Below are positions 1 through 64,000 of a DNA stretch of 64,000 nt, one piece after another. The notes beneath the pieces were generated by a model. That model did no database searches. It was not told the origin of the DNA and was given only the letters and a program-made list of their open reading frames with translations. Every line of letters starts with the position of its first letter. The first letter of the stretch is position 1. The stretch covers positions 1 through 64,000 of the forward strand of contig CALIRQ010000013.1 of NCBI GenBank assembly GCA_938042195.1. Reading direction: 5' to 3'. The DNA comes from an uncultured archaeon (GTDB taxonomy: Archaea > Thermoproteota > Bathyarchaeia > 40CM-2-53-6 > CALIRQ01). Both the position numbers and the translations under genes were made by a program.

Positions 1-3
1 AAG

Positions 4-255
4 ATGGCCATTGCCCGCGCCATCCTCATCGCCCATCGCCTCCTCATAGCGCCGCGGGGGCTCGGCAAGGGCATGGCCATGGCTTTGGGCCTCCTCGAGG
101 CGATGCTCAGGCTCCCGCTCCATAGGGAGGCGAAGGGGGCATTCAAGGCGAAGAAGATGAGGCCGGATGGCTTTCTGCTCCGCAGGCTCAGATATCGCCC
201 TGAGAGCTTAGTGGAGCGGGCTTTATGGCGATTTTTAAATTCCTCAAATCCCTAA
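4..255 (+). CDS. Hypothetical protein, possibly the C-terminal part of a gene entering from upstream
   Basis: Open frame from the window edge to TAA at 253-255; no recognised family. Confidence 0.25.
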   Translation: MAIARAILIAHRLLIAPRGLGKGMAMALGLLEAMLRLPLHREAKGAFKAKKMRPDGFLLRRLRYRPESLVERALWRFLNSSNP

Positions 256-450
256 GGGTTATCCTGCTCCGCGAACTCCGCCTCATATTCGACAGCGCCC
301 GGCCGATCGGCCGATAAATGGAATCGGGGCCTCCTCATGATGGCCCGGTAGGCGTGAGTGAGGCCGTCGTAGAACCATCGCCTTTGGCCATCGGCGAGCC
401 CCTCCAATTGGGCGATGAAGGCCTCGGCTCCCTCCTGCCCGCGCTCTTGG
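252..450 (-). pseudogene. Remnant coding sequence (…AEAFIAQLEGLADGQRRWFYDGLTHAYRAIMRRPRFHLSADRPGAVEYEAEFAEQDNP*) without an intact start
   Basis: Protein-like minus-strand frame ending at TAG (252-254), with an in-frame TAA just upstream and no ATG/GTG near the N-terminus. Confidence 0.3.
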
Positions 451-510
451 CTTGCGCATCTTTATCCCAAATTTGAAGTTAAACATCCCGCAACGCAATT
501 ATAACGCCGT

Positions 511-530
511 ACCCCCCCTATAGGGGGGGT
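511..530. repeat. Perfect 20-bp palindrome ACCCCCCCTATAGGGGGGGT
   Basis: Read directly from sequence. Confidence 0.9.
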
Positions 531-557
531 GGTCGCAAATGGGCCGTCTTGAATGAA

Positions 558-663
558 ATCAAAGGAAATCAAATGAATCGAATCCAGGCCGAAAGGGGCC
601 AATTTTGGGCCTCATTTCGGCGAAAGGGGCTCGAATAATCAAAGAAAATCAAAGGGATCGAAT
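558..663 (+). repeat. Two copies of a 26-nt repeat, atcaaaRgaaatcaaaKgRatcgaat-like, at 558-583 and 638-663, 80 bp apart
   Basis: Copies differ at 3 positions by eye; cgaaagggg words lie between them. Confidence 0.7.
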
Positions 664-1068
664 TTTTATTTCCTCCAGTATTATTGCCTTGGGCATCCGC
701 GGCGGCTCGCCGACGATAAGGGAATGGTAAAAGTAGCGCCGCGGGGCCTTAGGACAATATAAAAGGCCGTCGCAACAATACCCAAAGCCGAAAGCCGGGC
801 TCGCGGATCCCTAATTCCCTGGGGGCATGGCGGGGCTCATGGCGTTCGCGATATGGCTGAGGCCCGAGGCCTTGGCCATTTCGGGAACCTCTTCTGGGCG
901 CCGGGGGGGGGAAACGGATCGGAGGGGTGGGCATGGCCGATCCCTTTGGATCTAATCGCAAGGCCCCGGGCGAGGGTTTCGGGGAATTATTTAAGCTTTT
1001 CTGAGAAAATGCCCCGATTTTCCCCCGTAAAAATAAATTTTTAAATATTTTCCAATCCAAGCCAAATC

Positions 1069-1302
1069 GTGGCGTTTTCCATGAGGGAAGGTGAGCTCTC
1101 GACCGCCGCGATACATAGGCTCATAAAAAAGGCAGGGGCCGAGAGGGTTGGGGACGATGCCGTTAGGGAGCTCGGCAAGGTAGTTGAGGATATAGCGATC
1201 AGGATAAGCAAGGAAGCGATAGAGCTGGCCAGCCACGCGGGAAGGAAGACGATCAAGGTAGAGGACGTGCAGCTCGCTATGAAGAGGATAATGCGCGAAT
1301 GA
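1069..1302 (+). CDS. Archaeal histone
   Basis: 77 aa histone fold (ELSTAAIHRLIKKAGAERVGDDAVRELGKVVED...IKVEDVQLAMKRI). Confidence 0.95.
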   Translation: MAFSMREGELSTAAIHRLIKKAGAERVGDDAVRELGKVVEDIAIRISKEAIELASHAGRKTIKVEDVQLAMKRIMRE

Positions 1303-1571
1303 GCCCCGGCATCAGTCCCAGAGGGACCGCGGCCCTTAGAGGCCCTTCATGGGGCTGCCCTACCTAAGGATCCGGACCGCGGAAGGGGTTCCCGGCGGGG
1401 GCGCGAATCATCGGCAAACCCGTGGGGGCTTTCGAGAGCGGGGGATGCGTAGGGGCAAAACGGGATCCGAAAAATTTTTAAGAGATATCCTCCCCCTTCC
1501 TTGCCCTTGGCAATAAAAAGATCGGTATACTCCGCATGGGCGAGAAATAGGGCTTTAAAGGGTGATGCGAG

Positions 1572-3221
1572 ATGGCGTATATGGGTGGGCAACCCATCCT
1601 CATATTGAAGGAGGGCGCGAGCAGGACTAGGGGAAGGGATGCCCAAAGGTCCAACATGACCGCGGCCAAGGTCATAGCCGAGGTCGTCAGGAGCACTCTG
1701 GGACCACGCGGCATGGATAAGATGCTGGTCGATAGCTTGGGCGACATCACGATCACGAACGACGGGGCCACCGTGCTGGATGAGATAGACGTCCAGCACC
1801 CGGCCGCGAAGATGATGGTCGAAGTCGCCAAGACCCAAGACGACGAGGTCGGCGATGGCACGACGACGGCCGTCGTGCTGGCCGGCGCTCTCTTGGGCAA
1901 GGCTGAGGAGCTCCTCAGCGAGAACATACATCCCACGGTGATAGTCAAGGGGTATAAGCAAGCCGGAGAGGAGGCCATAAAGATATTGAATGAGATAGCG
2001 ATCCCGGTGGATATCAACGATACGGAGACTTTGAAGAAGGTCGCGCTAACGTCGATGAGGAGCAAGGGACTCGGGGAAGCGAGGGACCACTTCGCTTCGA
2101 TAGCCGTTGAGGCCGTCAAGCAGATAACGGAGAAGAGGGGCGACCACTATATCGCGGACATAGACAACATACAGTTGGTGAAGAAAATAGGCAAAAGCCT
2201 CTTGGAGTCCCAGCTCATAAAGGGCGTGATAATAGACAAGGAGGTCGTCCACCCCGGAATGCCGAAGAGGATCGAGAACCCGAAGATCGCCCTAGTGGAC
2301 GCGGCCCTCGAGATAGAGAAGACCGAGATAAGCGCGGAGATAAGGATCTCGAACCCCGAGCAGATGAAGGCCTTCCTCGACGAGGAGAACAGGATGATGA
2401 GGGAGATGGTCGAGAAGATAAAGGCCTCGGGGGCCAATGTGGTGCTATGCCAGAAGGGCATCGACGATATGGTCCAGCACTTCCTGGCGAAGGAGGGGAT
2501 AATGGCCGTCAGGAGGATAAAGAAGTCGGATATGGAGAAGTTGGCCAGGGCGACCGGCGGAAAGATAGTGACGAACTTGGACGACCTCAAGCCCGAGGAC
2601 CTCGGCACGGCGCAGCTGGCCATCGAGAGGAAGATCGGGGAGGACAAGATGGTCTTCATAGAAGGATGCAAGGATCCCAGATCCGTTTCGATACTCCTCA
2701 GGGCCGGCTTGGAGCGCATGGTCGATGAACTCGAGCGATCGATACACGATGGGCTTTCGGTGGTTTCGGATGTAATAGAGAGGAACAAGATCGTTGCGGG
2801 CGGGGGCTCCGTAGAGGCCGAGCTGGCCAAGAGGCTGAAGTCCTACGCCGCGAAGATAGGCGGCCGGGAGCAACTGGCGATAGAGGCCTTCGCCGAATCC
2901 TTGGAGGTCATACCGAGGACATTGGCCGAGAACGCGGGTCTGGATCCAGTCGACATAATGGTGGAGCTCAGGTCGGCGCATGAGAAGGAGGGCGGGCTTT
3001 GGGCCGGCGTGGACGTATTCGGCGGCAAGATCGTCGACATGATGAAGCTCGGCGTCATCGAGCCGCTGGCCGTCAAGGAGCAATGCATCAAATCCGCCGT
3101 GGAGGCCGCCAGCATGATCCTGAGGATCGACGACGTCATAGCTGCCGCGAAGCCGCCGCCTACGCCGAAGGGCAAAGGTGAAGGCGAGGGCGGCGAAACC
3201 CCGGAGATGCCCGAGTTCTAA
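1572..3221 (+). CDS. thsA: Thermosome (group II chaperonin) subunit
   Basis: 549 aa; [41 protein letters not shown] motifs. Confidence 0.98.
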
Positions 3222-3265
3222 ACCCCAAAAATTTTTTATTCCCCCAACCCCTCCCTTCTATCCCC

Positions 3266-3376
3266 GCTCCGGTAGTATAGCCCGGTCAAGTATTCTGGCC
3301 TCTCGCGGATTTTCGGAGAGAGCCAGGGGCGCGGGTTCAAATGCCCTATGGGCTGAAAATCCCGCCCGGAGCACCA
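3266..3376 (+). tRNA. tRNA-Glu(CTC) with two predicted introns (3306-3320 at 37/38; 3342-3359 at 59/60 in the T-loop), CCA encoded
   Basis: Acceptor GCTCCGG/CCGGAGC, A73, CCA; anticodon CTC at 3302-3304; removing 15+18 nt gives a 78-nt cloverleaf; T-loop intron has a BHB-type fold. Confidence 0.88.
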
Positions 3377-3451
3377 ACCCCTTTGGGACCGATCCCCTAG
3401 CCGCGCCGGATTCGGCGATCGCCGAGCCCTAGGTAGCTTAAAAAGGCCCTA

Positions 3452-4120
3452 ATGGAAAAACCAAGGAATTGCCGGGAGATTCTCTTGAGGGATCGGAATC
3501 GGATAATAGTGGTGACGGGCACCCCCGGGGTCGGCAAGTCCTCCCTGGCCCGGGCGCTGGCCGAGAGGCTGGGGTGGATCGCCCTGGATCTGAGCGATCT
3601 CTCCATAAAGGAGGGTCTTTTGAAGGGATACGATGCGGCTCGGGGGACATGGGTGGTCGATGAGGGGCGGTTGAGGAAGGCCGTGATGCGATCGTTGAGG
3701 GCCTCGAAGTCCAATATAATAGCCGAGGGCCATTACGCGCAGGCCGTCGTTCCATCGAACGCAGTGAAGCTTGCCTTCGTCCTGAGGTGCGATCCGAGGG
3801 TCTTGGAGGAAAGGTTGAGGGACAAGGGGTATGGGGAGGATAAGGTATTGGAGAACGTTGAGGCGGAGATCCTGGACTCATGCCTATTGGAGGCCCTGAA
3901 TGCCTTCGGCGGATCGAGGGTCCATGAGATCGATATGACCGGGTTGAGCTTGAAGGATGCCATGGGCGAGGCCTTGGAGGTCATAAGGGGAAGGAAGCGG
4001 CCCTCCCTCCTTGGGATAGATTGGATAGGGGTATTGGAAAGGGAGGGATGCTTGGAAAGATATTTGGCGGGGAAGCGGATTGAGCCAAAAGGCGAAAAGG
4101 TATCTGATAATCCGTTGTGA
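3452..4120 (+). CDS. P-loop nucleotide kinase, adenylate kinase AK6/Fap7-like
   Basis: IIVVTGTPGVGKSSLARALAERLG Walker A; DLSDLSIKEGLLKGYD typical of the family. Confidence 0.85.
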   Translation: MEKPRNCREILLRDRNRIIVVTGTPGVGKSSLARALAERLGWIALDLSDLSIKEGLLKGYDAARGTWVVDEGRLRKAVMRSLRASKSNIIAEGHYAQAVVPSNAVKLAFVLRCDPRVLEERLRDKGYGEDKVLENVEAEILDSCLLEALNAFGGSRVHEIDMTGLSLKDAMGEALEVIRGRKRPSLLGIDWIGVLEREGCLERYLAGKRIEPKGEKVSDNPL

Positions 4121-4319
4121 GAAGTGCGGCAAGCTGACATTGGCCCACTCAAATTCGGCCAGCCGTACCTGCCCATCATGTGGGCACAGGCAAAGGGTCT
4201 TGGCCAATCCCCCCATAGCCTCCTCCGAATCGCCGGAGGAGGTCCGGAAGATCTTGGGGTTGCTCAAGAGCGCGGACCAAAGGGCCTCCCGGAATAAGGA
4301 TTTAAGGAAGGCGATCTAA
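4080..4319 (+). CDS. Small zinc-ribbon protein (DUF1922-like)
   Basis: CEKCGKLTLA...CPSCGHRQRV two-CxxC ribbon. Confidence 0.7.
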   Translation: MSQKAKRYLIIRCEKCGKLTLAHSNSASRTCPSCGHRQRVLANPPIASSESPEEVRKILGLLKSADQRASRNKDLRKAI

Positions 4320-4338
4320 TAAAATCCGGTGATTTGGA

Positions 4339-4770
4339 TTGTCGAGCGTAGGGGAGAGGAGGTTCTTCGAGGAGCTCTCCCATCTCCTTAACAAGAGCGT
4401 GATCGTTGAAACCGTTAATGGCAAAGTATACTCAGGGATCTTATCCGGGGTCAATGCTAGCTCCATGAGCATCTGTCTGACCGATGCGAAGGATCAAAGC
4501 GGGAGGAACATATATAAGCTCTTCATAAATGGGAGCGCCATCTTGGAGATATATAGCGCCGAAAAGCCCTTCGATCTTGAGGCCCTCGCCATGAGGCTTG
4601 AGAGGGTGTTCCCGCGTATGGTCAAATTGGTCGAGGGGTCCGGGACGATAGTGGTCATGGATAAGATCAGGGTCGGCGAGGGCGGATTGCTCGAGGGCAG
4701 CGGGCCGACCGCCGAGAGGGTGAAGAGGATCTACGAGGAGTTCGTTAGGGAGAGGTCGAAGGCTCCCTAG
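4339..4770 (+). CDS. Lsm/Sm-like domain protein
   Basis: FFEELSHLLNKSVIVETVNGKVYSGILSGVNASSMSICLTDA Sm1-like motif; TTG start. Confidence 0.7.
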   Translation: MSSVGERRFFEELSHLLNKSVIVETVNGKVYSGILSGVNASSMSICLTDAKDQSGRNIYKLFINGSAILEIYSAEKPFDLEALAMRLERVFPRMVKLVEGSGTIVVMDKIRVGEGGLLEGSGPTAERVKRIYEEFVRERSKAP

Positions 4771-5497
4771 GGGGCCTCCCCCCCTCCTCGTCAATCCCCC
4801 TCCCCATTTTCTCCAAAGCATCCGCCAATCCCTTCGCCTTTGCATCCAGCTCCTTGGTACTCAATTCTGCTCCCAGGAGCCTAGATAGGAATAGGAGAAT
4901 GGCCTTTGCCGCGATCGCGTCTCCGAAGAACCCAGGGGTCTCGGCCAATAGGCAAAGCCCGGACATGCCCATCAATTCCGCCAACCCAACCAGGATCCCC
5001 GCCGCTCCGAAGACACGCCCCTGCAGTATGCCCGCCCCCTTTGAGACGGCCATGCTGAGCAACTCGCGGTCCGTGGCCGTGCAGAAGATCCGCGGCGTGG
5101 GCGTTACAGAATCCCTCTTGAGCCCGCCGAGCGTTATCACGAGCCGGCAACCCATCCCCTTGGCTAGCCTTAGGGAGCATTCCGCCAGTTCGTATTGGCC
5201 GCCCGGATTGCTGGCCTGAGCGTTCCCGAAGAGCAATATTAGGTCCCTCGGTATGGAGGTATCGCTGAGGAGGTACAGCTCGTTCCTTTGCGGCCTAAGA
5301 TCCCCATCCTCCACCATGGAGATCGGTTGAAATTCGGTGGATAATATCTCAAAGATCGGCCTCGCCCCGTAGGCCTTTATCAAATTATCCACGGCCATAT
5401 GGCCGACCAAGCCAATCCCCGGCAGGCCCTCCAATAGTATCGGATCCCTGAGGGCCTCGATCCGTATAGCGGATAGGGGAATCACTTTATAAGGCAA
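4745..5497 (-). CDS. PAC2-family (proteasome assembly chaperone-like) protein
   Basis: LLEGLPGIGLVGHMAVDNLI...; LAETPGFFGDAIAAKAIL. Confidence 0.85.
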   Translation of the reverse strand: MPYKVIPLSAIRIEALRDPILLEGLPGIGLVGHMAVDNLIKAYGARPIFEILSTEFQPISMVEDGDLRPQRNELYLLSDTSIPRDLILLFGNAQASNPGGQYELAECSLRLAKGMGCRLVITLGGLKRDSVTPTPRIFCTATDRELLSMAVSKGAGILQGRVFGAAGILVGLAELMGMSGLCLLAETPGFFGDAIAAKAILLFLSRLLGAELSTKELDAKAKGLADALEKMGRGIDEEGGRPPREPSTSP

Positions 5498-5555
5498 GGC
5501 CGATCATGGTCCCCGATTTCGTGGCAAACTGAATGCGCAATGGGGATAATAAACG

Positions 5556-7130
5556 TTGGCCGATCCAAATGGCATCCGGCTCGATCCATTCGAGCAAGGC
5601 CCGGAGAGGGATTTGATGGGAAGGATCGGAAGGCTGCGGACCGAGAGAGGGACCCTGGAAACGCCATATATGTTCCCAGTCATCAATCCGTTGGTGCAAC
5701 CAATACCTCCCCGCGAGCTGAAGGAGCGCTTCGGATTCAAGGCCATAATGGTCAACGCGCACCTCCTGAAGAAGAACTTCGGGAACGAGGTCATTGAAAA
5801 GGGGGTGCATCGTTTCCTAGACTACGATGGGATAATCGCGACGGATTCCGGGGCCTACCAGATCCTCGTATACGGCGGCATCGATTCGGCCCCCGATGAG
5901 ATAATAAGGTTCCAAGAATCGATCGGCAGCAACATAGGCGTCATCTTGGATATACCAACGCCTTATGGGGCCAAGAGGGAGGAGGCGGAGCGCGGGGTTT
6001 TGGAAACCCATAGGAGGGCCGAGGAGGCATTTCGGATAATCTCGGGCGATGGGATGCTATGGGTTGGCCCGATACAGGGCGGAACCTACTTCGATCTTCT
6101 CTCATCCTCGGCCCTGAAGATGTCCTCGCTCCCATTCCATATACTAGCCCTCGGGAGCCCCACGCAAATATTGAAGCGGTACAGATATGAACTGCTCTCG
6201 CGGATGATAGCGACTGTTAGATCGATAATCCCACCTTCAAAGCCGCTTCACCTCTTTGGCGCAGGCCACCCCGCGATGTTCTCCCTGGCGGTCGCGTTGG
6301 GGTGCGACCTCTTCGACTCCGCCTCCTACGCGATCTTCGCTAGGGAGGGGAGATATATGACGGAGAGCGGCACCATTAGGCTGAAGGACCTGCGGCATTT
6401 CCCATGCTCCTGTAGCGCATGCTCCAGATACGAGCCCTCCGAGGTGATCAAATGCGATAAGAAATTCATCGAGCGTTTCTTGGCTGAGCATAACCTCAAC
6501 GCATGCGTCGAGGAGCTCCGCAGGATAAAGCAGGCGATCTCGGACGGGGCCCTTTGGGAGCTCCTGGGGCAGAGGGCCAGGTCCCACCCATCCCTCTTCA
6601 GGGCCTTCGCGGGGCTGAGGTCGTACTCCAACCTCCTGGAGAAATACTCCCCCTCCACCAAGAGGGGCGGGATATTCTATTTCGATCTCCTCGACTTGGG
6701 GAGGCCTGAGGTTCAGCGCTATTGGAGACGCCTATTGGAAAGGTATTCGATCCCGGAAGAGGTGAATAAATTGGTCGTTTACTCGGGCCCCGATCCTACC
6801 AAGCGCCTCGGCGATGAGGACGTCCGAAGGGTTCGCTTCTTCAAGCTCGTTAACCCCTATGGGTTCGTGCCATGGGAGTTGCTGGAGACCTTCCCATTGT
6901 TTCAAACCGAGGGCCCGGGCCCCATGGATGAAATCCCCGATGAGGCCCTCTCGCTCTTCAAGGAGCTACTTAAGAGGAATAAGAGGGTAGCGATATCCTC
7001 GTTCCGAATATCCGGAAAGGCCCTCCAAGGGCTAAAGGGAATCTGCGAGGAGTTGGGCCTACCGCTCGAGATTAACGTCGATTTGAGACGCCCCGGCTCG
7101 GCGGAGGGGCGACCAACAAAACGTATTTAA
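5556..7130 (+). CDS. tgtA: Archaeosine-type tRNA-guanine transglycosylase
   Basis: TDSGAYQILVYGGI, WVGPIQGGTYFDL, CSCSAC motifs. Confidence 0.93.
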   Translation: MADPNGIRLDPFEQGPERDLMGRIGRLRTERGTLETPYMFPVINPLVQPIPPRELKERFGFKAIMVNAHLLKKNFGNEVIEKGVHRFLDYDGIIATDSGAYQILVYGGIDSAPDEIIRFQESIGSNIGVILDIPTPYGAKREEAERGVLETHRRAEEAFRIISGDGMLWVGPIQGGTYFDLLSSSALKMSSLPFHILALGSPTQILKRYRYELLSRMIATVRSIIPPSKPLHLFGAGHPAMFSLAVALGCDLFDSASYAIFAREGRYMTESGTIRLKDLRHFPCSCSACSRYEPSEVIKCDKKFIERFLAEHNLNACVEELRRIKQAISDGALWELLGQRARSHPSLFRAFAGLRSYSNLLEKYSPSTKRGGIFYFDLLDLGRPEVQRYWRRLLERYSIPEEVNKLVVYSGPDPTKRLGDEDVRRVRFFKLVNPYGFVPWELLETFPLFQTEGPGPMDEIPDEALSLFKELLKRNKRVAISSFRISGKALQGLKGICEELGLPLEINVDLRRPGSAEGRPTKRI

Positions 7131-7183
7131 GCTCGGAACTCTTCCCCGCCTAGGAAGCGGATGATTATGGGTGGAATATTGGG

Positions 7184-8443
7184 ATGGAGTTGCGATTCTT
7201 GGGCGCATGCTCCGAGGTGGGGAGGTCCGGCGTGGCCCTCCGCACCGAGGGGAAATGCATCCTAATGGATTATGGGGTATTGTTGGATGACGAAATAGGC
7301 TTCCCGGCCCATATATCGGCTAGGGAAGTGGATGCGATCCTGATAACCCATGCGCACTTGGACCACAGCGGGCTGGCGCCGCTCTTCTACCTGCGCGACG
7401 GCATCCCGGTCCACGCCGTGGAGCCGACTTTCAAATTCTCGGACCTCCTCATAAAGGACTTCCTCCACCTCAGCGGCTACTACCTCCCTTACGAATACGT
7501 GGATTTGAAGAACATGATGGACCACGCGGTAAGGCATCGATACTCGGAGCCGTTCGAGATAGACGGGATCAGCGTGGTGTTCCTAAACGCCGGCCACATC
7601 CCGGGCAGCTCCCAAGTCCTGATAGAGGCCGAGGGGAAGAGGCTGCTCTATACGGGCGATTTCAGCACCACGCCCAGCAGGCTCCTGAACGGCGCGGAGC
7701 ATTGGGACCTCGATCTGGATGCGATCGTGATCGAGAGCACATACGCTAACGAAGATCATCCGGAGAGATTGGCGTTGGAGAAGGAGTTCGTTTCCAGGTG
7801 CAGGGACGTCGTTGAAAGGGGGGGCACGGTCCTTATCCCGGCCTTCGGGGTCGGAAGATCCCAAGAGGTGCTGTCGATCCTAGAGGCAAATAATTTCGAG
7901 CATCCGGTCCACGTGGATGGCATGGCCTTGGACGCCATCAAGCTCCTCGCCGAGCATCCGGAATCCCTCAGGGACTTCGAGCTCTTCGAAAGGGCCGTTA
8001 AAAACGCCAGATGGATCAACGATTGGCGAGACCGAAGGATCGCCGTGAAGACCCCGTCGGTCATAGTCTCCCCGGCAGGCATGCTGAAAGGGGGGGCCGC
8101 CGTCTTTTATATGGAGGCGATATCCCAAAACAAGCGCAATGCCATATACCTGGTCAGCTTCCAGATCCCAGGGACCCCGGGCAGGACCCTTTTGGATAAG
8201 AAGAAGTTTGTGATAGGCGGGAAAGAGAGGAAGGTCTTGGCCGAGGTGGATAAATTCGTGTTCTCCTCCCATTGCGGCCGCTCCGAGCTGGAATCGGTCC
8301 TCTCGAGGCTGGATGGGGGGGCGAAGGTATTCGTCGTCCATGGCGCGGAGGGGAATTGCGAAAGGCTCGCCAGCTGGGCCTCCGAGGAGCTCGGATTGGA
8401 GGCCCATGCGCCGAGGCCCGGGGATATTTATAAGCTCGAGTAG
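7184..8443 (+). CDS. Beta-CASP metallo-beta-lactamase ribonuclease (aCPSF2/RNase J-like)
   Basis: THAHLDHSG, GHIPGSSQ, YTGDFS, PAFGVGRSQEV, VSPAGMLKGG motifs. Confidence 0.92.
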   Translation: MELRFLGACSEVGRSGVALRTEGKCILMDYGVLLDDEIGFPAHISAREVDAILITHAHLDHSGLAPLFYLRDGIPVHAVEPTFKFSDLLIKDFLHLSGYYLPYEYVDLKNMMDHAVRHRYSEPFEIDGISVVFLNAGHIPGSSQVLIEAEGKRLLYTGDFSTTPSRLLNGAEHWDLDLDAIVIESTYANEDHPERLALEKEFVSRCRDVVERGGTVLIPAFGVGRSQEVLSILEANNFEHPVHVDGMALDAIKLLAEHPESLRDFELFERAVKNARWINDWRDRRIAVKTPSVIVSPAGMLKGGAAVFYMEAISQNKRNAIYLVSFQIPGTPGRTLLDKKKFVIGGKERKVLAEVDKFVFSSHCGRSELESVLSRLDGGAKVFVVHGAEGNCERLASWASEELGLEAHAPRPGDIYKLE

Positions 8444-8461
8444 GCAACGATCCTCGGCCCT

Positions 8462-9322
8462 TTGCCGGATGGCGTGAGCCGATTGGGGGAAGAATTCAAG
8501 CTCAATATCGGATATATCTCCCCGGTGATCCTCTCCCTCTGCGCGACTGGGCTGCTCTCCTCCCTCATATACTATTCTAAGATCGAGATAGAGCCCATAA
8601 CGCTCTTCGAGGAAACCCCGAGCGGGGCGGCGCTGAATACCCTATATTTCGTAGCGATCTTGTTTGGATCGGCGACCATGCTATACCTCTTGCTGAAGCA
8701 TGGCCTCTCAAAGTTCGTCAAATACTCCATGAGGCTCGCAGTGGCGCTTATGGCCCTGTTCGTTTCCGATTGGAGCGTCGGGCTCTGCCTCCGGGCGCTT
8801 TGGCCGAACGCCGAACCCAATAGGGCGATCATAGCGCTGCCCATCGCGGCGGTACTGGCCTATGGGTCGTTGGGGAGGAGCGAGCCCCTTCGGGCGACAT
8901 CGATAGCTTTGCTAGGCGCAATAACGGGTACGTTCCTAGGGAGCTCCATCCCGCTGCTGACCTCGATCCTCCTGCTCTTGGCGCTGGCGGTTTACGACAT
9001 GGTGGCGGTCTTCAGGGGGCCGATAGGGAAGATCGCCGAAATATTCCCCCTCGAGGAGTTCCCGGGGGCGACCCTCACCTATCATGGGGTAACGATCGGG
9101 ATGGGGGATGTGGTCTTTTACTCGATGCTGGCGGGGGGCGCGATGGTGAATTTCGGCCCCCTCAATTACATCCTCTCGAGCCTCGGGCTCTTGGCGGGCT
9201 TATGGATGGGCCTTAGGATGCTGAGCAAGAGGTCCATCTTCCCCGGGTTGCCCTTCGCCATATTGCTGGGCCTCTTGATGATGGGAATCCCGGAGGTCAT
9301 CAGGGCCCTGCTATGGCTCTGA
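8462..9322 (+). CDS. Presenilin/signal-peptide-peptidase homologue (GxGD intramembrane aspartyl protease)
   Basis: Multi-TM; YDMVAV and GMGDVVFYS catalytic motifs; C-terminal PGLPFAILLG resembling the PAL motif. Confidence 0.88.
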   Translation: MPDGVSRLGEEFKLNIGYISPVILSLCATGLLSSLIYYSKIEIEPITLFEETPSGAALNTLYFVAILFGSATMLYLLLKHGLSKFVKYSMRLAVALMALFVSDWSVGLCLRALWPNAEPNRAIIALPIAAVLAYGSLGRSEPLRATSIALLGAITGTFLGSSIPLLTSILLLLALAVYDMVAVFRGPIGKIAEIFPLEEFPGATLTYHGVTIGMGDVVFYSMLAGGAMVNFGPLNYILSSLGLLAGLWMGLRMLSKRSIFPGLPFAILLGLLMMGIPEVIRALLWL

Positions 9323-10775
9323 CGCCCTCCTCCAAGAGCTTCCTGGAGCGGTTCAGGCCCTCCCTCTTTCGCTTCACGAACCCCAAGACCTCCCCAATCG
9401 CCGCGCGCCTCCTCCCAATGGCCTCCCAAACCCTCTCCGGGGAGGGTCCGCCGACCGCCTTATGGGATTCCACGAAGTTCCTCGGATCAACCGCTCGCTT
9501 CAACTCTTCGGCATCGAGATCCAGCTCCACGCCGGCCTTTCTCTTGGCGACCTCCTTGATCAGCTCCGGGGATATCCCCCGCATGCCCTTCCCGCTTTCG
9601 AATAGGAGGCCGCATACCTCGCCGACGATCCTATAGGCGGATCTGAATGGTATCCCATGCTTGGAGCATAGGAAGTTGGCGAGCTCAGATGCCGTCGCGA
9701 AATTCCTCGCCAATGCCTCCTCGACGCCCTCCGTAGCTCTGACCTTGGGGATTAGCTCAGAGAGCAATGGGATCGCCCGCTTCAGCTCATCGATCCCCCT
9801 CCAAAGCCTCGGCGTCAGCTCTTGGAAATCCAGATTATAGCCCGATGGCAGGGCCTTGAGGATGGAGAAGGCGGCCGCCACATCCCCTAGGATCCCGGAT
9901 AGCCTGGCCCGCATCACCTCCAGTACATCCGGGTTCCTTTTCTGAGGCATCATGCTGCTGGTCGAGCAGAACCCGGGCGGCAACTCTAGGATCGAGAATT
10001 CCGGGGCGGAGTAGAGGATTAGGTCCTCCAATATCCTGATCAGGTGCCACGCCATTATCGAGAGGTCGGCTAGGGCCTCGAGGGCGAAATCCCTGCTCCC
10101 AACGGCGTCCAAGGAGTTCTCCACGAGGCCCTCAAAGCCGAGCAGCTCGCTGACCCTCTCCCGGTTTATTGGGAAGCTCGTCGTCGCCAACGCGGCGGCC
10201 CCCATAGGGCATTTGTTCACCCTCCCATAGGCCTCCATGAGCCTCTCGAGGTCCCTCGCGATCGCATCGAATTGAGCGATCGCGTAATGGGCCAAAGTTA
10301 TAGGTTGGGCTACCCTCAGATGCGTATAGCCCGGAAAAAGGGAGCGGACCCCTTTCTCCGCGAGCTCCAAGAGCCCCCCCAATAGGCCCGCCCCCGAGGC
10401 GATTAGATCTAGGATCTCGCGGCGCAACCTCATCCTAAGGGCCGCCGCTATTTGATCGTTCCTGCTCTTGGCCAAGTTGAGGTTCCCACCTATGCCCTCG
10501 CCCGCCATCTTGGAGACCTCGTCCTCGATGCATACGTATGCATCCTCCTTCCCCCTATCCAGCCCGATGGAGTCCTTTAGCTCGGAGAGGGCCCTCAGGA
10601 TCTTGGCCCCCGCCTCCTTGCTCACTATGCCCTCCTCGGCGAGCATGAGTATATGGGCCATGTTTATTTCGAATAGCTCCTCTAGTATCCTCTCGTCCTG
10701 ATCCACAGAGGAGATGTACTCAACGACCTCCGGCTTTATGTGGGGGACTATCCCCCCCTTCAATGTTTCCGACAA
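9300..10775 (-). CDS. argH: Argininosuccinate lyase
   Basis: 491 aa; FCSTSSMMPQKRNPDVLEVMRAR signature. Confidence 0.97.
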   Translation of the reverse strand: MSETLKGGIVPHIKPEVVEYISSVDQDERILEELFEINMAHILMLAEEGIVSKEAGAKILRALSELKDSIGLDRGKEDAYVCIEDEVSKMAGEGIGGNLNLAKSRNDQIAAALRMRLRREILDLIASGAGLLGGLLELAEKGVRSLFPGYTHLRVAQPITLAHYAIAQFDAIARDLERLMEAYGRVNKCPMGAAALATTSFPINRERVSELLGFEGLVENSLDAVGSRDFALEALADLSIMAWHLIRILEDLILYSAPEFSILELPPGFCSTSSMMPQKRNPDVLEVMRARLSGILGDVAAAFSILKALPSGYNLDFQELTPRLWRGIDELKRAIPLLSELIPKVRATEGVEEALARNFATASELANFLCSKHGIPFRSAYRIVGEVCGLLFESGKGMRGISPELIKEVAKRKAGVELDLDAEELKRAVDPRNFVESHKAVGGPSPERVWEAIGRRRAAIGEVLGFVKRKREGLNRSRKLLEEGVRAIAGP

Positions 10776-10778
10776 ATC

Positions 10779-11990
10779 TCAGGCACCGATCTTTTCCGCC
10801 CTCCTCCTAATGGCGTTAGCCACCTTCGATGGGAGGCCCCATATCTCCACGAATCCCTCCGAAAGCCTTTGATCGAACCTCGTTTCCAATCCATAGGTCG
10901 CGAGGCTGAGGTCGTATAGGGAGAATGGGGACGATCTGCCAACCACGGAGGCGTTGCCCTTATACAGCCTCATCCTGACAATCCCCGATACCCTCTCCTG
11001 CGTCCTCTCTATGAATCCCTCCAGATCCTCCCTAAGCGGATCTACCCATAGGCCGTAATAGACCAGCCTCGACCAAGCCGAATCGACCAATTGCTTAAAC
11101 TCCAGCTCGTGCCTCGTCAGGACGGCTTTCTCGAGGTCCGAATGGGCCTCGAGTATCGCCACCGCAGCCGGGCATTCATAGAGCTCCCTGGATTTGATGC
11201 CCACAAGCCTATCCTCCAAATGGTCTATTCGGCCGACTCCATGGGAGCCCGCCAGCGCATTGAGCTCCGATATAAGGCCCACGAGCCCCCTCCTTTCCCC
11301 ATTAAGGCTAACCGGCAGGCCCCCCTCAAAGCCTATTTCCAAATGGGCTGGGGAATCCGGCGCCTTCTCTGGTCCCCTCGTCCACTCGAAGGCCGCCTCT
11401 GGGGGCTCCGCGCCCGGATCCTCCAGCGGACCGCCCTCAACGGACCTCCCCCACAAGTTCTTATCCACGCTGAACGTCTTCCCGAGCTCTTCGCTGAGCG
11501 GTATGCCATGCCTCTTGGCGTACTCCAGCTCCTCCTCCCTGCTGAGCCCCCATTCCCTTATCGGGGCTATGATCTTCAGGCTCGGGTCAAGGGCCCTCAC
11601 AGTTACCTCGAACCGGACCTGATCGTTGCCCTTCCCCGTGGACCCATGGGCCACCCCCACGGCCCCCTCTCTCCAAGCGACCTCAACGAGCTTCTTCGAT
11701 ATCAAGGGCCTCGATAGGGCGGTGCTGAGGGGATACTTGCCCTCATATAGGGCGTTGGCCTTTATGGCCCTAGCGATATATTCGCTCGCGAACTCCTCCT
11801 TGGCATCGATCGAGTAATGCCTCAGGGCGCCGAGCTTCAAGGCCTTCTCCTCTATGAGCCTGAGGTCCGAGCCCTGCCCGAGGTCAAGGGTCAGAGTGAC
11901 TACGTCGAAGCCGTACTTTTCTTGGATCCATTTTATCGCCACGGACGTATCCAGCCCACCAGAGTAGGCTAGGACCACGACCTCCTTCAT
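10779..11990 (-). CDS. argG: Argininosuccinate synthase
   Basis: 403 aa; VVVLAYSGGLDTSVAIKW, GSTGKGNDQVRFE. Confidence 0.98.
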   Translation of the reverse strand: MKEVVVLAYSGGLDTSVAIKWIQEKYGFDVVTLTLDLGQGSDLRLIEEKALKLGALRHYSIDAKEEFASEYIARAIKANALYEGKYPLSTALSRPLISKKLVEVAWREGAVGVAHGSTGKGNDQVRFEVTVRALDPSLKIIAPIREWGLSREEELEYAKRHGIPLSEELGKTFSVDKNLWGRSVEGGPLEDPGAEPPEAAFEWTRGPEKAPDSPAHLEIGFEGGLPVSLNGERRGLVGLISELNALAGSHGVGRIDHLEDRLVGIKSRELYECPAAVAILEAHSDLEKAVLTRHELEFKQLVDSAWSRLVYYGLWVDPLREDLEGFIERTQERVSGIVRMRLYKGNASVVGRSSPFSLYDLSLATYGLETRFDQRLSEGFVEIWGLPSKVANAIRRRAEKIGA

Positions 11991-12110
11991 TGGAATCGCC
12001 CTTCAACTCTTCCTATCCCATATTTCCCTTAAAGGCATTGCTTGCTCGCCTGAGCGGCTTCGATCGGAGGGGCGTTTGTATCGATGGTACCGCGGGCCCA
12101 AACGCGCTAA

Positions 12111-12120
12111 AATTTATATA
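12111..12120 (+). promoter_or_regulatory. Predicted TATA box (aatttatata) for the ilv leader and operon
   Basis: AT-rich box in a GC-rich region; TSS expected near 12143, about 18 nt before the leader ATG. Confidence 0.65.
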
Positions 12121-12160
12121 GGGAATCGGCCCCCTGTGGATTGGAGAGCCGATAGGACGA

Positions 12161-12262
12161 ATGTCCAGCGATCGCCCCGACCAGCCGGTCCTCGCCCTCA
12201 CGATCCCAGACCCGGCTCTCGCGGCGATCGGGCTCATCCTCGTAGTAGTTTTGCTCGTTTGA
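12161..12262 (+). CDS. Candidate ilv leader peptide MSSDRPDQPVLALTIPDPALAAIGLILVVVLLV (33 aa)
   Basis: ATG...TGA translated by hand; 9 of the last 10 residues are Ile/Leu/Val; lies between the TATA box and ilvB; stop abuts the hairpin. Confidence 0.7.
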   Translation: MSSDRPDQPVLALTIPDPALAAIGLILVVVLLV

Positions 12263-12301
12263 GCCCAGCGTAGGATTCCTATCGGATCCGCGCGCTGGGC
12301 T
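12262..12301 (+). promoter_or_regulatory. Candidate attenuator hairpin (AGCCCAGCG/CGCTGGGCT, inner GGAT/ATCC, 9-nt loop TCCTATCGG) just before the ilvB SD
   Basis: Perfect 9-bp outer stem; loop 12277-12285 is the exact complement of CCGATAGGA at 12149-12157; ilvB SD GGAGGTG starts at 12303. Confidence 0.75.
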
Positions 12302-12318
12302 TGGAGGTGTTTTGAAAG

Positions 12319-13989
12319 ATGTTAGAACTATCCGGTTCCAAGGCCCTCGTGAAGGCCCTCGAGAAGGAAGGGGTATCGGTGATATTCGGACTGCCGGGCG
12401 GAGCCATAATGCCCGTCTACGATGCCCTTTTGGACTCGGGGATTAGGCACATACTCGCTAGGCATGAGCAATCGGCGGCCCACATGGCCGATGGATACGC
12501 CAGGGCCAGCGGCCGGGCCGGGGTTTGCATGGCCACGTCCGGCCCCGGTTCGACGAACCTCGTGACCGGTATAGCGAACGCCTACATGGATTCCTCTCCC
12601 TTAGTCGCCTTCACGGGCCAAGTCCCGAAGGCGATGATCGGCAGGGACGCCTTCCAAGAGGCCGACATCATAGGGATAACGGCCCCGATAACCAAATACA
12701 ACCACCAAGTCCGATCAGCATCCGAGATACCCAGCGTCGTCAAGAAGGCATTTCTAATAGCCACGAGCGGAAGGCCCGGCCCGGTCCTCGTGGACCTCCC
12801 AAAGGACGTCCAAACGGAGGTCGCTCAGATGGAGTTCCCCGATAGCGTTGAGGTCAGGGGCCTCTCCCTGCCATTGGACCCGGACCCGGAGCTTTTGAAG
12901 AAGGCGGCGGAGCTTTTGGCTGGGGCCGATGCTCCTTTCATACTGGCCGGCGGGGGGGTCAGGATCTCGAACGCCCATCGGGAGCTGGTCAGGTTGGCCG
13001 AGCTCCTGATGGCGCCCGTTGGAACGACCCTGATGGGGAAGGGATGCATTAGGGAGGATCACCCGCTCTCCGTAGGGGTCATCGGCATGCACGGCTCCCC
13101 ATTGGCGAACATGCTCATCGTAAAAGCCGACGTCCTATTGGCGGTTGGGACTAGGTTCGCCGATAGAACTACTTGCGATGTCAAGGAGTTCTGCAAAGAG
13201 GCGAAGATAATACAAATAGACATAGACCCGGCGGAGATAGGGAAGAACAAGAGGGTGCACCTAGGGATAGAGGGGGATGCCCGAAAGGCCATGGCCGGGC
13301 TCGCGGAGGAGCTCGCGAAGAGGCTCAAGGGCGAGAGGCCCGCGCATTGGTACGAGAGGATCAAACAGGTGAAGGCGAAGCTCCATAACGAAGAGGGCGA
13401 TGGCCTATCCGCGCCGCGGCTGTTGAGGAGGCTGAGGAAGTTGCTGCCCGACGACGCCATAGTGACGACGGAGGTCGGCCAGAACCAGATGTGGGCCTCG
13501 CTCCATTTCAAGGCCTATGGGCCGAGGAACTTCATAACCTCGGGCGGCTTGGGCACAATGGGTTTCGGCTTCCCGGCGGCGATAGGGGCGAAGGTGGCCA
13601 GGCCCGAGGTCCCGGTTGTTGACATAGCCGGCGATGGGAGTTTCCAGATGACCATGAACTCCTTGGCCACATCCGTTTCCGAGAAGATCCCGGTGGTGGC
13701 GGTCATATTGAATAATGGGATGCTCGGGATGGTGGCCCAATGGCAGCGCCTCTTCTTCCGGGGCAGGTATTCGGCGGTCGAGATAAAGCCCCCGGACTTC
13801 GCCAAGATAGCCGAGGCCTACGGCGCGCAGGGGATGAGGGCCGAATCCATGGAGGAGTTCGAGAGGGCCGTAAAAGCGGCGCTCGGTAGCGACGTCACGA
13901 CCGTGATAGACGTCCCGATAAGTCCCGAGGAGGACGTCTTCCCCATGGTGCCGCCCGGTTGCAAGCTGGAGGATATGATAGGGGTCTGA
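12319..13989 (+). CDS. ilvB: Acetolactate synthase large subunit
   Basis: ThDP enzyme; VIFGLPGGAIMPVYDAL, DIAGDGSFQMTMNSL...NNGMLGMVAQWQ. Confidence 0.97.
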   Translation: MLELSGSKALVKALEKEGVSVIFGLPGGAIMPVYDALLDSGIRHILARHEQSAAHMADGYARASGRAGVCMATSGPGSTNLVTGIANAYMDSSPLVAFTGQVPKAMIGRDAFQEADIIGITAPITKYNHQVRSASEIPSVVKKAFLIATSGRPGPVLVDLPKDVQTEVAQMEFPDSVEVRGLSLPLDPDPELLKKAAELLAGADAPFILAGGGVRISNAHRELVRLAELLMAPVGTTLMGKGCIREDHPLSVGVIGMHGSPLANMLIVKADVLLAVGTRFADRTTCDVKEFCKEAKIIQIDIDPAEIGKNKRVHLGIEGDARKAMAGLAEELAKRLKGERPAHWYERIKQVKAKLHNEEGDGLSAPRLLRRLRKLLPDDAIVTTEVGQNQMWASLHFKAYGPRNFITSGGLGTMGFGFPAAIGAKVARPEVPVVDIAGDGSFQMTMNSLATSVSEKIPVVAVILNNGMLGMVAQWQRLFFRGRYSAVEIKPPDFAKIAEAYGAQGMRAESMEEFERAVKAALGSDVTTVIDVPISPEEDVFPMVPPGCKLEDMIGV

Positions 13990-14495
13990 AGGGCTTGAAG
14001 ACCTTCATATTCGGGACCTTGGTCGAACATAAGCCGGGGGTCCTACAAAAGGTTTCGAACATGTTCAGGCAGAGGAACTTCAACATAGAGAGCATAACCG
14101 TTGGGCCGACGGAGCGTGGGGACATCGCTAGGATGACCATAACGATGAGGGGCGAGGAAGAGGACGCCGTGCAGTTAGAGAAGCAGTTGAGGAAGCTCAT
14201 AGACGTTCTGGAGGTCAAGCTGCTCGACCCAAGCGAGACGGTCGTGAGGGAGCTGGCCCTCGTTAAGGTTAGGGTTGAGGATTGGAGGGCTAGATCCGAT
14301 CTCGTGAACTGGGCGAACATCTTCAGGAGCAGGATAGTGGATGTGTCCCCCGACTCCATAATGATCGAGATAACAGGAGCGCCATCGAAGATCGATGCCT
14401 TCTTGGAGCTGATGAAGCGCTTCGAGCTCCTCGAAGTATCCCGGACAGGGATCACGGCTATGGAAAGAGGTTTAAACAGGATCGGGCTTAAATAA
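13959..14495 (+). CDS. ilvN: Acetolactate synthase small (ACT) subunit; real start probably TTG near 13995
   Basis: [35 protein letters not shown]. Confidence 0.95.
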
Positions 14496-14502
14496 CGGGG
14501 CG

Positions 14503-15498
14503 GTGGGGCGTATGGCGAGGATATATTTCGACAAGGATATCGAATATGAGGTTATACGGGATAAGACCGTGGCCGTGATAGGTTACGGAAGCCAGGGCAG
14601 GGCCCAAGCCCTGAACATGAGGGACTCCGGGCTGAACGTCGTGGTGGGCCTGAGGCCGAAGGGGAGGAGCTGGGAGAGGGCCGTCGGGGATGGGTTCTCC
14701 CCATTGCCGATCGAGGAGGCCGCCGAGAAGGGGGATATAATCCACATCCTCCTCCCGGACATGGTCCAGCCGCAGGTCTATGAGAGGCATATAGCGAAGC
14801 ATATGGCCGACGGCAAGGCGCTCAGCTTCTCCCACGGCTTCAACATTCACTACGGCCTGATAACCCCCCCAGAGGGCGTCGACGTGATAATGGTCGCCCC
14901 CAAATCCCCCGGGGCTAGGGTCAGGGAGACCTATGAAGCCGGCTCGGGCGTCCCGGCCCTGATAGCGGTCCACAGGGACAGCAGCGGGAACGCCAAGAGG
15001 ATCTCCCTCGAGATGGGGAAGGCCATCGGGTGCGCTAGGGCCGGCTTGATAGAGACGACGTTCGCCGAGGAAACGGAGACGGACATCATAGGGGAGCAAA
15101 CGGTCCTCGTCGGCGGCCTGATCGAGTTGATAAAGGATGGCTTCGAGGTCCTCGTGGAGGCCGGGTACCAGCCCGAGGTCGCATACTTCGAGGTCCTGAA
15201 CGAGGCGAAGCTGATAATGGATATGATAGCCGAGGGAGGATTCATGAAGATGCTCAGGGCCGTTTCCGATACGGCGAAGTATGGCGGCCTGACGGTTGGG
15301 CCGAAGGTCGTGGACAAAAGGGTCAAGAGGAATATGAAGGTCGTCGTCAAGAACGTCAGGAGCGGAGCCTTCGCCAAGGAATGGGTCAGGGTTTGGAGGG
15401 AGAAGCCGGAGAGGCTGAAGGCCCTTATGAAGGCTATTGAGCGCCACCCCATAGAGAGGGTTGGGAGGAAGATACGCAAGCTATCTGGGCTGGAATGA
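14503..15498 (+). CDS. ilvC: Ketol-acid reductoisomerase
   Basis: [34 protein letters not shown]. Confidence 0.98.
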
Positions 15499-15519
15499 GG
15501 AGAGAAGGGGTGGGCTGAG

Positions 15520-16782
15520 ATCGGGAAAACCATAAGCGAGAAGGTCCTTTCGAGGGCCTCCGGGAAGCCCAGCGCCTCGGCCGGGGAGATAGTCTTGGCC
15601 GAGGTCGACCTCTTGATGCTCCACGAGATAACGGGGCCGCTGGCCATAAGGGCATTCGAGGAGATGGGCTTCGAGGGGGTATGGGACCCCTATAAGGTCG
15701 TAGTGGTATTCGATCATAACGTCCCGCCGAGCGATATAAGCTCGGCCTCCATGATGCGCGAGATGAGGTCCTTCGTTCGCGCCAAGGGCTTGACCAATTT
15801 CTTCGAGATCGGGAGGGGGGGAATAGCGCATCAACTAATGGCCGAGAGGGGGATGTCGGCCCCGGGGAGGCTGATCGTAGGAGCCGATAGCCATACCTGC
15901 ACGGCCGGAGGCCTTGGGGCCTTCGGGGTCGGCGTCGGGTCGACCGAGGCAGCGGCCGTGCTCGGTACGGGGAAGCTCTGGTTCAGGGTGCCGGAGACCT
16001 TCAGGGTCGTGGTTAGCAATAGATTGATCGAGCCCTCCTCGCCGAAGGACCTGATATTGGAGGTGATAGGGGAGATAGGGATGGAGGGCGCCATATACAA
16101 GGCCATAGAGTACTGCGGCGAGGGCATAAGAGCGATGAGCGTGGATGGCCGGTTAACCTTGGCTAATATGTCGATAGAGATGAGCGCCAAGACGGGAATA
16201 GTGGAGCCGGATGAGAAGGTCGCCTCCTATATAAGGGATAGGACCGGGATGGAGGTGGAGCTCCTCAGGAGCGACGAGGACGCGGAGTTCGAGGAGACGT
16301 TCGAGTTCGATGCCTCCAAGATCGAGCCCCTCGTCGCCGTTCCCCCAAGGATCGACGACGTCAGGCCCGCGAGGGAGCTGGAGGATATCGAGATCGATCA
16401 GGCATTCTTGGGGTCCTGCACCAACGGCAGGCTCGAGGACCTGAGGGCGGCCGCCAGATTGTTGAAATCCAAGAAGGTGAGCCCAAGGGTCAGGATGGTT
16501 GTGGCGCCCGCCTCCATGGAGATATATCGCGAGGCAATGAGGGAGGGCCTTTTGGATATATTCGTGGAGGCCGGGGCGATCGTTTGCGCCCCTTCCTGCG
16601 GCCCATGCCTCGGCATGTCGCAAGGGGTCCTAGGCCCGGAGGAGATCTGCGTCTCCTCGACGAATAGGAACTTCGTGGGGAGGATGGGGCACAGGAGCTC
16701 CAAGGTATATCTGGCATCGCCCGCGACCGTCGCCGCCTCGGCCATCGTGGGCAAGATAATGGATCCGAGGGACATTCGATGA
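15520..16782 (+). CDS. leuC: 3-isopropylmalate/homoaconitate dehydratase large subunit; N-terminus MGKTISEKVLSRASGKPSASAGEIV implies initiation at ATC 15520
   Basis: GADSHTCTAGGLGAFGVGVGSTE, GSCTNGR; homology-like N-terminus extends upstream of the track's TTG at 15595 with no ATG/GTG/TTG before the in-frame stop at 15496. Confidence 0.85.
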   Translation: MGKTISEKVLSRASGKPSASAGEIVLAEVDLLMLHEITGPLAIRAFEEMGFEGVWDPYKVVVVFDHNVPPSDISSASMMREMRSFVRAKGLTNFFEIGRGGIAHQLMAERGMSAPGRLIVGADSHTCTAGGLGAFGVGVGSTEAAAVLGTGKLWFRVPETFRVVVSNRLIEPSSPKDLILEVIGEIGMEGAIYKAIEYCGEGIRAMSVDGRLTLANMSIEMSAKTGIVEPDEKVASYIRDRTGMEVELLRSDEDAEFEETFEFDASKIEPLVAVPPRIDDVRPARELEDIEIDQAFLGSCTNGRLEDLRAAARLLKSKKVSPRVRMVVAPASMEIYREAMREGLLDIFVEAGAIVCAPSCGPCLGMSQGVLGPEEICVSSTNRNFVGRMGHRSSKVYLASPATVAASAIVGKIMDPRDIR

Positions 16783-17294
16783 ACGAATTGACCGGTAGGA
16801 TAATCAAATATCCGGACAACGTCAATACCGACGACATAATACCGGCTCGCTACCTCTCCAGCATGGATATGGACATGGTGGCTGGGCATGCATTCGAGGA
16901 CTACGATCCGGGCTTCAAGGAGAAGCTCAGGGATAGGTGCATCATAGTGGCCGGGAAGAACTTCGGATGCGGGAGCTCGAGGGAGCACGCCGTCATAGTC
17001 CTGAAGAAGGTCGGCATCAAGGCGGTGATAGCGGAGTCATTCGCGAGGATCTTCTTCAGGAACTCGATAAACCAAGGGCTCTTGGCCCTTCAGCTCGATG
17101 GATCCTCGGAGCCATTCGAGGACGGCGATAGTATCAGGATCGACTTGGATAGGGCGGCCGTGGAGAACGAAACCAAGTCGACGATCCATCGCCTGAAGCC
17201 TTTTCCTCGATTCCTGATGCCCATACTCAATGAGGGCGGCTTGGTTCCGTATTTGAAGAGGAGGAGGGGCTGGGAGCTCCAAGGCCCGCTCTAG
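16779..17294 (+). CDS. leuD: 3-isopropylmalate/homoaconitate dehydratase small subunit
   Basis: [39 protein letters not shown]. Confidence 0.93.
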
Positions 17295-18934
17295 CGCCGG
17301 AGCGCTTGGCCGGCATATCTGGCCAGTACCGAGTTCCTAGGGACCTCCTTCCTCTTCGGCTCCAGCCCCTCGAGCCTCCGCTCGATCTCCTCAATCGGCA
17401 GGGCAAGCTCCAGCTTCCTGCGCGGTATGTCTATCTCAATCCGATCCCCATCCCTAACGGCGGCTATGGGGCCGCCCAAGGCCGCCTCGGGCTCCACGTG
17501 GCCTATGCAGGGCCCCCTGGTCCCGCCCGAGAACCTCCCGTCCGTGACCAGCGCGACCCTCTCGAATCCCATGCCCGCTATCAAGGAAGTTGGGGCAAGC
17601 ATCTCCCTCATCCCGGGCCCTCCGACGCATCCCTCATACCTTATAACGACCACGTCCCCCTCACCCACCCCTCCCTCGCTTATGCCCTTAACCGCTTCCT
17701 CCTCGGAATCGAAGACCACGGCCTCCCCGGCGAACCTCCACATGGCCTCTGGGACGGAGGAGTATTTGACGACCGCCCCCTTCGGGGCGAGGCTCCCCCT
17801 CAGTATGGCTATCCCCCCCTCGGGGTGAACCGGCCTATCCAAGGGCCTGATCACCTCGTCGTTCTCTATCGAGGACTCCCTCAACAATTCTCCAACCCTC
17901 TTGCCGGATACCGTCATCTCTTCCTTGCTCAAGAACGGCTCCAGCCTCCTCAATATGGCCGGAACCCCCCCGGCTTCATCTAAATCGCTCATGAAGTATG
18001 GGCCGCCCGGCCTCATGTTGCATATATGCGGCACCCTCCTCCCGATTTCATCGAACTCCTCGAGCCTAAGATCGATCCCCAACTCCGCCGCTATGGCCCT
18101 GAGGTGCAGGACGCTGTTGGTGGAGCCGCCGAGGGCCATATCTACGGCGATGGCGTTCCTGAGGGAGCCCAAGGTCATTATATCGCTGGGCTTTATGCCG
18201 GATCGCAGGAGATCCATTACCCTCCTGCCGGACCATTCAGCGATCCTCAGCTTCTTCGCCGTTACCGCATGCGAGGTGGCGCATCCAGGCAGTGACATGC
18301 CCATGGCCTCCGTCAGGCAGGCCATCGTATTCGCGGTGAACATTCCAGCGCAAGATCCTGGACCGGGACAGGCCGAAGCCTCCAGCTCGGCCAAATCCCG
18401 CTCGGAGATGGTGCCCCTCTTGAACTCCCCCACCGCCTCGAAAACCGATATAACGTCGACCTTTCTCCCCCTATACGTCCCCGGGTACATGGGTCCCCCG
18501 GTCACCACTATGGACGGTATATCCAGCCTAGCGGCGGCCATCAGGTGGCCTGGCAATATCTTATCGCAGGAGGATATCAGGACCATGGCATCGAAGGCAT
18601 GGGCCCTCACCATGGCCTCGATCGAGTCCGCTATCAAATCCCTGCTGAACAGGGAATACTTCATGCCCTCGTGGCCCATGGCTATGCCATCGCATATAGC
18701 TATCGTATCGAACTCCAGCGGCGTCCCCCCACTCGACCTTACTCCCGCCTTGACGGACTCGGAGACCCTCCTGAGATGCACATGGCCGGGGACTATCTCG
18801 TTCCATGAGTTGACTATCGCGATGAGCGGTTTTTTTATGTCCTCATCCGATAGCCCCGAGGCCCTCAGGAGCGCTCTCTTCGGCGCCGCCTCCACCCCTT
18901 CCTTCATCCTAGAGCTGAGCATTCCCAGTCCCAT
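17291..18934 (-). CDS. ilvD: Dihydroxy-acid dehydratase
   Basis: [54 protein letters not shown]. Confidence 0.98.
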
Positions 18935-18979
18935 TATTCACTATCTCTAGGAAGGCTTAAAAACCATGTTATCGAAAAA

Positions 18980-19909
18980 GTGGGCTTGGGGGCAAATTTG
19001 GAGGATTTAATAATAATCGGATCAGGATGCGCTGGGTGCGCGGCGGCCATTTACGCCTCCAGGGCTGGGCTCGAGCCGATGGTGGTAGAGGGGCCCCAGC
19101 CCGGGGGGCAGCTGATGATTGCCGGAGAAGTGGAGAACTTCCCGGGCTTTCCGGATCCTGTCCCGGGCCCGATATTGGTGGATAGGATGAGGCAGCAGGC
19201 CGAAAGGTTGGGCGCGCGTTTCGTAAGCGGATCAGTTATCGGGGCGGACTTCTCCAAGAGGCCCCTTGAGGTCCTCATGGAATCGGGGGCCCAGGAGGCG
19301 AGGAGCATCATAATAGCCACTGGTGCTAGGGCGAAGTGGTTGGGGCTGGAGTCGGAAAGGAGGCTCATCGGGAGGGGCGTGTCCTCCTGCGCCCATTGCG
19401 ATGGATACTTCTTCAAGGGCAAGAGGGTTGCGGTGGTTGGCGGGGGGGATACGGCATTGGGGGAGGCGCTTTTCCTCAGCAGCATCGCCAAGGAGGTCGT
19501 GGTGGTGCATAGGAGGTCGGAGCTTAGGGCCAAGAGGATCCTTCAGGAGAGGGCCTTCAGGAACGAGAGGATAAGGTTCGAATGGAATAAGGTAGTTTCG
19601 GAGGTATTGGGCGACGATAGGGTGCGCGGCGTGCTTCTCAGGGATGTAATCACGGGCGAGGTCAAGAGGCTGGATTGCGATGGCCTCTTCGTGGCCATCG
19701 GCCATAGCCCAAATACCGAGGCCTTCAAGGGTCAATTGGAGATGGACGAAGAGGGCTATATAATGACCAAGGACCTCGTCAAGACCAGCGTTGAAGGAGT
19801 CTTCGCCGCCGGGGACGTGTGCAATAAGAGGTATAGGCAAGCGGTTATAGCCTCAGCCTTGGGCGCCATCGCGGCCATAGAGGCGGAGAGGTTCCTCGGG
19901 AAGGGATAG
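18980..19909 (+). CDS. trxB: Thioredoxin reductase
   Basis: SGCAGCAAAIYASRAGL, CAHCDGYFFKGK, GDVCNKRYRQ. Confidence 0.93.
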   Translation: MGLGANLEDLIIIGSGCAGCAAAIYASRAGLEPMVVEGPQPGGQLMIAGEVENFPGFPDPVPGPILVDRMRQQAERLGARFVSGSVIGADFSKRPLEVLMESGAQEARSIIIATGARAKWLGLESERRLIGRGVSSCAHCDGYFFKGKRVAVVGGGDTALGEALFLSSIAKEVVVVHRRSELRAKRILQERAFRNERIRFEWNKVVSEVLGDDRVRGVLLRDVITGEVKRLDCDGLFVAIGHSPNTEAFKGQLEMDEEGYIMTKDLVKTSVEGVFAAGDVCNKRYRQAVIASALGAIAAIEAERFLGKG

Positions 19910-19980
19910 AAGGAGGAAACCCGGCCAACCCCCTCTCCTCGGACCAAAACGCTTAAATCGGCTTCATCGAATCGCCGCTC

Positions 19981-20256
19981 ATGCTGATCAGCGAGCTGGC
20001 GGAGAAGAAAGTCTACGATTCCTCCATGGCCCTGCTCGGGAGGGTGAAGGACATCGAGATAGACCCGATAGGCCTCGTTGCGAGGAGTTTGATAGTGGAG
20101 CTTGAGGGAGGGGCTGCGAGGAAGGCCTTGGGCGGCAGGTCGATTCTCGGGAAGGCAAGGGCGAGGGTCCCGACATCCTACATCCATCGCCTCGGGGATG
20201 CCATAGTCCTGAACGTTCCGATGGAGGATTTAAGGGGAAAGCTGGAGAAGGTTTGA
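19981..20256 (+). CDS. PRC-barrel domain protein
   Basis: AEKKVYDSSMALLGRVKDIEIDPIGLVARSLIVE. Confidence 0.8.
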   Translation: MLISELAEKKVYDSSMALLGRVKDIEIDPIGLVARSLIVELEGGAARKALGGRSILGKARARVPTSYIHRLGDAIVLNVPMEDLRGKLEKV

Positions 20257-20341
20257 AATTTGATCCATCGCCGACGCGAATCCCATCAAAGCATCGATTC
20301 AACCCTAATCCTTTAATCCGAGCATCCTAATCGATCTCGGA

Positions 20342-21742
20342 TCAGGAGCCCAAGGAGAACTCCTCGTGGATCGCCCTCACGGCGTCCGCGCCATCCGATT
20401 CCCCGACCACGAAGGATATGTTCAGCTCGGAGGAGCCCTGAGCTATCATCCTGACGTTTATGCCCTTCTTGGCGACTGCAGTGAAGACCCTAGCCGCGAC
20501 GCCCGGAGTGCCCCTCATTCCCGCGCCCACAGCGGCCACGACGCAAACATCGTCCTCCGACGTTACCTCCCTGACTAAGCCCTCGTTCTTGAGCTCCCTC
20601 CTCAAGGCCGAAACGGCCTCCTTGGAGCTCGCCCTTGGGATGACTAACGATATGTTGTATTCAGAGGAGCTTTGGGAGATCATGAGCACGTTTATCCTAT
20701 TGTCCCCGAGGACCTTTAGGATCTTGGCCGCTGCGCCCGGCGTCCCGACTATGCCCGCCCCGCCGACCGTGAGCAGGCTAACGTTTCTTATCAGCGTCAC
20801 GGCCTTAACTACCTTGTCCCCTCCTTCCCTCTCCTTCGTTATGAGGGTCCCCTCGCCCTCCGGATCGAAGGTATTCCTTATCCTCAAGGGTATCCCTTTT
20901 TCCGAAACGGGCTCCAAGGCCCTCGGGTGTAGCGACTTGGCCCCGAAGAAGGCCATCTCGGCCGCCTCCGAGTACGATATCCTTCGAATGGTCTTTGCGG
21001 AGGGGACTATCTTCGGATCAGCCGTCATGAGGCCGTTCACGTCCGTCATAAGCCATACCTCGTCGGCGTTGAGTAAGGCACCGAGTATGGTGGCCGTGTA
21101 ATCGGATCCGCCCCTCCCTAAGGTCGTCACTATCCCCTCGGCGGTCCCGCCTATGAACCCCGTTACGACCGGGATCGAACCATCCTTGAGCTTCCCATCC
21201 AATGCCGCCCTAACCCTTTCGCTCGCCAACTCGAAGATAGGCACCGCCTCTCCGAAGTTGGCATCGGTTATGATGCCCGCCTCGAAGCCCGTGAAGTATT
21301 CGGCCCTCATCCCTATGTCTTGGAGGGCTCCGCATAATATCCTCGTAGAAAGCCTCTCCCCGAAGGAGAGTATATAGTCCTTGGATCTGGGCGTCAGCTC
21401 CGAGAGATAGGAGACCCCTATGAGGGCCCTCCCAAGGTCCGCGATATCCGCCCTTACCCTCTCAGCCAGCTCGGCCCTGAGCTTCGGATCCGAGATCGCC
21501 TCCTCGATGGCATCGAGATGCCTTTCCGAGAACCCATTGAGGAACTCCTCCACATATGGCCTATCGCCCGCCTTGGCCCTCCCCGCGGCCCTTATCAGCT
21601 CATCCGTCACGCCGCCCATCGCCGAAGCGACGACGACCATCTCCTCTATTCTGCCCTTATACTTCTTTACCAACTCAGCAGCATTCCTGATCCTCTTGCC
21701 ATCCGATAGGGAGGTCCCGCCGAATTTCACCACGACCCTCAA
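20342..21742 (-). CDS. lysC: Aspartate kinase with tandem ACT domains (TTG start)
   Basis: VVVKFGGTSLSDGKRI; TLGRGGSDYTATILGALLNADEVWLMTDVNG; two ACT repeats. Confidence 0.95.
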   Translation of the reverse strand: MRVVVKFGGTSLSDGKRIRNAAELVKKYKGRIEEMVVVASAMGGVTDELIRAAGRAKAGDRPYVEEFLNGFSERHLDAIEEAISDPKLRAELAERVRADIADLGRALIGVSYLSELTPRSKDYILSFGERLSTRILCGALQDIGMRAEYFTGFEAGIITDANFGEAVPIFELASERVRAALDGKLKDGSIPVVTGFIGGTAEGIVTTLGRGGSDYTATILGALLNADEVWLMTDVNGLMTADPKIVPSAKTIRRISYSEAAEMAFFGAKSLHPRALEPVSEKGIPLRIRNTFDPEGEGTLITKEREGGDKVVKAVTLIRNVSLLTVGGAGIVGTPGAAAKILKVLGDNRINVLMISQSSSEYNISLVIPRASSKEAVSALRRELKNEGLVREVTSEDDVCVVAAVGAGMRGTPGVAARVFTAVAKKGINVRMIAQGSSELNISFVVGESDGADAVRAIHEEFSLGS

Positions 21743-21901
21743 GGCTCGGAATAGCTCCCCCCAATTGGGCCCCTATTCGGCTCAGTTTTTTCATGAGGCC
21801 GAATTTAAGCTTGAGGGGAGCCCCTCTTCAAAGCATCTTTGGGGAGAGATTCGGGTAAAAATTATAGGATGGGAGGGACCAATAGGGTTGGGCGATCCGG
21901 T

Positions 21902-22312
21902 ATGAAAGTGGATGGATATGAAGTCCCCGATGGCCTATATTATTCGAAGGAGCATGAATGGGTGAAGGTGGAGGGGGACCATTGTAGGGTTGGCATAACC
22001 GATTACGCCCAAGCAACATTGCACGACATAGTATACGTGGAATTGCCGAAGGTCGGATCGAAGGTCTCTCAGATGCAACAACTGGGCACGGTCGAATCCG
22101 TGAAGGCCGTATCCGAGATATATTCTCCCATATCCGGTGAGGTATTAGAGGTCAACGAAAGGCTATCAAAGCGCCCCGAGCTGGTGAACGAGAGCCCCTA
22201 TGGAGAGGGATGGATAGCCATAATAAAGCCGTTGAGCTTGGAAGCGGATTTGAGGAACTTAATGGATCAGAAGGGGTATTTGGAGTTCCTCCGCACCCTC
22301 CTTAAGAAATGA
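21902..22312 (+). CDS. gcvH: Glycine cleavage system H protein (track start 21839; ATG 21902 likelier)
   Basis: YYSKEHEWVKVEGDHCRVGITDYAQATLHDIVYVELP; lipoyl-Lys ESVKAVSEIYSPISG. Confidence 0.95.
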   Translation: MKVDGYEVPDGLYYSKEHEWVKVEGDHCRVGITDYAQATLHDIVYVELPKVGSKVSQMQQLGTVESVKAVSEIYSPISGEVLEVNERLSKRPELVNESPYGEGWIAIIKPLSLEADLRNLMDQKGYLEFLRTLLKK

Positions 22313-22321
22313 ATCGAACAT

Positions 22322-22714
22322 TCACTTCAGCGGGACGTACATCGAGCTCCTTGATGCCCCTATGCCGGGCGCGCCATGGACGACCTTCTTGTTGGTGATG
22401 GCGAATTCCCCTAAGTAGTGGCCGATCATTTCGGGCTTCACCTCTACTGGGACGAACTCCTTCCCATTGTGGACGAGTATCGTGAACCCGACCATCTCGG
22501 GCAATATTATCATATCGCGGCAATGAGTCTTGACGCTCTTCTTCCCCTCAGCTCCCGCCTTTCTGATGTTTCTCAGGAGCTTCCTCTGAGCCTCCGTTAG
22601 CCCCCTCAGGAGGGACCTCCTCTGCCTCGAGGGGAGCATCTTTATGAAATCGTCCATGGAGACCTCGAGGAGCTGCTCCAAGCTCAGGCCCCTATAGGTG
22701 AACTGCTTCACCAT
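22322..22714 (-). CDS. rps19: Ribosomal protein uS19
   Basis: [48 protein letters not shown]. Confidence 0.97.
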
Positions 22715-22807
22715 CTCTCCTCCCTAAGCCACTGCGCGCGGATCCTTTTAATCCTATCGGAAACCCCCTCGGAGCGGGCCCCGAAAGGGCGCCATCCCCT
22801 ACCTCGC

Positions 22808-23545
22808 CTATTCCCTACCCTTTCGCCCACGCCCTGTCCTTCTGGCGGCGATCAAGCCGACCTTTCTCCCGGGCGGCGCATGGCGGCTTACGGTCTTGGG
22901 CCTCCCCGCGTGCTTATGCCTTCCCCCCCCGAACGGATGAGATGCGGCCACCATGGCTGTGGCCTTGCTCATCGGCCATTTCCTGCCCCTGGACCTCATT
23001 AGCCTCCATTTGTTCCCAGCCTTGACGAATGGCTTCTCTATCCTCCCGCTCCCGGCCACAACGCCCACCATGGCCAGGCATTCATCGCTCAAATACTTCG
23101 TCTTTCCGGAGGGGAGCCTGACCTCGGTGCCGAAGGGCGTATGGGCTACTACCAAGGCATATGCGCCGGAGGATCTCGCCATGGTTCCCCCATCTCCCGG
23201 CCTCATTTCCATATTGCATACCAAGGTTCCCTCGGGCATCTTCCCCAAGTGTCGCACCTCCCCGATCCCGATCTCAGAACTTCCCCCAATCGAAATCTCT
23301 TGGCCAACGAAGAGCCCCTCCGGAGCCACTAAATAACACTCCTGTCCGTTCGCCAATTCGATCCTTGCCAAAGGCGCCCCTCTGCCCGGATCATGAAGCA
23401 ATTCCTCGACCCTCCCCTTCACCCCGGCCTCCAATTCCTGCTCCGATAACTTTGGATATCGGGCCGATGCTGCCCTCTTATGCGTCGGGGCCCTGAATAC
23501 CGCGGTCCCCCTCCCCCTCCTCCTGACGAGGATCCTTTTGCCCAT
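22808..23545 (-). CDS. rpl2: Ribosomal protein uL2
   Basis: GKRILVRRRGRGTAVFRAPTHKR; ASHPFGGGRHKHAGRPKTVSRHAPPGRKVGLIAARRTG. Confidence 0.98.
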   Translation of the reverse strand: MGKRILVRRRGRGTAVFRAPTHKRAASARYPKLSEQELEAGVKGRVEELLHDPGRGAPLARIELANGQECYLVAPEGLFVGQEISIGGSSEIGIGEVRHLGKMPEGTLVCNMEMRPGDGGTMARSSGAYALVVAHTPFGTEVRLPSGKTKYLSDECLAMVGVVAGSGRIEKPFVKAGNKWRLMRSRGRKWPMSKATAMVAASHPFGGGRHKHAGRPKTVSRHAPPGRKVGLIAARRTGRGRKGRE

Positions 23546-23566
23546 CCTCCTCCGCCACCACCACCT

Positions 23567-23833
23567 TCAGAGTATCCCGAGCTTTACCGCGAGCTCGGAA
23601 GCCTTGAACTCGGGGCTCAGCTTGACGAATGCCTTCTTAATCCCATGAGGGGTTATGCATATGTTAACCTTTTCCACCTTCACCTCATATAAGGCCTCCA
23701 CAGCCCTCTTGACATCGCCCTTCGAGGCCCTCAGATCCACCACGAACGTTATCTTATTCTCCCTTTCTATCAAGCTCACCGTATCCTCGGAAACCAATGG
23801 ATATAGTATGATCCTCTGCGCCCTTTCGCTCAA
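23567..23833 (-). CDS. rpl23: Ribosomal protein uL23
   Basis: [43 protein letters not shown]. Confidence 0.96.
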
Positions 23834-24636
23834 TGCGCCATCACTTCGCTGAACAACTTATCCAAGCCGCTTATGGCGGACTCAGACCATAGAGTCAATC
23901 TGCCGGCATGAGCGCCCGGGGCCAACGCCTCCACATTCAACTTATTCAGCGTCATGACATCGACCCCCGGGATGTTCCTAGCCCCCTTCACGATCCCCTC
24001 ATCCCTCCCCACGACTATCAACGGCCCCTTCGGGATCCTCTTCACCCTTCCGCGCGAGCGCGAACCCTTGGGCAATATCTTTTGCCTAGAGATGACCCTC
24101 TCAACATCATTCCAGACCCCGATGCCCTTGAGGGCTTTGACTACCTTGGAGGTCCTATCGAGCTTCTGGATCTCATCGGATACGATTATCGGGAAATTCG
24201 AAACACCATCGGTTATATGCCCCCTCCCTTGGACCAGATCCCTGTTGCCCGTGGCGGCTATCGCGGAGGCCAGCGCGAGCCCTCGCTCCTTCCTATTTAT
24301 CTTCTTCCAGATGACTTTCTCGGCCCGCGGGGGATGGGCTAACCTCCCCTTGACGGTCCCGGGCGCAAAGGCCGCAGCGCCCGCCCTTGGATGGCGCTCC
24401 CCCTTAACCCTTGGTACCCTCGATAGGCCATGGCCGACCCCATAGGACTCGGCGCTCGTCCTCTTCCCCGCCATTGGATCCCTGCCTTGGGGCTGAAGCC
24501 TATGGGTTTGCAGGGCGACGACCGCCCTCCTTATTATATCCGGCCTATACCGGATTTGGAACACCTTCGGCAATTCCAATTCTCCTATCGCTTTTCCCTC
24601 TAGATCGATTACGACCCCCCTCATCAGGATGAACAC
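23830..24636 (-). CDS. rpl4: Ribosomal protein uL4
   Basis: L4 archaeal/eukaryotic type: [43 protein letters not shown]. Confidence 0.97.
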
Positions 24637-25623
24637 CTAGCCTGTCAGGCTTATGTATTCGACGCGCGGCGGCTCGGCACTCTCCGGGCCCCTCATGGGA
24701 TACCTGAGGACAACGGCCCTCTTCACTGGGCCAGGGACGCTCCCGGAGATGATCGCGAAATCCCCCTTAATGATCCCATAATGCTCGAAGCCCCCCTTCG
24801 GGGTGATCTTGGATCCATCCGAACCGAGCTCGAGCACCTGCTTATTGTACTCGGTCCTCTGGAAGAACCCCATTTGCCCGGCCCTCGGGACGGAGTACAT
24901 GACGAAGGAGGGATTCCACGGCCCAAGGGTCCCGACCTGCCTCCTAGTCTTCCTCGATTTATGGTGCTTCAGGGTGATGCCCCATCTCTTCACCGGCCCC
25001 TGAACCCCTTTGCCCTTGGTTATGGATAGCGTATCCAAGTATTGGCCCCTTTGGAATACATCGGATATCCTCACCTCCTTGCCCAACAGGCCCTTCGCAT
25101 ATTCAAGGGCCTCCCTCGGATCCCCACCGCCCACCTTCACCTCTAGGATATCCGGGCTCTTCTTTCCGGTCGAGGTCAGCCTTGGTTGCGTGGCCATGAG
25201 GACCCTAACCTCATGGATTTTATCGATGGATCGCTCGATCGCCTCCCGCTTGCTCGGATCAGGCTTTGGGGGTATCATAATCCTAGATATTTCCGGTGGC
25301 AATTTCTCGGACCACATCTCGCCTATGGCCTTGAGGCCACCCTCGGTTAGCTGATAGGCCCTGATGGCGCATGCGACCATGGGGGGCGCATCCAAGATCG
25401 TTACCGGGACGACGACCTCCTTGCCGAAGGTAAGCGACCCCGCCCTGTTGTCTATGATGACCGTATGGGCGATACCCGCCTTATAGGCCAAGAACCCCAA
25501 CAGGCGCGGCCCGCCCTTGACATCGGGCCAATTCCTCACCCTAGCCCTCCATCTACTAGCCCTTCCCCTTGGGAGATACGCCAAGGATCCGTGCTTAGGC
25601 GAATGCTTCTTCCTCCTTCCCAT
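24637..25623 (-). CDS. rpl3: Ribosomal protein uL3
   Basis: PKHGSLAYLPRGRASRWRARVRNWP; KGKGVQGPVKRWGITLKHHKSRKTRRQVGTLGPWNPS. Confidence 0.98.
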   Translation of the reverse strand: MGRRKKHSPKHGSLAYLPRGRASRWRARVRNWPDVKGGPRLLGFLAYKAGIAHTVIIDNRAGSLTFGKEVVVPVTILDAPPMVACAIRAYQLTEGGLKAIGEMWSEKLPPEISRIMIPPKPDPSKREAIERSIDKIHEVRVLMATQPRLTSTGKKSPDILEVKVGGGDPREALEYAKGLLGKEVRISDVFQRGQYLDTLSITKGKGVQGPVKRWGITLKHHKSRKTRRQVGTLGPWNPSFVMYSVPRAGQMGFFQRTEYNKQVLELGSDGSKITPKGGFEHYGIIKGDFAIISGSVPGPVKRAVVLRYPMRGPESAEPPRVEYISLTG

Positions 25624-25861
25624 CTCCCGTCAGCTCCTCCAAATTCCCCCTTATCGGGCTTTAGCGATCGCCAAAGCGGGCCTCGGGAGGCGACCATGGG
25701 CTCAAGGCCGGCGAGGTCCGGGGCCTTCCCCGAAGCCGTTTGACGACCTCAATCGAGGTTTTGGCTATCCCACAAAGGGAACCTCAATATAACCTTAACT
25801 CGTCCTGGAAAGGGCTTAAGGCGGAGAAGATTTACTAAAGGCGCGGGGGAAACCCTGATTA

Positions 25862-26905
25862 ATGATGGGCATTCCAAAGGTCGACAGGCTCGGTATGGGA
25901 AGGGTGCTGGAGGAAACCCCTAGGTACTTCATGGAAGCGGCGAGGGAGTTGATGGTTGCGGAGCCGATCCCGGAGCCGAAGAGGACCCCGAGGAACGTCA
26001 TCTTGGCGGGGCTCGGGGGCTCGGCCATCTGCGGGGACCTCCTGATCAACTGGCTAGGCGAAAGCGCTAGATCGCCCATTTTCGTATCGAGGAACTACCT
26101 CCTGCCGCGATATGCGAATGAGGACTCCCTCCTCTTGGCCATAAGCTACTCCGGAAATACGGCCGAGACGATAAAACAATTCCTCGATGCCAAAAGGGCC
26201 GGTTGCCAAGTGGCCGCGATCGCCTCCGGGGGCAAACTTGAGGAGCTTTGCAAAAGCGCGGGAACCCCATTCTTGAGGGTTAGAGCCGGGTTCCAACCCA
26301 GGGCCGCATTGCCCTTCATGATCCTCTCGGCGGCGCACCTCCTCAAGTCTTATGGGGTAGTGGATTTCTCCTGGCGAGAAGTCGAATCCGCCTCCTCGCT
26401 CCTAGAGGCCTTAAGGGGATCCATAGGGATGGAGGCGCCCGAGGATAGAAACGAAGCGAAGGGGTTATCGAAAAGGCTAGTGGGCAAGTTCGTTTCGGTT
26501 TACTCCGTGGAGGGGATGAGTGGGGTGGCGAGGAGGTTCAAGGATCAATTGAACGAGAACGCTAAAACGCCCTCCAGGTTCGAAACCCTCCCCGAGGCCT
26601 TCCATAACGATGTTGAGGCCCCATGGCTTAATGCGGATTCCGCGGCGGTCTTGATCAGGAGGCAAAAGGAGGAGAAGGAGGAAAGGATCCTATTGGACCA
26701 ATTGCGAGACCTTTTGGCGGAGGGGGAGGGGTTCGTTGGGGAGATAAGGGGGCTCGGGGACGGCCTAGGCTCGATATTATCCTGCGTTTACTTTTCCGAC
26801 TACGTTTCCTACTACCTGGCCATAGAGAAGGGCATCGACCCAACGCCTGTGGAGAGGATAGGAATGCTTAAGGTTTTGCTTAGGGAAAGGGGCTATTTGA
26901 CCTAA
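25862..26905 (+). CDS. Bifunctional phosphoglucose/phosphomannose isomerase
   Basis: LAGLGGSAICGDLL; AISYSGNTAETIKQF; EAFHNDVEAPW. Confidence 0.9.
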   Translation: MMGIPKVDRLGMGRVLEETPRYFMEAARELMVAEPIPEPKRTPRNVILAGLGGSAICGDLLINWLGESARSPIFVSRNYLLPRYANEDSLLLAISYSGNTAETIKQFLDAKRAGCQVAAIASGGKLEELCKSAGTPFLRVRAGFQPRAALPFMILSAAHLLKSYGVVDFSWREVESASSLLEALRGSIGMEAPEDRNEAKGLSKRLVGKFVSVYSVEGMSGVARRFKDQLNENAKTPSRFETLPEAFHNDVEAPWLNADSAAVLIRRQKEEKEERILLDQLRDLLAEGEGFVGEIRGLGDGLGSILSCVYFSDYVSYYLAIEKGIDPTPVERIGMLKVLLRERGYLT

Positions 26906-26923
26906 TGGAGGCGAAGTCCCCCT

Positions 26924-27538
26924 TTGCCCTATCGCTTCAATTTCGACCTAACCAAGATCTCAAGACCCCTCTTCAAGGAGATCGCCAAGATCTCCATGAA
27001 GAAGGGATTGCACATGAGGCTTGGGGACGTCGCGAAATCCATCGTGGAGAGGCTGAGGATCCAAGAGCTAACAGGCCTCCCGGTAGCCGATGCGGTGGAG
27101 CTCGTGAAGGATATGATGGACGTTTACCTGAAGAATTTGGAGATGAGGGAAACCTTCCTAAGAACCTCCAGTAGGGCCCTCCTCCTCCCCCATTGCGCGA
27201 GGAAGTACATGGACTCCAGATGTCGGGCATCCTTCTCAACGGAGAGCTCCTCGTTCTCCTGCGCGAAGTGCTCCGAGGACTGCCTCATAAATAGGGCCAC
27301 GGAGCTCGGGAGGAGGAGGGGATACGATGTCTACGTCCTCCCCGGCGGATCATGTATCGGTAAGATCCTATCCAAGGGCGGGTACGATGGTGTCGTTGGC
27401 GTGGCCTGTAGCGAGGAGGCAAAGCTGGCGATGGCGCACCTTGAGGGGATGAACATGAAGGGTCAAGCGGTCCTACTGATCAGGAACGGATGCGCTGCCA
27501 CATACTTCAACCTGAGGAGCCTCGAGGAGGTTCTTTGA
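26924..27538 (+). CDS. DUF116-family protein
   Basis: HCARKYMDSRCRA...CAKCSEDCLINRATELGRRRGYDVYVLPGGSCIGKIL...GVACSEE. Confidence 0.75.
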   Translation: MPYRFNFDLTKISRPLFKEIAKISMKKGLHMRLGDVAKSIVERLRIQELTGLPVADAVELVKDMMDVYLKNLEMRETFLRTSSRALLLPHCARKYMDSRCRASFSTESSSFSCAKCSEDCLINRATELGRRRGYDVYVLPGGSCIGKILSKGGYDGVVGVACSEEAKLAMAHLEGMNMKGQAVLLIRNGCAATYFNLRSLEEVL

Positions 27539-27617
27539 GCCCTTGACAAGGGTCAGCCGCATCCGGCCCCGATATATGGTTTAAAAACGGGAGATCGCTC
27601 TAGCGGCGCGAGCGGAG

Positions 27618-29114
27618 ATGGAGGAGCTCATCCACAACGGGGTGCTCGTCCCGGAGTATAAGCCCGTCGGCCTATCGATAAGCGTTGGGGGCAAGCGATT
27701 GGTCCTCACGCCAGAGCAAGAGGAGATGGCCATAGCATGGGTGAAGAAGCTCGGGACCGATTACGCAAGGGATGAGACGTTCAGGAGTAACTTCTTCAGG
27801 GATTTCAGGAAGGCCTTGGGGATCCAGGGGGAGATCCCTCCGGAGGAGTTCGACTTCTCCGAGGTCGCGGCATATGTTGAAAGGGAGAAGCAACGCAAGG
27901 AGGCCATGAGCAAGGAGGAAAAGAAAAAGCTCGCCGCGGAGAGGAAGGCCATTAAGGAAGCGAACAAGGCCAAATACGGCTACGCCATCGTGGATGGCAT
28001 GAGGGTGGAGATCGCAAATTATACGGTAGAGCCCTCCTCAATATTCGTCGGGAGGGGCGATCACCCCCTGAGGGGCCGTTGGAAGCCTGGGCCAAAGCAG
28101 GAGGATATAACCCTCAACCTCTCGCCCTCAGCGCCCAGGCCCCCGGGGAATTGGAGGGATATAGTGTGGGAGCCAGATTCCATGTGGATAGCCCGCTGGA
28201 GGGATAAGCTCTCGGGCAAGATGAAGTACGTTTGGCTTTCAGATGAATCCATATTCAAGCAGAAGAGGGAGATCGAGAAATACGATATCGCAAGATCCTT
28301 GGATGAGCGGATAGATGCCGTCAGGGCCTACATCGACGAGAACCTAAAATCCGAGGACCCAAGGAGGAGGAAGCTAGCCACCGTCTGCTACCTGATCGAT
28401 GCTCTGAAGATAAGGGTTGGGGATGAAAAGGACAAGGATGAGGCCGATACCGTGGGGGCCACGACGCTCAGGCCCGAGCACGTAAAACTGAAGCCCGGCG
28501 GCGTGGCGGTCTTCGATTTCCTCGGGAAGGACGCTGTGAGATTTCGCAAGGAGCTCAAGCTCCCGAAAGCCGTCGAGGAGAACCTGAAGGAGTTCATGAC
28601 TAAGGCGAACTCCCCGATATTCAAAGGCATAAGGTCGGAGCATGTGAGCGCCTTCCTTGGGGAGGTCGTACCCGGCCTAACGGCCAAGGTCTTCAGGACC
28701 TATCACGCCACGAAGGCCGTAGAGGAATATTTGAAGGCGAACGAGGTCAAGCCCTCCGATCCGGAGGAAGTTAAGAGGTTCGTGGCAACAATGGCTAATC
28801 TGCAGGCCGCGATAATTTGCAATCACAAGCGCAAGCTCCCGAAGAATTGGAGTGAGGGCTTGGAGAAGAAGATGGAGAGGCTGAAGGCCCTAAGGTCCAA
28901 GGGGACGAAGAGGGCGAAGGAGGCCGCTAAGAAATTGGCCATTAGGATCAAGCTTATGAAGGCGACGAAGGATTACAACCTCCGGACTTCGCTCAAGAGC
29001 TATATAGATCCAAGGGTTTACTACGAATGGGGCCGCAGGGTTGGGTTCGATTGGAGGTCCTATTACCCGAAGGCCCTTCAGAGGAAATTCTCTTGGGTGG
29101 AGTCCCCCCCATAG
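27618..29114 (+). CDS. DNA topoisomerase IB (eukaryote-type)
   Basis: WRDKLSGKMKYVWLSDESIFKQKREIEKYDIAR; RVGDEKDKDEADTVGATTLRPEHVKL; C-terminal NLRTSLKSYIDPRV with putative catalytic Tyr. Confidence 0.95.
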   Translation: MEELIHNGVLVPEYKPVGLSISVGGKRLVLTPEQEEMAIAWVKKLGTDYARDETFRSNFFRDFRKALGIQGEIPPEEFDFSEVAAYVEREKQRKEAMSKEEKKKLAAERKAIKEANKAKYGYAIVDGMRVEIANYTVEPSSIFVGRGDHPLRGRWKPGPKQEDITLNLSPSAPRPPGNWRDIVWEPDSMWIARWRDKLSGKMKYVWLSDESIFKQKREIEKYDIARSLDERIDAVRAYIDENLKSEDPRRRKLATVCYLIDALKIRVGDEKDKDEADTVGATTLRPEHVKLKPGGVAVFDFLGKDAVRFRKELKLPKAVEENLKEFMTKANSPIFKGIRSEHVSAFLGEVVPGLTAKVFRTYHATKAVEEYLKANEVKPSDPEEVKRFVATMANLQAAIICNHKRKLPKNWSEGLEKKMERLKALRSKGTKRAKEAAKKLAIRIKLMKATKDYNLRTSLKSYIDPRVYYEWGRRVGFDWRSYYPKALQRKFSWVESPP

Positions 29115-29258
29115 GTTTAGCGCAACTCCACGGGCCTAAACGGGACCCCATCCCCTCGAGATTGGATGGTCCCATTTATCGGTTTGCCGATGGATTGCCG
29201 GGAGATTCGGGGAATCGAGGCGTAAGGTTAAAATATTATTTCATCGTTAATCAAAACG

Positions 29259-29624
29259 ATGGATGCCTTGGGATGTTACGAAGGGGAGCCCAATTCGAGC
29301 GATGTGAGGAGCATCTCGGGGCGCGTCGAGAAACTCGCCGATTTGGTCGGGTATCAGGAGGGCTCCATAGTGAGTAGGACGATAATCGATAAAGAGGCTG
29401 GGACGGTGACCCTTTTCGCTTTCGATAAAGGCCAAGGGTTGAGCGAGCATACGGCGCCATTCGATGCCCTCGTCATACTCCTGGAGGGCGAGGCGGAGAT
29501 TAAGATCTCCGGCAAACCATTCCGCCTAAGGCGGGGCGAGGCGATCCTGATGCCTGCCAACGAACCCCATGCATTGAGGGCCTTGGATCGGTTCAAGATG
29601 CTATTGGTGATGGTCCGATCCTGA
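29259..29624 (+). CDS. Cupin-domain protein
   Basis: GLSEHTAPFDALVILLEGEAEIKISGKPFRLRRGEAILMPANEPHALRAL. Confidence 0.9.
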   Translation: MDALGCYEGEPNSSDVRSISGRVEKLADLVGYQEGSIVSRTIIDKEAGTVTLFAFDKGQGLSEHTAPFDALVILLEGEAEIKISGKPFRLRRGEAILMPANEPHALRALDRFKMLLVMVRS

Positions 29625-29700
29625 AAAAGGGGCCGACCGGCTGGGCCTCCGGGCATCCGGCGGCCACCGGTCTTAGTTCCGAGGGGCGAGACCAAATGGA

Positions 29701-29766
29701 GGGGTGACGTCCGGTTCGCGCCGGCGAGCTGCTAGCGCCTGGGGGTTAGCGCACCCTTTGCCGGAC
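29701..29766 (+). ncRNA. Possible structured RNA with a pseudoknot-compatible layout
   Basis: GGGTG 29702-29706 / CACCC 29752-29756 crosses GTCCGG 29709-29714 / CCGGAC 29761-29766. Confidence 0.25.
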
Positions 29767-29788
29767 GGGCTTATTGGAGAAAAGAAAA

Positions 29789-29800
29789 TTTTTATATAAG
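29789..29800 (+). promoter_or_regulatory. Predicted TATA box (tttttatataag) for the Phe leader
   Basis: AT-rich box; TSS expected near 29818-29823. Confidence 0.6.
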
Positions 29801-29845
29801 GATTCGCAGACCCTAAGCCCCATCAGGCTGGCCGAGGAGCCCGCG

Positions 29846-29908
29846 ATGTCCAAGGGAAGGTGCCTCAGATTCGAGTTCGCCTTTGGGCCAGCGAGCTTCT
29901 TCTTTTAA
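29846..29908 (+). CDS. Candidate Phe-rich leader peptide MSKGRCLRFEFAFGPASFFF (20 aa)
   Basis: ATG...TAA translated by hand; 6 Phe of 20 residues including a terminal FFF-stop; upstream of paaK; stop lies 3 nt before the hairpin. Confidence 0.68.
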   Translation: MSKGRCLRFEFAFGPASFFF

Positions 29909-29911
29909 TGG

Positions 29912-29934
29912 GCCCCATCTCGCTGGGATGGGGC
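29912..29934 (+). promoter_or_regulatory. Candidate attenuator hairpin GCCCCATC-TCGCTGG-GATGGGGC
   Basis: 8-bp perfect stem; loop 29920-29926 is complementary to CCAGCGA 29888-29894; 3' arm plus TT is complementary to AAGCCCCATC 29815-29824. Confidence 0.72.
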
Positions 29935-30006
29935 TTATGCATCGAGCGAGCATAAAGCATTAAAAATGCCCCGCGGCCTCGGCTGGCCAACAGAGGAGAT
30001 GCGGGA

Positions 30007-31353
30007 TTGGAGAAGGTGAAGTATTGGGAACCGGCCATAGAGCTGATGGAGAAATCTGATCTCGAGAGGCTACAGTTAAAGCGATTGAAGCATATGCTGA
30101 ATTACGTATACGAGAGGAGCAGGTTCTACCATGAGAGGTTCAGGCAAGCGGGCCTTAGGCCAAGCGACCTCAGATCGCTGAAGGATTTGGAGAAGTTCCC
30201 GTTCACCACGAAGGAAGATCTGAGGAAGGAGGCGTATCCCTACGGGGGCCCATTCCTCTGCGTCCCCAGGGAGAAGATAATTTGCTACCACATGAGCTCA
30301 GGGAGCACGGGAATCCCGACCGTTGGGGCCTATACCTACAAGGACTATGAAACTTGGATGAACATAATGGCCCGCTGCTATGTCGCGGCGGGAGTCGGCG
30401 AGGGCGACATAGTCATGAACATATATGGCTATGGGCTATTCACGGGCGGCTTGGGCTTCCACGGTAGCGCCCATCTGGTGGGGGCAGCGGTGATACCGTG
30501 GAGCGTTGGCAGGACCAAGGCCATGATAAAGGCCCTGAAGGATTATAGGGCCACCGTGATAACGGGGACCCCATCCTACGAGTATTACGTGGCCGAGCTG
30601 ATTAAGGAGATGGGGATCGATCCGGAGAGGGATCTTGCCCTCAGGGTCGCGATACCCGGCGCCGAGATGTGGACCGAGGTGATGCGGAAGAGGATCGAGG
30701 AGGGGCTCGGCCTCAAGGCTAGGGGCGGCGGAGCTAGGGACATTTACGGGACCACGGAGGCCATAGGCCCTGGGGCCGGGCAGGAATGCGTCTTCGAGCA
30801 AGGCTTCCACTTCTGGACGGATAATTGGTATTTGGAGATAATCGACCCGAAGACCAACGAGCCCATAGGCCCCGGAGAGGAGGGGGAGCTCGTGATAACC
30901 CATTTGACTAGGGAGGGCCTGCCCTTGATAAGGTATAGGCAGGGCGACCTTACGGTGCTGGATGACGAGCCTTGCGAATGCGGCAGGAAGGCATTCCCCA
31001 GGTGCAAAAGGATCAGGGGCAGGGTCGACGACGCCATACATTATAGGGGAGTGAACATCTGGCCATCCGCGATACAAGAGGCCCTCCTGAAGTTCCCGGA
31101 GGTCAAGGAGTATCAGGTGGAGCTGGACAAGACGAGGATCCCCAACGAGCTGACGATAAGGATAGAGGTCGAGAGGGAGGTTATGGAGAAGAGGGAGAGG
31201 AACGCGCACTTCATGAAGGCCATACTGGACGAGCTGAGGGGCGCCATCTTTGTGACCCCGAAGGTGGAGCTGGTGGAGGAAGGAAGCCTGCCCAGGTTCG
31301 AGGGGAAATCAAAGCGCGTAATGATAAAGGAGCCCGAAAACCAAGCCAGCTGA
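30007..31353 (+). CDS. paaK: Phenylacetate-CoA ligase family protein (TTG start)
   Basis: SSGSTGIPTVGAYT; YGTTEAIGPG; RGRVDDAIHYRGVNIWPSAIQEALL. Confidence 0.93.
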   Translation: MEKVKYWEPAIELMEKSDLERLQLKRLKHMLNYVYERSRFYHERFRQAGLRPSDLRSLKDLEKFPFTTKEDLRKEAYPYGGPFLCVPREKIICYHMSSGSTGIPTVGAYTYKDYETWMNIMARCYVAAGVGEGDIVMNIYGYGLFTGGLGFHGSAHLVGAAVIPWSVGRTKAMIKALKDYRATVITGTPSYEYYVAELIKEMGIDPERDLALRVAIPGAEMWTEVMRKRIEEGLGLKARGGGARDIYGTTEAIGPGAGQECVFEQGFHFWTDNWYLEIIDPKTNEPIGPGEEGELVITHLTREGLPLIRYRQGDLTVLDDEPCECGRKAFPRCKRIRGRVDDAIHYRGVNIWPSAIQEALLKFPEVKEYQVELDKTRIPNELTIRIEVEREVMEKRERNAHFMKAILDELRGAIFVTPKVELVEEGSLPRFEGKSKRVMIKEPENQAS

Positions 31354-31364
31354 GGTGGAATCCC

Positions 31365-31559
31365 TTGGGCGTGAAGGCGAGGGAATTATGGGACTTTGAA
31401 AGGGATTTGAAAAACCTTAAGGACATCGTCGATGCCCAAATAGAGAAGTCTAGGAAGATGGGCCTCCGATCCCATGAGAGGGCCCTTTTGCGCATAAAGA
31501 GCCAAATACAAACTTTGCTCGAGGGCTTGGGATCCGAGGAGCCGGGGTTCTCCATCTGA
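31365..31559 (+). CDS. Small hypothetical protein downstream of paaK
   Basis: 64 aa helical ORF in the same orientation, 11 nt after paaK. Confidence 0.5.
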   Translation: MGVKARELWDFERDLKNLKDIVDAQIEKSRKMGLRSHERALLRIKSQIQTLLEGLGSEEPGFSI

Positions 31560-31695
31560 GTGCCCATTCCCATCATCCGGGGATCCAAACGTATGCCTCA
31601 GGAAAACCGGAAACGAATTGGCCCCGGCTCCTTTGCCCATGGCGCATGGAACGGGATGGCAGCAAGGCTTGGACGATCGCGATGCCACGCACGCC

Positions 31696-33216
31696 TTATT
31701 CGTTGCGAGTCCCGAACAAGCTCCTGAAGGCTGGCCTATAGCATGGGCCGTATATTATGAGCCCCTCTTTTCCTTGGCAATACAACCTCCTTATAACGAC
31801 CTCCACCTCCATGCCGACCTTTAGCTCCTTTGGCTTGCAGTCCACCAAGATCGCCCCACCCTTCCTCACGATGTCGTAGTTATGGCGGGTCCTGCCCCGG
31901 AGCTCAAGGACCTCGTAGGATATCAGCTTGGCCAGCTTCGGGAATCTGATCCTCGCGAGAGGCCCTTCGCAATCGTATTGGAGGCACCTCTCCCTTGGAG
32001 GCAGGTATATCCTCCTGCAACCATCGCAGGCGGTAACCTCCAAGGAATCGTTTCCCATCGGCTCCAGCTCCCCCACGATTTTCGGGAACTCTATCCTCCT
32101 TTTAACGGCCTTCAGCTTCTCCCTCACTATGTCCTTATAAGTTTCGAGCCTGATCTCGACCATCCGGCGCACGTAATCCTCGACGCTCGGCACCAAGCCC
32201 CTCTTCCTCTCTATGCCCGATCCAACCCTCAGCCAAGTGGCTATCGAGTAGGCGCCGGAGCCATACGATACGGCCAATATATTCTCGCCCGGCCTCGCAT
32301 GATCGAGGATCGATGCCAAGGCTATTGGGGTCGATGCCGCGTAAGTGTTCCCCGTATCCAAGACCCTGAGCCAGGGCTTCACCTTGCTTTCTATCTCCTC
32401 CGCGGATAGCCTAAGCCTTTCCCCGAATTGGCCCTGGGCCATCAGCCTGCAGGTCTTGAGCGGCATATAGCCAGATGGTTGATGGAAGGTTATCTTATCG
32501 AAATCCGAGATCGAGACTTCTGGATGCCTCTTGAGGAGGTTTAGGATCGCCCCAGTTACATGGGAGATGTACGCCTCGACGGTCGTCCTCCCGAAATGAC
32601 TGGGGACCTTCGCCCCCTCCCTCCTCCAAAAGTCCATGAGCAGGCTCGAGTATGGCGCCGCGTCCACTATCTCGGCAACCGTATCCCCTCTCCCCACGAC
32701 GAAGGCTCCGGCCCCGGCGCCGGCCGAATACTCTAGGGGATCCCCCACCCTAGCCTGGGCTACATCGGAGCCTATCGCCAAGCCGTATTTGGCGAACCCG
32801 CTCTTGACTTGGCTGAATACGAAGTTGAGGCTTTGCATTCCAGCGTTACAAGCGCCCTCCACATCCCCAACGAATGCCTCCTCCCCAACGCCGACGAAGG
32901 AGGCGACGTGCCTCGCCACGGTCCCAACGGCATAGGGCTTGGACTCGGTCCCCACGACGACCGTGTCGATCTCGCCTGGATCGATCCCGGCCATCTTTAT
33001 GGCGTTCTCGGCGGCCTCGGTCGCGAGCGTTATGGAATCCTCCAGCATCCCGGCTATGGACTTCATGCTCAACAATAATCCGCGTTTGACCTTTTCAAGG
33101 ACCTCCCTCAGATCCCTCCTCCCCTTCTCCCTCTCCTTGACTATCGTTTCGGTCCTTATCCTTTGCCAAGGTATGTAGACACCATACCCCAGTATCCCTA
33201 CGTCGTCCTCGCTCAA
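31696..33216 (-). CDS. HMG-CoA synthase-like thiolase-fold protein fused to a C-terminal DUF35-like zinc-ribbon/OB domain
   Basis: GDVEGACNAGMQSL, HQPSGYMPLK, SYGSGAYS; C-terminal CDGCRRIYLPPRERCLQYDCEGPL. Confidence 0.88.
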   Translation of the reverse strand: MSEDDVGILGYGVYIPWQRIRTETIVKEREKGRRDLREVLEKVKRGLLLSMKSIAGMLEDSITLATEAAENAIKMAGIDPGEIDTVVVGTESKPYAVGTVARHVASFVGVGEEAFVGDVEGACNAGMQSLNFVFSQVKSGFAKYGLAIGSDVAQARVGDPLEYSAGAGAGAFVVGRGDTVAEIVDAAPYSSLLMDFWRREGAKVPSHFGRTTVEAYISHVTGAILNLLKRHPEVSISDFDKITFHQPSGYMPLKTCRLMAQGQFGERLRLSAEEIESKVKPWLRVLDTGNTYAASTPIALASILDHARPGENILAVSYGSGAYSIATWLRVGSGIERKRGLVPSVEDYVRRMVEIRLETYKDIVREKLKAVKRRIEFPKIVGELEPMGNDSLEVTACDGCRRIYLPPRERCLQYDCEGPLARIRFPKLAKLISYEVLELRGRTRHNYDIVRKGGAILVDCKPKELKVGMEVEVVIRRLYCQGKEGLIIYGPCYRPAFRSLFGTRNE

Positions 33217-33357
33217 CCGCGCGCTGACCCCTTCGAGCCCTTTGCGATCCGCTCCAAATTTATGCCTTTTCCGATCCGTAGATTGAGAAATGGCTCCTAT
33301 GCCAACTCTTCGCTACTAAAGCGCGAGGCGGGGGGGATAATTATCTTCCCCTCTCCA

Positions 33358-33939
33358 CTAAGCCCAGGGTATGGTCGTCTTGCCGAGGACCCCATATGCG
33401 AGGACCACTAGGCCGATGGCCGCCATGGCTCCACCCGCATAATTGAGCTCGTATCCCTTTCTCTCCTCTTTGTATGAAATCGTTCGGCTATTGAATAGCT
33501 CCAATTCAACAACCTTCTTAAGCGGGGAATGGGAATTGTCGAATACCAGATAATGGCGCCCAGGTCTCTTTATCGGCAGGGAGAAGTTCAAACCCTCTGA
33601 CCTGGGCTTATCCAAGAGCGGGTACGCCCCTGGGTTGCCCTCCGCGTATTTCCTGAAACCATCCTCGTCATATATCGCGAAGTTTATGTCGCCCCTCCCC
33701 CCCTCCATATACACCGATACCCTGAATCCGCCGAACAACTTCGTTCCGGGATCCAAGGCGCGCGTTTCGATAACCTCCCTCTGACCCACTACGTACTCCC
33801 TATGGAGTAGAGGCTCAACCTCCTCCTTCGGCACATCGACCGTATAGGTCCTCTCCCCGTAGATGGCCAAGAGAAGCCCGATCGAGAGCAACAGGATCCC
33901 GAGGAGGAGCGGCTTCGGTTTCAAAGCGAGACCCCTCAA
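33358..33939 (-). CDS. Hypothetical membrane protein with N- and C-terminal TM segments
   Basis: 193 aa with hydrophobic termini. Confidence 0.55.
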   Translation of the reverse strand: MRGLALKPKPLLLGILLLSIGLLLAIYGERTYTVDVPKEEVEPLLHREYVVGQREVIETRALDPGTKLFGGFRVSVYMEGGRGDINFAIYDEDGFRKYAEGNPGAYPLLDKPRSEGLNFSLPIKRPGRHYLVFDNSHSPLKKVVELELFNSRTISYKEERKGYELNYAGGAMAAIGLVVLAYGVLGKTTIPWA

Positions 33940-34076
33940 TTTATCCCCGAGGTCCTCCTATAAAGGATTGACCCGCCCCCGCTCCCAATATGGGGGTTCG
34001 ACCACCGCGGCTATCGCCCCCGATAACCCGCCCGATCGCGCCAGATGCCCCTTGGCCCCTCGATGATCGATGCCGT

Positions 34077-34853
34077 TCACTTTTCCTTGGCTGCTTTGGC
34101 CAGGGCTACCATTTGCCCCAGATCCTGTCCCACGCCCGTTGTGCTGACGACTATCAGATTTTTCTCCCTGGCTATCTCCGTTAACGTTTGTAATTCCCTA
34201 AGCCTCATCGATAAGGGGGCCTTTTGGTACATCTCCGCCGCTTCGCTCATTTTGGCCGCCGCTTGATATTCTCCCTCGGCTATTATTATCCTGGACCTCC
34301 TCTCGCGTTCAGCCTCGGCCTGCTTGGCTATCGCCCTCTGCATGGCCTCGGGCAGGGATACGTCCTTTATGGAAACCGTGGTGACCTTTATCCCCCACGG
34401 ATCCGTGGCCCTGTCCAGTAGCTCCGTTAGCCTCTTGCTCAGCTCCTCCCTTTTGGAGAGCAGCTCATCCAGTTCCACTTGGCCCAGGACGTCCCTCAGG
34501 ATCGTTTGGGAAAGCAGGTTCGTGGCGAGTATATAATTCTCGACGGAAACGACGGCCTTCACCGGATCGAACACCCTATAATATACCACGGCGTCCACGT
34601 CGACCGTTACGTTATCCTTCGTGATTATCCTCTGCTTTGGTACGTCGAAGGTGACTATCCTGAGGTCGACGACCCTGAACATATCGACCATCGGGATCCT
34701 GAAGAAGAGCCCCGGGCCCTTGGCGCCTATCAACCGCCCCAGCCTGAAGATCACGGCCCTTTGATATTCCTTCACGACCCTTATTGATGAGCTCAATATG
34801 GCCAAGATGAGTATCGCGGCGAACATCAGGGGGATGAGTTCGGCTACGGTCAA
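34077..34853 (-). CDS. SPFH/stomatin-like (slipin) protein
   Basis: SSIRVVKEYQRAVIFRLGRLIGAKGPGLFFRIPMVDMFRVVDLR; VTTVSIKDVSLPEAMQRAIAKQAEAERERR. Confidence 0.95.
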   Translation of the reverse strand: MTVAELIPLMFAAILILAILSSSIRVVKEYQRAVIFRLGRLIGAKGPGLFFRIPMVDMFRVVDLRIVTFDVPKQRIITKDNVTVDVDAVVYYRVFDPVKAVVSVENYILATNLLSQTILRDVLGQVELDELLSKREELSKRLTELLDRATDPWGIKVTTVSIKDVSLPEAMQRAIAKQAEAERERRSRIIIAEGEYQAAAKMSEAAEMYQKAPLSMRLRELQTLTEIAREKNLIVVSTTGVGQDLGQMVALAKAAKEK

Positions 34854-35010
34854 TTTAGGATCACGGCCAATTTAGGCCGATCGGGCAATAAAAAGGTATC
34901 GGGGAAGGCGGCCTACTTGCCCGGATCGCCTCGACCCCCTCCTAAAGTTTATTAATGATTTCAGCAAAAACTCCCCTGCGAAGGGTTCGATGCACCGATA
35001 AATTTTCCAG

Positions 35011-35307
35011 GTGAATCAAATGTCCGAAGGGTGCAAGCCCTGTTCTCCCTCCTGTCAATTCTTCAGATGTGGACAGAGGCAACTGGTCTTCAAGTCCAAG
35101 GTCCCTTGGTGCAGGTTCGCCGAGGAGGACTGCGATCCAAAATCCTGTAAGTACGCGCACTGCGTCAAGGAGAAACTCCTGCCGAACGGGATATGCGGCC
35201 TTACCTTGAAGCAAAGGCGGGTGGAAGTGCCTCCCCCGGAGGAGATACGCCCCGTCAGGCTGTCCGGGAAGCTAGCGCAGAAGATAAGGGAGAGGGAATT
35301 GTTCTGA
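35011..35307 (+). CDS. Cys-rich small protein
   Basis: 98 aa with Cys pattern CKPCSPSCQFFRC...CRFAEEDCDPKSCKYAHC. Confidence 0.6.
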   Translation: MNQMSEGCKPCSPSCQFFRCGQRQLVFKSKVPWCRFAEEDCDPKSCKYAHCVKEKLLPNGICGLTLKQRRVEVPPPEEIRPVRLSGKLAQKIRERELF

Positions 35308-35322
35308 GGATCAAGGGCATCG

Positions 35323-36147
35323 ATGACCAAGATAGCCTTCAGGGCGTTTGGGAATGTAGGGAGCAAGGAGGCCGAGAAACTACTCGAAATCGTTAGGGAC
35401 CTCTACGAGGGATTCGAGGATTCCCCAGACTTCGTCGAGATCCTCTTTTTCGAGGCTCTGGATCTGAGGAACGCCTATGTGGCCAAGGAGGCTGTGGGAC
35501 GATCGATTTCTGTAGATGATTTCGGGGCGCAGTTCCTCTCGGTTCACGAATGCTGGAGCGGCTCGCCTAGGATATACCTCTCCTTGGACGTCCTCAACTC
35601 CTTGCCGGAAGGCGCCTTGATGGGCGTGCTAGAGCATGAAGTGGGGCACACGATCCTACACGGCTCCCTCGAATCCTATGTATTCCCACTCGAGCTGGCG
35701 GCGGATTATTGGGCCGCCTTTGGGAGCGCGTTCGCTAGGAACCTGCTCGCCCTTGTCGCCGCATCGGTGAAGGACTTCGAGGTTACCCGGCTCTGGGCCA
35801 ATAGGAGGGCCTCCCGGGATCAGCTGGCCTTCGTCGAGCATCTGCTCAGCTCAAACGAGGCGGAGAGGGCGACCTACGCCATCGCTAAGGCCGAGCCCCC
35901 CTCAGCCTTATTATTCCGCGCCTCCGTAATGAAGCCCATCGCATGCGCTTATCCCTTGACGATGGATCCCGAGGTTGGGCCCAAGGCCGATAGGGCGATA
36001 TCCAGCTTCATAGGCTTCATGGAAGACGGCGAGAGGCGCGGGATATTGGGAATACTGGAGGATGTGGCATCGAAGGGCCTTAACGACACCTTGGGGAATG
36101 TCATCGCGGCCATGGAGGGCCTAAGGCGCAGATTCCCGGTTTCCTAA
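35323..36147 (+). CDS. Predicted zinc metalloprotease-like protein
   Basis: LEHEVGHTILHG (HExxH) with downstream LAADYWAAFGSAFA. Confidence 0.6.
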   Translation: MTKIAFRAFGNVGSKEAEKLLEIVRDLYEGFEDSPDFVEILFFEALDLRNAYVAKEAVGRSISVDDFGAQFLSVHECWSGSPRIYLSLDVLNSLPEGALMGVLEHEVGHTILHGSLESYVFPLELAADYWAAFGSAFARNLLALVAASVKDFEVTRLWANRRASRDQLAFVEHLLSSNEAERATYAIAKAEPPSALLFRASVMKPIACAYPLTMDPEVGPKADRAISSFIGFMEDGERRGILGILEDVASKGLNDTLGNVIAAMEGLRRRFPVS

Positions 36148-36956
36148 GGGGGATCCGGGAGCCCCCGCTCCAGTATCCTCCTAGCGAAGGTGAGATAACC
36201 CGTGTGCCCTATCATCCGAGTGGCCGGCCTAGTCTTCCCGGGCCTCACGAGGATCTCCCTGAGGAGGCATTCATAGGTTTCTATATCGGCGAACCTTCCC
36301 TCGGCCAACGAAGCCACAACCCTCTCAACTTGATTTATGGTGGGACAAAAGATCGCTATGCAGCCCCCTCCAACCAAGGCCTCCTCCGCCAAGGGGACGA
36401 CCTCCCAAGGATCGCCTATATCAACCGCCACGGCATCCACATCCCTCTCCTCGAGCCCGGCCTTGGCATCAGCTTCCTTGAAGGTTACGTAATCCAAGAG
36501 CCCGGCTTTGGATAGGTTCCTCTTGGCTATCTCCACGAACTCCTTCCTGGTTTCATAGGTGAAGACCATGCCACCAGGCCTGACGGCGTTCGCGAGGGCC
36601 ATCGTCAGCGAACCGCTCCCGGTGCCTATCTCTACAACCCTCTTGCCGGGCCCAACCCCTAACCTCAAGAGCTCGAGCCCTATGTCCTTAGGATACATTA
36701 TCTGCGTCGGCCTCTCGGCCTTCATTATAAGATCATAAATCGTCGGCTTCAGGGCAAAGAACCGCTCCCCCAAGTTGCTGAATATCGAACAACCATAGGG
36801 TCTCCCCACTAGGTCCCCGAGGCTGACCACCCCCTTATGGGTATGAAACTCCCTTCCCTTTGATACCTTGACGAGCCATTTCCCTCTTTGATCCAAATAT
36901 AGCAGGACGTATTTCCCTTCTTCGATAACTTTATCGCCGTTTCCCATCGATCCCAA
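36144..36956 (-). CDS. trmI: tRNA (adenine-N1)-methyltransferase, TrmI-like
   Basis: IMYPKDIGLELLRLGVGPGKRVVEIGTGSGSLTMALANAV. Confidence 0.9.
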   Translation of the reverse strand: MGSMGNGDKVIEEGKYVLLYLDQRGKWLVKVSKGREFHTHKGVVSLGDLVGRPYGCSIFSNLGERFFALKPTIYDLIMKAERPTQIMYPKDIGLELLRLGVGPGKRVVEIGTGSGSLTMALANAVRPGGMVFTYETRKEFVEIAKRNLSKAGLLDYVTFKEADAKAGLEERDVDAVAVDIGDPWEVVPLAEEALVGGGCIAIFCPTINQVERVVASLAEGRFADIETYECLLREILVRPGKTRPATRMIGHTGYLTFARRILERGLPDPP

Positions 36957-37671
36957 GCTTCATCCCGTTGTCCAATTTCGCCGCCTTTAATCCCACTGGG
37001 GAGCTGGAGTCGATCGATGGTGAGCCCTCGGAAGCTTCATGTGGGACCGCGGATCCGATTAGATGGATGACGGCTTCGGAGAGATCCTCCCCAATCGCCA
37101 AATCGGCCGAGCCGATCGGCTCCTTGGGGCATATGGCTATCCCGAGGCCGATCCAAGGCGGGAAATCATGGATCGAATCCCCTATCGAGCAACATTCACG
37201 GCCCGCGATCCCGAACGAATCGCACACGCTTCGCATGACTTCGCCCTTGGATTCCAAGGGGACCGATACCAAGGCCCCACCCGTCAATCTGCCATCCCTC
37301 GCCTCCAAATCATTGGCCAAGCAAAAATCCATGCCGAGCCCATCGGCCAATCGCTTGGCCAAGGGCAGGAGGCCCGCGCTGATGATGCCAACCTTGATGC
37401 CATTCGCCTTGAGGGCCTCGATCAGCCGATCCGCCCCCCTCCTGAGAGGGATCTCGCCGAGGATCCCCTCAACCTCCTCGACCCTGATGCCCCTCCAAAG
37501 GCTCGCGTCCAACTGCGCCCATTCCTCATAGCTTATCTCGCCCGCGCGGTATCTCTCCAAGTGGCGCCTTCCCAAATCCCAGGTCCCCAAGCGCTCGTGC
37601 AGATATTGCCAGCTATTCGCCTCAACGAGCGTCCCGTCGAGATCCAATATGACCAGCCTTATGGCCGACAA
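36931..37671 (-). CDS. HAD-superfamily phosphatase (phosphoserine phosphatase-like)
   Basis: VILDLDGTLVEANSW; GIISAGLLPLAKRLADGLG; CSIGDSIHDFPP. Confidence 0.88.
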   Translation of the reverse strand: MSAIRLVILDLDGTLVEANSWQYLHERLGTWDLGRRHLERYRAGEISYEEWAQLDASLWRGIRVEEVEGILGEIPLRRGADRLIEALKANGIKVGIISAGLLPLAKRLADGLGMDFCLANDLEARDGRLTGGALVSVPLESKGEVMRSVCDSFGIAGRECCSIGDSIHDFPPWIGLGIAICPKEPIGSADLAIGEDLSEAVIHLIGSAVPHEASEGSPSIDSSSPVGLKAAKLDNGMKLGIDGKRR

Positions 37672-37676
37672 GATCG

Positions 37677-39314
37677 TCAGCCCCCCTTCAGCGCCTTGGA
37701 TATGCTATACAGGGTCGGGGGCGGCGTCCAAAGGGCGAACGTCTTCAAATAGCTCAGCCCCCCGGCTCGCCTGAGCACCCCCTCGTCCCCGAGCTCCTTA
37801 TAGCCATCCAGAAAAGCTTGGACCAAATGCGAGAACCATTTCCCAAACGATATGAGGTGCCCGGTGTAATATAAGAACTCGGCTACATCCCAAGCCGCGT
37901 CTCCGCCCTTGCTCGATTGCTCCAAATCCAAGAAGTATATTTCGCCATTGGGATCGATCACTACGTTCTCCGGTTTGGCGTCCCCAAGGCAAGCGCCGAT
38001 CCCGTGGATCCTTGCCATCCACCTCCCTAGGCTCTCGAATGCACCCTCTTCCTCAGGCCCGGCATCGCCGGACTTCGAGCAACGCTTGGCCAGATCGGAG
38101 AAGGTTTCCCCCATTATGTACTCCTCCACAAGGGTCCTTTTGGGAAGGCTTAAACAGATCACATCCGGAACCGGAATACCCCGCTCGCGGAAGAGTCTAT
38201 TCATGGCATATTCATTCGACAACCTGGCCTTCCAGCTCAACGCGAACTGCCTGGTACCGAAGGCCACCAGGTTTATCGCGAACCATTTGAAGCCCTGCCA
38301 CTCGGTGAACTTCTTCACCACGAACTTCTCTTGGCCGGCCGAAACTAGGAATACGTCGTTGAGGACCCCTCCCAAGGGCTCCATGGCCAATTTGCATCCC
38401 GGCCTTAGCTCTCCGATCAACTCCATCACATCCAGCTCCACGGCCAAGCTCACCAAGCCCTTTGAGGTCTTGAGGAATCCGTACTTCCTCGGATCCTCCA
38501 AATCCCCCTCGAATCGGGCTTGATGTTCCTCGCGCAGCTTCGAGGCCATCTCCCTGAGTATGAACTCGGGGCTCGTGAGCCCGGCCCTGCTACGCGCTAT
38601 GTAGGCCTTCAGCGCCCTACTGCCCTCCTCCATCAGGTTCACGACGCGCGCCATCGCCCTCTTGGAAAGCGTCCTCTCTATGAAATCCCCCGAGATCGAT
38701 AGGAGCTCCCCCTCATACCTCAGGACCCCGGCCTTAACCAAATTCCCTATGGCCAATTCGTATCCATCGAGCACGCTTTCGAAGAACTTGCTGGCGGGCT
38801 TGAAGCTCGCGAAGGTCGAGCCAAGGTTGGGGAGGAGGCCCGCCCTCTTCTTGATCCTCGCGAGCGGGAAATATCTTCGATCGAACAATAGGCCCTCGGC
38901 CAAGCGACCATATTCCAAGATCAGGCCCTCCAATATTTCCAGCACAATTCTCTCCTTGGCCTTGACCTCCTCCTCCTTTAGATACTCCGGATTGGATAAT
39001 GGGAGATAGGGCATCGAGAGCTTATCCGCTAAGAAATCTCCCAGGACGCCCTTGGAGGCATCCAGCTCAAACAATTCCCTATCGACGAAAAGCGCGTTCA
39101 GATAGCCATTGCCCAGGCCGCTGAAGCGATACCTCAAGCCCTGCGGGAAGTCCGATATTATCGCTACCGCATCCAAGTCGCGGTCTAGGTCCAGGGGGGA
39201 GATCGCCTGTTGGCCGTATAGGAAGGATGCGATAACTTCCCCCGCCCGCTCCATGGCCTCCAGCCGCTCCTTGATTAAGGAGGCCTTCGGATCCAATGGC
39301 TTCAGCCCCCGCAA
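37677..39314 (-). CDS. Kinase-fold protein with a possible N-terminal nucleotidyltransferase-like region
   Basis: GDAKPENVVIDPNGEIYFLDLEQ kinase motifs; N-terminal DLDRDLDAVAII DxD-like. Confidence 0.65.
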   Translation of the reverse strand: MRGLKPLDPKASLIKERLEAMERAGEVIASFLYGQQAISPLDLDRDLDAVAIISDFPQGLRYRFSGLGNGYLNALFVDRELFELDASKGVLGDFLADKLSMPYLPLSNPEYLKEEEVKAKERIVLEILEGLILEYGRLAEGLLFDRRYFPLARIKKRAGLLPNLGSTFASFKPASKFFESVLDGYELAIGNLVKAGVLRYEGELLSISGDFIERTLSKRAMARVVNLMEEGSRALKAYIARSRAGLTSPEFILREMASKLREEHQARFEGDLEDPRKYGFLKTSKGLVSLAVELDVMELIGELRPGCKLAMEPLGGVLNDVFLVSAGQEKFVVKKFTEWQGFKWFAINLVAFGTRQFALSWKARLSNEYAMNRLFRERGIPVPDVICLSLPKRTLVEEYIMGETFSDLAKRCSKSGDAGPEEEGAFESLGRWMARIHGIGACLGDAKPENVVIDPNGEIYFLDLEQSSKGGDAAWDVAEFLYYTGHLISFGKWFSHLVQAFLDGYKELGDEGVLRRAGGLSYLKTFALWTPPPTLYSISKALKGG

Positions 39315-39317
39315 GCC

Positions 39318-40730
39318 CTATGGGAACTCGATCTTATACATCACCAGGTCATGGACGCCTGGATATAGGTGCTCCCACTGGGTGTAATTCCCCTTCCCCG
39401 GCTCCGATCCGCGATAGGATCGTATGGAATCCTCATAGGCCGGCACGAGGCGCGCGTTTCCGATCCATCGATCGCCGGCCACGCCCAAATCCGGGAAGAG
39501 GATCCAGGATTTGGAGAAGCTGGCGTTTTGCCAGATCAGATAGCTCACTCCGTTCGCCCTTAACCAATCCGCGATGGATTGGGGATCGCGAATCGCACCG
39601 GAGGATGCCAAATAATCGAAGCTTAGGAAGGCTTTTGGATCGATCCCGGAATAATATATGATTAGGGGGGAATCGCAAAGGACGATCCCCCCGACATACC
39701 GCTTCTTCAGCTCGAGGGCCGTCCTGTATTCCGGCATTATGATATAGGCCTTCTTTGGGCCTATTAGGCCCTGCGTTGATAAGGGGATCAGCAGGAGCAG
39801 GACAAGGGCCAGCGCCAAGGCCCCCCTCCTCGCCCTCCTCCCCCTGAACTCCGGGAAGGCCGATGGAACGGAAAGGGCCATAAGGGGCATGAGGGGGACT
39901 ATGCGCTCTATGCCGCCCGGGTCTAGCGCTATGGAGTGGGCTATCGAGATGGCGAGGAGGAAGAGAATGGAGGCGGCCACCGCGAACCTGGACCATCCGC
40001 CCTTGATCGAGCCGAAGAGGACCCCTATGAAGAAGAGGAAGAATGTCATCACTAGGGAGAGGTTGGGGTAGAAGAGGAGGACCGCCGGATTGAAGGCTGG
40101 GCGCCATCCTATAAGGGCCAAGTAGGCGGATAGCCAAGCGAAGGGATTCCCTGAGTTCGCATATCCCCATCCGCACCATGCGGCGAAGGACAGGGCCATG
40201 GAGGTCAATGGGATCGAAGCCTCCCTCCATCGCCATCCCCTTTGCGCATAGGCAAGGGCTACGAGGATGGCCGAGAGCGCCCAGCCGGTATAGCTGGTCA
40301 TCATCATGAGGATCAATAGGGCGGAGAAGGGGGCGATCCTATTCTCCATTAGCGCCCATATGGCCAAGCAAAGGAGGAAGCCTAGCGGGGCCTCGATGCT
40401 CGTCAGCACTGAGTAATCCATATGCCATGGCTGTGCCGCTAGGACCAAACCCCCTATAAGGGCCTTCCAAGAGCTCCCGTAGATCCTGTAACATAGGGCC
40501 GAAACTATGGCGCACGTTAGAACCCCCGATAGGAGGCTTATGGCCCTCGGGATCCATAGGCTTCGGCTCCCCAATAAGGCCATGAGGATCGATGAGGCGT
40601 ATTGGTAAAAGGGGGGCCAAATTACGGCCAGGTTTGGCATCGGCTTGAAGTCGCTGTAGACGAAGCCCCTCTCGATTGTCGATACCATTAGGATCCAGCG
40701 ATGATAGCCCTCGCTCAGGCGATCCAGCAT
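39318..40730 (-). CDS. Multi-TM glycosyltransferase, PMT/GT39-like; true N-terminus likely further upstream
   Basis: Many TM segments; N-terminal SDFKPMPNLAVIWPPFYQYASSILM. Confidence 0.7.
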   Translation of the reverse strand: MLDRLSEGYHRWILMVSTIERGFVYSDFKPMPNLAVIWPPFYQYASSILMALLGSRSLWIPRAISLLSGVLTCAIVSALCYRIYGSSWKALIGGLVLAAQPWHMDYSVLTSIEAPLGFLLCLAIWALMENRIAPFSALLILMMMTSYTGWALSAILVALAYAQRGWRWREASIPLTSMALSFAAWCGWGYANSGNPFAWLSAYLALIGWRPAFNPAVLLFYPNLSLVMTFFLFFIGVLFGSIKGGWSRFAVAASILFLLAISIAHSIALDPGGIERIVPLMPLMALSVPSAFPEFRGRRARRGALALALVLLLLIPLSTQGLIGPKKAYIIMPEYRTALELKKRYVGGIVLCDSPLIIYYSGIDPKAFLSFDYLASSGAIRDPQSIADWLRANGVSYLIWQNASFSKSWILFPDLGVAGDRWIGNARLVPAYEDSIRSYRGSEPGKGNYTQWEHLYPGVHDLVMYKIEFP

Positions 40731-40869
40731 AGCCGCGAATCCATAGGTGGAGGCGAAGTAGTCCTGATATAAGAGGAGCTGGAGGGCCCTGGCGGCCGCG
40801 GCCGCTAAGGCGACGAGGAGGATTACGAAGATCGCGCCCAGCGCCCTGCTCCGGATCCCCGCTCCCCCC

Positions 40870-42489
40870 TCATGACGTCCTGATCTGGTCCTTCGCGGCC
40901 TCCCTGATGGTCAACCTAGCCACGTAAAGGTATGCGCAGGTATAAAGCCACAATATGGGGATTATCCCAAGGTTCGGAACGGGGCTCAGGTAGGCCTTCA
41001 GGATGCAATAAATCCCCAGCAAGCCGGCGCCTATCTCGGCGGCGGTCATGCGGCTTAGCTTAACTTGATATGCCTTATCCCTCCAAGTATCGGAAGGCCT
41101 TTCTATGCGGTATTTTGGGGTCCTGGCGAATGTCCCAGGCCCCCTTCCGAATAGGCCCCTCATGACAGAAACCGTATTGCTGAGGCTTATGCCGAAGCCT
41201 ATGACCCCCAATGCCCCGAGGGCCTTGATCTCATCCCTGATGCTCCTCCCCTGCAGCCTCAACGCATACGCGTAGAAAAGCCACATGGAGATCGCGCAGA
41301 AGAATATGGAAACGTTCAGGAGTAGCCAATGCGGCGTATAATTCGCCGCCCTCCAAAGCGATATCGCGATGCCCTCCAGATAGAGCCAGATCTGGAGGTA
41401 TATCGATACGTCCGGCCTGACCCCCGCCCTCTCCACGCTCTCGCTAACGACGGCTGACCAATCGAACTCAACGAGCCTTATGTCGAACAGCGCCGCCACC
41501 ACCGCTATTAGGAACGCGGAGGCCATAAGGGGATGGACGGAGTAATAGGATAGATGTATCGCAGCTTGGACCTTCTGGCCCAAGGTCAGCCTCCTATCGA
41601 GGAGAACCCTCGGGAGGAGCTTCCTAAAGACCCTCATCGAGCCGCTGGCCCATCTGCTCTGCTGCCTCCTCAAAGCTGGGATCGTCGGGGGTATCTCCGC
41701 GAAACATTCGATGTCCCTTACATATAGGGCCCTCCAGCCGAGCAGTTGCATCCTATAGCTCACATCCAAATCCTCCGCCAACGTATCCGATTGCCAACCC
41801 CCTGCCTCGATGATCGCTTCCCTCCTTAGCATCCCAGCCGAACCGTTGAAATTTATGAGATAGCCCCCCGCGCATCTGCCCGCCTGCTCCACTATATGAT
41901 GCCCATCATATCCTATCGCGATGGCCTTTGTAACTATGTTATACTCCCTATTCACGTGGGCCCATCTGCACTGAACCAGGCCGATCTTCGGGTCCTTGAA
42001 ATAGGGAACGATCCTCTCCAAGAAATCGGCCGGCGGTATGAAGTCGGCATCGAATATGGCTATTAAGGAGTTCTTCGTGAACTTAAGGGCGTTCTGAAGG
42101 GCGCCGGCCTTGAATCCCTCCCGGTTATCCCGATGGATCAATTCGATATCGTAGCCCTCATCCCTCATCTCCTTTACGAGCCCCCTCAGGATATCGGTCG
42201 TGACGTCGGTCGAGTCATCCAAGACCAATATTTGGACGAGGGCCTTGCCATATCTATCCACCATCTCCTTACAGGCCCTCAAAAGCCTGACAACCACGTA
42301 GCGCTCATTATAGGTCGGGAGCTGTATGGTGACCCTCTCCCTCCCCCCGACCGGTGGCTTCGGCGCATAATACTCGGAGGCTTTCTTCATCAAGAAGTAG
42401 AAGTTCAATCCATATGGGAGGAAGAGGATCGAGAGCGCGGTGGAGAGGCCCAGCAGCGCGGATCGCATGAGGTCGAAATCGGGACCCAT
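40870..42489 (-). CDS. Family 2 glycosyltransferase (cellulose-synthase-like, membrane)
   Basis: VTIQLPTYNERYVVVRLLRA; FDADFIPPADFL; QQSRWASGSMRVF (QxxRW). Confidence 0.92.
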   Translation of the reverse strand: MGPDFDLMRSALLGLSTALSILFLPYGLNFYFLMKKASEYYAPKPPVGGRERVTIQLPTYNERYVVVRLLRACKEMVDRYGKALVQILVLDDSTDVTTDILRGLVKEMRDEGYDIELIHRDNREGFKAGALQNALKFTKNSLIAIFDADFIPPADFLERIVPYFKDPKIGLVQCRWAHVNREYNIVTKAIAIGYDGHHIVEQAGRCAGGYLINFNGSAGMLRREAIIEAGGWQSDTLAEDLDVSYRMQLLGWRALYVRDIECFAEIPPTIPALRRQQSRWASGSMRVFRKLLPRVLLDRRLTLGQKVQAAIHLSYYSVHPLMASAFLIAVVAALFDIRLVEFDWSAVVSESVERAGVRPDVSIYLQIWLYLEGIAISLWRAANYTPHWLLLNVSIFFCAISMWLFYAYALRLQGRSIRDEIKALGALGVIGFGISLSNTVSVMRGLFGRGPGTFARTPKYRIERPSDTWRDKAYQVKLSRMTAAEIGAGLLGIYCILKAYLSPVPNLGIIPILWLYTCAYLYVARLTIREAAKDQIRTS

Positions 42490-42575
42490 CTGCCGAAACC
42501 ACCAGCGCTATCCAGAGAGTTTATTTCGGGATGGGTTAAGACCCTTTTTAAAACTTATAAATGTAGTCCCGCCCT

Positions 42576-43382
42576 TTGCAAATGGCGCTCATCGCCCGAA
42601 GGGGCGCATATCGCCAATTTTTTGGGCGATCGCCGGCGGGGAGGGCTTTGGAGAGGCTGGAAACCGGGATAAGGGGCTTGGACGAGTTGCTGGGAGGGGG
42701 CTTCCCGAGGGGGAAGACCATATTGGTGGTGGGGAGCCCTGGATCGGGGAAGACCACGTTCGCGATTCAATACCTTTACCGCGGGGCCCTCCTAGGCGAG
42801 GGGGGGCTCTACGTATCCATGGACGAGCCTCCGGAGAACGTTAAATCGGACCTCTCCTCCTTCGGGTGGGACCTCGACGGGATGGAGAAATCCGGGAGGA
42901 TAATATTCGTGGATGCTACCCCCCTCAAGAGGGTCGGAGGGGCGGAGGAGCTCGATGAGGGGGGCTATGAGGTCCAAGAGATGACCTTCCAAAGCCTGAT
43001 CAGAACGATAAGGAAGATAGTTGACGAGGAGGGGATCTCCAGGATAGCGGTTGATCCGATCACGCCATTGATGTTGAGGTATGAAACCCCGCTGGAAAGG
43101 CGGAGGGCCCTGCTTACGTTCTTCGAAAACCTATCGAGGACCAAATGCACATCGATCGTGACAACGGAGCTCAGGACGAGCGTATTCAGGAGGAGCTTTC
43201 AGCTCGAGGAGTTCCTTTCGCAAGGCGTCATATTGCTACATAGTATATTCCACGCCGGTAACCTCGTGAGGGCGATCCAGATCGAGAAGATGAGGGGGAT
43301 AGCGCACGACGCCCAACCCAGGCCCTATAGGATAGGGAAGGATGGCATCGAGGTATTCCCAAGGGATAAGATATTCGGGTGA
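42576..43382 (+). CDS. KaiC-like RecA-superfamily ATPase
   Basis: LETGIRGLDELLGGGFPRGKTILVVGSPGSGKTTFAIQYL. Confidence 0.9.
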   Translation: MQMALIARRGAYRQFFGRSPAGRALERLETGIRGLDELLGGGFPRGKTILVVGSPGSGKTTFAIQYLYRGALLGEGGLYVSMDEPPENVKSDLSSFGWDLDGMEKSGRIIFVDATPLKRVGGAEELDEGGYEVQEMTFQSLIRTIRKIVDEEGISRIAVDPITPLMLRYETPLERRRALLTFFENLSRTKCTSIVTTELRTSVFRRSFQLEEFLSQGVILLHSIFHAGNLVRAIQIEKMRGIAHDAQPRPYRIGKDGIEVFPRDKIFG

Positions 43383-43409
43383 ACGGAATCCCATAACGCC
43401 TTGGTGGGC

Positions 43410-45242
43410 TCAGGGCATTAGGACTATGCCCCTCCCGCTCTCGATCCTAAACCTCATCCAATCCGTCTCGTAGCCCCCGGGCATCTTCACCACCCGAATC
43501 CTCCTCGCCCTGACGCCCCCCTCCTCGAATGCGTCCATTTCTATCACCCCGTCCGATATCGCTTCAAGTTTAGATAGGATCTCCGATCCCGCGCTCGTAT
43601 CGATTGTGAAGAAGAAGCTTCCGCCAAATCCCTTTACCTTTGCGCCAATGGCGTGAACAAAATTCACCAAGGAGTCCAACCTCACTATGTTCGTAATCGG
43701 CGTGATCGAGTCGAAGAGCAGATCCGCGCCATCCCTTAACTCCGATAAGCAACTGGATATGGTTATGGCCATTCCAGTCAAATCGCTAGCGGAGGCTACG
43801 GAATATTTCTCGAGTGATGCCCTTCCGGCCATCTGGGAGTAACAATCTATGAATATTAACCTTCCATCCGCTGGTAGGCCGAATCTGCGCATATCCTCCC
43901 TCACCTCGCTCGGGAAGGCGACGGTGGTGATGATCATAGAAACTTTACCCATCCTAATATTGTAGGATGCTAAGTGCTCCAATAAGAGGGTCTTCCCGGA
44001 TCCTGAATTCCCCTTTATCATCACGATGGATGGCCTCGGGATATTCTTGAGGATCTCGTCCAATGGCTTTGGCCTCCTGCCCCTAAGGCGAGCGGTTGCG
44101 ATGGCCGCGAGGACCGAGATTGGTGTGGCGAGGGCGAGATAGGGGGAGTAGAATACGATAGGGGAGAGGATGAGGGATTCGCTCATGGGACGGCTCAAGA
44201 TAAAGGAGAACCTCTGGCTTGGGGAGTAAACCCAGCCGAGGATGGGGGGGTGGATCGAGACCTCGACATGGATCAAGCCTTCGGGCACGTCCTTGGCGGA
44301 GAAGATGCCATCTTGGGATGAGTTCCCGGAGAGTATCGGGATGGAATCGAGGAATAGCTTGACCTCCGCCCCCTCCACGGGCCTGCCCAAGGGATCCTTA
44401 ATGATAAGGGCCAAATCGTGGAGCTTACAGTTCAGGTCCAAGCTCTGGGCGCTCGTTGGCGAGAAGTTATCGTTCCTATAAACCTCGACCCCCCTGAAGC
44501 TGGCCCTTATTGAGTAAAGGGCGCCCTTTGATGCCTGGAGGAAATAAGCTAGGCTATGCCCCGTGGAGTTTGAGAATCCCTGCCAGATCGGGAGCCGATC
44601 CTGCCAAATCGTTATATTGACCCCGCTGACCGGTAGCCCTGCAGAGTTTAACGCCCTCATTGATATGACCACGTAGCCCTCCTCCAAGAGGGGTAGGACC
44701 ACTTGGGTTGGCGCCGATCTTCCACCCCAATACAGAATCACGTTTACATCCAAGGGGACCTCCTTGGCGGCGACGGATAGCCTTATGGTGGATCCAGGCT
44801 TGAATATATGCTCGACCGGGGCGTAGAAGTAGAAGGGCTGTACCCTCACATCGATCGGCACCCTTACGCTAAGATCTATTATGGTCTCCTCCCTCCCATC
44901 CTTAGCAACCTCCGAGAGCGATATGAGCACCCTGCCGACTGTGGGCTCGGTGGCGCTCATCCAGAGCTTTATTTGCAACGTACCCCTTATGGGGAGGGCC
45001 ACGCTCAGGTAGGGATGCAGATAAAAGTTGATCCCACCGAGGGCGGTGGCTCTTTGCTCAACCCCCTTGGGCAATTCGTTGCTAAGGATCCTGCCCTCGA
45101 ACACTCCAACCCTATAATCCGTATGGGCGTAAAGCTCTAATATTGGGGGGCTTGGTGCAGCGTGGGCCCTCGCGCTAAATAGCGCCAACAACGCCAGCAT
45201 CAAAGCGCTGAGCAAGAGGGCCCTACGTGCCAGCCGGGGCAA
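43410..45242 (-). CDS. Secreted/transmembrane protein: signal peptide, extracellular beta domains, TM, KaiC-like ATPase C-terminus
   Basis: N-terminal LLLSALMLALLALFSARAHAAP; PSIVMIKGNSGSGKTLLLEHLASYN Walker A; DLLFDSITPI Walker B. Confidence 0.75.
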   Translation of the reverse strand: MPRLARRALLLSALMLALLALFSARAHAAPSPPILELYAHTDYRVGVFEGRILSNELPKGVEQRATALGGINFYLHPYLSVALPIRGTLQIKLWMSATEPTVGRVLISLSEVAKDGREETIIDLSVRVPIDVRVQPFYFYAPVEHIFKPGSTIRLSVAAKEVPLDVNVILYWGGRSAPTQVVLPLLEEGYVVISMRALNSAGLPVSGVNITIWQDRLPIWQGFSNSTGHSLAYFLQASKGALYSIRASFRGVEVYRNDNFSPTSAQSLDLNCKLHDLALIIKDPLGRPVEGAEVKLFLDSIPILSGNSSQDGIFSAKDVPEGLIHVEVSIHPPILGWVYSPSQRFSFILSRPMSESLILSPIVFYSPYLALATPISVLAAIATARLRGRRPKPLDEILKNIPRPSIVMIKGNSGSGKTLLLEHLASYNIRMGKVSMIITTVAFPSEVREDMRRFGLPADGRLIFIDCYSQMAGRASLEKYSVASASDLTGMAITISSCLSELRDGADLLFDSITPITNIVRLDSLVNFVHAIGAKVKGFGGSFFFTIDTSAGSEILSKLEAISDGVIEMDAFEEGGVRARRIRVVKMPGGYETDWMRFRIESGRGIVLMP

Positions 45243-45379
45243 ACCCTGTCCACCTTCGAAATCCGTTAGTTGGATGGTATTCGCTCTCTCTCCGCTTTAT
45301 TTATTTTTTAGGGAAGCTTGTTCCGCTTGGCCATTTGATATTTTACTAACGAAATGGCTATGTTTTTAAGGCCAAGCCG

Positions 45380-46414
45380 ATGGACCAAGAGCGATGCCAA
45401 ATGCCATCGAGGATCCGCTCTTGGAGCGCCCTTCGCCTCTCGCCAAGCGAACTATTGTTGCTCTCATCCCTCCTTCCGCTGGCGGCCTTATGCGCCCATG
45501 ACCCCGAATCCTTCAGGCTCGCTTGGAACGAGGGGAGGGGAGGACTGATCTTCGTGGCTTTCTTCGCGATATTCGAATGGCTCTTGGAGGGGAGGGCCCT
45601 GCGGAAGGAGCCGACCAAGAGGGGCCTCATGGCCTACGCAGTATTATTGGCCTCAATATCGGCCTTCTATGGGGCTCGGTATTCCCTTGGCCTAGGGGAA
45701 TGGCTCGCATCAGTAGCGGAGGGCCATGGGATCCCCGGGACTCTCAACTGGATTTGGATGTGGGAATATATCGCCTTCAGCATTTATTTGATCGGCGTGA
45801 TCTCGGCCCTATTCGGCCCCGGGGCGCTGAGGAGGCTTTGCGCCGGGCCCATATACGGGATCGGGATGGCCTCCATATTATTCCTCGACGCCCTATTCCC
45901 CTACGAATCAATAGGCCCGCTCCATTCGATGGCTTTGGTGATAGTAAGGATGGTGGTGGCCTTGGCGCCGCTGGCCGGTATAAAGCTGATAGACATCCCC
46001 TCGATGTCCGTCCCAAGGCCATCCCTGCGCTACTCTGGGAACTCCCTATGGGTTTGGGGGAAGAATGGGTTCATCATACTCGGGATAAATTGGCCATGCG
46101 TTGGCGTCCTGAGCATGCTGATATATTCCTTGATAATAGCCCTGCTCATGATAAAGCTGGATGCCCCCTTCGGGAGAAAGCTCGTTTATGCCATATTCGG
46201 CGCCATAGGCACCTTCGCGATCAACATCCTCAGGATCTTCGCCATAGTATATTATACGGCCTTCATAAGCATCGATATCAAGATATTCCATGAGCTCATT
46301 GGGGAAGCCCTATTCTTGGCTTGGGTCTCGGCCTTCTTGGCCATCATAGTGGTCGTTGAGAACCGGATCGCCAGGGTTGGAGCGGCGATCCCCAAGCTCT
46401 CGGCCGGCCCATGA
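45380..46414 (+). CDS. Exosortase/archaeosortase-family transpeptidase
   Basis: Multi-TM; NWPCVGVLSMLIYSLI, IGTFAINILRIF, FHELIGEALFLAWV (Cys/Arg/His sites). Confidence 0.82.
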   Translation: MDQERCQMPSRIRSWSALRLSPSELLLLSSLLPLAALCAHDPESFRLAWNEGRGGLIFVAFFAIFEWLLEGRALRKEPTKRGLMAYAVLLASISAFYGARYSLGLGEWLASVAEGHGIPGTLNWIWMWEYIAFSIYLIGVISALFGPGALRRLCAGPIYGIGMASILFLDALFPYESIGPLHSMALVIVRMVVALAPLAGIKLIDIPSMSVPRPSLRYSGNSLWVWGKNGFIILGINWPCVGVLSMLIYSLIIALLMIKLDAPFGRKLVYAIFGAIGTFAINILRIFAIVYYTAFISIDIKIFHELIGEALFLAWVSAFLAIIVVVENRIARVGAAIPKLSAGP

Positions 46415-46535
46415 GCTACATTAATTCATTTTCTTGTAAAATTTGAGCGGGGCCCGCTCCAGTTTTGGATAGCATCATATTATGAACGCTTTATCTCCGA
46501 TCGCTCCCATGACTTGGGAAATGGGGGCCCGCTAA

Positions 46536-49500
46536 ATGAACCACGGGGCTTTGAAGGCAAGGCGCCGCTTCGCCATTTTCCTACTTCTCTTGATCTTGCC
46601 TTGGCCCCTCCCCTCGATCCAAGCGCCCGGAGCGGTTCGCTTCTACGTCCCGCCTTTGGACGGGAAATTCCCGAAGGATGCCTTCTCCCCCGGCACGGAA
46701 TACCCCAAGGCCGGCAACTTAAGCCTCCCCGCCGTAGAAGGCGCAAGGAGGGTCGTAGCGATCCTCGTTGACTTCCGGGACCTCAACCACACGAAGAGCA
46801 AAGAGGAAATGAGGGACGTAGTATTCAGGCAGATGGATGCCTATTGGAGGGAAGTTTCCTATGGGACCATCTGGATCGAAGGGGACGTTACCGATTGGTT
46901 GAAGCTCGATCGAAGCATGAACTATTATGGGGAGGACTTCGGCATGATAGATACCAATGGCTTGGAGCTCGTTAGAGATGCCATCTCCAAGGCGGATCCT
47001 TGGGTCGATTTCTCGAGGTATGACCATGTGCTGATAATCCATGCCGGTTGCGGCCAAGAGTCCTCCTACAATCCGTTCGATATATGGTCCGTCCATTATT
47101 TCTCCATATATCCCCCTATATTCGCCGATGGCGTAAGGATAACTTCGGCATCGGTCGCCCCGGAAATGGAGAGAGATGGGGTTTCGCTTGGGACGATCGC
47201 TCATGAATTTGGGCACGCTCTCGGTCTACCCGACCTCTACGATGTCAATCACGTAGATCCCGGGCACTTCGTTGACGGATGGTGCGTCATGGGAACCGGC
47301 TCTAAGAACGGAAATCCGAGGGGATCGATGCCACCCCACCCGATGATCTGGTGCAAGATCAAGCTCGGATGGGTGAAGGACTCCAACGTGATCACGGTCA
47401 GGGCTGGGGAGTACGCCAATGTGACCCTACAGCCATCAGAGCTGAAGGCATCCGGCCACCTCGCGATAAAGCTGCCGCTCTCAGATGGGCGATATTATCT
47501 GGTGGAGGCGAGGCAGAGGATTGGATTCGATGCGAGCCTCCCGAATTACGGCGTATTGATCAGTCTGATCGATGAATCTCGAAGAAGCGGAAATGGGATC
47601 GTGAGGTTGCTCAACGCAGATCCCACCAGGCCCAGCCTCTCGAACGCTTCCTTCAAACCATCCCAGGAGTTCAGGGATGCTGATAATGGTATAAGCGTTT
47701 CCATAGCATCCCAGCACAATTTTTCTTTCGTCGTTATCGTCAATAGGAAGGGTCCGGTGCCCGATTTGAGAATAGAGGCGCTGAGGATCGATCCGAGGTT
47801 GCCGAGGGCCGGAGATAACGTGACGATAGCGATCGAAATAAAGAACGTCGGTAGCGCAAGGGCCGACTCATTTCGCTTTAGGCTCCATATCGATAATGAG
47901 CTCATCCGAGAGATGGAGCTATCCCTTGGGCCAAGCGAGGCAATGGAGGTTAAGGCTTATTGGATCGCGAAGCCCGGCGAGCATTTGTTGTGGGCGATCG
48001 TCAACGAAGGGGGGGATATCCCCGAGGGCAACTTGAGCGATAATAGGGCGGAGCTCAAGGTGACGGTTGGGGTCCTGCTGGCGCTGAAGGGCTTGAGCCC
48101 CGGTACCATAGTTAAGATCGACGGCGAGCCATATGAGGCCGGATCGAGTGGCGAGGTGATGCTCATGGTCAGCCCGGGCCATCATGAAATCGAGGTCCCG
48201 CTCATGAGGGAGCAGGGGGGCTTAAGGAAGATATTCTCCAAATGGAGCGATGGGGAGACATCGAACCCTAGGAGGATTGCCGTTGAGAGCGATACAGTGA
48301 TGGAGGCGCTTTATAGGAAGCAATATCTGATCGCGGTTGAAGCGAATGGGGGGATGGCCTCCGGCGGTGGATGGTACGATGAGGGCTCGAGGGTTCAGGT
48401 AAACGCGCAATCCATTTGCCAGATAGAGGATGGGAGGTGGAGGAAGTTATTCATTGGGTGGTCTGGCGATTCGCATGAAAGGGAACCATCGATAACGATC
48501 CTAGCGGATGGGCCCCGCAGGCTCGTTGCGAATTGGAGGGATCAATTCTTCCTCGAGGTCCGATCCCAATTCGGGAACCCCTCCGGGTCCGGATGGTATG
48601 ATAGCGGTTCCACGGCCAGCATCCGAGTCGATCGGGTGATCGAGCTCGGGAATGGGACGAGGAGGGTGTTCGTTGAATGGGGTGGGGATTTGAAGATCGC
48701 CTCCAACGAGGCTATGGTGCGGATGGATGGGCCGAAGACCGCCATTGCGAAATGGAAAACGCAGTACGAAGTGGCCATATCCGCGGTCGGTATGCCGAAT
48801 GATGCCATTCTCAACATAACCATAAACGGGGATTTGCATAAGTTCATTGGCGACCCCATACGCGGATGGTTCGATGCGGATTCCGAGATGAGGTTCGACT
48901 TGGAGCCAAAGGCGATAAAGAGGTTGTGGATGAGCTGGGAATTTGATCATTGGAGGAACTCCAAGAGCTTGAAGGTCGCATCGCCGCTCAGATTGATCGC
49001 CCCGGAGAACATAACCGGGGTATTCGTCGCCAGAAGCCTTTGCGTGATCTACACGGCGCTATATGGCACGCCGTTGATGCAGGAGGCGGACCTCCTGAGG
49101 AGGTTCAGGGATGAGAGCGTTCTTTCCACGTTCATAGGCAAGCGCTTCTTCTCGGCCTTTGACCCCCTTTACTATTCCTTCAGCCCATCCCTCTCCTATG
49201 GGGTTTCGAGGAACGATTGGGTGAAATCCGCGACCGCTCTCCTCCTCTTCCCGTTGGTCAAGTCCCTCTACCTCGCTGCCTCCCTTCAATCGGCTTTGGG
49301 GCTGAGCAGCGACTTTGGCGTCATACTGAGCGGCATCGTAATCACCTTCTTGATAGGGAGCTTGTACTTCGCACCATTGATAGCCCTCATATTCTTCGGC
49401 CTCAGGAGCCATACGGATATATCGGGCGCTCTGAAGAAATCGTTCGCATTCTTCTTCTACTCCTTCGCCTTGACAGCGTCAATAATGATCCTCTCGGCCA

Positions 49501-49643
49501 TCCTGAGGCTGGAGGCCTCCGCGGCCTACGCGAGCCTCGCCTTTGCGATATCCTCAACCTTCTTGGCGGGCTTCGGGCTGATATATTCGATAGCGAGGCT
49601 CATTTTTAAACCGGAGGCCCGCGGCCAGGATATCCTTAAATAG
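46536..49643 (+). CDS. M6-family metalloprotease with CARDB-like and repeat domains and a C-terminal multi-TM region
   Basis: Signal peptide; [22 protein letters not shown]-like [19 protein letters not shown]; repeated [17 protein letters not shown] units. Confidence 0.88.
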
Positions 49644-49696
49644 GACCCGGTAGAAAAATAAGGGAGATAGCCATAGAGGAGAACCCGAAGGCGAAT

Positions 49697-50005
49697 ATGG
49701 CGGAAATATGCTCGGTTTGCGGTTTGCCGAAGGACCTCTGCGTTTGTGGAACAATCAGCATGGAGCAACAAGTCATAAGGATAAGGACCGAATCCAGGAG
49801 ATGGGGGAAGCCCATGACGATCATAGAGGGGATCGATCCTAAGAGCGTTGATCTGAAGGAGATCGCGGCCAAGCTCAAGAGCATGTGCGCATGCGGCGGT
49901 ACCGTGAAGAACGCGACGATAATGCTCCAAGGGGATCATAGGGAAAAGGCTAGGGAGATGCTGGCCAAGCTAGGTTTCCCCCAGAGTAGCATAGAAGTCC
50001 ATTAG
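49697..50005 (+). CDS. Translation initiation factor aIF1 (SUI1)
   Basis: [48 protein letters not shown]. Confidence 0.95.
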
Positions 50006-50135
50006 AGCCCAAGGCGCGATGAAGGCACCGGATCGATGGAAAGGCTAATCCGGGTTATAGAGGTCAACGCGATCCTCAGATGGGGCCGCCGATCCGCGAG
50101 AGGGCTTCCCATCGAATTTTGATCGGGATTGGGCC

Positions 50136-51077
50136 CTAGGCGTTTATGGAGAGGGCATCCTTCAAACCCTTATATCGGTTCCTGACTGTGACCTCCGTCA
50201 CGTTGGCGACCTCGGCTATCTCCTTCTGCGTCTTCTTCTCCCCCTCCAAGACGCAGGCCACATAGATGGCGGCGGCTGCTAGGCCCATCGGATCCTTTCC
50301 CGCTATAACGCCTTTCTCCTTCGCCATATTTATGACCTCTATCGCCCTCCTTTGGGTCTTCATATCTATCCCCGCCTTAGAGGCGATCTTGGAGACGCAC
50401 CTGATAGGGTCCTCGACCGGCATCTTCAGGTTCAATTCCCTCAGCAATAGCCTATAGCATCGAGCTATGTCCTTTTTCCTCATCCTGCTCGCCTCGGCCA
50501 TGTCCTTCAGGGTCCTCGGGGTCTCCGAGAGTCTACAGGCCGCATAGAGCGAGGCGGCTGCTATGCCGGCTATGGACCTGCCCCTCACCAAGCCCCCCTC
50601 CAGGGCCTTCCTATATATGACGGCGGCTCTCTCCTTTAGGGAGGGCGGTATGTGGAGCTTATCGGCCAGCCTATCGATCTCGGCCATCGCTTGAGCTAGG
50701 TTCCTATCCTCGGAGGAGTGGACTCTCGTCCTCATCTGCCATTTCCTGAGCTTCAACATTTCGAGCTTGGTGGATAGCGGTAGCTGCCTTCCATACGCAT
50801 CCCTATCAACCCTCTCTATGACTGTGGAGAGGCCCTTGTCGTGTATGGAGAACGAAGTCGGGATCCCAACCCTGCCCCGCTCATCCCTTTCCTCCTTCGT
50901 GAAGGCCCTCCATTCCGGGCCTTGGTTGAGGGCGTGCTCGCTTATGACGAGGCCGCAATCGCGGCAGATGACTTCTCCCTGCTCGTAATCCTCAACTAGG
51001 TTCGCGCTACCGCATTCTGGGCATGAGGAAACCTTCCTTTGCCCTATCCTTGGGTGAAGCCCCCCTTCGGATCCCAA
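50136..51077 (-). CDS. tfb: Transcription initiation factor TFB
   Basis: CPECGSANLVEDYEQGEVICRDCGLVISE zinc ribbon; two cyclin repeats. Confidence 0.97.
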   Translation of the reverse strand: MGSEGGLHPRIGQRKVSSCPECGSANLVEDYEQGEVICRDCGLVISEHALNQGPEWRAFTKEERDERGRVGIPTSFSIHDKGLSTVIERVDRDAYGRQLPLSTKLEMLKLRKWQMRTRVHSSEDRNLAQAMAEIDRLADKLHIPPSLKERAAVIYRKALEGGLVRGRSIAGIAAASLYAACRLSETPRTLKDMAEASRMRKKDIARCYRLLLRELNLKMPVEDPIRCVSKIASKAGIDMKTQRRAIEVINMAKEKGVIAGKDPMGLAAAAIYVACVLEGEKKTQKEIAEVANVTEVTVRNRYKGLKDALSINA

Positions 51078-51278
51078 GCATCATCGCCCTCCCCGGCCCC
51101 TTGTACCGGAGGGCGAAGCGGATAAATCGATAGTATATAAATATTTCCCTTTTGGAGCCCCTCAAGAGGCCCCTCCCTGAAGGAAAAGCGATAATCCATG
51201 TTCGCTAAGGAGGGCTATTCGCATCCCTCCGATATGGTTAAATTTCCACATCGAATTGTCTCCCACGGCCCGGGGAGA

Positions 51279-51417
51279 AGCCCGGTGGAGCGGTCGAATC
51301 CCGCGCCGAGTGTAGCGGCCAAGCATAGCAATGGCCACGATCAGGCCACTATAGGGCTCTGGATCCCCCTTGAGGGGAAACCTGCCGACGGGAGTTCGAA
51401 TCTCCCCCGGGCTACCA
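51279..51417 (+). tRNA. tRNA-Gln(CTG) with three predicted introns (51289-51310, 51331-51354, 51363-51379), CCA encoded
   Basis: Joined exons AGCCCGGTGG+TGTAGCGGCCAAGCATAGCA+GGCTCTGG+ACCTGCCGACGGGAGTTCGAATCTCCCCCGGGCTACCA give a complete cloverleaf; introns 1 and 2 have clean BHB motifs. Confidence 0.88.
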
Positions 51418-51476
51418 CTCGGTTCTGCAGAATATACCATCGCTTTCAACGGTGGAGGGCATCAAGGGACTCCCGC

Positions 51477-52623
51477 CTAATCCATTCCCTGAGCCCGGCC
51501 CAGGGCTTCGAGCTGGGCCCCATCCTCGCCATTGGGGCCCATGACGACCCTATGGGACTCCGCCATAGCATCCTCGACTAGGATCGCCTCCGGGTCCAGC
51601 TCCAGCGAACGCGCGAACTCCTTCAGCATCTCGAGCTTCGAAGCCCTCGCCTTTGGCTTGATGCAAAGCCCGGAGCGGGCATAGATCAGCCGGAGCCTCT
51701 CCACGCCGAGCATCTTAACCTCCGCAAAGCTGTCCAGCTTATGGCCCATCATATACTCGATGACATCCCTATTGACGCCCAAAGCGGCCAGCTGCGTCCG
51801 GAAGAACTTGCAGATGCTATGGGGTCGGAGCTCATATCGAGGCGGGGGCGAGAGGTCGATGAGGCCGGCCTTGAGGAGGAGATCATGATCCTATGACCCC
51901 GCCCGGGGTCAGCGGCTGAATCCCCCGGGCCCGCTCGTTCCGGAAGAGCGGGGAATCGTCATGGATCTCCTCCGCCGTATTTTCCCTCCCCCTTCCCTCG
52001 AGGTAAAGCCTCAGATCGGCCGCCTCCTGTCCCAGAAATGTATCATACTCGCGTATTTGCCCCTTGTCATCTCTGCCTCCAAATGGACATGGATGGGCAA
52101 TATGCCCCCCTCCAAATCCTCCTCAACATGGCGATATTTGAGGCGGACCAAGGCCCCGACCCTGAATCCCCGCAGGGCCAGGCAGGAGATTATGGCCTTC
52201 CCGCGAAGATCGGCGACATCCATGAGTCTTGCGAGCTCCTCTTGGGTTGGAACGCGATCGCTATAGATGACCCGCCTCGAAAGCGCATATGGCAGCAAGC
52301 CTCGCGCCATTCGCTCGATAGAGCCCTGACGCCCTTGATTGCTGATCGTACCAGGGGCAAGCCCAGAGGCCTTAAGGTCGAGGGCGAAGCTATCGAGCCG
52401 ATTGGCGTGATCGTTAATGAAATCCATTTTGAGGTTTTCCATCCGGCCTGAGGCATTCCTCGATCCCTTCATCCGGTCCCTTGCCAATCCATTTGCAGAA
52501 GCGATGGATCCCATACATGTATTGGTATAGCGTGGCCCTCGATCCCGAGTTCGAGAGCATGATCCTCTTGGCGAGCTCCATCGCGGCTCGGCTTTGGAGC
52601 GTAAACTCGATCAGCGCCGGCAT
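51477..52623 (-). pseudogene. Degraded archaeal tyrosine recombinase/integrase in several frames
   Basis: Frames with YQYMYGIHRFCKWIGK, MARGLLPYALSRRVIYSDRVPTQEELARLMDVADLRGKAIISCLALRGFRVGALVRLKYRHV, RPHSICKFFRTQLAALGVNRDVIEYMMGHKLDSFAEV are split by frameshifts/stops. Confidence 0.78.
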
Positions 52624-52928
52624 CTTCGATGAGAAGGCCTCGATGATCCACTCCAGAAGCCTCCGCTCCCCAGGGGATCGGGGCGCAGGCAGTATCAGCG
52701 CGAAGGGGCGATGGAGCCTCCGGCCGATCGGGCCATGGGCTATCCGAATGGCAAAGGCCCATCAGGCTTGGGCCTCAGGATCAGCTCCGATCCCATCCGG
52801 CTAACAGCCCTCCCCCCTCCGACCGGCCTTAATGGCCGGCTCCAATTTGAAGAGACGGGCTCCGGGGAGGCGAAGGCATTCGCCCGGCCTCCAATTAGGG
52901 ATGCAAACCTTAAGGCTGCAAAACCGAG

Positions 52929-53429
52929 TTGGAGAGCGCAAAGGTTATCATATCGAATGCCCTGAAGACATGCGGAATTGGTGTGGGTCTTACCATGAAG
53001 GAAAGGATAATTGAAATGAGCAAAAGCTTTCCGGCCAGATTTGAAGAGCAAAAAGATGGAACCCTCCTTCTGGAATCCAAAATAGCGGAGAGGAAAGCCT
53101 TCCTTTCGAAAAGGGCCTTGATCTACCGGGCGAGGTTAAGGGTTGATGAGGAAAGGAGGGCGATCAGGTTCTTCGAGACCCTTGAGGAGACCGGATTCGG
53201 GATCACCGGCGCGGGATCCGATGATATAAGCTCGGGTTTTGGATTAAAAAAGGAAACCTATAAGATAACTGGGAAGCGGAGGGAAGGTAGCATAGAGGAG
53301 CTCTCGAAGCTGTTCGGGAAGGAGTACAAGTACTCATGGGATTATTCCCGGTTGAGGGAGGCCATTCGGCGCGAGGCCGAAGGAGCCGGTTATGCCTTCT
53401 CAATATGCTTAACGGAGGGGGATATTTGA
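52929..53429 (+). CDS. Hypothetical protein (start probably ATG 52995)
   Basis: 166 aa ORF; MKERIIEMSKSFPARFEEQKDGTLLLESKIAERKAF. Confidence 0.6.
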   Translation: MESAKVIISNALKTCGIGVGLTMKERIIEMSKSFPARFEEQKDGTLLLESKIAERKAFLSKRALIYRARLRVDEERRAIRFFETLEETGFGITGAGSDDISSGFGLKKETYKITGKRREGSIEELSKLFGKEYKYSWDYSRLREAIRREAEGAGYAFSICLTEGDI

Positions 53430-53605
53430 TCTCTCTCCCAACCAAAGGGGATGGTTCGAGGATAATCCCTCAATCGGACGGCTCCGTAATGGCTTAGAGG
53501 AAGGGTGGCATTCTCGGATGGCTATGGGCCGAGCGGGCCCCAATGCTTTGGAATAATCGCTGCTGAGAAATCTTTTAATGCAAGTTATGTAAACCTAAAA
53601 TTAGG

Positions 53606-55759
53606 ATGATTAAGCCGAAGTTGAACAAAGACCGCTTGATAGAACTATTGAAGGCTCGAGGCATTAGCGATACCTTGGCACTCGAAGGTCCTGGCGTCAG
53701 CGAGGAGGACATAGTCTTCATATTGAGAAAAAAGAAATTAAAGATTGACGAGGCCTTTTTCCGGGATCTCGCTAACGAATTGGGGCTCCCCTTCATTAGA
53801 AGGGAGGAGTTGAGAAGCGGTAGCGACTTGGCCGTGATAATGCCCTATGGATTGCTCAAGGAAAACATAATCCTCCCGTTGGAGGTATCGCCGGAAAGGG
53901 TCAAGTTCGCCACGGCCAATCCATTGAACCTAAAGCTGTTATCGTTGCTGGAGACCATACTCGGGAGGAGGGTGGAGATTTGCGTGGCCTCCATTGAGGC
54001 TATCGAGGAAGCCATAGACAGGGGATATGAGAGGATCCACAAATATAGGGCCCTGAAGGAACTATATTATAGAAGGCCGGACGAATCAGCATTCAGGGTA
54101 TTATATCCGTGGCAAAGGGCCTTCATCATAGGTTTGTTAACGATCTTCGCGATCCTATTCATAGTGAATTACCCGGCATCCTTCATCCTCCTTTTCTCAA
54201 TCATAAACGCAATATATTTCTCAATCAATCCCATTAAGTTTTATATTTCGTTCAAGGGATTTCTGAGATCCAGAAGGGTAATCTTCGTATCGGATGAGGA
54301 TGTGAGGAGCGCAAAAGAGGGATCATTACCAACCTATACAATCCTGATCCCGCTTTATAGGGAGGCGAAGATGTTGTCTAGCATAATAAGGAACGTGCGC
54401 AGGATGGATTATCCGCCGGATAAGCTAGATGTGAAGATCTTGGTGGAGGAGAAGGATTCCGAAACATTGGAAGAGGCGAAGAGATTGGGCCTCCTCGGGA
54501 ATCGTGACCCGACGAAGATTTTGCTTCCATTTACATCGAACGGTCGCGCTGGCGGGATGGCGGTCGAAAGACCAACGCCATCTATGAAAGTCATTGATGG
54601 CAAAGGCATGATCGTCGGAGAGGTCGCCGATTTCATATCGAGCGATTGGCTCCCGGAGCCGATATTGATCGTGAGGGATGGATCGGAGCGCCAGTTGGAG
54701 ATCCCATATGGGTTCGTCAAGGCGATACGGGATGTCGTGTTGCTCAGGGAGGGCTTCGATCGATTGATGGAACTGAATAAGGAACTGCTGAAGATATTCG
54801 ATCTAATAGTCGTCCCGGAAGCCGATGTGATGACGAAGCCGAGGGCTTGTAATTACGGATTGTTGAGGGCGATCGGGGAATACTGCGTGATATTCGATGC
54901 CGAGGACAACCCGGAGCCGGATCAATTGAAAAAGGCATCCATAGCTTTCCAACGCACCAAGGCCGACGTTGTTTGCTTGCAATCGCACTTGAACTTCTAC
55001 AATCCCAAGGAGAATTTGTTGACTAGGTTCTTCTCCTTGGAATACTCGTTTTGGTTCGATCATTATTTGGAGGGATTGGATGCGGTGGATGCCCCGCTTC
55101 CGCTCGGCGGGACGAGCAACCACTTCAGGACCAATAAATTGAGGGAGCTGGGCGGATGGGATCCCTACAATATGACCGAGGATGCCGACCTAGGAGTCAG
55201 GATAGCAAGAAGGGGGATGAGGACAGCGATGCTTAACTCATATACGTTTGAGGAGGCCAATAGCAAGCTCTGGAATTGGATCCGCCAGAGGTCAAGGTGG
55301 AATAAGGGATACATACAAACTTACTTGGTGCATATGAGGCATCCACGCCGGCTGATGAGGGAGTTGGGTTGGAAGAGGTTCCTCCTCTTCCAGCTCACCT
55401 TCGGCGGAAACATCTTCCTCCCGTTGGTAAATCCAATCCTTTGGACTGTCACGATATTGGAGCTGTTATCGCCCGGCATCTTCAAATTCCTATTCTTCTA
55501 TCCAATAGTATACATCTGCATGTTCAACTTATTTGTGGGGAACTTGGTCTACATACTACTTCATCTCGGACCAATAATAATAAAGAAGAACTACACATCG
55601 ATCCCGCTGGCCCTTGCAATACCAGCGTATTGGGTGTTAATAAGCGTGGGGGCATGGAGAGGAGCCATACAATTGATCACGAAGCCCTTCTATTGGGAGA
55701 AGACAGACCATGGCCTCTCCAAGCTGATCGGGGAAGAGATCCATGCCGGAAGAATTTAA
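53606..55759 (+). CDS. GT2 glycosyltransferase with N-terminal T2SSE_N/MshEN-like domain and PRC-barrel-like insertion
   Basis: DLANELGLPFIRREEL...VKFATANPLN; YTILIPLYREAKML; VVPEADVMTKPRACNYGL; FDAEDNPEPDQL; QRSRWNKGY; insert MKVIDGKGMIVGEVADF...IPYGFVKAIRDVVLL. Confidence 0.87.
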   Translation: MIKPKLNKDRLIELLKARGISDTLALEGPGVSEEDIVFILRKKKLKIDEAFFRDLANELGLPFIRREELRSGSDLAVIMPYGLLKENIILPLEVSPERVKFATANPLNLKLLSLLETILGRRVEICVASIEAIEEAIDRGYERIHKYRALKELYYRRPDESAFRVLYPWQRAFIIGLLTIFAILFIVNYPASFILLFSIINAIYFSINPIKFYISFKGFLRSRRVIFVSDEDVRSAKEGSLPTYTILIPLYREAKMLSSIIRNVRRMDYPPDKLDVKILVEEKDSETLEEAKRLGLLGNRDPTKILLPFTSNGRAGGMAVERPTPSMKVIDGKGMIVGEVADFISSDWLPEPILIVRDGSERQLEIPYGFVKAIRDVVLLREGFDRLMELNKELLKIFDLIVVPEADVMTKPRACNYGLLRAIGEYCVIFDAEDNPEPDQLKKASIAFQRTKADVVCLQSHLNFYNPKENLLTRFFSLEYSFWFDHYLEGLDAVDAPLPLGGTSNHFRTNKLRELGGWDPYNMTEDADLGVRIARRGMRTAMLNSYTFEEANSKLWNWIRQRSRWNKGYIQTYLVHMRHPRRLMRELGWKRFLLFQLTFGGNIFLPLVNPILWTVTILELLSPGIFKFLFFYPIVYICMFNLFVGNLVYILLHLGPIIIKKNYTSIPLALAIPAYWVLISVGAWRGAIQLITKPFYWEKTDHGLSKLIGEEIHAGRI

Positions 55760-56038
55760 TGGATGTTGGGCGCACCGCCCCTTGGGGCCTCATCATGGAG
55801 TCGAAATCCATGCAATCGAGCGCGCCAACCCCTCCGCCCCATGGATAATTGGCCCCCTTGGGGGAGTCCCTAAGGCCCATATGCCCCAAGCTCGTCTGCC
55901 AGCCGAGGAGGATGAACGCCCAATATCGAATCTCGGGCGTGAAATGGATGGGCCGGAGCGGATTTTGTCGATAAGAGCCTTTAGCATCCCTTTCATCCCC
56001 GATCGATTTTCCGAGATAACCTCGAGGGGAATGGACAT

Positions 56039-57748
56039 ATGGTAGAGGGTTCCATGGGCACATCTACCATAAAAAATATGGAGGGCGCTCCTTCCAAATC
56101 CGAGCGCTTTTTAAGAGCGATCATCGACAACTTACCGGACCCAATCTTCGTCAAGGATGCGGAATTCAGGTACGTTATAGTCAATAGGGCATACGCGAAT
56201 TATCTCGGCAGGACCGAGGACGAGATCTTGGGGAGGACCGATTATGAGCTTTACCCTAAGGAGCAGGCCGATTTCTTCAGGGAGTGGGACAAGAAGGTAA
56301 TCGAAGGAGGTTCCACGGTATATATACCGGAAGAGGTTTCCCTAGATGCGAGTGGAGTCCCTCACACGCTACTCGTCAAGAAGGCCCCGCTTAAGGATGA
56401 GAAGGGAAGGGTGACGCATATAATAGGCATTACGGTGGACATCACTGAGCGCAAGGAGATCGAGGAGGATCTCCGCAAAAGGAGCGAGGAGGCATCGGCC
56501 ATTCAAGAAGCCTCTTTGGGAATACTCAATAAGTTGGACCCGAGGGAGCTCCTTACGACCATCTTGGAGCGCGCTGCATCGATAACTGGGGCATCGGATG
56601 GATTCATTTACATACTACAGCCTAATGGACAGGAGGCAATAATGGTAGCTGGAATAGGCAAATTTTCGGAATATCGGGACTTTAGGCTGAGGCGCGGCCA
56701 AGGGCTATCCGGCTTGGCCATAGAAACGGGCAGGACCCAAGCGGTCGACGACTATCAATCCTTCCCGAATAAAATCTCGGGCTTCGAATGGATACGCGCG
56801 CTCGTTTGCACTCCCCTCAAATCGAGCCGGGGGGTAATCGGCGTGCTCGGCTTATCCCATTCGGAGGAGGGCAAGGTTTTCGATCATAAAGCGATCTCAT
56901 TGGTGGAGCGCATCGGATATGTAGCTTCGATAGCCTTGGAGAATGCCAAGCTCTTCTCCGAAGCGCGCGAGGAGGCCCTTAGGCGCAGGGATGCGGAGGA
57001 GGCCCTCAGGCGCCATCTGAAGGATTTGGAGATGTTGCTGGAGGAGAAGACGAAGGAATTTCAGAAGGTGGAGGAGATAGCGGCCATAGGTAGGGTCGCT
57101 GCTATGGTCGGACACGATTTACGGAACCCACTTCAGGTCTTGGTGAATTTGATATACCTGATGGAGGAAACGATGGCTATGAATGAGGAATTCGCAAAAC
57201 TGTCCAAGGGGTTAAAAATCGACATGCTCCTGAGCAACATGAAGAAACAAATTGAGTATATGAATAAGATAGTTTCAGACTTACAGGATTACGCTAGGCC
57301 CATAAAACCCGAGCTCGTTGAAACGGATTTGAAGGAATTCGCTGAGGAGATCATCTCCTCCATATCGGTGCCGGAGAAGGTTAAGGTGACGATCGATATT
57401 GGGGAAAGCTTCAAGTTGATGATCGACCCATCCTTGATGAGGAGGGTATTCCTCAACCTAATAACCAACGCGATCCAAGCCATGCCAGATGGGGGGTCGC
57501 TGAGGATCTGCGCGTCTATGGATGGGGGAACAGCCTTAGTGAGCTTCGAGGATACCGGCATTGGAATACCGAGGGAGAACTTGGATAAGCTCTTCAGGCC
57601 GCTCTTCACGACCAAGTCCAAGGGACAGGGTTTCGGATTGGCCGTTTGCAAGCGGATCGTCGAAGCCCACGGTGGCACGATCGGCGTCGAGAGCGAAGTT
57701 GGGAAGGGCTCAAAATTCACGATCAAGCTACCGGTCATGGGAAGGTGA
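56039..57748 (+). CDS. Hybrid sensor histidine kinase (PAS-GAF-HisKA-HATPase)
   Basis: PAS IIDNLPDPIFVKDAEFRYVIVN; H-box VGHDLRNPLQVL; NLITNAIQAMPDGG, GTGIG/GQGFGLAVCKRIVEAHGG-type boxes. Confidence 0.93.
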   Translation: MVEGSMGTSTIKNMEGAPSKSERFLRAIIDNLPDPIFVKDAEFRYVIVNRAYANYLGRTEDEILGRTDYELYPKEQADFFREWDKKVIEGGSTVYIPEEVSLDASGVPHTLLVKKAPLKDEKGRVTHIIGITVDITERKEIEEDLRKRSEEASAIQEASLGILNKLDPRELLTTILERAASITGASDGFIYILQPNGQEAIMVAGIGKFSEYRDFRLRRGQGLSGLAIETGRTQAVDDYQSFPNKISGFEWIRALVCTPLKSSRGVIGVLGLSHSEEGKVFDHKAISLVERIGYVASIALENAKLFSEAREEALRRRDAEEALRRHLKDLEMLLEEKTKEFQKVEEIAAIGRVAAMVGHDLRNPLQVLVNLIYLMEETMAMNEEFAKLSKGLKIDMLLSNMKKQIEYMNKIVSDLQDYARPIKPELVETDLKEFAEEIISSISVPEKVKVTIDIGESFKLMIDPSLMRRVFLNLITNAIQAMPDGGSLRICASMDGGTALVSFEDTGIGIPRENLDKLFRPLFTTKSKGQGFGLAVCKRIVEAHGGTIGVESEVGKGSKFTIKLPVMGR

Positions 57749-58203
57749 CTCGCTTGGAGGAGGGGAGGAGGATACTGATCGTTGACGACGACGAGGCGAT
57801 ACTGGAGAGCCTTAGGGCCATCTTGGAATTGAAGGGTTATCGGGTTGATACCGCCAAGAGCGGCTGGGAAGCCATAGAGAAATCCAAGGCTAATTTCTAT
57901 AATCTCGCATTGTTGGACATAAAGCTACCGGATATGGAGGGGACGGATCTATTGGTGAAGCTCCACGGTAGCGAGCCAAAGATGATGAAGATAATGCTGA
58001 CAGGCTTCCCAAGCTTGGAGAATGCCGTAAGGGCTCTGAACTTGGGGGCGGACGCATACCTTATGAAGCCGATTAATCCTAAGGAGCTGCTGAAGGTCAT
58101 CGAGGATAAGCTGAGGGAGCAATGGGAGGCGGAAATCATGAGCGAGGAAAGGGTCAGGGAATGGATCGAAACCCGGCTCAGGAAGCTACAGGGGGGGACT
58201 TGA
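57745..58203 (+). CDS. Response regulator receiver protein (GTG start overlapping the kinase stop)
   Basis: RILIVDDDEAILESLRAIL; LALLDIKLPDMEG; MLTGFPS; YLMKPINPKEL. Confidence 0.93.
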   Translation: MTRLEEGRRILIVDDDEAILESLRAILELKGYRVDTAKSGWEAIEKSKANFYNLALLDIKLPDMEGTDLLVKLHGSEPKMMKIMLTGFPSLENAVRALNLGADAYLMKPINPKELLKVIEDKLREQWEAEIMSEERVREWIETRLRKLQGGT

Positions 58204-58281
58204 GGCCATGCCGAGGCTCGGGCGAATGAGCTTGGGATCGGCCTCTCTTGCATCGATTGATGATCCACTGCTTCGTGAAGT

Positions 58282-58503
58282 GTGATGAATTTCCAAGAGC
58301 ATCTAAAGGAGGCGCTTTCTTTCGAGGAGGAGGTCGTTCATAAGATAAATCATATTCTGACCTTATTCTTAGATATCGTCGATTTGCCACAGGATGCCGT
58401 GAGGGAGGTGAAGGAGATCTTAAGAACATTGAGCGATGAATCGCTATATCATAAATCTATCGTAGAAGGGATCCTCAAGGAGCTGGAGGGCGATGATAAG
58501 TAG
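58282..58503 (+). CDS. Small all-helical protein, possibly half-ferritin-like
   Basis: 73 aa; FEEEVVHKINHIL, ESLYHKSIVEGIL. Confidence 0.5.
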   Translation: MMNFQEHLKEALSFEEEVVHKINHILTLFLDIVDLPQDAVREVKEILRTLSDESLYHKSIVEGILKELEGDDK

Positions 58504-58684
58504 GGCCATGATCTATGAGAAGATCGGGGACCTTCTAACCATGGAGGGGAGGGCATTCGAGCTGTATAAGGGGTCGTTGCAATACCCAGAGTCGGCCAAG
58601 TATGGGGATAAGTTGAATAAGATAATGAATGATGAATTGAGGCATATGGATTTGGTGAAGAGGATCATGAAAATCCTTAGCTAA
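58493..58684 (+). CDS. Small all-helical protein, possibly half-ferritin-like
   Basis: 63 aa; NDELRHMDLVKRIM; overlaps the preceding ORF by 11 nt. Confidence 0.5.
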   Translation: MISRAMIYEKIGDLLTMEGRAFELYKGSLQYPESAKYGDKLNKIMNDELRHMDLVKRIMKILS

Positions 58685-58724
58685 ACTTAAAGGCTCCCTG
58701 ATCACGGGCCTGATCGGAGGGGCC

Positions 58725-59357
58725 TCAATAAGCCCATTGTTTGCTCCTCTCGATGTAGTCCGCGGGATCGACCTCCCTAATCCGCGCCCTATCCACATCT
58801 ATTATTAGGATCACGTGCAGACGCGCGTTCCTTATCTCCTCGTTGCTCACCGGCGGGCTTTTGTAATAAAGGTCGCAAAGCCTCTTTATCTCATCTATCT
58901 CCTCATCCGACCTATACCTAGGGGGCTTTATCAGGGCATCGGGGATCTGCATTATGTAATGGGATGGTGTGGCCAACCCGAATTTCGTGGCGAAGCCGCT
59001 GTAGCGGGTTATCTTGCTGGCGACCCTGGCCTTGCAATAGGTTAGGGGGTCGAGCGCATGCTCTGGCGGTATATAGCCCGTTTCTATTTCAACGATCAGG
59101 GAGCCCAAGCCCCTAGAGGCATAGATATCGCAGGATATTCCGTCCAATAAACGTTCTACATCCACCTCGTAGCCCGCTAGGAGCAAGTGCTTGGCGCATA
59201 TGAGCTCCATGGCAGAATGGTTTATCTTCGCGACGTTCTTCATATGAAGGCGGATCAGCTTGTCCCTGAGGCCCCTCAGCTTATCTCTAACTCTCGGATC
59301 CAAGCTCTCGCTCAGTCTTTCGAACAGGAGGGTTAGGTCCGATTCGAATGGCTCCAA
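58725..59357 (-). CDS. Hypothetical protein, possibly restriction-endonuclease-fold-like
   Basis: LLLAGYEVDVERLLDGISCDIYASRGLGSLIVEIETGY. Confidence 0.6.
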   Translation of the reverse strand: MEPFESDLTLLFERLSESLDPRVRDKLRGLRDKLIRLHMKNVAKINHSAMELICAKHLLLAGYEVDVERLLDGISCDIYASRGLGSLIVEIETGYIPPEHALDPLTYCKARVASKITRYSGFATKFGLATPSHYIMQIPDALIKPPRYRSDEEIDEIKRLCDLYYKSPPVSNEEIRNARLHVILIIDVDRARIREVDPADYIERSKQWAY

Positions 59358-59445
59358 ATCCCCTCAGCTATAATCAAGAAAATTCATTGAAAAGATATAA
59401 AAAATTCGGCAGAAATGTTTTTATTTCCCCCGGGGGCGTTTAGAG

Positions 59446-59577
59446 ATGTCGGGGAGCAAGCTTCAGGCGCATAGCGTCAAGGCGATGAGCGATGGGGCCA
59501 AAGCGGTGAAAGGCCCTATTGCGCCAAAGACATCGCCTGATGGGCCGCGGATGCGCCGGAGGCTTAGACCCAACTAA
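59446..59577 (+). CDS. Small basic [46 protein letters not shown] (43 aa)
   Basis: ATG-TAA frame behind an AT-rich promoter-like stretch; below the ORF-track length cutoff. Confidence 0.3.
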
Positions 59578-59726
59578 TCCATATCTTCCATTCCGCCATT
59601 TCTGCGCAAAGGACTCCTTTTAAAGTGGACCGCGAAATCTTCAGCCTCTCCATAAAATGCAATTGGTTTTTATATCGGAATGATTGTACTTCCCACAAAC
59701 GCATAATATGCGGAGCATTCTTCAAG

Positions 59727-61919
59727 ATGGGGGAAGGCAACCAAGCCGTCTTGAGGGTGAAGGATGCGGAGAAGAGGGATGTGGGCCGAGGGATCGCGAG
59801 GGTGGATCCCTCAGTAGCGAGCGAGCTTGGCTTGACCTCTGGCGACATTATCGAGATAAATGGGAAGAGAAGGACCTTTGCCATCCATTGGCCAGGGCAT
59901 CCGGAGGACTATGGTAAAGGAATCATTAGGATCGACGGGTATATCCGCAGGAACGCCGGGGTAGGGATAGACGATAAGGTGAGGGTGAGCAAGGCCGATG
60001 CGAAAAGGGCCGAGAGGATAACTCTAAGCCCAACGCAACCACTCAGGATAATCGGCGGCGAGGAGTATCTGGCCCAGTTGCTCGAGGGCCGCGTCGTGAC
60101 GAGGGGGGACACGGTCCCGGTCAACATAATGGGCCGTAAGGTCGACTTGGTCGTCACGGCCACACAACCGGCTGCCAATGCCCTAATAGTCACGGCCGAG
60201 ACTCAGATAACCATCAGCGAGCAGCCGAAGGCGGCCGTTGCGGTTCCCAAGATAACATATGAGGACATAGGTGGCCTAAAGGAGGAGATACAAAAGGTCA
60301 GGGAGATGATAGAGCTCCCATTGAGGCATCCGGAGCTTTTCGAGAGGCTCGGGATCGAGGCGCCCAAGGGAGTCCTCCTCCACGGCCCGCCCGGGACAGG
60401 TAAGACCTTGCTCGCGAAGGCCGTCGCGAGCGAAACGAACGCCAACTTCATTCACATAGGCGGGCCTGAGATAATGAGCAAATATTACGGGGAGAGCGAG
60501 GAGAGGCTTAGGGAGATATTCAAACAGGCCCAGGAGAACGCGCCGAGCATAATCTTCATCGATGAGATAGATTCCATAGCTCCGAAGAGAGAGGAGATCA
60601 CGGGCGAGGTGGAGAAGAGGGTCGTTTCGCAATTGTTGGCCTTGATGGACGGCCTAGAACCCAGGGGGAAGGTCGTCGTGATAGGCGCGACGAATAGGCC
60701 GAACGCGATCGATCCCGCCCTCAGGAGGCCGGGCAGGTTCGATAGGGAGATAGAAATAGGCGTACCGGATAGGCAGGGAAGGCTAGAGATCCTACAGATC
60801 CATACGAGGGGAATGCCGTTGGCCGACGATGTGGATCTGGGGAGGCTGGCCGATATAACGCATGGCTTCGTCGGCGCAGATCTGGAGTCCCTTTGCAAGG
60901 AGGCCGCCATGAGGGCCCTGAGGAGGATCCTGCCGAGCCTAGATTTGGAGGCGGAGAGCATACCGGCCGAGGTCCTCAACAAGATAACCGTTACCATGGA
61001 GGACTTCAATGAGGCCCTCAAGGACGTGGAACCTAGCGCGATGAGGGAAGTCTTGGTTGAGGTGCCCCAAGTCAAATGGTCGGACATAGGCGATCTCTCC
61101 GAGGTGAAGGAGGAGCTGAAGGAAGCGGTCGAGTGGCCCTTGAAATACAAGGAGCTCTTCGATAAGACTAATGCCTCCCCACCCAAAGGGGTCCTTCTCT
61201 ACGGTCCGCCCGGGACCGGCAAAACTCTCCTAGCGAAGGCGGTTGCGACTGAAAGCGAGGCGAATTTCATATCGATAAAGGGGCCTGAGCTCCTCTCCAA
61301 ATGGGTCGGGGAATCGGAGAGGGCCGTGAGGGAGATCTTCAGGAAGGCGAAACAAGCCGCGCCTTGCATAATATTCATGGACGAGATCGATTCGATCGCT
61401 CCGGTCAGGGGGGGAGGCTATGGGGACTCGCACGTCACCGAGAGAGTCATAAGCCAGCTCCTGACGGAGCTTGATGGCCTCGAGGAGCTCAGAGACGTGG
61501 TGGTCATAGCCGCCACCAACAGGCCGGATATAATAGATCCGGCCCTGTTGAGGCCGGGCAGATTCGACAAATTGCTTTACGTCCCATTGCCGGATCGGGA
61601 TGCTAGGAGGGAGATCTTCAAGATCCACCTCGGAAAAAAGCCAGTCGCCGAAGATGTCGATATAGAGAAATTGGTGAATGCCACCGAGGGCTATACGGGG
61701 GCGGATATAGCCGCTATCTGCAATAACGCCATGATGATCGCGATAAAGGAATACGTTGCTAAATGCAAGGACGATGGGGAGATAAAGAGTAGGGTCGATG
61801 AGCTCAAGATCAGGCCAATGCATCTGGATGAGGCCATGAAGAAGGTCAAGCCGATCTCTAAGAAGGAGTTGGAACTCTACGAGGAGGCCTCCGCGAGGTT
61901 CATGGGGAGGATTCGTTAG
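59727..61919 (+). CDS. CDC48/VCP-type AAA ATPase (track start 59625; ATG 59727 likelier)
   Basis: Two AAA modules with [17 protein letters not shown] and [20 protein letters not shown]48 N domain. Confidence 0.97.
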
Positions 61920-62006
61920 GCATTCGATACGATCGAATTGCGGCGAACCGAAGAATTTAAACGTTGGCGATAGCCGCGGCGAAGGGCCTCCCGGATCAAT
62001 TGCCCC

Positions 62007-62639
62007 TTGATCGGAATCCATAGGATCGTCGTAGGGCCGCTCCGCACCAACTCCTATATAGTATATGATGCCGGCAACCTCCTAGGGATAGTGATAGATC
62101 CCGGTGGGGATGCCGAGAGGATCCTCGAGGCGATAAGGGGCCTGGGGATTGAGATCGGCGCGATATACGCGACCCACGCCCATTTCGATCACGTCCTCGC
62201 GGTCGATCGGCTGAGGGAGGAGCTTTCTTGCAAGTTCCTCATCCATAGTGGCGATGAACGGCTATTGAAGAGGGTGCCAGAGAGCGTCAGGAAGCATTTG
62301 GGTTATAACGTTCCAAGGGTAGCCGATCCAGATGCCTATGTCGAGGAGGGGCAATTGGTCGATGTAGGGGACTACGAGCTACGCGTGCTCCACACTCCCG
62401 GCCACACCCCAGGCGGCATATCGCTAGTCGGTGAGGGGGTAGCGTTCACCGGGGATACGCTCTTTGCAGGATCGGTCGGCAGGACCGATCTTGAAGGAGG
62501 AGATGCGGTGGCTCTATACCGATCCATTCTCAGGCTCCTATCCCTGCCCGATCACTGGGAGGTCCGCCCTGGGCACGGAAAGAGGACCACGATAGGGCTC
62601 GAGAGGGCTCAAAATCCCTTCCTAAGGTCGATCCCTTAA
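62007..62639 (+). CDS. MBL-fold hydrolase (glyoxalase II-like)
   Basis: THAHFDHV, HTPGHTPGGISL, FTGDTLFAGSVGRTDL, PGHGKRTT. Confidence 0.92.
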   Translation: MIGIHRIVVGPLRTNSYIVYDAGNLLGIVIDPGGDAERILEAIRGLGIEIGAIYATHAHFDHVLAVDRLREELSCKFLIHSGDERLLKRVPESVRKHLGYNVPRVADPDAYVEEGQLVDVGDYELRVLHTPGHTPGGISLVGEGVAFTGDTLFAGSVGRTDLEGGDAVALYRSILRLLSLPDHWEVRPGHGKRTTIGLERAQNPFLRSIP

Positions 62640-62694
62640 GGCCCAACCCGGCTTCGGGGGCCCTCAGCCAATCTGGACGCGATCGAGCCCTCGA

Positions 62695-64000
62695 TCACCT
62701 TAGCCTAATGGTCTCCATATTGTCCGGAGCCAAGGCCTTTATCTTATAGAGCTTTGAGATCGATTGGGCCAAGGAGTAGCATTTCTTCCGCTCCCCGTGG
62801 TTTACGACTATCTTGGAGGGCTTTGGCGAAATCCGATTCACAAAATTCAGCAACTGGCGCCTATCGGAATGCCCGGAAAATCCCTCCACGGCCTCGACCC
62901 TCATGCCCACCTTGAGTATCTCCATCTTCCCATTTGGACCCATTATGGGGACCTCCCTAGCCCCCTTCAGGATCCTGCTCCCAAGCGTGCCCTCTATCTG
63001 ATAGGAGACGAAGATCAAGGTGTTCCTCGGATCCGATGCCAAGCGCCTGAAGTAATCCAAGATCGGGCCCCCCTCCAGCATGCCGGCTGTAGCCATGACT
63101 ATGCATGGTCCCCCAGAGATGACCTCCTCCCTTTGGCTCGGATGCGTAATCATGTTAAGGTATTCCGATTCGAAAGGGTTCTCGTCCATATGGAGGATCT
63201 TCTCCCTCAGCTCGGCCGACAAGTATTCCGGAAAGGCCGTGTGGATGGCCGTGGCCTCGGAGATCATCCCTTCTACGAATATTGGCAGCTCCTTTAACCT
63301 CCCCTCTTTCATATGCCTATCCAAGACGAGCATTACCTCATGGGCCCTACCAACCGCCAGCGATGGTATCAGGACCTTGCCGCCCTTTTCCACCGTTTCA
63401 TTGACCAAGGAGACGAGCTTCTCCTCCGCCTCCTCCCTCTCCGGCATGGCATCCTCCGGGCCGCCGTAAGTGCTCTCCATTATTAGTGTCTCGACCCTCG
63501 GGAAAGAGCTCACGGCTTGCTCGAGGAGAATCGTGGTGCCATACTTGAAGTCTCCAGTGTAAACGATGTTATGCAAACCCTCCCCTATATGGAGGTGCAC
63601 GATCGAGGAGCCCAGGATGTGACCGGCGTTGTGGAGCGTCAGCTTTATATCCGGGGCCACGTCGGTCACGACGCCATACTTTAGCGGTATCGTATGCAAA
63701 AGGGCCTCCCGAACGTCTCTTTGATCGAAGGGCGCGAATGCGCCCTCCTTGCTCAGGACCTCAAGGTAGTCCAATTGTAGGAGGGGCATGAGCATCGCGG
63801 TTGGCTCGGAACAATAAACTGGTCCCTCATAGCCGTATTTGTAGAGGAAGGGCACCATGCCGCAATGATCTAAATGGGCGTGGGATATTATGACGGCATC
63901 TAGCTCCTCCAAGTTGAGCAGATCTGCATCGAGCCTCGGATACGATATCGAAGGGTTCTGGGACCCAGGATTTATGCCGCAGTCCAATAACACGACGCTC
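62695..64000 (-). CDS. aCPSF1-type beta-CASP ribonuclease, truncated by the window end
   Basis: SHAHLDHCGMVPFLYKYGYEGPVYCSEPT, GHILGSS, VAVGRAHEV-type and FSGHSDRRQLLNF motifs; frame open to the window edge. Confidence 0.93.
   Translation of the reverse strand, partial: SVVLLDCGINPGSQNPSISYPRLDADLLNLEELDAVIISHAHLDHCGMVPFLYKYGYEGPVYCSEPTAMLMPLLQLDYLEVLSKEGAFAPFDQRDVREALLHTIPLKYGVVTDVAPDIKLTLHNAGHILGSSIVHLHIGEGLHNIVYTGDFKYGTTILLEQAVSSFPRVETLIMESTYGGPEDAMPEREEAEEKLVSLVNETVEKGGKVLIPSLAVGRAHEVMLVLDRHMKEGRLKELPIFVEGMISEATAIHTAFPEYLSAELREKILHMDENPFESEYLNMITHPSQREEVISGGPCIVMATAGMLEGGPILDYFRRLASDPRNTLIFVSYQIEGTLGSRILKGAREVPIMGPNGKMEILKVGMRVEAVEGFSGHSDRRQLLNFVNRISPKPSKIVVNHGERKKCYSLAQSISKLYKIKALAPDNMETIRLR

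Follow-up and report, generated by a model that had tools for sequence, protein, structure and literature searches.

A candidate ribosome-mediated, codon-programmed leader upstream of the archaeal ilvBNC-leuCD operon

In one order of Bathyarchaeia, ilvB is preceded by a short open reading frame (ORF) whose last codons specify mainly isoleucine, leucine and valine (ILV) and whose stop codon runs into a strong stem-loop. We read this arrangement, with a probability of about 0.8, as a ribosome-mediated, codon-programmed leader that would tune ilvBNC-leuCD according to how much charged Ile-, Leu- and Val-tRNA is available. The earlier note on this DNA had proposed a candidate ribosome-mediated attenuator from a single genome, and the comparison with relatives supports the proposal and makes the case much stronger. 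The window, i.e. the whole 64,000-nucleotide stretch that was analyzed, comes from contig 13 of a genome 1.27 Mb in size. Its class is shown to be Bathyarchaeia by named GTDB records: upstream of ilvB, L111 (a genome in this class) has exactly the sequence of L021, 'Candidatus Bathyarchaeota archaeon B26-1'. The material consists of metagenome-assembled genomes, in which start sites are predicted.

Anatomy and conservation of the leader

The features of the locus, as read or predicted from the sequence, are as follows.

12113..12120, + strand: TATA box TTTATATA, the putative promoter of the operon, identified from the sequence
near 12140, + strand: predicted transcription start, ~20 nt 5' of the leader ORF
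12142..12149, + strand: strand A, the leader ribosome-binding region GGAGAGCC, predicted in the minimum-energy fold to pair with the ILV codons (strand B, 12231-12239)
12161..12262, + strand: leader ORF of 33 amino acids, MSSDRPDQPVLALTIPDPALAAIGLILVVVLLV*, with ATG at 12161 and TGA at 12260-12262
12227..12259, + strand: control codons I-G-L-I-L-V-V-V-L-L-V, assigned by codon composition and codon choice, with strand B inside
12261..12302, + strand: stem-loop C:D, arms 12261-12271 and 12292-12302, including GCCCAGCG (12263-12270) opposite CGCTGGGC (12293-12300) and an inner GGAT/ATCC pairing
12303..12309, + strand: ilvB Shine-Dalgarno (SD) sequence GGAGGTG, identified from the sequence, directly 3' of the stem
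12319..13989, + strand: ilvB, acetolactate synthase large subunit (AHAS; Pfam), ATG at 12319, first gene of the operon
13959..14495, + strand: ilvN, acetolactate synthase small subunit (Pfam), given from the longest-ORF start, the real start being probably slightly downstream
14503..15498, + strand: ilvC, ketol-acid reductoisomerase (KARI; Pfam)
15595..17294, + strand: leuC (15595-16782) and leuD (16779-17294), aconitase family by Pfam, the leuCD names being given by context

The TATA box, the leader starting at 12161 and the SD sequence adjoining the 3' arm are present as the earlier note had described them, and the coordinates and translation of the leader, in which 9 of the 10 final codons are Ile, Leu or Val, match the sequence. 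The operon that it had named was confirmed by Pfam for ilvB, ilvN, ilvC and two aconitase-type genes; ilvD (Pfam) lies on the opposite strand. Within the 64 kb window, the leader is the sole ORF of 12-60 codons on either strand with at least eight ILV codons among its last ten.

The ilvB gene is present in 16 of the 38 genomes of the order, 15 of which have enough upstream sequence for analysis (families f1, f3, f4, f5 and f6). An ORF with at least seven ILV codons among its final ten was found upstream of ilvB in 14 of these 15 regions, and one with at least eight in 12, the fifteenth region reaching six; related sequences in this set are not independent. In dinucleotide shuffles of ilvB upstream regions, the same thresholds were reached in 15 of 3000 (0.5%) and 1 of 3000 (0.03%) cases, respectively, and an ILV leader was absent from all 51 regions upstream of ilvB in other families of Bathyarchaeia. 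The presence of an ILV leader before ilvB is far beyond chance. In the relatives, the leader stop is located 56-72 nt 5' of ilvB, a TATA-like box is found 28-59 nt 5' of the leader start, and several leaders start with TTG or GTG. Examples of leader ends from the order are GLILVVVLLV*, LSLLIVIIIG*, LLLVVVVILQ*, IPLIVIVILI*, ILLVVVVLLV* and PSLVIVVILK* (asterisk, stop). Between families, the N-termini and the stem sequences are wholly different; what is retained is the ILV codons and a stem positioned at the stop. The pattern for which the earlier note had proposed to look in relatives, with codon content kept and the N-terminal peptide divergent, is thus the one observed.

The C:D stem comprises 17 bp with a folding energy of -28.5 kcal/mol (at 37 C, the temperature of all folding), and in strength the hairpin exceeds 99.7% of equal-size windows in the locus. 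Its arms and inner GGAT/ATCC pairing had been recognized correctly in the earlier note, but the hairpin does not start after the TGA, as was thought; the stem begins inside the stop codon. In all members of the order the stem starts between -3 and +2 relative to the stop of the leader, and in most loci (L006 is an exception) it is among the strongest local folds. The stem arms are unrelated across families (GAGCCCAGCG in the window, GCCCCACGTGCG in L005, GAGCATGAAGCC in L017 and AAGCGCCTTAAG in L016). No consistent U-tract, as expected for an intrinsic terminator, follows the stem in the window's order, which leaves the transcriptional attenuation that the earlier note had named as one possible output unsupported in its terminator-based form. 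A search of positions 11900-12500 with Rfam 15 returned no match to a T-box, riboswitch or other element up to E=1.

Codon content and rival explanations

Within the genus, the last 11 codons and the stop differ by two synonymous and no non-synonymous changes, and 17 of the preceding 22 leader codons differ non-synonymously. In three of four close pairs the run is preserved by synonymous change while the N-terminus diverges; the exception is the L015/L016 pair, with five non-synonymous changes in the run. Across ten lineages (100 residues), the last ten residues are 85% I, L or V, a fraction that is biased because the ORF was chosen by its ILV content, and A, F, M, W, C and Y are absent. The other 15 residues (S, G, P, Q, T, K and H) have a composition free of this selection bias. 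F and M are missing from the runs despite the shared NTN codon pattern (p = 2e-8), and the run is therefore not readily accounted for by a membrane helix or by a nucleotide pattern. With the ilvB gene at each locus as reference, codon choice is also skewed: AUA is avoided (6 observed vs 23 expected, z -5.4), and both AUU (25 vs 8.4, z 6.9) and GUA (25 vs 10.9, z 5.0) are enriched. In archaea, AUA is decoded by a separate tRNA, and its avoidance fits codon-specific sensing; helix A:B, described below, could account for part of the codon bias.

These data bear on several other explanations of the same locus. The anatomy could be shared by a regulator that responds to the nascent peptide or to translation of the upstream ORF (uORF), by peptide-directed arrest or simple uORF repression of ilvB, and not to tRNA charging. 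Such a regulator would be in keeping with other archaeal ilvB genes, which have short uORFs bearing conserved peptide or nucleotide motifs, and with the fairly fixed LLVDL core of the leaders in ammonia-oxidising archaea. In the window's order, however, the peptide is free except for interchanging I, L and V, and this freedom together with the skewed codon choice makes peptide- or uORF-based control unlikely. A short hydrophobic membrane peptide expressed along with ilvB, the transmembrane-tail caveat of the earlier note, is highly improbable, even though the C-terminus is hydrophobic and small membrane proteins are common among prokaryotes. The run uses I, L and V to the exclusion of A, F, M, W, C and Y (for a set picked by ILV content, p about 1e-19 when compared with a hydrophobic mix containing 60% ILV), and the 15 non-ILV residues include no hydrophobic one. 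At ~9-12 residues the runs are short for spanning a membrane, and the ORF always comes with ilvB and with a stem at its stop. Its conservation in relatives is not that of a membrane peptide.

Very little credence can be given to an RNA-only element, in which a hairpin would bind a protein or ligand and the ORF would be incidental. The position of a strong stem just 5' of the ilvB SD would suit such an element, but the arm and loop sequences share nothing across families, so that there is no conserved binding site, the Rfam search was negative and the coding pattern is frame-specific. A chance origin of the ILV leader is practically negligible: short ORFs are frequent in GC-rich DNA, yet this one is unique on both strands of the window, and its occurrence in 14 of 15 regions of the order compares with 0.5% in shuffles and none in 51 real controls.

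Predicted pairings and a proposed mechanism

For the leader as a sensor of charged tRNA, the pairings of the control codons are of particular relevance. Helix A:B, formed by the leader ribosome-binding site (RBS)/start region and the ILV codons, has moderate support from folding. Its counterparts elsewhere are ACGACGAGT/ACTCGTCGT in L012, AGAAAGGAC/GTCCTTTCT in L005, GACGATGAGTG/CACTCATCGTC in L009 and GATGGGGC/GCCCCATC in L016, and the helix is missing in L017. Comparison of its ensemble weight with codon-order shuffles gave a Fisher p of about 0.001 for 12 lineages and 0.004 for the order's ten. A:B and C:D are mutually compatible, so a classic mutually exclusive switch is not seen.

Other pairings were considered and rejected. 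Pairing of the ILV codons with the ilvB SD (B:E) was no better than in codon shuffles (p 0.1-1.0), and neither pairing of the control codons with the 5' arm of the stem (B:C) nor a hairpin between the 3' arm and the ilvB start/coding sequence (D:F) was consistently better than shuffles across lineages. The window itself contains a perfect 7-bp B:C match between control codons (GGGCTCA, 12230-12236) and the stop codon with the stem base (TGAGCCC, 12260-12266). As B:C is not generally supported in relatives, it is possibly specific to the window's genus.

In the mechanism that we propose, transcription would start ~20 nt 5' of the leader, and a pioneer ribosome would translate the leader behind RNA polymerase. 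When branched-chain amino acids are ample, the ribosome would pass the ILV codons and reach the stop codon, where its footprint would open stem-loop C:D; after its departure, the ILV codons would re-pair with the leader RBS (A:B), shutting further leader translation. When any of Ile, Leu or Val is short, the ribosome would stall on the ILV run and mask strand B, so the leader RBS would stay open, and C:D would stay folded because the first hungry codon for each of the three amino acids is usually located at least 18 nt 5' of the stop (L016 is an exception for Ile). In footprint-constrained folding, masking of strand B opened the leader RBS in some leaders only (L009, L010 and L014). The stalled state would raise expression of the operon, a sign of control that we infer from the biology of such leaders, in which starvation leads to higher expression.

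For the output step, control of RNA polymerase through transcription-translation coupling and control of ilvB translation are both tentative candidates, with a slight lean to the former. In the first case, the stalled ribosome would exclude the terminator FttA, or would act on U-tract termination where a U-tract exists. FttA-linked coupling is attractive because archaeal polarity has been attributed to FttA (PMC12548453) and steric competition between the ribosome and FttA has been hypothesized (PMC11616081). Access to the ilvB SD, the other output suggested in the earlier note, found no backing: in footprint-constrained folding of 28 leaders, the SD and start codon of ilvB did not open or close consistently.

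Leaders in other archaea and relation to known systems

Leaders of this type also occur, independently, outside the order. In ammonia-oxidising archaea, 19 of 38 ilvB loci have at least seven ILV codons among the last ten (null 1.3%) and 26 of 38 at least six (null 5%), the leaders ending typically in ..LLVDL.L* or ..LQVVLLL*; RNAalifold on a MAFFT alignment of these leaders yielded no consensus structure. In L051, L052 and L060 from this group, an in-frame ATG is present ~24-27 nt upstream (AAAATTATGG), which in such loci may be the true ilvB start. It gives a leader-to-ilvB spacing of 35-36 nt, equal to that of L040 and L209. The order of L026/L033 contains leaders ending in ..VALIVLLIVV* (L301), ..AALIVLLIVA* (L304) and ..PVLLVIQLLQ* (L312), with a stem close after the leader followed by the ilvB SD, and in L303 (identical to L026) T6 is found 3' of the stem. 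In the DHVE2 group (phylum Thermoplasmatota), the leaders of L283, L284 and L285 are of the ..LVILLIIIVQ* type, and between leader and ilvB lies a GC-rich hairpin with TTTTTT behind it, 40-50 nt upstream of ilvB. This layout looks like a conventional attenuator and is the most attenuator-like seen here. In L286 and L288, from the DHVE2 order, the ILV leaders are weaker, with a stem located at the stop codon. In L311, an ILV leader (..IIVVNVIVSLLL*) stops only 13 nt before ilvB and no stem is present; a ribosome stalled or terminating there would cover the ribosome-binding site of ilvB, so the geometry of the output would differ.

At the trpE, hisG and HMGL-family loci examined in the window's order, where the flanks are often without the operon's first gene, cognate leaders were not observed. 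In family f2 of that order (G001-G021), IlvB and HMGL-family enzymes are missing from all 21 genomes, HisG gives a single sub-threshold match, and most of the genomes have a chorismate-binding enzyme; the gene content makes branched-chain and histidine auxotrophy probable.

In other Bathyarchaeia and some other Thermoproteota (e.g. L027, L106, L113, L114, L136-L151 and L191), the ILV leader is replaced by a start-anchored mini-ORF, of the type [MV]RDR(H/F/I)L.. in several families and as tandem MGYRF(I/V)../MGYCFI* uORFs in family f27. The mini-ORF pattern matches 36 of 91 loci and 1.3% of shuffles, its DNA also reads as GGGATCG/GGGTATYG hairpin-like motifs, and the eight mini-ORF loci searched gave no Rfam match. 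In the order of G576 (Thermoplasmatota), a strictly conserved GGTTTATCTAACATCTGTGGCG is located 20-90 nt 5' of ilvB in L289-L300; it occurs with a short uORF ending in ..RFI*/GFI*/RLI* in 12 of 15 loci (0.7% of shuffles) and is T-rich after. These uORFs resemble the Bathyarchaeia MGYRFI* uORFs and are possibly another leader class.

The leader of the window shares with the bacterial ilv attenuators (Escherichia coli ilvBN and ilvGMEDA, and Corynebacterium glutamicum ilvBNC) a 5' leader rich in product codons with a hairpin just after it, ilvB as the first gene, and the proposed sensing of charged tRNA through the position of the ribosome. It differs in being archaeal, in having no U-tract terminator in the window's order, in a stem that begins in the leader stop codon, in a codon run that pairs with the leader's own RBS, and in A:B and C:D not being mutually exclusive. 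The LEU element of Actinobacteria, a Leu-run leader before leuA, likewise has control codons near the leader stop, structure before the target SD and no obvious terminator (PMC1262725). Its codon run pairs with the leuA SD (PMC1262725), whereas here the corresponding B:E pairing is not supported and there is no evidence of a pseudoknot. Replacement of the regulatory codons in a similar ilvB leader of Streptomyces coelicolor had no effect (PMC1262725), a sobering precedent that, by analogy, would count against the codon-sensing reading. Termination and polarity by FttA (aCPSF1) would read ribosome position in archaea; amino-acid-specific control by FttA is not known, and its link to the leader is hypothetical. 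According to a 2021 paper, no transcription attenuation was known in archaea (PMC8448881), and our search of the open-access literature, with most subscription papers and bioRxiv lying outside it, found neither archaeal attenuation nor archaeal ilv leaders.

The recurrence of ILV leaders in distant archaeal groups suggests a ribosome-sensing switch like those of bacteria, a type as yet undescribed in archaea. As a more speculative extension, which we regard as possible but doubtful, ribosome-mediated amino-acid attenuation would be widespread in archaea, spanning two phyla or more (Thermoproteota and Thermoplasmatota). The Bathyarchaeia form would then operate without an intrinsic terminator, with the stalled leader ribosome and the stop-codon stem-loop deciding whether RNA polymerase survives FttA-type termination and with the control codons locking the leader start. 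Both the ammonia-oxidising archaea and the DHVE2 group have cultured members, so their versions of the leader make the question directly testable. With conserved cognate-codon leaders before ilvB, archaea would have their first strong case of amino-acid sensing by a translating ribosome, and such leaders would link archaeal transcription-translation coupling to a physiological signal.
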